Origin: a virus
DNA: 25,273 nt
Virus record (IMG/VR): IMGVR_UViG_3300021364_000701
Location: 1 to 25,273 of that record
Reading direction: 5' to 3' (one strand)
Positions 1 through 25,273 of this stretch are shown here, piece after piece (the first letter of the stretch is position 1; each line of letters begins with the position of its first letter). The translations under genes were made by a program, and so were the position numbers. Under the pieces are notes generated by a model. It saw only the letters and a program-made list of their open reading frames with translations, had not been told where the DNA came from and made no database searches.

Positions 1-312
1 TTCCTGGTCAGAGTGCTGCTCATAGAGACCATTCTTTTTAATCCAGTTGTAGATAGAAACATAATTTGCTAAGTCTTCATCGATAATAAATGTGACGTTT
101 AAGTCACCTGTCTCAATACCACCAGCAGCTGCGATGGGGAAAGACCTGAATCTAGTTGGGACTTCAGTGAATGGTAGAGTAAGGTCGGGGATATTGGCAC
201 GCTGACAGAAAAACTCTACGCCAGGAAATATCTCCAAGTCTAATCGAAATCCGACTGGAGCGAGAAAGTTTCTATTCTTGGGTTGCTCTGAATACCACTT
301 ACTCTGTGCCAT
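1..312 (-). CDS. 3: gp3-like tail tube terminator / tail completion protein (N-terminal part, cut by window edge)
   Basis: The minus-strand frame is open from ATG at 312-310 to the left edge, giving 104 residues with the C-terminus missing. Visible segments are NFLAPVGFRLDLEIFPGVEF near residues 15-34, IPDLTLPFTEVPTRF at 41-55, and LNVTFIIDEDLANYVSIYNW at 71-90. The 'xxVTFxxDExLxNYxxIYxW' block is typical of the T4 tail-tube-like fold shared by gp19, gp54 and the tube terminator gp3. From memory, cyanophages often carry gp3 directly after gp23, as here. gp3 caps the head-proximal end of the tube and stabilises the sheath. It starts just after the gp23 terminator behind its own late promoter motif and has no Shine-Dalgarno. 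It could be another tube-fold protein, so the symbol is tentative; the family fold is more secure. Confidence 0.62.
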   Translation of the reverse strand, partial: MAQSKWYSEQPKNRNFLAPVGFRLDLEIFPGVEFFCQRANIPDLTLPFTEVPTRFRSFPIAAAGGIETGDLNVTFIIDEDLANYVSIYNWIKKNGLYEQHSDQE

Positions 313-325
313 TGTGTTTTATTTT

Positions 326-332
326 TATTTAG
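326..332 (-). promoter_or_regulatory. T4-type late promoter motif (CTAAATA) for the gp3-like gene
   Basis: The minus strand reads CTAAATA, a match to the T4 late -10 element TATAAATA as it appears in marine T4-like phages. It lies between the gp23 terminator and the ATG at 312. By the T4 rule (start about six bases after the last A) RNA would begin near base 320, only about eight bases before the start codon. It fits the set of motifs at other gene junctions in this window. Confidence 0.6.
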
Positions 333-337
333 GTCAT

Positions 338-364
338 AAAAAAAGAGGGTCCCGAAGGACCCTC
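338..364 (-). terminator. Rho-independent terminator after gp23 (UUCG tetraloop)
   Basis: On the minus strand an 8-bp perfect stem, GAGGGTCC with GGACCCTC, closes a TTCG tetraloop. Seven T residues follow (complement of the A run at 338-344). UUCG loops on GC-rich stems are typical of T4 terminators. It lies 26 bases past the gp23 stop codon and ends the capsid operon, insulating the gp3-like gene, whose promoter motif starts about six bases further on. Confidence 0.93.
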
Positions 365-389
365 CGTTTGGGGAAACCAACGACTGATA

Positions 390-1769
390 TCAGTTGATGT
401 TGGTGATTTGTACTCTTCTGTAGTACTGGTTGCTGTTGGCATTCATTGCCTCGCCAGTAGGAGCGGAACCGAAGTTGCCGTCTACAGTTACGAATGGGTT
501 TGCGACCATGCCGTAGCGAGTCTTGAAGCCAATCTTGGGCTGGAAGGTGTCCTGACCGATGGAGCGGACCATCTGGAGGGGGACATATGGGCAATAGAAG
601 AGACCTGCATCATAAGGTGAGGTGCCCTTATAACCCATGGTGTAGTAGTGCTTAGAAGCAGTGCCCTGGGTGTAGGAAGGACCACCGAATGGGTCGATGA
701 AGACCTTAACACGACCGTTGAGGGTGCCAGCGAATACGTTACCAGTGTCATCAACACTCATTGAAGTGCTGAGAGCAGGAGCGTAGTCAAGAGCGCCAGT
801 GAGGTTGAGAGCGGAAGCAACGTCTGCAGAGCAGATGATGAAGTTGCCCTTACCACGGCGGGTTTCCTGAGCGATAGCGTTAGCGTCACGGTCAATCTGG
901 AATAGAAGACCCTTGAACTTCTCTGCCATCCAACGACCGTTGGAGTCAACATCGAGGTCGAATACGCCAGGAGTTGCAACGTTGTGCTGAGCACCAGGCT
1001 TAGCAACGAAGTATACGGTACGGATGATTTCGCGGTTGATTTCAGCAAGAATCTCAGAGGAGAGAATATTTGCTAGCTCTTGCTCAGCGTCAAGACCATG
1101 AATTGCCTTGAGGTCTTGTGCAAGCTCTAGGGTGTATTCTGCCTTGAGTGCTCTTGACTTAGCAGTCACCGAGGTCTTCTCGATGCTGAATGCCATCTCG
1201 CGGAATGCGAAATTGGTTTCACCGAGTTGCTCTAACTCAGCACGGGTCATCTTAGAACCGAGCTCGTACGTGCCTTGTGGTGAATCGTTGAGGACTGCAG
1301 GGTTGTTACCCTCCATTGTACCACCAACACCAGCTTGGTTACGTACTGTAGGAGCACCATATCCACCAGAGAAGCCTGCATCAGGCTCGTTGTATAGTGC
1401 CTCTTCGCCGCCTTGATTCTCGTACTTCGCCTTCATTGCGAAGATGAGACCTGTAGGACCAGACATAGGCTGGACACCGCAGATGTCATAAGCAACGAGG
1501 TTAGGCATTGCACGGCGGATTAGGCTGATGAGCACAGGGTCGAAACCAGCGATAGCGCCAGTCGATGCTGCTGCACCAGTCATATTGGAAGCGCCAGCGA
1601 AGTTTACAGCAACTTCGTTAAGGACGCCGCGCTCTTCGCGCATGAATTTTTCTTGGTTCTCAAGGATAACAGCGGTAACAGCCTTTCTATGTGAATCGGT
1701 GATCTCATCGAGACCCGAGTGGTTAAGAACAGGTGCCCACTTTTCCTGGAGATTTTGAGCGTTAAACAT
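390..1769 (-). CDS. 23: Major capsid protein gp23
   Basis: At 459 aa this is the HK97-fold major head protein of T4-like phages, shorter than T4 gp23 (521 aa) as is usual in marine relatives. It forms the hexamers of the prohead shell. Recognisable segments are LQEKWAPVLNH near residue 7, HRKAVTAVILENQEKF around 27-42, LIRRAMPNLVAYDICGVQPM around 82-101, and GRVKVFIDPF in the C-terminal half. T4 gp21 cleaves after (I/L)xE; LNE at 50-52 is a plausible maturation site here, which would remove a roughly 52-residue N-terminal peptide (inference). GGAG lies upstream of the ATG. A late motif sits at the gp22 stop codon and a UUCG terminator follows, so it can be made as its own abundant late mRNA. 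No separate vertex protein gp24 is seen in the window. Confidence 0.97.
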   Translation of the reverse strand: MFNAQNLQEKWAPVLNHSGLDEITDSHRKAVTAVILENQEKFMREERGVLNEVAVNFAGASNMTGAAASTGAIAGFDPVLISLIRRAMPNLVAYDICGVQPMSGPTGLIFAMKAKYENQGGEEALYNEPDAGFSGGYGAPTVRNQAGVGGTMEGNNPAVLNDSPQGTYELGSKMTRAELEQLGETNFAFREMAFSIEKTSVTAKSRALKAEYTLELAQDLKAIHGLDAEQELANILSSEILAEINREIIRTVYFVAKPGAQHNVATPGVFDLDVDSNGRWMAEKFKGLLFQIDRDANAIAQETRRGKGNFIICSADVASALNLTGALDYAPALSTSMSVDDTGNVFAGTLNGRVKVFIDPFGGPSYTQGTASKHYYTMGYKGTSPYDAGLFYCPYVPLQMVRSIGQDTFQPKIGFKTRYGMVANPFVTVDGNFGSAPTGEAMNANSNQYYRRVQITNIN

Positions 1770-1809
1770 TTTTAACTCCGAGTGTTTTTAGGAAAATGGG
1801 TTGACGTAA

Positions 1810-2949
1810 TTATTTAGACCAGCGAGCAATTGCATCCATGTATGCCTTCATGCTATCAGACACGTCGGCGGTGGATTCTGCTGCTACTGGTGTTTCATCC
1901 GTAACTTCTGCCTTAGGAGCAACTGCCGATGGGAAGTATGACTCCTTGATAGTCTTGAGTTGACCACGGAAGGATTCTTCCGAAACAAACTCAACACCTT
2001 CAGCGAGAGAAGCTAGTTTTTCTTTCTGGGTGTCAGCAAGACCTTCGCTCATCTCTCTAGTGATGATAGTCTTGGTGTGACCAGAAATACGATTATTTAA
2101 TTCAATGTTGCGCTCAACCTGCTCGTTAAGGCGCTGTTCCATCTCACAAAGCTCTTGATTCATTGACTCGACAACATCAACTTTGTCGTCGGGAATTTCA
2201 AGATAGTTTTCTTCAAAGACTGTCTTGAGACCCTTCATGAAGTTTTCAGCGATTTCAAGCTTGAGACCTGAATCGATGGCAACTACATTCTCTTCTAGCC
2301 AGTTTTGGATGGCATAGTTGAGAGTCTCATCTACTTTCTCGGAGAGAGAAGTCTTAATCGCTTCAACTTCTTCTGCGAGTTTGGTAGCATACTGCTCTTG
2401 TAGTGAAGTTACTTGCTCAGTAATCTTTGCTTTTACAGCAGCTTCAAAGATTGTCTTTGCTTTATCTTTGAATGTCTCAGAGATTACTTCGCCTTCTACG
2501 AGAGCATTGATATCCTCGTCTGAGGAATAATCAATTTCTTCCATACCAAATACTTTGGTATCGTTAGGACCACCAGGAATTTCATAACCTGAGGACTTAA
2601 CTGAAGGTGCGGGATCCTGATGCTTGTCGCGGGTGACGTGACCGTCATCTACTCTTTTGTTATGCTTAGCAGCCTTGTCGCCAGGATTATCTTCACCCTG
2701 AGGCTTCTCATAGGTAGACCCACCATTATCTTCCACTGACTGACCAGGGACCACAGAAGGTGAAACAGTTGGCATAGGATCTCTACCAGCTGCCTTGGCG
2801 TTTACTGCAGTGTTAGTCTGACCACCAGATGGTTGCATAAAACCACTAGCCATTGCGTTGCCAGGTACTACACCAGCACCAACACCAGGCATAGGATCTC
2901 CAGCTTCTGCAATAAACTCCTCAAATTTTTCGTTTAACATATCTGACAT
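1810..2949 (-). CDS. 22: Prohead core scaffold protein gp22
   Basis: At 379 aa this is the internal scaffold around which gp23 assembles; gp21 degrades it during maturation. Its place between gp21 and gp23 is the T4 order. The C-terminal two thirds (about 136-379) is a charged, helix-rich, coiled-coil-like core, with ETFKDKAKTIFEAAVKAKI around 158-176. Residues 1-135 form a Gly/Pro/Asp-rich, probably disordered extension that explains the excess over T4 gp22 (269 aa). It contains two similar units, DPMPGVGAGVVPGN at 18-31 and DPMPTVSPSVVPGQ at 57-70, plus a looser DPAPSV at 112. Many (I/L)xE triplets suit multiple gp21 cuts. The leader has an AGGGG Shine-Dalgarno. The stop codon overlaps a late promoter motif for gp23. 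Confidence 0.9.
   Translation of the reverse strand: MSDMLNEKFEEFIAEAGDPMPGVGAGVVPGNAMASGFMQPSGGQTNTAVNAKAAGRDPMPTVSPSVVPGQSVEDNGGSTYEKPQGEDNPGDKAAKHNKRVDDGHVTRDKHQDPAPSVKSSGYEIPGGPNDTKVFGMEEIDYSSDEDINALVEGEVISETFKDKAKTIFEAAVKAKITEQVTSLQEQYATKLAEEVEAIKTSLSEKVDETLNYAIQNWLEENVVAIDSGLKLEIAENFMKGLKTVFEENYLEIPDDKVDVVESMNQELCEMEQRLNEQVERNIELNNRISGHTKTIITREMSEGLADTQKEKLASLAEGVEFVSEESFRGQLKTIKESYFPSAVAPKAEVTDETPVAAESTADVSDSMKAYMDAIARWSK
1811..1817 (-). promoter_or_regulatory. Late promoter motif (CTAAATA) for gp23, on the gp22 stop codon
   Basis: The minus strand reads TCTAAATAAT, where AAA is the last gp22 codon (Lys) and TAA its stop. The predicted start near 1805 gives a 36-base leader with GGAG close to the gp23 ATG at 1769. 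A second block, CATTTTCCTAAA at 1798-1787, is shared with the gp18 upstream region. Confidence 0.75.
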
Positions 2950-2974
2950 TTTGGTTTCCCCTGTACAGTTATTA

Positions 2975-2997
2975 CATTTATTCTACAGTTATTTATT
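2975..2997 (-). promoter_or_regulatory. Two late-promoter-like motifs upstream of gp22 within a direct repeat
   Basis: The minus strand carries AATAAATA (2997-2990) and, 15 bases on, AATAAATG (2982-2975). Each is followed by AATAACTGTA or its equivalent: TACAGTTATT occurs on the plus strand at both about 2964 and 2985. Both deviate at the first base from TATAAATA. They lie between the gp21 stop and the gp22 start, which has a strong AGGGG Shine-Dalgarno. A further internal candidate, GATAAATA, lies inside gp21 at 3094-3087. Confidence 0.5.
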
Positions 2998-3001
2998 AAA
3001 A

Positions 3002-3646
3002 TCATAAATTAAACAAGAAGTCCTCAAAGACCTTGAGCGACCTCTCTTCAATATTTTTCCGCGTTGACTCGGAAATATATCTTTTGTATTTATCAACTTT
3101 TGATTCCTTAAGGATTCCATTATCCCAGACCCACTCTTTGCCTTCCATGATTCCATTCACGAAAGCATCAGGTGCTGATGGGTCGGCAACAATGTCAGCA
3201 GCAGTTGCCAACATGAAATCATCGCGGACATAATTTGCACCGTTTCTCTCTTCGATTGACCCCATGCCTCTAGAAGAGACACCTAACTTAACACCAGACT
3301 CTAAAAGATTTCTGGCAATGTTACCCATGGGTGTTGAAAGAATTTGTGCTTTTCCTCTAAAGTTGCTGCCCTCAGATTTGAGAGAAACGATTTTGTGGGA
3401 AACGCGGTCAAGATTGACAGTAGGACCATCGGGATGACCTAACTCACCGAGAGCACGCCCAGTGAGGACATAGCTCTCATTGTAACGACCAACCTCTTTC
3501 TCTAGTACGGAAAAAGGATAGACTCTACCGTTGCGATTCTTAATGTCGCCCTGAAGGAATACACCTTCAATGTAAAGATTCTTACTTCCGTTAGATTCTT
3601 CTACTAGGACTTCAATGTCCTCAATACTCTCGGTAATTAGTTTCAT
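3002..3646 (-). CDS. 21: Prohead core protease gp21
   Basis: At 214 aa it matches T4 gp21 (212 aa), a serine protease of peptidase family S77. It sits inside the prohead, cuts gp22, gp67 and gp23 after (I/L)xE, and then degrades itself. The sequence shows LGELGHPDGP with a candidate catalytic His at 71 and LGVSSRGMGS with candidate Ser at 124/125, plus DPSAPDA at 155-161. The N-terminus MKLITES and GDIKNRNGRVYP around 33-44 are typical of the family. The start codon overlaps the gp67 stop codon as ATGA, indicating translational coupling. A GATAAATA motif inside its 3' part (3094-3087) could contribute to gp22 expression. Confidence 0.95.
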   Translation of the reverse strand: MKLITESIEDIEVLVEESNGSKNLYIEGVFLQGDIKNRNGRVYPFSVLEKEVGRYNESYVLTGRALGELGHPDGPTVNLDRVSHKIVSLKSEGSNFRGKAQILSTPMGNIARNLLESGVKLGVSSRGMGSIEERNGANYVRDDFMLATAADIVADPSAPDAFVNGIMEGKEWVWDNGILKESKVDKYKRYISESTRKNIEERSLKVFEDFLFNL

Positions 3647-3864
3647 TCTTCTGTGCCTTCTGGTGTTTCGGTATCAGTTTCTGCAGTAGGTTGTTCAGTA
3701 GTTTCTTCTTCCTCTTCCGCAGATACGAAATAGGATTTTGCTAGGACTTCTTTATATCCTTTCATCGTTTCCGCTGCCTTCGCATACAGATGGTCATTAA
3801 TTTTGTCCATCGCATCGATTTTATTTCCAGCGGCAATCGCATTGATAATGTCAATAGTTTCCAT
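3643..3864 (-). CDS. 67: Prohead core protein gp67
   Basis: At 73 aa it compares with 80 aa for T4 gp67. Its place between gp20 and gp21 is that of T4 genes 67 and 68; no gp68 is seen. The N-terminal half is a short helical segment, METIDIINAIAAGNKIDAMD, followed by KGYKEVLAKSYF. The C-terminal third (about 51-73) is strongly acidic and Glu/Thr-rich, matching the acidic tail of T4 gp67. gp67 is a small internal core component cleaved by gp21. The stop codon overlaps the gp21 start. The leader lacks a Shine-Dalgarno and contains a two-codon open frame (ATG CTT TAA) just upstream of the start. Confidence 0.8.
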   Translation of the reverse strand: METIDIINAIAAGNKIDAMDKINDHLYAKAAETMKGYKEVLAKSYFVSAEEEEETTEQPTAETDTETPEGTEE

Positions 3865-3886
3865 TTAATTAAAGCATGTATAATAA

Positions 3887-5527
3887 TTATTTATCAGAAT
3901 CGCTTTCTGCAGATGCTTTTGCAGGTTTTGCAGCGGGAGGTTCGGGTGGTTGAGCAGACATTTCCAATACCTTTGCATTCATTTCATTTGTATGTACAGG
4001 GTCTGGAACAATACCTTTTTCGATATCTGCTGCCATTTGAATATCCATTTCCTCATACACAACATCAGATTGCTTGAGGACTTCTTTCCTTACATATTCT
4101 GTAGAGTAGTATTTACCAACGAATGGGTCTAACTTCATCAGAATATCTAAGCGAGTATTTAGAATCTCTGCATCGCGCAACTCAGAGAAGTGATTGTCAA
4201 AGAGGAAGTCATACTGGATGTTTTCTTCCATCTCTTCCCAGTCTTCTGGGGTGAGCACACCCTTGAGGACTAGTTGAGTCTTGAGCATATCGTGGAAAAC
4301 GTATGCAAACTTCTTGCGTAGTCTTCCGACAAATTTTGTAAACTTTAATTCGTCTCGTAGTACTTCTGTAGTCTTACCAAGGTTGAAGCCTTTGTTGTCA
4401 TCGGTAAGACGTGAAGGTGGTAGGTTAAGTGAGTTGTAAAGTTTCTTCTTGAAATACTCAACGTCTTTTAATTCACCTAAGTTTTGACCACCAGGAAGTG
4501 TTGTGATTTCTGTGCCTCTACCACCTTCACGGCGAGGTAACCAGAAATCCTCAAGCATACTCATATGCTTTTTGTCATCACGAATCTCACCAGTGTTTGC
4601 ATCGTAAACAAGTTTGTTACGATATCTCTGCATAACATCGCGGAGATATTGCTCTGCTTTTACCTTGGGTAGATTACCAACATCAATGTAGAAAATTCTA
4701 CGCTCGGGTGCGCGTGACAATCTGTAGATAACAAGACTGTCTTCAATCATTCTCAACTGGTTGAGTGCCTTGATTGACTTGTGAAGATAACTCAAATTCA
4801 TCTTCTTATTCAAGTCCATCAAACCGCAAGGTGCGAATGTGACGGCATCAGCAGCAAACTTCATGCCACCTTGCATTGGGTCAGGACCACCAGCAAATGA
4901 AATAAATCCTTTCGGATTATACATGTAGTATTCTAGATACTCACCAAAATCATATGCAGTTGCAGACTGTGGATTTGCGTTTCTATCTAACAGTTGCTGC
5001 GCTGCTTTCTTTTCTCTGTCTTGAATTCTTTGTTTGACTTTTTTAATCTTGAGAGGGTCGATGTATCTAACTTCTACGATACCCTTACCAGGATTTGCTA
5101 AGTCAATTACTTTATGATAGTAGACACGTCCGTCGATATACCAGTTACGGAAAATTTCGTGTGCTTTCTTATCAAAGTTTAAAAGTTTTTTGATGTAATC
5201 AAACTCTTTGCGAATCTTTCTTTTGATAGGTTCGCCTACTTCTAAGTTTGATAATTCAATCTGCACAGCAGATTGGTCTTCATTACTAACAATTGCCTCA
5301 TTGACAATCTCATCAATTGCGGTGTCAACTTCTGGATGAAGCGCCATATCACGATAGCGCCTAATGAGGTCAAACTCATTACGCGCTGTGCCTTCGATAT
5401 CCACATAATGACCGAAGTAGCCACCTGCTACGGTAGCTACTCCATCGTCCTGTTGCGGAGGAATCGGGGACTGTCCCTTGGGTTTCGAGACAGCCCCATT
5501 GATTGAGAATCCGAAAAGTTGACTCAT
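3887..5527 (-). CDS. 20: Portal vertex protein gp20
   Basis: At 546 aa (T4 gp20 is 524) this is the dodecameric portal. It starts prohead assembly, is the DNA channel used by gp16/gp17, and later binds the neck. Conserved segments include IRKEFDYIKKLLNFDKKAHE around 105-124 followed by FRNWYIDGRVYYHKVID, RAPERRIFYIDVGNLP at 272-287, and LPGGQNLGEL at 344-353 followed by YNSLNLPPSRL. Gene 20 is the classical marker for marine T4-like cyanophages. A GATAAATA motif lies 23 bases upstream, on the gp19 stop codon. The predicted leader is about 18 bases with no Shine-Dalgarno. The last codons (GAT AAA TAA) form the late motif for gp67. Confidence 0.97.
   Translation of the reverse strand: MSQLFGFSINGAVSKPKGQSPIPPQQDDGVATVAGGYFGHYVDIEGTARNEFDLIRRYRDMALHPEVDTAIDEIVNEAIVSNEDQSAVQIELSNLEVGEPIKRKIRKEFDYIKKLLNFDKKAHEIFRNWYIDGRVYYHKVIDLANPGKGIVEVRYIDPLKIKKVKQRIQDREKKAAQQLLDRNANPQSATAYDFGEYLEYYMYNPKGFISFAGGPDPMQGGMKFAADAVTFAPCGLMDLNKKMNLSYLHKSIKALNQLRMIEDSLVIYRLSRAPERRIFYIDVGNLPKVKAEQYLRDVMQRYRNKLVYDANTGEIRDDKKHMSMLEDFWLPRREGGRGTEITTLPGGQNLGELKDVEYFKKKLYNSLNLPPSRLTDDNKGFNLGKTTEVLRDELKFTKFVGRLRKKFAYVFHDMLKTQLVLKGVLTPEDWEEMEENIQYDFLFDNHFSELRDAEILNTRLDILMKLDPFVGKYYSTEYVRKEVLKQSDVVYEEMDIQMAADIEKGIVPDPVHTNEMNAKVLEMSAQPPEPPAAKPAKASAESDSDK
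3888..3895 (-). promoter_or_regulatory. Late promoter motif (GATAAATA) for gp67-gp21, on the gp20 stop codon
   Basis: The minus strand reads GATAAATAAT, encoding the last Asp and Lys of gp20 and its TAA stop. The predicted start near 3882 leaves an 18-base leader that contains ATG CTT TAA and no Shine-Dalgarno. Confidence 0.7.
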
Positions 5528-5550
5528 TTTTTAGAATATCACTGATACTT

Positions 5551-5558
5551 TATTTATC
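5551..5558 (-). promoter_or_regulatory. Late promoter motif (GATAAATA) for gp20, on the gp19 stop codon
   Basis: The minus strand reads TGATAAATAAAG, where TGA is the gp19 stop codon. The predicted start is near 5545, about 18 bases before the gp20 ATG. Confidence 0.7.
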
Positions 5559-6153
5559 AGAGTTTGATATCCCCACCTTTGACGCCAGAAGCGGTGCCCT
5601 TAGTTGCAGTCCAATACTGGAGTTGGAATTCAACTGTGAAGTCCTCAATCTGGTCGTTGCTATCATAAGCAACGTCGATTTGAGAAACGTTAGTTGGGAA
5701 TGCACCGATTAGAGTATAGGTTCTTAAAACAGAACCTGCGTCGGATGAATCTCTTTCGAGTTGCTTGACTGTGAGGTCCTTAAGGAAACCAGTGTTGCTC
5801 TCATCGGGAATCCAAGTAGCAGCAGTGTTGCCTTCGTGACGATTCATCGCTTCCATCCATCTTTCAAATCCGTGACGGATTTCAAAGTTTCTGTCGTTGA
5901 TGACGGTTACAGTCCATGTATCGAAGGTGCGGTCACCAGCAATTTTAACTGTGCGACCACGGAATGGGACTTCGATTACACCCAAGTTAGATGCAGGAAG
6001 TGCAGCAGACTTGCAAAGCATGTTTACTGTGTCAAGTGTTGGTGCCTCACTACCTAACTCTGATGGGAATTGAAACTCACATAGAAATAGATTACTCTTA
6101 ACACCTTGTTGTACGGTGTTTAAGAATGATTTGATGTTGCTTGTTACAGCCAT
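5557..6153 (-). CDS. 19: Tail tube protein gp19
   Basis: At 198 aa (T4 gp19 is 163) this subunit polymerises into the rigid inner tube of the contractile tail, inside gp18. Visible segments are MAVTSNIKSFLNTVQQGVKS at the N-terminus, LFLCEFQFPSELG around 22-34, and VPFRGRTVKIAGDRTFDTW around 62-80. It ends in a beta-rich C-terminal half with EDFTVEFQLQYW. It follows gp18 after a 37-base gap with GAGG nine bases from the ATG. No late motif is visible in this gap, so it is probably translated from the gp18 transcript. Its TGA stop is part of the gp20 promoter motif. Confidence 0.93.
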   Translation of the reverse strand: MAVTSNIKSFLNTVQQGVKSNLFLCEFQFPSELGSEAPTLDTVNMLCKSAALPASNLGVIEVPFRGRTVKIAGDRTFDTWTVTVINDRNFEIRHGFERWMEAMNRHEGNTAATWIPDESNTGFLKDLTVKQLERDSSDAGSVLRTYTLIGAFPTNVSQIDVAYDSNDQIEDFTVEFQLQYWTATKGTASGVKGGDIKL

Positions 6154-6190
6154 TGTTGTTTTCCTCTTACGTTAATTAGTTAATAAAATA

Positions 6191-7831
6191 TCAAACTTGA
6201 CCAGTTACTTCCTGGAAGGAAACACCTGATTTCGTTGCAACGAAAGTGAGAGTGATGTAGTTAATCGACCTTGCTGGCTTCAAGTAGATGTCAGCAACAA
6301 ACTCGTTTCTGTCAATGACATCAGGAGTATTATTTGTTTCGTCGCAGACTACTAGGAAGTCAGTAACACCTCTCTTTGCTTGTACTTCACCCATGTAGGA
6401 GTTTACAGTGGAGAAGAATGACCCTCTGGTTGTGGCGTCATTTAATTCAAAGAGCACACCGCGTGCCGCTGCTTGGACTCTTCTCTCGATGTTGAGGAAG
6501 AGACGGCGGACGTTGATTCTGTCGAATGCACTTGGAGTTGTTTGTGCAGTCTTGTCTCCGAAGAGGACAATACCTTGACCAGGGAAAGAAGTAATAGGAT
6601 TAATTCTACCGAGGTATAACTCGTCTCTATGTGCCTTGGTTGGAGTATATGCAAGTTTAATTGCACCTCTGAGGTTACCTCTCTGGAGACCAGCAGGTGA
6701 ATACCAATCTTCAGCGTTGAGTGAAGTCTGGACACAGAGACCAGCAACGTCACCGTTGCAAGGAATGTAACGATACTTATCGTTGAAGCGGTCATAGATA
6801 TACTTGTAACCGCTATCTAGGACAGCGTAAGAGCTGCTTGGGAATGTGCTAAAGTGAGAAACGATTGCATCTTTCTGTGCAGTAACATCAGAAAGACCAA
6901 CGAATCCAGTGCCGTAGGGTGAGCAGAATGCGATGCAATCTTTTCTGGTATCAGCAATTTCAATTGCCTTGAGTTGCTTGGTGATAGTATCAGCGCCAGG
7001 TTGAGAACCAGTTCTGATGCTGCCACCAGAAAGGATGAAATCGATAGTGATGTTTTCTACATCAGTGAAAAGATTTAGAGCATCTTGGACACCAGAGATG
7101 CCAACCGCATAGTCATCAACACCACCACTTAGTGATAGTGCTTCACCACCTGCAGCAGGAAGGTCATCAGCATAAACATACTTGGACTTTCTGTTGATAA
7201 CAGTTGGAAGATATGCAGAAGCACCTTCTCCGTCTACTGCAGCGGGGTCTCTGGAAACATAAAGGAATGTCTCTAGAAGTGTGCCAGCAACGCCACTGAT
7301 TGCGCCATCTTCGTCGATAACTGCAACGTGGGTGATGTTAGCAGATGCAGGTGCAGGTGCTAGTGAAGACCAGAGTGCAGTGCCATGATATGTGTCGGTT
7401 GCATATGTAGTGCTGCTGCCGTCAATAGTAGAAACCTTGAGGGAGTTTCCTAGGGTGCCTGCAGTGCGAGCAGCGAAGTGGTAGGTTGTTGTGCCTGCCT
7501 GTGCTGCCTGGTCATCAGCAGATCTGATGAGGACGCCAGTGCCGCTATCTTCTGCGTTTGCTAAGCTGGAAGACTCAACTCTTACAACTCTCAACGTACC
7601 ACCGTAACCTAAGAAGGTGGATGCTACATACCAATCTTCATAGTTAGAATCGTTTGGTTTGCCAAACGTGTCAATAAATTCTTGTTCTGTTGAAATTGTA
7701 GTGATAACACCAACTGGTCCTTTCTCGAAAGAACCTACGATAGCAGCAGTATTTGCCAAAGAAGGCACTGCAACTGAATTGGTTAAATCACGCTCTCTTA
7801 ATACAATTCCAGGTGATACTTGACCCGCCAT
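6191..7831 (-). CDS. 18: Contractile tail sheath protein gp18
   Basis: At 546 aa it is shorter than T4 gp18 (659 aa), as is common where outer domains are reduced. It polymerises around the gp19 tube and contracts on infection. Family hallmarks are the N-terminus MAGQVSPGIVLRERDLTNSV with TAAIVGSFEKGPVG around 28-41, a variable central region, and the conserved C-terminal sheath domain: INVRRLFLNIERRVQAAARG, then ARSINYITLTFVATKSGVSF near the end. Its leader has the best Shine-Dalgarno in the window (AAGGAGAT), a late motif CTAAATA, and a 7-bp inverted repeat in between. This fits a protein needed in many copies. Confidence 0.97.
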   Translation of the reverse strand: MAGQVSPGIVLRERDLTNSVAVPSLANTAAIVGSFEKGPVGVITTISTEQEFIDTFGKPNDSNYEDWYVASTFLGYGGTLRVVRVESSSLANAEDSGTGVLIRSADDQAAQAGTTTYHFAARTAGTLGNSLKVSTIDGSSTTYATDTYHGTALWSSLAPAPASANITHVAVIDEDGAISGVAGTLLETFLYVSRDPAAVDGEGASAYLPTVINRKSKYVYADDLPAAGGEALSLSGGVDDYAVGISGVQDALNLFTDVENITIDFILSGGSIRTGSQPGADTITKQLKAIEIADTRKDCIAFCSPYGTGFVGLSDVTAQKDAIVSHFSTFPSSSYAVLDSGYKYIYDRFNDKYRYIPCNGDVAGLCVQTSLNAEDWYSPAGLQRGNLRGAIKLAYTPTKAHRDELYLGRINPITSFPGQGIVLFGDKTAQTTPSAFDRINVRRLFLNIERRVQAAARGVLFELNDATTRGSFFSTVNSYMGEVQAKRGVTDFLVVCDETNNTPDVIDRNEFVADIYLKPARSINYITLTFVATKSGVSFQEVTGQV

Positions 7832-7841
7832 GTTTATCTCC

Positions 7842-7866
7842 TTGTAGAAGCATTTTTAATCTACAA
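7842..7866 (-). promoter_or_regulatory. gp18 leader inverted repeat abutting the Shine-Dalgarno
   Basis: On the minus strand TTGTAGA (7866-7860) pairs perfectly with TCTACAA (7848-7842) across an 11-base loop. The downstream arm runs directly into AAGGAGAT (7843-7836), sharing two bases. The predicted late start (about 7862) falls inside the upstream arm, so only read-through RNA could form the whole stem. The pairing is seen; a regulatory role is inferred. Confidence 0.5.
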
Positions 7867-7867
7867 A

Positions 7868-7874
7868 TATTTAG
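7868..7874 (-). promoter_or_regulatory. Late promoter motif (CTAAATA) for gp18
   Basis: The minus strand reads CCTAAATATTTG, 36 bases before the gp18 ATG. The preceding CATTTTCCTAAA (7881-7870) is identical over 12 bases to a block upstream of gp23. This is one of few late motifs here that do not touch a stop codon; the preceding gene ends 53 bases earlier. Confidence 0.8.
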
Positions 7875-7926
7875 GAAAATGAGTATTTCAGATGGTCATT
7901 TTTTGCAGGAACGACGCATGAACGCT

Positions 7927-8157
7927 TTACCAATCAGGGTATTCACAACGGTCAAAAATAGATGTTGTGATTCTGGATACAACTATTCTTTGTATAGCAC
8001 ACACTTTACACTCATATGAATATGACGAAGGTAAGTGTGGTTTTGATTTTCTATGGAGATAAAATTCTGTTACCAAGTCTTTACTCTCACCGCAAGTCCT
8101 ACACCTTCTCTCCTTGAAAAGTAAATGCTCTAACTTTAACTGCGAGTCAAAATCCAT
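7927..8157 (-). CDS. Small Cys4 zinc-binding protein, endonuclease VII/HNH-like finger
   Basis: This 76-aa protein has two CxxC pairs, CRTC at 19-22 and CKVC at 50-53, with FYLHRKSK and SSYSYEC between them. That spacing resembles the zinc knot of T4 endonuclease VII (recombination endonuclease family) and small HNH-like phage proteins. The catalytic portion of endonuclease VII is not evident, so activity is unproven. Its ATG overlaps the gp17 stop codon as TAATG, so it is translationally coupled to the terminase large subunit. I recall similar short ORFs in marine T4-like phages but no assigned function. Roles in packaging, resolving branched DNA before packaging, or nucleic-acid binding are possible. 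The 95 bases after it hold only the gp18 promoter and leader. Confidence 0.75.
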   Translation of the reverse strand: MDFDSQLKLEHLLFKERRCRTCGESKDLVTEFYLHRKSKPHLPSSYSYECKVCAIQRIVVSRITTSIFDRCEYPDW

Positions 8158-9821
8158 TAGTAACCTAGCATATAAGAAACATCAACAGCTTTGTCACCAT
8201 ACTCATCTAGGTGCCAGACTTCGCCATCTTTATCAACATAGATTGCTTCTTCATCATCAACACCATTTACAATAAAACCAAAGGGAGACATGTCTTGCTC
8301 AATTTGATTTGCCTGCTCTTCATAGATACGTTTACGGACATCATTGTCTGTCATCTCTCTGAAGTATGGTTGGACTGCCAACCAAGCAAACAAGACGAGA
8401 CACATTACCAAGTCATCATGGTGACCCTCGTCTGCTTCAAACGATTGATTCTTTTGAATGAATGTTGTCAACTCAGCAATAATTTCATAGTCATTGATGA
8501 GTAGTTTGTCATCCTCAATCAAAGTCTTGAGATTGGAGCATCCCACTTTTTTAGTGACCTTGGACATCTTGAGACCAAGTTGTGATTTAGCACCAGAGAA
8601 TCCTTGACCGACAACCTGTCCTGCTCTTCCTCGCATTGCACACATAAGGATGTTGGGATACTCCAAGTCATAGTGGAGGATGTTACCCACTTGCTCACCA
8701 ATGTCATTAACTTCAATTAGAATGTATGCGTCATTATAATTTTTTCCTACTTGGTCTACGATGCTTGGGAATAGAATTGGTTTGATTTGATTGTTTCGAT
8801 ACTTTGCTACAATGCGCCACGGTAGCGTTGTGATATCGAATACGATAAAAGCGGAGTAATCATTGTCAGTTCCGCGGGAAACGTCAACTGTCATGATATA
8901 GTCTTTTTCTGGGTCAGCATTCTCATAGACCATCAGACCCTTGCTATTATCAGCGATAGGGTCTTCATACACCATCGTGCGAAGTTTCGATGCAGAGATG
9001 AGAGTATCAACAGACCCTAGGAATTCACATTCAAATTCCTGTGTAAACTGTCTCTGCGATGTGTTGGCAATTGTTTGCTCTTTCCATGCAGCATCTCTTC
9101 CTGGAACCTGCGACCAATGGACCTCCAGAGGTTTATAGCTATTCTTTCCACGCTCAGCATCATGCCAAAGTTTATAAAACATATTCATGCCGTTAGGCGT
9201 AGAAATGATAATAACTTTGGTGGTCTTACCAGAGGAGATGGTAGGATATACAGACGAGAAAAACTGCTCAGAGATATGGTTTGGAATAAACGCAAATTCG
9301 TCCAAGAAGATGATGTTAAAAGAGTTACCTCGGACAGATGCAGATGACGTAGATGCAGCAATAATCTTACTACCATTCTCCAATTCCATGGAGCCTCTAT
9401 TCCAAGCGATGATACCCATCTGCATCCACTTAGGAATATTCTCATACGCGAGTTGAAGTCTCGATAGCAATTCTCTGGCAGTCTCTGCCTTGTTAGCAAG
9501 AATTGCAATCTTTACATTGTCATTGAACAGAGCATAATGCAACAGATAAGATACAACCGTAGTTGACTTGCCTGTCTGTCGTGGAAGCTTCGCGATGTTA
9601 AATCTTTCTTTGTGGAAATTTTCAATGAGTTGCTCTTGGAAATCCCACATCTTAAATGGGACTAAACCTTCATCCAGAGAAACAATCTTGATATAATTTC
9701 TAGTAAAGTATACAGGGTCGTCCTTACACTTAATAAATTCAGCAACCTGCTTCTTTGTGAAGTTGATTGCGGTGTTTGTTTTCTTTAGGTTAGGATTACC
9801 AAGATATACGGCGTCTGCCAT
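8157..9821 (-). CDS. 17: Terminase large subunit gp17 (packaging ATPase-nuclease)
   Basis: At 554 aa (T4 gp17 is 610) this motor docks on gp20, pumps DNA into the prohead and cuts the concatemer. ATPase motifs are visible: Walker A RQTGKST at 81-87, Walker B IIFLDE at 170-175, and coupling motif STP at 207-209. The RNase H-like nuclease domain keeps its acidic triad: MTVDVSRG with D313, ILIEVND with E370 and HHDDLVM with D469/D470, corresponding to T4 D401, E458 and D542. The last 40 residues form an acidic tail. A CTAAATA motif overlaps the stop codon of the small upstream gene, with an inverted repeat in the leader and no strong Shine-Dalgarno. A sigma70-type promoter further upstream could also supply it. 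Confidence 0.98.
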   Translation of the reverse strand: MADAVYLGNPNLKKTNTAINFTKKQVAEFIKCKDDPVYFTRNYIKIVSLDEGLVPFKMWDFQEQLIENFHKERFNIAKLPRQTGKSTTVVSYLLHYALFNDNVKIAILANKAETARELLSRLQLAYENIPKWMQMGIIAWNRGSMELENGSKIIAASTSSASVRGNSFNIIFLDEFAFIPNHISEQFFSSVYPTISSGKTTKVIIISTPNGMNMFYKLWHDAERGKNSYKPLEVHWSQVPGRDAAWKEQTIANTSQRQFTQEFECEFLGSVDTLISASKLRTMVYEDPIADNSKGLMVYENADPEKDYIMTVDVSRGTDNDYSAFIVFDITTLPWRIVAKYRNNQIKPILFPSIVDQVGKNYNDAYILIEVNDIGEQVGNILHYDLEYPNILMCAMRGRAGQVVGQGFSGAKSQLGLKMSKVTKKVGCSNLKTLIEDDKLLINDYEIIAELTTFIQKNQSFEADEGHHDDLVMCLVLFAWLAVQPYFREMTDNDVRKRIYEEQANQIEQDMSPFGFIVNGVDDEEAIYVDKDGEVWHLDEYGDKAVDVSYMLGY

Positions 9822-9829
9822 GTCACATC

Positions 9830-9848
9830 ATACTTTCTTCAAAAGTAT
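9830..9848 (-). promoter_or_regulatory. Inverted repeat in the gp17 promoter-leader
   Basis: On the minus strand ATACTTT (9848-9842) pairs with AAAGTAT (9836-9830) around a TGAAG loop. The upstream arm overlaps the late motif and lies before the predicted late start (about 9840). Only RNA coming from upstream would contain both arms. The downstream arm ends eight bases before the gp17 ATG. Confidence 0.45.
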
Positions 9849-9852
9849 TTAG
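9846..9852 (-). promoter_or_regulatory. Late promoter motif (CTAAATA) for gp17, on the upstream stop codon
   Basis: The minus strand reads AACTAAATAC, where TAA is the stop codon of the 81-aa gene. The motif is 24 bases from the gp17 ATG. Confidence 0.75.
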
Positions 9853-10094
9853 TTGGGGAAGTCTTTCTCCAAATCTTCTAAACGCTTCGCCCAAGTGACA
9901 CCACCTTCACTCCCCTTGAGAGGATTGATACAAGTGTCATCGCCTAAGTTATTACAAACTAAACCAGCAAGGTCTAATTCACTCCCTCGGTTTCCTGTGC
10001 CCGACCATCGATGCTCACCATTAATCCACACCGCACCGCATTTCGGACATTCCTTCCTTGATAATTTGAGGTCGGAAAATTCTCTTTCTTCCAT
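9849..10094 (-). CDS. Small zinc-ribbon-like protein upstream of terminase
   Basis: This 81-aa protein has CPKC at 16-19, followed by GEHRWSGTGNRGSELDLAGL and two further Cys in VCNNLGDDTC (47 and 55). Together with His28 these could bind one zinc ion. I recall similar proteins in other marine T4-like phages; no function is assigned. The Cys/His spacing is not a standard HNH, and no nuclease residues can be assigned. It is the first gene after an exact TTGACA/TATAAT promoter and has AAAGG about ten bases before its ATG. It may therefore be made early, unlike its late neighbours. Its stop codon lies in the gp17 late motif. Position next to gp17 suggests a packaging or DNA-processing accessory role, but only by association. 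Confidence 0.75.
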   Translation of the reverse strand: MEEREFSDLKLSRKECPKCGAVWINGEHRWSGTGNRGSELDLAGLVCNNLGDDTCINPLKGSEGGVTWAKRLEDLEKDFPN

Positions 10095-10122
10095 TTAAGT
10101 CTTACCTTTAGACGGTAATCAT

Positions 10123-10150
10123 ATTATATATGGAAGAAAAAGTTTGTCAA
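10123..10150 (-). promoter_or_regulatory. Consensus sigma70-type promoter (TTGACA-16-TATAAT)
   Basis: On the minus strand TTGACA (10150-10145) and TATAAT (10128-10123) both match consensus exactly, with a 16-base spacer. The predicted start is near 10116, giving a leader of about 20 bases to the ATG at 10094. It occupies the largest intergenic gap of the window (10095-10195). In T4-like phages such promoters serve host RNA polymerase in early infection, so it could transcribe the 81-aa gene and gp17 before late modification. No transcript data are available. Confidence 0.8.
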
Positions 10151-10182
10151 GCTACATTGTGTTAAGAAAACTACACTTTATA

Positions 10183-10190
10183 TATAAATA
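10183..10190 (+). promoter_or_regulatory. Plus-strand TATAAATA late-promoter match, antisense orientation
   Basis: The plus strand reads TATAAATATTC just before the 3' end of the 164-aa gene. It is an exact match to the T4 late element but points away from any plus-strand gene, so RNA from it would be antisense to the three-gene cluster. The surrounding sequence is AT-rich and nearly palindromic, so chance is a real alternative. Confidence 0.3.
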
Positions 10191-10195
10191 TTCTC

Positions 10196-10690
10196 TTAAC
10201 AATTCCACGCCCTAAGGGACTTATTGATGCGTGAATCCTTGTCGTTGGCAGTTTTCTTGCTAGTTAGTTTCTTTTTCATGCCTTTCATTCTGGCACAAAA
10301 GGATGCCCTACGGGGATTTCCAACCTTCTTTGATGGTGCCTTAAGGTCGCTTCCAGGATTTTCTCTCTCGTAAGATTTTCTTCCTTTCTCGTTAAGTCCA
10401 CCTTCTTTGTTTTTTCCTGATTTTTTTGTCCAGGCTGCTCCTTCATCCAATTCGTTGCGGGGAACATCCAAGGATTCACTCACACCACTATCCATATAAT
10501 CAGCTACAGTATCAAGGTAATCAGTTGCACGGGTAATCTTAGATTGGACCCATGCCTCAAGGTTACCGTCACCTTGGACGTGCTTATTTATTCTTTCGAT
10601 AGCACTCATAGATACAGCTAATTCTCTACGAACCATGCTATACTCTGAATACTCATTTAATTGAGTGCGGAATTCTTTGAAGGTTTTCAT
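10196..10690 (-). CDS. Basic marine-phage protein with a DUF6321-like C-terminal region
   Basis: The 164-aa protein has two parts. Residues 1-80 are helical, starting MKTFKEFRTQLNE, a lead-in common to many small cyanophage proteins, and include ERINKHVQGDGNLEAWVQSK. From about residue 84 a strongly basic region follows: AWTKKSGKNKEGGLNEKGRK, ENPGSDLKAP, NPRRASFCARMKGMKKKL and DSRINKSLRAWNC. I recognise this C-terminal pattern as the DUF6321 type common in T4-like cyanophages. The function is unknown; the charge suggests DNA or capsid-interior binding (inference). The start overlaps the upstream stop codon as TAATG. The next 101 bases hold a sigma70 promoter for the following genes. Confidence 0.85.
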   Translation of the reverse strand: MKTFKEFRTQLNEYSEYSMVRRELAVSMSAIERINKHVQGDGNLEAWVQSKITRATDYLDTVADYMDSGVSESLDVPRNELDEGAAWTKKSGKNKEGGLNEKGRKSYERENPGSDLKAPSKKVGNPRRASFCARMKGMKKKLTSKKTANDKDSRINKSLRAWNC

Positions 10691-11481
10691 TAGTTGTCTA
10701 CCAGAATTACGTCGAAAATTGCTCCACCACCTACACCATTTTGAGATAGACCTTTTATTTCTATATCTGTTTTCTCTTCAAATCTTAAAGGAACTGGATA
10801 GTCATAGTTGAACCCAGAAGCAAATACTCCAAACTGACCTTTAACATTAAATGCTCCACCAAAAGGTCTTGCATACAATCTAAACAGAGCATCATTGTTA
10901 GCATCAATAGAACCTTGAAGTTTCATCAAATATCCTGTCTTGCCAGCAGGGATCGTATATAAGGACATCAAAGTTTGACCAGCACCAGCAATAATTACTG
11001 CTACATCATTGACACCATTTTTAATTCTAATCTCATCCTCATTAGTTGTGCCAGTATTTGCAGTAACCATTCTTGCACGGAACACTCTGGAGAATTGTGC
11101 TACTGATGCAGCACCACCAATAGTCAAGGTTTCTGTTACGGGAGCATAGTTTTCATCTAAACCCTGAACCTCTACAGTTCCGCCATCATCAGTTACGCCC
11201 TGACCAGCATTATCTGCAACTGCAGTTACTGTAGCGGCAGCATAGTATGCATAATCTGCTGCCTTATCCCAAATGGTTTGCCAAGAACCAGCAATGGTAT
11301 CTCTATATCCAAACTTATTGATATGTGAATAACCAGTTAGAAGACCAGCCGCAATTGGAATGTTGGCGGCAGCACCATAACTGTTGAGTGGATTGCCGAG
11401 CTGGTCGGCAAGCATCACTACCTCAAAATTTGTTGTGTCCTGTGCTCTATATTCTTGAGCATCTTTATTCCACTGTGCCAT
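10690..11481 (-). CDS. Probable virion structural protein, beta-rich, unknown role
   Basis: This 263-aa protein begins MAQWNKDAQEYRAQDTTNFE and is rich in Ala, Gly, Thr and beta-forming residues, with few charges. It has no signal peptide or membrane segment. A segment SLYTIPAGKTGYLMKLQGSI around 186-205 resembles beta-sandwich folds of phage decoration or fibre proteins. Related proteins occur, to my recollection, in marine T4-like phages as structural or hypothetical proteins. It is coupled by TAATG overlaps to the 81-aa gene before it and the 164-aa gene after it, and shares their late promoter motif at 11748-11755. The position between the terminase subunits does not by itself indicate packaging; a head-surface or neck component is equally possible. 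Confidence 0.8.
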   Translation of the reverse strand: MAQWNKDAQEYRAQDTTNFEVVMLADQLGNPLNSYGAAANIPIAAGLLTGYSHINKFGYRDTIAGSWQTIWDKAADYAYYAAATVTAVADNAGQGVTDDGGTVEVQGLDENYAPVTETLTIGGAASVAQFSRVFRARMVTANTGTTNEDEIRIKNGVNDVAVIIAGAGQTLMSLYTIPAGKTGYLMKLQGSIDANNDALFRLYARPFGGAFNVKGQFGVFASGFNYDYPVPLRFEEKTDIEIKGLSQNGVGGGAIFDVILVDN

Positions 11482-11726
11482 TAGTTTGAATATGCTACTT
11501 TAACAACTAGGAAATCAGACCCACCTTCCAAAGTATCGGATGCTTCTTTTTCCAAATAGATAATTTCGTTTGCTGCGATGGTAACATCAGCAATTAATGC
11601 TCCAGTGGAATCTTTGCGTGTTAGTGTTGCAGCTGCTCCAGTATTATTAACTCTAACAACGGTTGCTAAACCTACATTGATAGCAGAAGTAAGGTCCGTC
11701 TCAGACCCTAATAGTTTGACAATCAT
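11481..11726 (-). CDS. Small beta-rich protein, probable virion component
   Basis: The 81-aa protein MIVKLLGSETDLTSAINVGL continues with VVRVNNTGAAATLTRKDSTG and NEIIYLEKEASDTLEGG. This alternating beta pattern would fit a compact barrel or sandwich. It is acidic and has no Cys. It has an AAAGGA Shine-Dalgarno and a late motif at the gp16 stop codon. Its stop codon overlaps the start of the 263-aa protein (TAATG), so the two are probably made together and might interact. I recall comparable short ORFs in marine T4-like phages without a defined function. Confidence 0.78.
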   Translation of the reverse strand: MIVKLLGSETDLTSAINVGLATVVRVNNTGAAATLTRKDSTGALIADVTIAANEIIYLEKEASDTLEGGSDFLVVKVAYSN

Positions 11727-11747
11727 TTATCTATTCCTTTGTTAAAT

Positions 11748-11755
11748 TATTTATT
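11748..11755 (-). promoter_or_regulatory. Late-like promoter motif (AATAAATA) on the gp16 stop codon
   Basis: The minus strand reads GAATAAATAAT, where the first TAA is the gp16 stop codon. It precedes the 81-aa gene by 22 bases. The first base differs from TATAAATA. Confidence 0.55.
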
Positions 11756-12158
11756 CTTCAACCTTCCCACGCTTAAGCATTTTTTGTAACTCAGCAGTGC
11801 TGCCTAAGAAGATAGCATTGTTAGTAACAGAGGAAGGACCTTTTTTCTCCTCATCCTTATTTAGGTTTTTCATCTTCTGTTGAAGGTCAATCAATTTGTC
11901 AGACATATCTGCAACCTGCTTCATAGCATTGACTGCCACCTCAAATGCTCTAGGGTGTCCTGACTCCTGAGCGACCTCTAGAGCGCCCTGTACTGCCTCT
12001 TGACCCTGCTCGATGAGTCTATACAACTCTCCTCTTGTATATTCGTAATCTTTAGTAGCATCAACGTTTTCTTCTTCCTTCACAATCTCAGCAGATTTAG
12101 TTTCTTCAGAAACATCTATATCAAAGATTTCTTCCATATTATCCTCAAACTTGGTCAT
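11751..12158 (-). CDS. 16: Terminase small subunit gp16
   Basis: This 135-aa protein (T4 gp16 is 164) lies between gp15 and the packaging ATPase, as in T4. gp16 forms rings that recognise viral DNA and regulate gp17. The first 40 residues are acidic and low-complexity. The rest is helical: YTRGELYRLIEQGQEAVQGA around 40-59, and AMKQVADMSDKLIDLQQKMK around 78-97, a coiled-coil oligomerisation segment. It ends in a charged tail. The start codon overlaps the gp15 stop codon as ATGA; an internal Met8 is a less likely start. Three genes separate it from gp17, whereas in T4 genes 16 and 17 adjoin. Confidence 0.85.
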   Translation of the reverse strand: MTKFEDNMEEIFDIDVSEETKSAEIVKEEENVDATKDYEYTRGELYRLIEQGQEAVQGALEVAQESGHPRAFEVAVNAMKQVADMSDKLIDLQQKMKNLNKDEEKKGPSSVTNNAIFLGSTAELQKMLKRGKVEE

Positions 12159-12955
12159 AAGATTTCAATCCCTTCATTAAATCCAAAGTCATCGTCTGGG
12201 TTAAGTAGTAATGTATCTGCAGCATCAATAACATTATCTGCATTGAGGTCTGTTGTTGCCTCTGGTTGTGTGGTGTAACGCATAGTCCTCTTATGCTGAC
12301 CCAAATCACCAATAGATGCTTCGACAATACTCTTGCGAATGAGGTCTGCATTGACAAGAGGACCGTATAGATATGTCTTAGCAGTAAATCCTAGTGTATA
12401 GATGATGCTTCTTCTAGTCATGAAGTCATCTTCATAATCATCCTCATAGTCAATAGAGTTGAGGACATATGCAATATCTCTCTTCTCATCCATATCAGGA
12501 ATCATATTTACTGTGACAGTAAATGCTGGTTGGAAGAATGGCAGAATCTGCTCAATAATCTGCAGAGCATCGTCCTGTGACTTTGCGATGATACCTAACT
12601 CAAAACCAATATTGTATGGTACTGGCATGTATTGCTTCTTAGCACCAGTAGTAGACCCATCTTCTTTTAGGTAATACTGAATAGGACTCGTCTTTCTTGA
12701 CGGGTCATAATTCATATTAGTCATCTCAAATGAGATTCTAGGAAGCGTGATGGCAACCTTACGACCTACCTCAGGATTCTGCTCAAGGCGAGCAAGAAAC
12801 TTATTCTTCGGACCATAAGCAACTGCTACTTTCTGACGCTCAATTTCAACATTCGTCTCGGGGTCTTTCTTAATGACCTGAATGTTGTTAAACAGCGTGC
12901 CGAAAGCAACTACAGTTTTCTTAATACATGAATGGTAAAAGTGATTCCCTAACAT
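12155..12955 (-). CDS. 15: Tail completion / sheath stabiliser protein gp15
   Basis: This 266-aa protein (T4 gp15 is 272) starts MLGNHFYHSCIKKTVVAFGT and continues LFNNIQVIKK, the family signature. It also has EGKxx-like alternation of conserved helices, with YEDDYEDDFMTRRSIIYTLG around 169-188. gp15 forms the hexameric cap that ends the tail and joins it to the gp13/gp14 neck. Near the C-terminus, residues 236-247 (DLNADNVIDAAD) have the spacing of a dockerin or EF-hand-type calcium loop, with D/N at positions 1, 3, 5, 9 and 12. DDFGFNE follows. The start overlaps the gp14 stop codon (TGATG) and the stop overlaps the gp16 start (ATGA), so the cassette is translationally coupled. Confidence 0.94.
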   Translation of the reverse strand: MLGNHFYHSCIKKTVVAFGTLFNNIQVIKKDPETNVEIERQKVAVAYGPKNKFLARLEQNPEVGRKVAITLPRISFEMTNMNYDPSRKTSPIQYYLKEDGSTTGAKKQYMPVPYNIGFELGIIAKSQDDALQIIEQILPFFQPAFTVTVNMIPDMDEKRDIAYVLNSIDYEDDYEDDFMTRRSIIYTLGFTAKTYLYGPLVNADLIRKSIVEASIGDLGQHKRTMRYTTQPEATTDLNADNVIDAADTLLLNPDDDFGFNEGIEIL

Positions 12956-13869
12956 CAGAAGCTATCCGTTTTGTTTCCATACTCACCGAATGGATTACCT
13001 TCGGTCCAATCAATAATATCGTCACCAAAATCTTCAAGGTATTGATTTTGTGCAAAGTCGTTGTGGTCTAAGTCAATATCAATAGTAGAGAAAGACTCTA
13101 CTTCCCATGTAGCACCGCTGGATTGACCAACGATATTAGCATCTTCTATTAAATCTCCACCATTTATATATGTTAGATTTAACTGTCTAGACGTTGGGTC
13201 CCAATTTGATACAGATGCTTTGACAGTAACAGTGTTACCAGCAGTGTCTGTATATACCTGCTGGACCTCTTCTTGAATAGTGAAGTGTCCAGTGCCACCG
13301 TCTTTGAAGTAGACTGGGAATTCATATGCGTTTTGATTGTCTTTACCAATGCTATCAAGGTTGGTGTCACCAGTTTCAAAGATAGCGTTGCCTGCTTCGT
13401 AGATTTCAGCAGTCATAGTAAAGTAGTAAATCTTACCTAACTGATAGAAAGGCGATTCTCTTTCTACAAATTTGATTTCATAGAAATCATTTGTGAGAGG
13501 ATAGTAAATCAAGTCTCCTTCATTTGGTCTTGCCTGCACAGTGAGAGTCAGAGTCTTTGCCATGACATCTTCCCATCTACGTTGAGACACAACAAACGTA
13601 ATCTCATCAGTAACACGAAGACCAAACTTGGAAATAAATTCCGATTGAGCACCAAAACCTTCTACGTTTACGAGATACATCTCAACGAGGTATGCCTCCT
13701 TAAACTTAGACATCACGACATCCTGCAGTGCTCTATCAATAAGCATCTGCCTTGGGATGTAGTAAACCTCTGCACCAAATAATTTTAGTTGCTCATCAAC
13801 TAAATCTTGAATTAGTGTTTGCTCAGGGGTGATACCACCATGCTGAGGAAAGTATACACTCTTAGCCAT
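12955..13869 (-). CDS. 14: Neck protein gp14 (head completion)
   Basis: At 304 aa it is longer than T4 gp14 (256 aa). The N-terminus MAKSVYFPQHGGITPEQTLI followed by DLVDEQLKLFGAEVYYIPRQ is characteristic. It acts with gp13 to close filled heads and form the collar to which the tail binds. Further recognisable segments are EAYLVEMYLVNVEGFG around 58-73 and NEGDLIYYPLTNDFYEIKFV around 115-134. The C-terminus NPFGEYGNKTDSF is also family-like. The start lies one base after the gp13 stop codon (TGATATG) and the stop overlaps gp15. Confidence 0.94.
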   Translation of the reverse strand: MAKSVYFPQHGGITPEQTLIQDLVDEQLKLFGAEVYYIPRQMLIDRALQDVVMSKFKEAYLVEMYLVNVEGFGAQSEFISKFGLRVTDEITFVVSQRRWEDVMAKTLTLTVQARPNEGDLIYYPLTNDFYEIKFVERESPFYQLGKIYYFTMTAEIYEAGNAIFETGDTNLDSIGKDNQNAYEFPVYFKDGGTGHFTIQEEVQQVYTDTAGNTVTVKASVSNWDPTSRQLNLTYINGGDLIEDANIVGQSSGATWEVESFSTIDIDLDHNDFAQNQYLEDFGDDIIDWTEGNPFGEYGNKTDSF

Positions 13870-13870
13870 A

Positions 13871-14683
13871 TCAACCGATTGCGTCTAGTGGTGGTAACTC
13901 GTAATCTGAAATCATCTTGGATTCGATTTCATCCATCTCTCTTTGACCATCAGAAAATAACTTCTCACCGTTAAGTGACACAGCACCAGGAAGTTGAATG
14001 CCATTAAACTTGATGAGATTCTGACCCCACTGTCTCTTAATGAGAGCAGTTAGATATCTCTTGAGGAAGAAGTCGTTGTAGATTTTTGTGTGGTCTGTTG
14101 GGTCTAGAGCACGATAGCATTCGATAATCAGGTATCTATCTTCCTGAATATTCTTTGCTTCGTAGTCGATGTATAATCTATTCTGTCTCTTAGTGTAACG
14201 TAGTTGAATGAAAGCACCAGTATTCAATACCATGTCTAGAGTTTCTAGATATGATTTTGTCATGTAGTAGTTGAGGATATCCAATGACCCGAATGCATAC
14301 AAGTCATTCAAAAACATTTGATACTCGATACCAAACAAGTCACCACGAATACTACTGGCAACGAAAGAAAACATTCTTTCGACACCAATGATGTGGTCTG
14401 GCAATTCTAGATAGTTATTTCTTTCTTCCCACACATCTCCATTAGGACCTGTTGTGGTAGCATTGCTTGTTTGAAAACGTGCTTCATCTGCAGCAGTAAA
14501 CTTGTGCTTGAGAAACATTTTTTCAACACCATCAAAATGCCTTTCGTTAAAATACTGCAGTGCCTCATCCACCAAGTCTTCTACTTGGTCTTCATCTACG
14601 TTAATTTCTAGCACTGGAGCACCCAGCCTACGAAGACAGTAATCAATCAATTCTTGCCTTGTAGCAGGTTTAGATTTAGACAT
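13871..14683 (-). CDS. 13: Neck protein gp13 (head completion)
   Basis: This 270-aa protein (T4 gp13 is 309) begins MSKSKPATRQELIDYCLRRL and continues with GAPVLEINVDEDQVEDLVDE and ALQYFNERHFDG, the family's N-terminal signature. It also has YRALDPTDHTKIYNDFFLKR and LIKRQWGQNLIKF in the C-terminal half, typical of gp13. It forms the collar ring between portal and tail. It opens the coupled cassette 13-14-15-16, behind a terminator and a CATAAATA late motif. The leader can form a small hairpin that places AAGGG in its loop. Confidence 0.94.
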   Translation of the reverse strand: MSKSKPATRQELIDYCLRRLGAPVLEINVDEDQVEDLVDEALQYFNERHFDGVEKMFLKHKFTAADEARFQTSNATTTGPNGDVWEERNNYLELPDHIIGVERMFSFVASSIRGDLFGIEYQMFLNDLYAFGSLDILNYYMTKSYLETLDMVLNTGAFIQLRYTKRQNRLYIDYEAKNIQEDRYLIIECYRALDPTDHTKIYNDFFLKRYLTALIKRQWGQNLIKFNGIQLPGAVSLNGEKLFSDGQREMDEIESKMISDYELPPLDAIG

Positions 14684-14691
14684 GAATACAA

Positions 14692-14705
14692 AGAGACCCT
14701 TCTCT
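14692..14705 (-). promoter_or_regulatory. gp13 leader hairpin with Shine-Dalgarno-like loop
   Basis: The minus strand reads AGAGA-AGGG-TCTCT, a perfect 5-bp stem with a four-base loop, eight bases before the gp13 ATG. AAGGG is the only Shine-Dalgarno-like stretch in the leader. The predicted late start (about 14702) falls within the upstream arm. Confidence 0.45.
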
Positions 14706-14707
14706 AC

Positions 14708-14715
14708 TATTTATG
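14708..14715 (-). promoter_or_regulatory. Late promoter motif (CATAAATA) for gp13-14-15-16
   Basis: The minus strand reads CATAAATAGTAG, just after the terminator of the 144-aa gene and 24 bases before the gp13 ATG. One base differs from TATAAATA. Confidence 0.75.
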
Positions 14716-14720
14716 GATAT

Positions 14721-14745
14721 AAAAAAACTCCCATATAGGGAGTTT
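14721..14745 (-). terminator. Rho-independent terminator after the 144-aa gene
   Basis: On the minus strand AAACTCCC pairs with GGGAGTTT across TATAT, followed by a T run (complement of the A tract at 14721-14727). It lies 22 bases after the stop codon of the 144-aa gene and separates the fibre block from the neck cassette. Confidence 0.88.
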
Positions 14746-14767
14746 AAAAATTATTTTTTACTTTCTG

Positions 14768-15202
14768 TCAACCAACCATGTACCATGCGTTATCAGTTTC
14801 GGACCATTGGAGCTCTTTCCAAGACCTACTTGCTTCATCCCATCCATGCATTGGAGCACCTGCAGGTTCTTCTGGTCTGGCAACAGGTGGTTCCCATTGG
14901 CAAGTTTCTTCATTCAACAACCATGATGGATAAGGTCTAGGCGGAATGAAAGCATCTCTGCTTTCATCATAAGTAAACCCTTCACCAGGATAGTTTTTAC
15001 GAAAATTGCCATTATAAGAGCATTGTTTCCAAATAGAGTTTGGGTCTCCCCAAACTCTTTTGAGGTAATCAATACCAGTTTGCTCATCTTCAACACCCTC
15101 ATCTGGATGTGTCCAATTATTTAACTTATATAAATGCGAGTTATCAACCACAGTAACATATGTTACTTCATTGTTGTTGTTTAATTTAGCAAAATGTGCC
15201 AT
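14768..15202 (-). CDS. Conserved marine-phage protein of unknown function next to fibre genes
   Basis: This 144-aa protein begins MAHFAKLNNNNEVTYVTVVD, then WGDPNSIWKQCSYNGNFRKN, GFTYDESRDAFIPPRPYPSW and LNEETCQWEPP. I recognise the pattern from many marine phages, usually near tail-fibre genes, with no established role. The W- and P-rich tandem 'xYDExxDxFIPPxPYxSW / CxWEPP / WDExxxSW' segments look like short beta-hairpin repeats. It is cytosolic by sequence. It has its own TATAAATA motif and a terminator, so it is probably made from a monocistronic late RNA. A fibre-assembly or virion-surface role is suggested only by position. Confidence 0.85.
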   Translation of the reverse strand: MAHFAKLNNNNEVTYVTVVDNSHLYKLNNWTHPDEGVEDEQTGIDYLKRVWGDPNSIWKQCSYNGNFRKNYPGEGFTYDESRDAFIPPRPYPSWLLNEETCQWEPPVARPEEPAGAPMHGWDEASRSWKELQWSETDNAWYMVG

Positions 15203-15224
15203 GTTACTTATTCTTTATAAAACG

Positions 15225-15232
15225 TATTTATA
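15225..15232 (-). promoter_or_regulatory. Exact late promoter (TATAAATA) for the 144-aa gene
   Basis: The minus strand reads CATATAAATACG, an exact T4 late consensus, 22 bases before the ATG. The first six bases (TATAAA, 15232-15227) can pair with TTTATA (15221-15216) across five bases, so an inverted repeat again straddles the predicted start (about 15219). Confidence 0.85.
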
Positions 15233-15240
15233 TGGTATTA

Positions 15241-16536
15241 TCAAAGATAACCGTTATTAGATAACCAACTGAGTAGATAATAATTTTCTATAATAACAGG
15301 ATCGCTTCTGTTAGCATCATTATCCTCTAGACATCTTGCATATGCAGAATCAGATGTTGTATTTCTAGTTACTTCAGTACCAGCTCCTGTACCAATAATA
15401 GCATAATGTTCGTTGCCAGTAGCATCTACAGGGTCGCAAGACCAGCAAGTTTGTGAGTCATAACCACAACCAGTACCAGTTACAGCTCCACCTTTGTATT
15501 CAGCAATAGTTGGCATACGACCACCACTTCCGTGGCAATATGCTAAAGCAGCATCAAAGCTAATATTTCCAGAGCAACCTTGAAGTCCAATATCTAAACC
15601 AGTAGTATTATTAAAATTGTTTCCTGCATTATAGTTGGAGTTACCATTTGCGTAAACATATGTAACTGTTGATGAACTACCACCTGATACTGGATACCTA
15701 ATAATAACAATACCAGATCCACCTGCACCAGAAGTTCTTTGCACACCATTATATCCACCAGCACCACCGCCACCGCCAGTATTAGCAGTTCCAGCTTCTG
15801 CATTACCGCCAACGATGTAACGACCTCCGCCACCTAATCCGCCAGCGCGGTTAGACCCTTGTTGGTTTTCATTAGCGCCGCCGCCGCCGCCGCCATAATA
15901 ATTTCCATCAAACCATTGGATACCATTACCGCCAGTACCACCGACACTATCACCATCTACACCACCATTTTGACCAGCTGCTCCAGCACCACCGCCGCCA
16001 CCGCCTTCGCGGTTACCTGAGTTAAAACCTTGACCACCAGCATTACCTTGACCAGCAGTACCTGCACCGCCGTTGTACTGACCAGTTCTTCCACCACCAC
16101 CAGATCCAGATCCTCCTGATGCACCATTGGCATCAGAGTTTCCTCCACCACCACCAGTAGAAGTAAGACCAAACGCAGTGGAAGATTGTCCACTATTAGA
16201 CCTAGTGCCAGCGCCACCAACAGCAGCACCACCACCACCAACAGTGATTGGATAACTGCCTGTTGTTGCAATATATGATCCAGTTCTTACGCCACCAGCA
16301 CCACCGCCAGGTCCAATAGCGCCAGATCCGCCAGCACCACCACCAGCAACAATTAAATACTCAACCGCGGATCCACCAGGATTGGATAATACCGTAAAAG
16401 TATTAGTACCTGTAAAAGTATGATAAACATACCCACCAGATGTTGAAACAGTACCTCCGATGGCCTGGATGCCACCACCAGAGGCTTGTCTTCCAAATGA
16501 TCTTCCGCTTGTAAAACTAGCAATAATTGGATTCAT
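15241..16536 (-). CDS. Polyglycine adhesin-like protein with Cys-rich lectin-like C-terminus
   Basis: The 431-aa protein has three parts. Residues 1-65 are beta-rich (GGYVYHTFTGTNTFTVLSNP). Residues about 66-280 are extremely Gly-rich, with VEYLIVAGGGAGGSG and many GGGGG runs, resembling the polyglycine-helix receptor-binding domains of T-even gp38 adhesins. The C-terminal about 130 residues contain six Cys (about 321, 334, 357, 364, 367, 402) and the pattern ALAYCHGSGGRMPTIAEY, CWSCDP and SAYARCLED. This resembles C-type-lectin/DUF1566-like modules found in adhesins and tropism determinants (inference). It follows the giant fibre gene and has AAAGGAGAT eight bases from the ATG, so strong late translation is expected. 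It is the best host-recognition candidate of the window. Confidence 0.8.
   Translation of the reverse strand: MNPIIASFTSGRSFGRQASGGGIQAIGGTVSTSGGYVYHTFTGTNTFTVLSNPGGSAVEYLIVAGGGAGGSGAIGPGGGAGGVRTGSYIATTGSYPITVGGGGAAVGGAGTRSNSGQSSTAFGLTSTGGGGGNSDANGASGGSGSGGGGRTGQYNGGAGTAGQGNAGGQGFNSGNREGGGGGGAGAAGQNGGVDGDSVGGTGGNGIQWFDGNYYGGGGGGANENQQGSNRAGGLGGGGRYIVGGNAEAGTANTGGGGGAGGYNGVQRTSGAGGSGIVIIRYPVSGGSSSTVTYVYANGNSNYNAGNNFNNTTGLDIGLQGCSGNISFDAALAYCHGSGGRMPTIAEYKGGAVTGTGCGYDSQTCWSCDPVDATGNEHYAIIGTGAGTEVTRNTTSDSAYARCLEDNDANRSDPVIIENYYLLSWLSNNGYL
15877..15894. repeat. (GCC)6 trinucleotide run in the polyglycine region
   Basis: Six uninterrupted GCC units on the plus strand encode a Gly run (GGC codons) in the adhesin-like gene. 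Many other GCC/ACC clusters lie between about 15700 and 16400. Changes in unit number would stay in frame and alter glycine-loop length. Confidence 0.85.
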
Positions 16537-16555
16537 TATTCTATCTCCTTTCTAT

Positions 16556-16563
16556 AATTTATA
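16556..16563 (-). promoter_or_regulatory. Weak late-like motif (TATAAATT) before the polyglycine gene
   Basis: The minus strand reads TTATAAATTATAG, one base off TATAAATA at the last position, 19 bases before the ATG. A better match, CATAAATA, lies 94 bases upstream of the ATG at 16637-16630, inside the 3' end of the preceding gene. Either or both could serve the polyglycine gene. Confidence 0.4.
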
Positions 16564-16570
16564 ACTTTCA

Positions 16571-19500
16571 TCAGGAGAAGTCTGCTAAACTACCATAGAC
16601 TTTCCAGGAAGGTGTTGCTGTGCTGCTGGTATTTATGATAGTGAAGTTATATACATTATCAGAATCGGCACTAGCAGATGGTGCAGAACCACCACTCCAG
16701 TTAACTGTAACTGGTGTGCCTTGGTTGATAGCAAATTCATTTGCACCTGTCGCAATCTCATAAGCAGTAGTGCCTTGAGGTGCGATAATTGCAATAGAGT
16801 GGACCTTACCTTGAGTTGTTGGGACATTTCTCAAGTCAACCGTGATGGCACCAGTCTGATTTGAAGTGTGGCGGAATACGCCAGCATTGTCGAAGTCATA
16901 CTGGACAACACCAGTTGTGGAAGTAATAGATGCCTGGGTTTCAGACACTGCACGAATGTCAGACTTACCACCAACGTTTAGAGCACCAAGTGTGCCTAGA
17001 GATGTTAGTGAAGACCCAGTAACGCTAGACCCAAGAGTAGTGGAAGAAAGAAGTGCAGCACCACCAGTGGTGATTGCACCACCGACATCAAGAGCACCAC
17101 CTAGATTCCATCTTGAATCAGTATGACTCCAGGTGAATCCTAGAGATGTGCTACCAACTAAGATACCAGCACCATCTGCATTAGCTGAAGTTGATGCTCC
17201 ATCCGCAACAGTAATTGTTACATCAGAGATAGTTAAATCAGTAGATGAAACTGTAGTTGATGTGCCAGTGACTTGTAAGTTACCAGCAACAACTACGTTA
17301 CCTGATTTATCAACTGATAGTTTGCTGTTACCGCCAACTTGAAGGTCCATCAACTTAGATGTTGAAGCAGATAATGTATCTGTTACATTCATCTTGAGAC
17401 CGTTTTCGACGGTGCTATTACCTTCATTCCATGTTGGATTGATTTCTAGTAGACCGTCAACTCTTAAATCGGAATCAATCTTCTGCTTTCTTTCAACAGT
17501 TAGTGAGCCAGTTGCAGGTGAAGATGCACCAGATGCTAGGTTATATGAGAAGTTTTTAGCATTGGTATCAACTGCGATAACCTCGAATGTGCCATTATAT
17601 GCATTCTCAATCGCACCACTAATAGTAACGAAATCGCCTTGGAAAACATCAGGTGTTTGGTATGTATTAACCGTAGCAACTAGACCAGCAGAAGTAATCG
17701 ACTGAGGAGTGATAACTGGAGCAAGTCTGCTGATACCAGAACCAGACTGAGCATCAACATATGTCTTAACAGCGAGTTGAGTTGGGACTGCACTATCTCT
17801 AGCAAACTCACCACCCAAAGTTACATCGGACGAGAATTCGTTAATAGCAACACCCAATTCAGCACCAAGTGTGCCAAGACGTAGTGAAGCAAGACCGCTT
17901 AGGTTGAATGCACTAGCATCAAGAGTTGCGGTACCTGTTGCCTGCTCAACAACAAAGTATTCACCAACACGGAAGTTACCATCTTGGTCAGTTGAAACGT
18001 AGTAAACACGACCTGGGAAGTCTTCAACAACTTCATTTGCTTGGATAGTATCTGTTGTTGGCGTATCTGGCCAGTTAGTAGCAAGTTTGCTACCTGTGCC
18101 GATTTGTAGGAAGTCGTGACCAGTTAGACGGACTTGTGAATAGTTGAGTCTGATTTCAATAGACTGGTTGTTTGCAGCGTTAATATTCTTTGGTTGTGCA
18201 AAGATAACGGTTGCTTGACCAACCTGAGGTGAATTAACACCATTCTGGACAATTCTGAAGAATTCGTTATCAACTTTAACGATATCATGGTCATTGAAAC
18301 CACTAATTGAGAATAGAGGAATCTGAGTAACAGCAGTATCAACGTCACCTCTTAGTGTAGTCGAATCAACTACTTTTTGGATATAGTAAATTACGCTTCC
18401 GTCAGCATGAGGTGCAATTGAAGTGCCTTCTTGTGCTCTGACAACTACGCAAGACGCGCTAGTTACAGAGTCAATTTGCATTAACTCATTGTTGATTAGC
18501 AAGAAGTTATTTGCGCCAGCAACAATACCACCACCGTTTGGACTTAGTAGAGATACACTTTCATCAGCAAATGGGATTGAATAGAGATTAGATCCAGGAG
18601 TTTGGTCTGCCGAAGTGAGTGAGTTATCAATACCAGCAACACCAGTTGCGTTTAGTAGCGCAGTTGATGCATCTACGTTATAAAGAGTAACGGAGCTACC
18701 ACCAGTGTGTAGTCCTTTTGTTGACCCACCGCTTGTGCCTTGTAGGTAAACCTGAGCACCTGTTAATAGGGAGTCGCCAGAGTTAATTGTGCTATCTGCA
18801 CCAGTGTTAGCATATGTAAATGAAGTGCCATTTACAACTGTAACAGTAGACCTTTGGAGGACATTGCTTCTAATACCTAGGACAACACCATCTCCAGAAT
18901 CATAACCAGTTGCATATGGTTTAATAGAAGGTGAAGTGTTTGCAATGACAATAGTTACTTCATCGCCTGTAGTTAAACCATGTGATGTGGTTGTGGTTAC
19001 TGTAGAAACATTAGAAGATCTTGATAGTGAATCAATATCTAGTGCAGTTGGAGCTGTGCCAGGGACATCATATTGTCTCTTGGTGTCGATGGAAAGTGCG
19101 CTTGCAGTAGAAGCATCAACAACTTCTTTAATAACATAGTATCCAGTATCATTGCTTGCAGGTACGCCAACAGCATTGAGGAATTTAGTGGCACCAGTAA
19201 TTCTTGGTAGCTCACCAACTGGTAGGTTAGTAAGTGGGAAGATTTTACCCTTAATACCTTCAAGTGCTGGAGTAGCACCACCCGCAGCGGTAACACCAGT
19301 TGCACCAGATGCAACTATGTTTGCAGATCCAGTGCCCTTACATGGATTTGAATCTGTGAATGTACCCGTAATAGGCTCGATGATTAGATAATCTGTTTGA
19401 GTATATAGAATTAATGCAAGAGCATAATTTGCATTAGTTGCATCAAAGTTACTTTCTAGACCTACGACGGTCAATGCTACATCGTCAGTGGTCGTTACAC

Positions 19501-21778
19501 CACCGATATCAGCACCATCGATTACTAGGGTATCACCTGAAGTATAACCACCACCAGTAGCATCGTTACCATTTTCTACAGTGACTGAAAGAATAGCACC
19601 AGAACCGTCTCTGGTAACATCAAATTTAGCACCAGTGCCTGTGCCACCAGAAGCAGCAACTCCTGTATAGGATCCATTCGCTGCACCACCAACAGTAGTA
19701 GATCCACCAACGTTGAATGTATTTACACCGTCTGCTGTGCCCTGAGTTACTTCCTCATACTGTCTAAATTCAGCAGAGTTTTCATCATAAACGAAGTTGA
19801 GTCTTTGACCTCTAACGGTACCTGTAACTGGTGTCTCTGTGGTATCAAAACCTGATGATACGCAACCAAAGGTGCCCCAAGAGTTGTTACCAGCAAGAGA
19901 GCGGATTCTACCACCACCTGTGCAAGTATAACCAATGTGGCAATAATAGGTGAAGGAAGAAACGATTTCTGCGTTACCTAGATTTGCACAGTGGAAACCA
20001 ACACCAAGGTCGTGGAATTGGGTGAAGGAGTCAAAGAGCATAGAGCCGTTTGACGTAGTTGCACCGTAAATACCCTTATCGATAAGTGCGCCAACACCAC
20101 CTTGGCAGTTGGGAGCAGTACCTACTGGACGACCAGAGAATGCAGAGCACTGAGTAATATAAGGTGACTTACCAAGAATAGGAGTATTTGGATTGAGGCG
20201 TAGGAAGACACCTCTAATTGTTGCTTGAGTAATGTCTGCAGAGTCAACACCGCCAGCAGGACTGAAACCTTCCATGCCGCTGAAAATCATGTCCTTCAAC
20301 GTAGTAGATTCGGAAAGAATCCACATAGTAGAGAATCTGTTTTCTACTGGAGATGCGTCAGTCGATTGTGTGTTAGGATCTGGAGCAACGATAGTAGCAC
20401 GAAGGTTGTCGCCAACAATAGATGTGTAAGCAGGGACAGTTAGAGGAAGTTGCTCTTCATATGTACCTGACTTAACAAAGATGGTATTGATTGCGGTTGC
20501 GCTACCAGCAGGCAGTTGCGATAGTGCATAACGAATAGTTGCAAATGGTTTGGAAATGTTTAGACCATAACCAACAGCATCGGTGCCATCAGTAGCAACA
20601 TAGTAAACGTTTGCACAAAGGTTATTTCTTTCCCATGCAGGAAGACCAGCAGCATCAACTGTCAGAATCTGACCTTCTGTGCCAATTGATAGATTGACGT
20701 TAGCACCAGCGTTATTTCTGTAGAGAATATCACCAGGGTCTTGTAGAGTTAGAGTTGACTCACCTTGAGCAACTGCTTGCCAGTTGGTGCCACCATCAGC
20801 AACAGGGTCAATATTGATGTTGTGTGGAGTTAAGCAAACCCAAGATGCGGATTGTTTAGAAACAACGTCATTGACTTGATAGGTTGCAGATGAGCTCCAT
20901 GGACCTCTCCAGTTGAGACCAGGATTTACGAGGGACCATGCATTTTGGTCAATAGGGTATACACCAGCAGCGCCAGTGGTAATCTTAACATAGGTATTAC
21001 CACCAAACTGTACGACATCGCCAGGGACATATACAGTAGCGTTGTCATATTCACCTTGGACATCAAAACCAGTAGTGACAATATTCCAATCAGCAGGAAT
21101 AATAATTTGAGGGTCAATTGGGTCTGGAGTATCTACAGCGTAGACGTTTGGTTGCTTGCCAATATTGATAGTTTTAGCGATGTATGAATAACCACCAAAG
21201 GTTACAATGTCGCCAGGTTGATACTCAGTACCAACTGCCCAACTATCTTCAAAATTGACAGATTCTAGGTATACAGAAAACTTGGTTAGGTCGAAGGAAA
21301 TACCAGATGTATGTGCAGTGCTAGTGACATATAAAGTATTGCCATACTTTACAATGTCATTTAACTTATACCATGTGCCAGGACCCCAGTCACCAGTATA
21401 AGTAGTGCCCTCTGTATAGACAGAGAAATTTGCAACATCAGTTGTATAGAAACCTGTTTCGCTACCAGACGAAGTGTGGTTATTTACACAAAGATATTGG
21501 TTGGCACCATATGACACTAGGTCATTTTCTGCATAGAAAGTATTTGGTGTCCATGCACCCATAATACGGATGCCTGGGACGTGCAGTTGCCATCTTGGGA
21601 TACCGATATTTAAATCGGTCGCTGCCCATGCTCCTTCTGTAGAAGCTGAGGTGTGATTAACGACACAAACGTAAGTATTTCCCTTAAAGGAAATGATGTC
21701 GTCAATGACGTAAGCCTCGGATGGGGCCCATGCGCCTCTCCAGTTGAATTTTAGTCTACCTAATCTGAAATCAGCCAT
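16571..21778 (-). CDS. Giant tail fibre / structural protein: six W-rich repeats, beta-helix, shared fibre module
   Basis: At 1735 aa this is the largest gene. Residues about 14-335 hold six tandem units beginning W(R/T)GxWxxxxxYxxxDxVxxxG, near 14, 73, 128, 178, 241 and 290. They resemble carbohydrate-binding CBM5/12-like repeats. A linker with GTEGQILTVDAAGLPAWERN follows. From about 390 a right-handed beta-helix signature appears: VYYVATDGTDAVGYGLNISK, PFATIRYAL and NTIFVKSGTYEE, as in pectate-lyase-like tailspikes. No lyase catalytic residues can be named. The C-terminal quarter has a module shared with the 508-aa fibre (GNLQVTGTSTTVSSTDLTIS, ANADGAGILVGS) and ends PSWKVYGSLADFS. It has AAGGAAAT before the ATG and a CTAAATA motif at the upstream stop codon. 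Surface polysaccharide binding is plausible. Confidence 0.85.
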   Translation of the reverse strand: MADFRLGRLKFNWRGAWAPSEAYVIDDIISFKGNTYVCVVNHTSASTEGAWAATDLNIGIPRWQLHVPGIRIMGAWTPNTFYAENDLVSYGANQYLCVNNHTSSGSETGFYTTDVANFSVYTEGTTYTGDWGPGTWYKLNDIVKYGNTLYVTSTAHTSGISFDLTKFSVYLESVNFEDSWAVGTEYQPGDIVTFGGYSYIAKTINIGKQPNVYAVDTPDPIDPQIIIPADWNIVTTGFDVQGEYDNATVYVPGDVVQFGGNTYVKITTGAAGVYPIDQNAWSLVNPGLNWRGPWSSSATYQVNDVVSKQSASWVCLTPHNINIDPVADGGTNWQAVAQGESTLTLQDPGDILYRNNAGANVNLSIGTEGQILTVDAAGLPAWERNNLCANVYYVATDGTDAVGYGLNISKPFATIRYALSQLPAGSATAINTIFVKSGTYEEQLPLTVPAYTSIVGDNLRATIVAPDPNTQSTDASPVENRFSTMWILSESTTLKDMIFSGMEGFSPAGGVDSADITQATIRGVFLRLNPNTPILGKSPYITQCSAFSGRPVGTAPNCQGGVGALIDKGIYGATTSNGSMLFDSFTQFHDLGVGFHCANLGNAEIVSSFTYYCHIGYTCTGGGRIRSLAGNNSWGTFGCVSSGFDTTETPVTGTVRGQRLNFVYDENSAEFRQYEEVTQGTADGVNTFNVGGSTTVGGAANGSYTGVAASGGTGTGAKFDVTRDGSGAILSVTVENGNDATGGGYTSGDTLVIDGADIGGVTTTDDVALTVVGLESNFDATNANYALALILYTQTDYLIIEPITGTFTDSNPCKGTGSANIVASGATGVTAAGGATPALEGIKGKIFPLTNLPVGELPRITGATKFLNAVGVPASNDTGYYVIKEVVDASTASALSIDTKRQYDVPGTAPTALDIDSLSRSSNVSTVTTTTSHGLTTGDEVTIVIANTSPSIKPYATGYDSGDGVVLGIRSNVLQRSTVTVVNGTSFTYANTGADSTINSGDSLLTGAQVYLQGTSGGSTKGLHTGGSSVTLYNVDASTALLNATGVAGIDNSLTSADQTPGSNLYSIPFADESVSLLSPNGGGIVAGANNFLLINNELMQIDSVTSASCVVVRAQEGTSIAPHADGSVIYYIQKVVDSTTLRGDVDTAVTQIPLFSISGFNDHDIVKVDNEFFRIVQNGVNSPQVGQATVIFAQPKNINAANNQSIEIRLNYSQVRLTGHDFLQIGTGSKLATNWPDTPTTDTIQANEVVEDFPGRVYYVSTDQDGNFRVGEYFVVEQATGTATLDASAFNLSGLASLRLGTLGAELGVAINEFSSDVTLGGEFARDSAVPTQLAVKTYVDAQSGSGISRLAPVITPQSITSAGLVATVNTYQTPDVFQGDFVTISGAIENAYNGTFEVIAVDTNAKNFSYNLASGASSPATGSLTVERKQKIDSDLRVDGLLEINPTWNEGNSTVENGLKMNVTDTLSASTSKLMDLQVGGNSKLSVDKSGNVVVAGNLQVTGTSTTVSSTDLTISDVTITVADGASTSANADGAGILVGSTSLGFTWSHTDSRWNLGGALDVGGAITTGGAALLSSTTLGSSVTGSSLTSLGTLGALNVGGKSDIRAVSETQASITSTTGVVQYDFDNAGVFRHTSNQTGAITVDLRNVPTTQGKVHSIAIIAPQGTTAYEIATGANEFAINQGTPVTVNWSGGSAPSASADSDNVYNFTIINTSSTATPSWKVYGSLADFS

Positions 21779-21837
21779 TTTTTATATTTCCTTGTTGAGT
21801 CCGTGGTGAATAAAAGACGTTTGTGCCTACTCTGGCA

Positions 21838-22506
21838 TTATTTAGGTCCCTCGTTATAGTCGTAGGTCCCGAATCTTGCAACGAAATAACCCTCGTCATC
21901 AATGAAGTAGGTTATCTTTCTTGCTTCAAACTTATACTGTTGATATTTATCAATGTTTTGGTTGTTACTGAAGGATTTAACTACTTCAGTAACCCTGATA
22001 GTTAAGTCGGTAACGTCATTGATTTTAGATGAGGCAACAGTCACAGTCTCGTTTGGGGAGAATGACGCACCGCCTGAGTGAATTTGGATATCATTAATCA
22101 AACCACTAGAATCTCTAGTGATTAGTAAATTCAATCCTTCTCCTGGTTTTTGGTTTGGTTCTCCGTCGCCATCCCCATTTCCAATTAGACCAGTAACGGT
22201 ATAAGTTACGTTAGCGTCGGAGTCAACAGGAATACCTCCAGAAACTAGAGAAACTGATTTTACAGCACCAACTTCAACCACATTATTCCATGCATCCATG
22301 AAGTCAATTTGTGCCGTGCCATCGATATTAAAAACGTCGATAGTATCAGAATCAGAAGTATTGGCTTTTGTATACACTAGCATTCCGTCTTCATCTCTTC
22401 TTAGAGCATGAAAATTGAATCTATTAGATGTATTAAAGTACGAGTACATACTTCCGCTTCCAGAAGAAGTGCCGCCTAAACCAGACTCACTTAAGTAAAG
22501 TGCCAT
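21838..22506 (-). CDS. Probable virion structural protein in the fibre cluster, unknown
   Basis: The 222-aa protein MALYLSESGLGGTSSGSGSM continues NRFNFHALRRDEDGMLVYTK. It is beta-rich and acidic, with no signal peptide or membrane segment. A glycine/aspartate-rich turn, GNGDGDGEPNQKPG, near residues 113-126 could bind calcium, but nothing proves it. C-terminal segments are KYQQYKFEARKITYFIDDEG and YFVARFGTYDYNEGPK. The 'SGGxSFSPNETVTV' stretch resembles repeats common in marine phage structural proteins. It lies between the 1735-aa and 245-aa genes, with tandem promoter motifs before it, and ends in CCT AAA TAA, which forms the late motif for the giant gene. Confidence 0.78.
   Translation of the reverse strand: MALYLSESGLGGTSSGSGSMYSYFNTSNRFNFHALRRDEDGMLVYTKANTSDSDTIDVFNIDGTAQIDFMDAWNNVVEVGAVKSVSLVSGGIPVDSDANVTYTVTGLIGNGDGDGEPNQKPGEGLNLLITRDSSGLINDIQIHSGGASFSPNETVTVASSKINDVTDLTIRVTEVVKSFSNNQNIDKYQQYKFEARKITYFIDDEGYFVARFGTYDYNEGPK
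21839..21845 (-). promoter_or_regulatory. Late promoter motif (CTAAATA) for the 1735-aa gene, on the upstream stop codon
   Basis: The minus strand reads CCTAAATAATG, where AAA TAA are the last codon and stop of the 222-aa gene. The leader is long (about 55 bases) and contains TGCC-AGAGTA-GGCA (21837-21824) near its start. Confidence 0.75.
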
Positions 22507-22525
22507 CTAAGAACCCCAAGTTGAG

Positions 22526-22564
22526 TTTATATCAATGTTATTTATGATGTCAAAAGTATTTATA
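22526..22564 (-). promoter_or_regulatory. Composite promoter region: two late motifs interleaved with a sigma70-like promoter
   Basis: On the minus strand, in order: TATAAATA (22564-22557, exact late), TTGACA (22553-22548, exact -35), CATAAATA (22546-22539, near late) and TATAAA (22531-22526, -10-like, 16 bases from the TTGACA). All serve the 222-aa gene, whose ATG is at 22506. No Shine-Dalgarno stronger than TGGGG is seen. Confidence 0.6.
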
Positions 22565-22576
22565 ATAATTATGGCT

Positions 22577-23314
22577 TTATGAATAGACTTTCCAGAAATC
22601 TCCTGTCCAAACGATAGTGACATTAACACCTGCGACATCCAATACATATGGACTATCTACATCTCCTGTTTGGTCTTGGAATGTTTTTCCTGTGCCTGCA
22701 TCTAGAATTACTGGATAAACATCCCAGCTATTTTTCATGTCGGCAAAACCAATCGTGTTGCCAACGTTTGGCAACGTTGGTAAAGTCACTGTAATTTCTG
22801 TTTGTGTTGATGAATTTGTTTCAGTATCTACCAAATATCTACCAGCAACTTGAGCTACAAAATCTTGTGTTTCAACACTAAAACTAGCACCAGCTGCAAT
22901 ATTGTTACTACCTCTAACAACTAGGTCACCTTTAATTTCTACAACACCAGTAACATTGTTATCATTATTAGGGTCGAGAATAATATCACTAGTAGCATTT
23001 ACTCTGTTAACTAGCAACGAATTCATTGTGAAGTCACCAGTAGACTCCAAAATAGCAGGTGTCACTGAATTAGCAAACATATTGATGGTGTTGACCTTTC
23101 CCCAAGAAAGATTTCCTGCACCATCAGTGATGAGCACTTCATCTGATTGTCCATTATCTAAAGGTAGGGTTAGTGTATAGTCCCCTGTTAATGATGATGG
23201 TGATTTAATAGAAACATACCGTAATGTTCCTGTCCCTGTGCTAAGTTTTACGGCGTTGTTATTTTCAACAACCAGTCCGTTTTTTACTGTAAATTCCTTG
23301 TTGTATACTGCCAC
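22577..23314 (-). CDS. Fibre-associated structural protein (GTG start)
   Basis: The 245-aa protein starts at GTG (23314-23312), with GGGGAG eight bases upstream. It reads MAVYNKEFTVKNGLVVENNN, then TLTLPLDNGQSDEVLITDGA around 47-65, continuing GNLSWGKV. The 'GQxxxVLxTDGxGxLxW' motif also occurs in the 1735-aa protein and the partial gene at the right edge. IKGDLVVRGSNNIAAGASF resembles the GDLVVQG module of the 508-aa fibre. The C-terminus DFWKVYS recalls the SWKVYG end of the 1735-aa protein. It is beta-rich and without membrane segments. These shared pieces mark it as part of the same fibre or baseplate-adhesion structure; the exact role is unknown. Confidence 0.78.
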   Translation of the reverse strand: MAVYNKEFTVKNGLVVENNNAVKLSTGTGTLRYVSIKSPSSLTGDYTLTLPLDNGQSDEVLITDGAGNLSWGKVNTINMFANSVTPAILESTGDFTMNSLLVNRVNATSDIILDPNNDNNVTGVVEIKGDLVVRGSNNIAAGASFSVETQDFVAQVAGRYLVDTETNSSTQTEITVTLPTLPNVGNTIGFADMKNSWDVYPVILDAGTGKTFQDQTGDVDSPYVLDVAGVNVTIVWTGDFWKVYS

Positions 23315-23347
23315 GGTTCACTCTCCCCGTTTGTAGTGTGTGTTTAA

Positions 23348-23355
23348 TATTTATT
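23348..23355 (-). promoter_or_regulatory. Late-like promoter motif (AATAAATA) touching the 508-aa gene stop codon
   Basis: The minus strand reads GCATAATAAATATT, where the first TAA is the stop codon of the 508-aa gene. It lies 33 bases before the GTG of the 245-aa gene. Confidence 0.55.
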
Positions 23356-24880
23356 ATGCAACAAACCCTGTTGCGTTTAATTTATAGACAACATCATTTA
23401 GATTACTAGATGGAATCAAGACAATATAAACACTGTTGCTAATCCATCTCGCTTCAATTTCAAGTGATGGATTGTTAATGTCTGTCCGCAAAGTATTTTG
23501 CTCTGTCATCCAAACATCACCATTACCATCTGCTAAAACTGTAAATTTGGTGATTTCTTTTTCACCATTTACTGCTTCTGAATAAATTGTGTAATCAACT
23601 GCACTATAAACTGAAGTTGCCCAAGTATCAATTGTTAAACTGTGGTCTGCTAAAGAAGAAGTTGAAGTATCTCCTGATTTAACATAAGATTTTGTTATAT
23701 CAGTTCCAGAAGTATTTCTTAGGAAAATAAAATCAATAGATGCCGAATCGAGAGATGCATTATTAATAGTAGGAGCATTCAGAGTTTTATTCGTTAAAGT
23801 TTCAACTCCATCTAATGTTGCTAATGTTCCAGTGGTTGGTAATGTGACAGAAGTAGCTGCAGTGGTTACTAATTCTAGTGTATGACCACCCGTATAAGTT
23901 AGATTACCACTTAAGGTTAAACTATTTGACCCATTGTTTACACCAGTGCCTCCATAAGTAGGAGAAATGATGTCTGCATTCCAAGTGCCAGATGTAATAG
24001 TGGCAACTGTTTCAAGGGACGAATTGACAATATTAGTACCAAGAGATGTGGACCCAATAACTGTGGTGCCTGCAATCTTATATGTCTTGCCAGAAGAAAG
24101 ATTAAAACTCTCGGATGATGTCCAAGAAGTATTTGCTAGGTCGTATGTTAAAGATACACCCGAAGTGCCGATATTAAATCCTGCGCCATCAGCAGCTTGA
24201 GTAGTTGTGGTGCCATCACCAATGATGATGAGTTTATCAGTGACTTCTAAATTTGTCGTGCTAATTGTGGTAGTAGCACCTTGGACTACAAGGTCCCCAG
24301 TAATGGTGAGGTTACCAGTAGTAGTAACAGTAGTGCCGTCATCTGTGATGATAGAGTCAACAAATTGACTGTTAGTATTATCCCACTTTAAAAGATTTGT
24401 ATCTGAGAAATTGAGAGCATTCTTGAGACGTAGTGTTACGTCAGTGCCACCATCAAATTGTGTCAGACCACCAGAGTCTTCTAGACCTTCGCTAATGAAT
24501 AGAGTAGCATCAATCTCTGCTTGAATGGTGATATCTGCAGTGCCATCAAAAGAAATACCATTGATAGTCCTTGGAGTTTCTAGAGCAGTAGCAGTATCTG
24601 CGTTACCTGTAAGTGCTCCAGTAAATTCTTGAGAGTGGACATTCAGGAATTTAAATCCACTGGACCCAAGATTATAGGTGGTGTTTAGTGATGGTAAAAC
24701 TGTTGCACCAAAAGTGACATTGGTGAAATCTTGTCTGGCAATCTCATATCCACCAGCAGTTGCACCATCATGCAACCTAAGAGAATAGTTACTAAGGTTT
24801 ACTGACAACTCACCTTCAGCGCCAGTAAAGTTATTATTTTGGGTTGCAGTGCCCCTTCTAAATTGTACCTGAGTTGCCAT
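23354..24880 (-). CDS. Tail fibre protein with tropism-determinant-like N-terminus
   Basis: The 508-aa protein begins MATQVQFRRGTATQNNNFTG followed by AEGELSVNLSNYSLRLHDG. This is the N-terminal foot domain seen in major tropism determinant-type and other trimeric phage fibres (VQFRRGT...FTGA.GEL...L..HDG). Next come GNADTATALETPRTINGISF around 95-114, GNLTITGDLVVQGATTTIST around 188-207, QAADGAGFNIGTSGVSL, and TLTNKTLNAPTINNASLDSA in the second half; all are fibre-stalk motifs. The last roughly 120 residues form a distinct tip (SVYSAVDYTIYSEAVNGEKE, GNGDVWMTEQNTL). No lectin-type variable region or template repeat is visible. The start is ATG with AGG at about nine bases. No clean late motif precedes it; TATAAAATA at the upstream stop codon has one extra A. 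Confidence 0.87.
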   Translation of the reverse strand: MATQVQFRRGTATQNNNFTGAEGELSVNLSNYSLRLHDGATAGGYEIARQDFTNVTFGATVLPSLNTTYNLGSSGFKFLNVHSQEFTGALTGNADTATALETPRTINGISFDGTADITIQAEIDATLFISEGLEDSGGLTQFDGGTDVTLRLKNALNFSDTNLLKWDNTNSQFVDSIITDDGTTVTTTGNLTITGDLVVQGATTTISTTNLEVTDKLIIIGDGTTTTQAADGAGFNIGTSGVSLTYDLANTSWTSSESFNLSSGKTYKIAGTTVIGSTSLGTNIVNSSLETVATITSGTWNADIISPTYGGTGVNNGSNSLTLSGNLTYTGGHTLELVTTAATSVTLPTTGTLATLDGVETLTNKTLNAPTINNASLDSASIDFIFLRNTSGTDITKSYVKSGDTSTSSLADHSLTIDTWATSVYSAVDYTIYSEAVNGEKEITKFTVLADGNGDVWMTEQNTLRTDINNPSLEIEARWISNSVYIVLIPSSNLNDVVYKLNATGFVA

Positions 24881-24900
24881 TGATTAATACCTATAATATT

Positions 24901-25273
24901 TTATACTGTTCCTAAATCAACAATGTAAAGCGTCCCTTCAGGGTCCATTGTGTCCCAAGAAGGAATGGTTGAGACACCAAAAGCATCAATAGTATCTGCC
25001 AGCGGGTCTAATGGATCTGCACCTGAGTTGTAATCTCCAGTTGGAAACAACTGAAGACCTGGCATTTGAATCCATTGGACACCAGATCCAGTGGATGACA
25101 GAACATAACCAGATGCCCCAGTGCTGCCATTAGCAGTAAGGGTGCCAACTAACTTGAGGTCAGTTGCAGTGACATTAAACCCATCATATGTGAGATTGGG
25201 TGAAGCACCATAACTGCCATTGTCATTGAATTGAAATTCGCCACTATTGCCAGCGAGCGTAGTTGCTGAGCCA
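24901..25273 (-). CDS. Fibre-cluster structural protein (C-terminal part, cut by window edge)
   Basis: The frame is open from the right edge to TAA at 24903-24901, giving about 124 residues with the N-terminus missing. Near the edge it reads AGNSGEFQFNDNGSYGASPN followed by LTYDGFNVTATDLKLVG, a repeat type common in marine phage fibre and structural proteins. Next comes GYVLSSTGSGVQWIQMPG, a variant of the 'VLxxxGxGxxW' motif of the 245-aa and 1735-aa proteins. The tail is acidic and Pro/Asp-rich (SWDTMDPEGTLYIVDLGTV). It ends 20 bases before the 508-aa fibre start and is probably co-transcribed with it. The overall length and identity cannot be judged. Confidence 0.8.
   Translation of the reverse strand, partial: GSATTLAGNSGEFQFNDNGSYGASPNLTYDGFNVTATDLKLVGTLTANGSTGASGYVLSSTGSGVQWIQMPGLQLFPTGDYNSGADPLDPLADTIDAFGVSTIPSWDTMDPEGTLYIVDLGTV

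Follow-up and report, generated by a model that had tools for sequence, protein, structure and literature searches.

A T4-like marine cyanophage carries, within its late structural block, an exact match to the host-type sigma70 promoter consensus, directly ahead of a small four-cysteine gene (T4-GC392) and the terminase gene gp17. The reading we favour, and judge slightly likelier to be right than wrong, is that this promoter heads a GC392-gp17 unit, is used before late transcription and supplies an NblD-like protein with a role at the light-harvesting antenna. The promoter, its conservation within the clade, the recurrence of a host-type -10 element at GC392 across cyanophages and the relationship to NblD are read from the sequences compared here.

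Genomic setting

The window (the whole 25,273-base stretch that was analysed) is a fragment of a T4-like marine cyanophage, as judged from both DNA and protein matches. All of its main genes are on the minus strand, in the order gp13, gp14, gp15, gp16, two small genes, a DUF6321 gene, the 81-aa gene, gp17, an endonuclease-VII-like gene, gp18 and onwards, the names being assigned by order and by the annotation of relatives. The 101-nt gap at 10095-10195 is the largest intergenic gap in the window, the next largest being 95 and 84 nt. The features in and around it are as follows.

11748-11754, minus strand: late motif, upstream of the GC392-gp17 unit
10196..10690, minus strand: DUF6321 protein, upstream neighbour of the 81-aa gene, matching the T4-GC119 position in Syn1 and S-ShM2
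10161..10200, minus strand: imperfect hairpin GTTAAGAGAA / TTTTCTTAAC, between the upstream stop codon and the promoter
10183..10190, plus strand: late-type motif TATAAATA, on the strand opposite to the genes
10151..10155, minus strand: GTAGC element, abutting the -35 hexamer
10145..10150, minus strand: -35 hexamer TTGACA (6/6), identical in all six sequence classes of the window's clade
10123..10128, minus strand: -10 hexamer TATAAT (6/6), separated from the -35 by a 16-nt spacer
9849..10094, minus strand: T4-GC392 (phrog_484), 81 aa, four Cys, NblD-like
8157..9821, minus strand: gp17, terminase large subunit, 27 nt downstream of the 81-aa gene

No terminator-like site was found in the 27 nt between the 81-aa gene and gp17, and the two genes are probably co-transcribed from the same promoter.

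The gap falls inside the g15-g18 segment, a hyperplastic region, specific to cyanophages, that is known to acquire metabolic genes (PMC2984593; PMC3037559; the region is credited to Millard 2009 in the citation given by PMC2984593). A mobile petE-PTOX-gnd-zwf-GC119-endonuclease cassette has also been described (Sullivan 2010; PMC3037559). The window shares this position and retains a DUF6321/GC119-like gene, GC392 and a GC282-like endonuclease around gp17, but, unlike the petE-PTOX-gnd-zwf cassette, its copy has no remaining metabolic genes. In relatives, genes for petE, ferredoxin, plastoquinol terminal oxidase and 6-phosphogluconate dehydrogenase adjoin GC392. The original prediction had treated a non-late promoter in a late region as an anomaly. 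Given the metabolic genes in the g15-g18 region and beside GC392 in relatives, such a promoter is not the oddity of one genome, and this part of the prediction falls away.

The late block is otherwise well supplied with late signals. ATAAATA late motifs number 14 in the window, where 5 would be expected; 13 are on the coding strand, and many precede a gene start by 22-51 nt. None of the T4-type form (T/N)ATAAATA lies on the coding (minus) strand of the 10095-10195 gap; in contrast to the many window genes preceded by this element, the gap has it on the opposite strand only. This copy, TATAAATA, is the only plus-strand late motif in the window, lies directly after the DUF6321 stop codon and is conserved in the related loci L001-L004 and L074. 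It is possibly an antisense late start, giving RNA over DUF6321.

A sigma70-type promoter in the intergenic gap

The site at 10150..10123(-) agrees with the sigma70 hexamers at 12 of 12 consensus positions, with a spacer of 16 nt (15-19 nt being allowed), and is the sole perfect TTGACA-N16-TATAAT in the window. Such a site is expected 0.03 times per window, and three of 100 dinucleotide shuffles contain one. A looser scan of positions 5000-15000 gave 13 promoter-like sites, fewer than the 24.3 expected by chance; since the looser sites fall below chance, it is exactness that marks out this one. From the -10 to the start codon of the 81-aa gene is a distance of 28 nt, and transcription would be expected to start near 10116, in agreement with the original prediction, with a leader of about 22 nt.

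Coordinates and shuffles bear out the original prediction of an exact minus-strand TTGACA-N16-TATAAT in the largest gap, ahead of an 81-aa gene and gp17. Its assignment as a sigma70-type promoter also stands, the hexamers persisting in relatives as the spacer drifts. The hexamers could instead be a chance match, GC392 being transcribed only through late read-through, which the upstream motif at 11748-11754(-) could supply. Against this stand the low expected number, the fixed hexamers beside a drifting spacer, the positional recurrence in relatives and the enrichment of this promoter class in cyanophage genomes, so that we consider chance very improbable and regard the site, with high confidence, as a real promoter.

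Several other elements of the gap were considered. The hairpin at 10161..10200 was rejected as a terminator, being weak (z -1.5), without a U-tract and not canonical; in S-WAM1 a hairpin with a T-run is visible by eye at the corresponding place. Tandem repeats ahead of the promoter, which on inspection resembled regulatory boxes, were likewise set aside: the window does not exceed dinucleotide shuffles for HLR1 (RpaB; KTTACAWW-N2-KTTACAWW), NtcA (GTA-N8-TAC) or Pho boxes. Over 20 relatives HLR1 was marginal only, at scattered positions, and GTA-N9-TAC, a pattern picked after looking, was enriched at a fixed position in some of the relatives and missing from the window's clade. The leader of the clade (10095-10123(-) and relatives) carries a short conserved stem, GTCT...AGAC, with an AAGG ribosome-binding sequence in its loop, and the Syn33-type leader carries GTATCA-ACG-TGATAC.

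Conservation of the promoter in relatives

The loci L001-L004, which were found by the 81-aa protein alone, retain the exact TTGACA-N16-TATAAT, and L074, also found by protein, has TTGACA-N16-TATACT. Over the six sequence classes of the window's clade, identity is 1.00 in the -35, 0.94 in the -10 and 0.65 in the spacer; four of these classes (the window, L002, L003 and L074) were found without the promoter pattern, and the other two, L148 and L192, are known only from loci fetched with it and have no independent weight. L148, L166 and L192 were retrieved by the pattern itself and so do not test its conservation. Conservation of the hexamers upstream of homologues, which had been named beforehand as a test, is thus present in the window's clade.

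In more remote relatives GC392 is usually preceded by an additional small gene (T4-GC836/918), which then has the promoter in front of it. An exact TATAAT lies 8-40 nt upstream of the unit in 29 of 55 non-redundant relatives, compared with 11 of 206 control genes (Fisher p 8e-15), a contrast that is inflated because the controls, other genes of the same loci, include operon-internal genes. The ATAAATA late motif is under-represented at the unit (3/55 relatives against 34/206 control genes).

Alignment on the -10 resolved several promoter types at the GC392 unit: the GTAGC-TTGACA of the window; a type with GTAGC, TACAC and CTACATA before TATAAT; and a GGTAAATAGT type. A GTAGC/GTAAC element upstream of the -10 is found in other promoter types of GC392 as well as in the window. 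CTACATA-N2-5-TATAAT occurs exactly once per genome in eight complete genomes, always at the GC392 unit, and GTAAATAGT-N1-5-TATA once per genome in seven, at the GC392 unit in six of them. An inverted repeat, CTACA...TGTAG, flanks the -10 of the GC836-GC392 unit in S-RIM44, S-WAM2 and ACG-2014e, an arrangement that suggests a dedicated operator. The same repeat around the -10 is seen among the unit promoters of L087, L093, L094, L084 and L101. A scan of viral contigs with a looser GTAGCTTGACA...TATAAT pattern was of little use, as only a few of the resulting contigs hold GC392.

The -10 of the GC392 promoter (TATAAT/TACAAT) shares positions with a late-type AATAAATA in Sf-FR1 (L082) and Syn2 (L100). 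These two phages may have superimposed middle and late promoters here, and, given this overlap, some relatives may also express GC392 late.

The promoter may follow GC392 rather than gp17

A real promoter could also serve an early supply of the gp17 terminase, priming the packaging module, with GC392 riding along as a packaging or virion accessory. GC392 does lie directly before gp17 in the window (27-nt gap) and in many phages, on what would be one shared transcript. Other genes, however, separate the two in Syn33, S-RIM8, S-WAM1 and ACG-2014a, and GC392 is outside the late block and apart from gp17 in P-HM2, S-CAM7, Sf-CH8 and tRNA-array loci; some of the gp17-distant loci (L005, L020) still have a TTGACA promoter at the GC392 unit. 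Private promoter sequence goes with the GC392 unit instead of gp17, and the protein matches NblD rather than packaging proteins. An arrangement made for gp17 therefore seems unlikely to us, and we prefer a promoter that belongs to GC392.

In P-HM2, GC392 is found near psbA, psbD, CP12 and talC. A GC836-GC392 pair lies inside tRNA arrays in L005, L013, L029, L030, L031 and others, partly with its own TTGACA promoter, and on this arrangement the pair looks as if it moves as a cassette.

Sigma70-type promoters and the timing of expression

Perfect sigma70 patterns (spacer 15-18) are a recurrent feature of cyanophages: 20 complete genomes contain 80, against 7 for the reversed pattern, and 74 of the 80 are on the forward strand of the record. 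One such site in Syn1 precedes gp55, the late sigma factor, and another a small gene after speD; two further sites fall within coding sequence, near mazG and near a 2OG oxygenase gene. Both perfect sites of P-HM2 overlap or fall in coding sequence. Since gp55 is needed before late transcription, the class should include at least one promoter that is used pre-late.

The window's promoter resembles the host-like (sigma70/SigA-type) middle promoters of T4-like cyanophages such as Syn9, and the sigma70-like promoters of S-PM2 and Syn9, in its -35 and -10 hexamers, its expected dependence on a host sigma factor and its coding-strand position, in a class that also precedes gp55 in Syn1. It differs in its place inside the late structural block, in the abutting GTAGC element and in combining full-consensus hexamers with a 16-nt spacer rather than the usual 17 nt.

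Host-like promoters were reportedly assigned to middle genes in the Syn9 transcriptome of Doron et al. 2016. In P-HM2, expression of metabolic genes is confined to the middle class (PMC5082946), and sigma70-like early promoters have been reported in S-PM2 and Syn9 (PMC2984593). From promoter class and literature we infer that pre-late use is probable, and predict that the promoter at 10150..10123(-) belongs to the middle class. The 'early or constitutive' supply of the original prediction is the less likely form of such use.

GC392 and its relationship to NblD

The GC392 family (phrog_484) comprises at least 442 phage records with one copy each, annotated as hypothetical, and a search of the viral library with GC392 returned essentially its own family. 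Across 36 GC392 sequences 19 residues are invariant, including the four Cys (C16, C19, C47 and C55). The NCBIfam NblD model (NF053522) gave a sub-threshold match to 33 of the 36 members. The protein of the window scores 15.1 bits against an equivalog cut-off of 80, so we term GC392 a remote homologue and do not file it as an NblD orthologue.

For a direct comparison of profiles, 20 NblD sequences were taken from cyanobacterial genomes. Alignment with hhalign covered 54 columns with a probability of 88% and an E-value of 3e-6, which applies to a single comparison. When columns were shuffled with the Cys fixed, the score fell to 12.3 +/- 3.0 from 35.5 observed, and none of 100 shuffles was as good; the similarity is near full-length and extends beyond the Cys residues. 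The NblD profile was also run against 16,226 ORFs of the collected loci, where its best 60 hits were only the GC392 family and its cyanobacterial homologues. In the opposite direction, a GC392-family profile did not find NblD in 292 cyanobacterial genomes.

GC392 and NblD have in common a small size, a CxxC-x27-C-x7-C arrangement (in part of the NblD family), a C-I-N motif and the significant profile match. The spacings of 27 (second to third Cys) and 7 (third to fourth) occur in 35 of the 36 phage proteins and 7 of the 20 NblD sequences, the remaining NblD sequences having longer loops between Cys. Unlike NblD, GC392 has an extra N-terminal SDL motif and a C-terminal GG-x-TW-x-x-R motif, is phage-encoded, occurs also in phages of Prochlorococcus and scores well below the equivalog cut-off. 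Taken as a comparison of profiles, these data give us good confidence that GC392 is a remote homologue of NblD, a phycobilisome-degradation factor of cyanobacteria. In the limited set of papers searched, none linked NblD to a cyanophage. Cyanophage nblA (e.g. in Ma-LMM01) provides a precedent for a phage copy of a host antenna-degradation factor; NblA, a proteolysis adaptor, is unrelated to GC392 as a protein.

The likeness to NblD could be that of a four-Cys scaffold only, with GC392 a generic zinc-ribbon protein (binding, for example, RNA polymerase, the ribosome or DNA) behind a real, pre-late promoter. NCBIfam does give a short S27ae zinc-ribbon match (17.9 bits, CPxCG part only), and the AlphaFold model, a confident small fold (pLDDT 84), resembles none of the solved structures searched, with no usable match by sequence or by fold. 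The presence of GC392 in Prochlorococcus phages would fit such a protein too. On the other side, the NblD match persists in non-Cys columns with the Cys fixed, the alignment is nearly full-length with the 27/7 spacing and C-I-N motif in common, and the nearest cellular homologues have a phycobilisome-linker neighbourhood. We hold the generic zinc-ribbon to be doubtful, and prefer a relative of NblD.

Distribution of GC392 and its cellular homologues

When host is judged, crudely, by the word with which the record name begins, GC392 is found in 362 records named for Synechococcus, a group in which 377 have gp17, and in 14 named for Prochlorococcus, a group in which 24 match the region by DNA. 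Phages isolated on Prochlorococcus that carry GC392 include the MED4 phages P-HM1 and P-HM2, among others. To our knowledge Prochlorococcus is without phycobilisomes, which argues against a role at phycobilisomes only: either GC392 has another or additional target, or it has been retained through host switching.

The closest cellular homologues (profile match probability 99.6) are encoded on eight Synechococcus/Prochlorococcaceae contigs (L226-L233), several of them from sponge symbionts, at 47-53% identity. A phycobilisome-linker gene (PF00427) is divergently adjacent to the homologue in seven of the eight, Pfam-confirmed in L227 and L229 and identified by tblastn in the rest; as the contigs form one related group, these seven count as one or few independent observations. 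Gene order thereby gives a second line of evidence linking the GC392 family with the antenna. In L227 two linker-like ORFs stand in tandem. Three further records, filed under an archaeon, Rhodobacteraceae and Nonlabens (L222-L224), were rejected as cellular homologues: DUF6321 lies upstream, with gp17 following in L223, and they are probably cyanophage DNA contaminating those assemblies.

Proposed role of the unit

We propose that a host-type sigma70 (group-1 sigma) promoter heads the small unit GC392-gp17 inside the late structural block. Unmodified host RNA polymerase with its main sigma factor would read it once phage DNA is in the cell, ahead of gp55-dependent late transcription and most likely in the middle class, and the four-Cys protein would be produced before virion assembly. 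GC392 would most likely act on the phycobilisomes of the host, by loosening or dismantling the antenna or by guiding pigment-protein turnover. Read-through would give an early supply of gp17, which could later also be reached from the late promoter at 11748-11754.

The original prediction had proposed a role before packaging or on host functions. This is probably correct, given a host-type promoter of its own across cyanophages, a location outside the late block in some of them and the likeness to NblD. Action on the host antenna, as an inferred function, has in our view an even chance. More tentative still is the specific proposal that GC392 is a phage NblD-type factor which dismantles or retunes the phycobilisome before assembly, under a promoter that follows the gene and, in several lineages, has gene-private flanking sequence and, as the dyad suggests, a dedicated operator.

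If so, a hypothetical gene of most sequenced T4-like Synechococcus phages would gain a candidate role in control of the light-harvesting antenna, which is the largest pigment-protein and nitrogen store of the host cell, and the promoter suggests a conserved pre-late transcription unit within the cyanophage late block.
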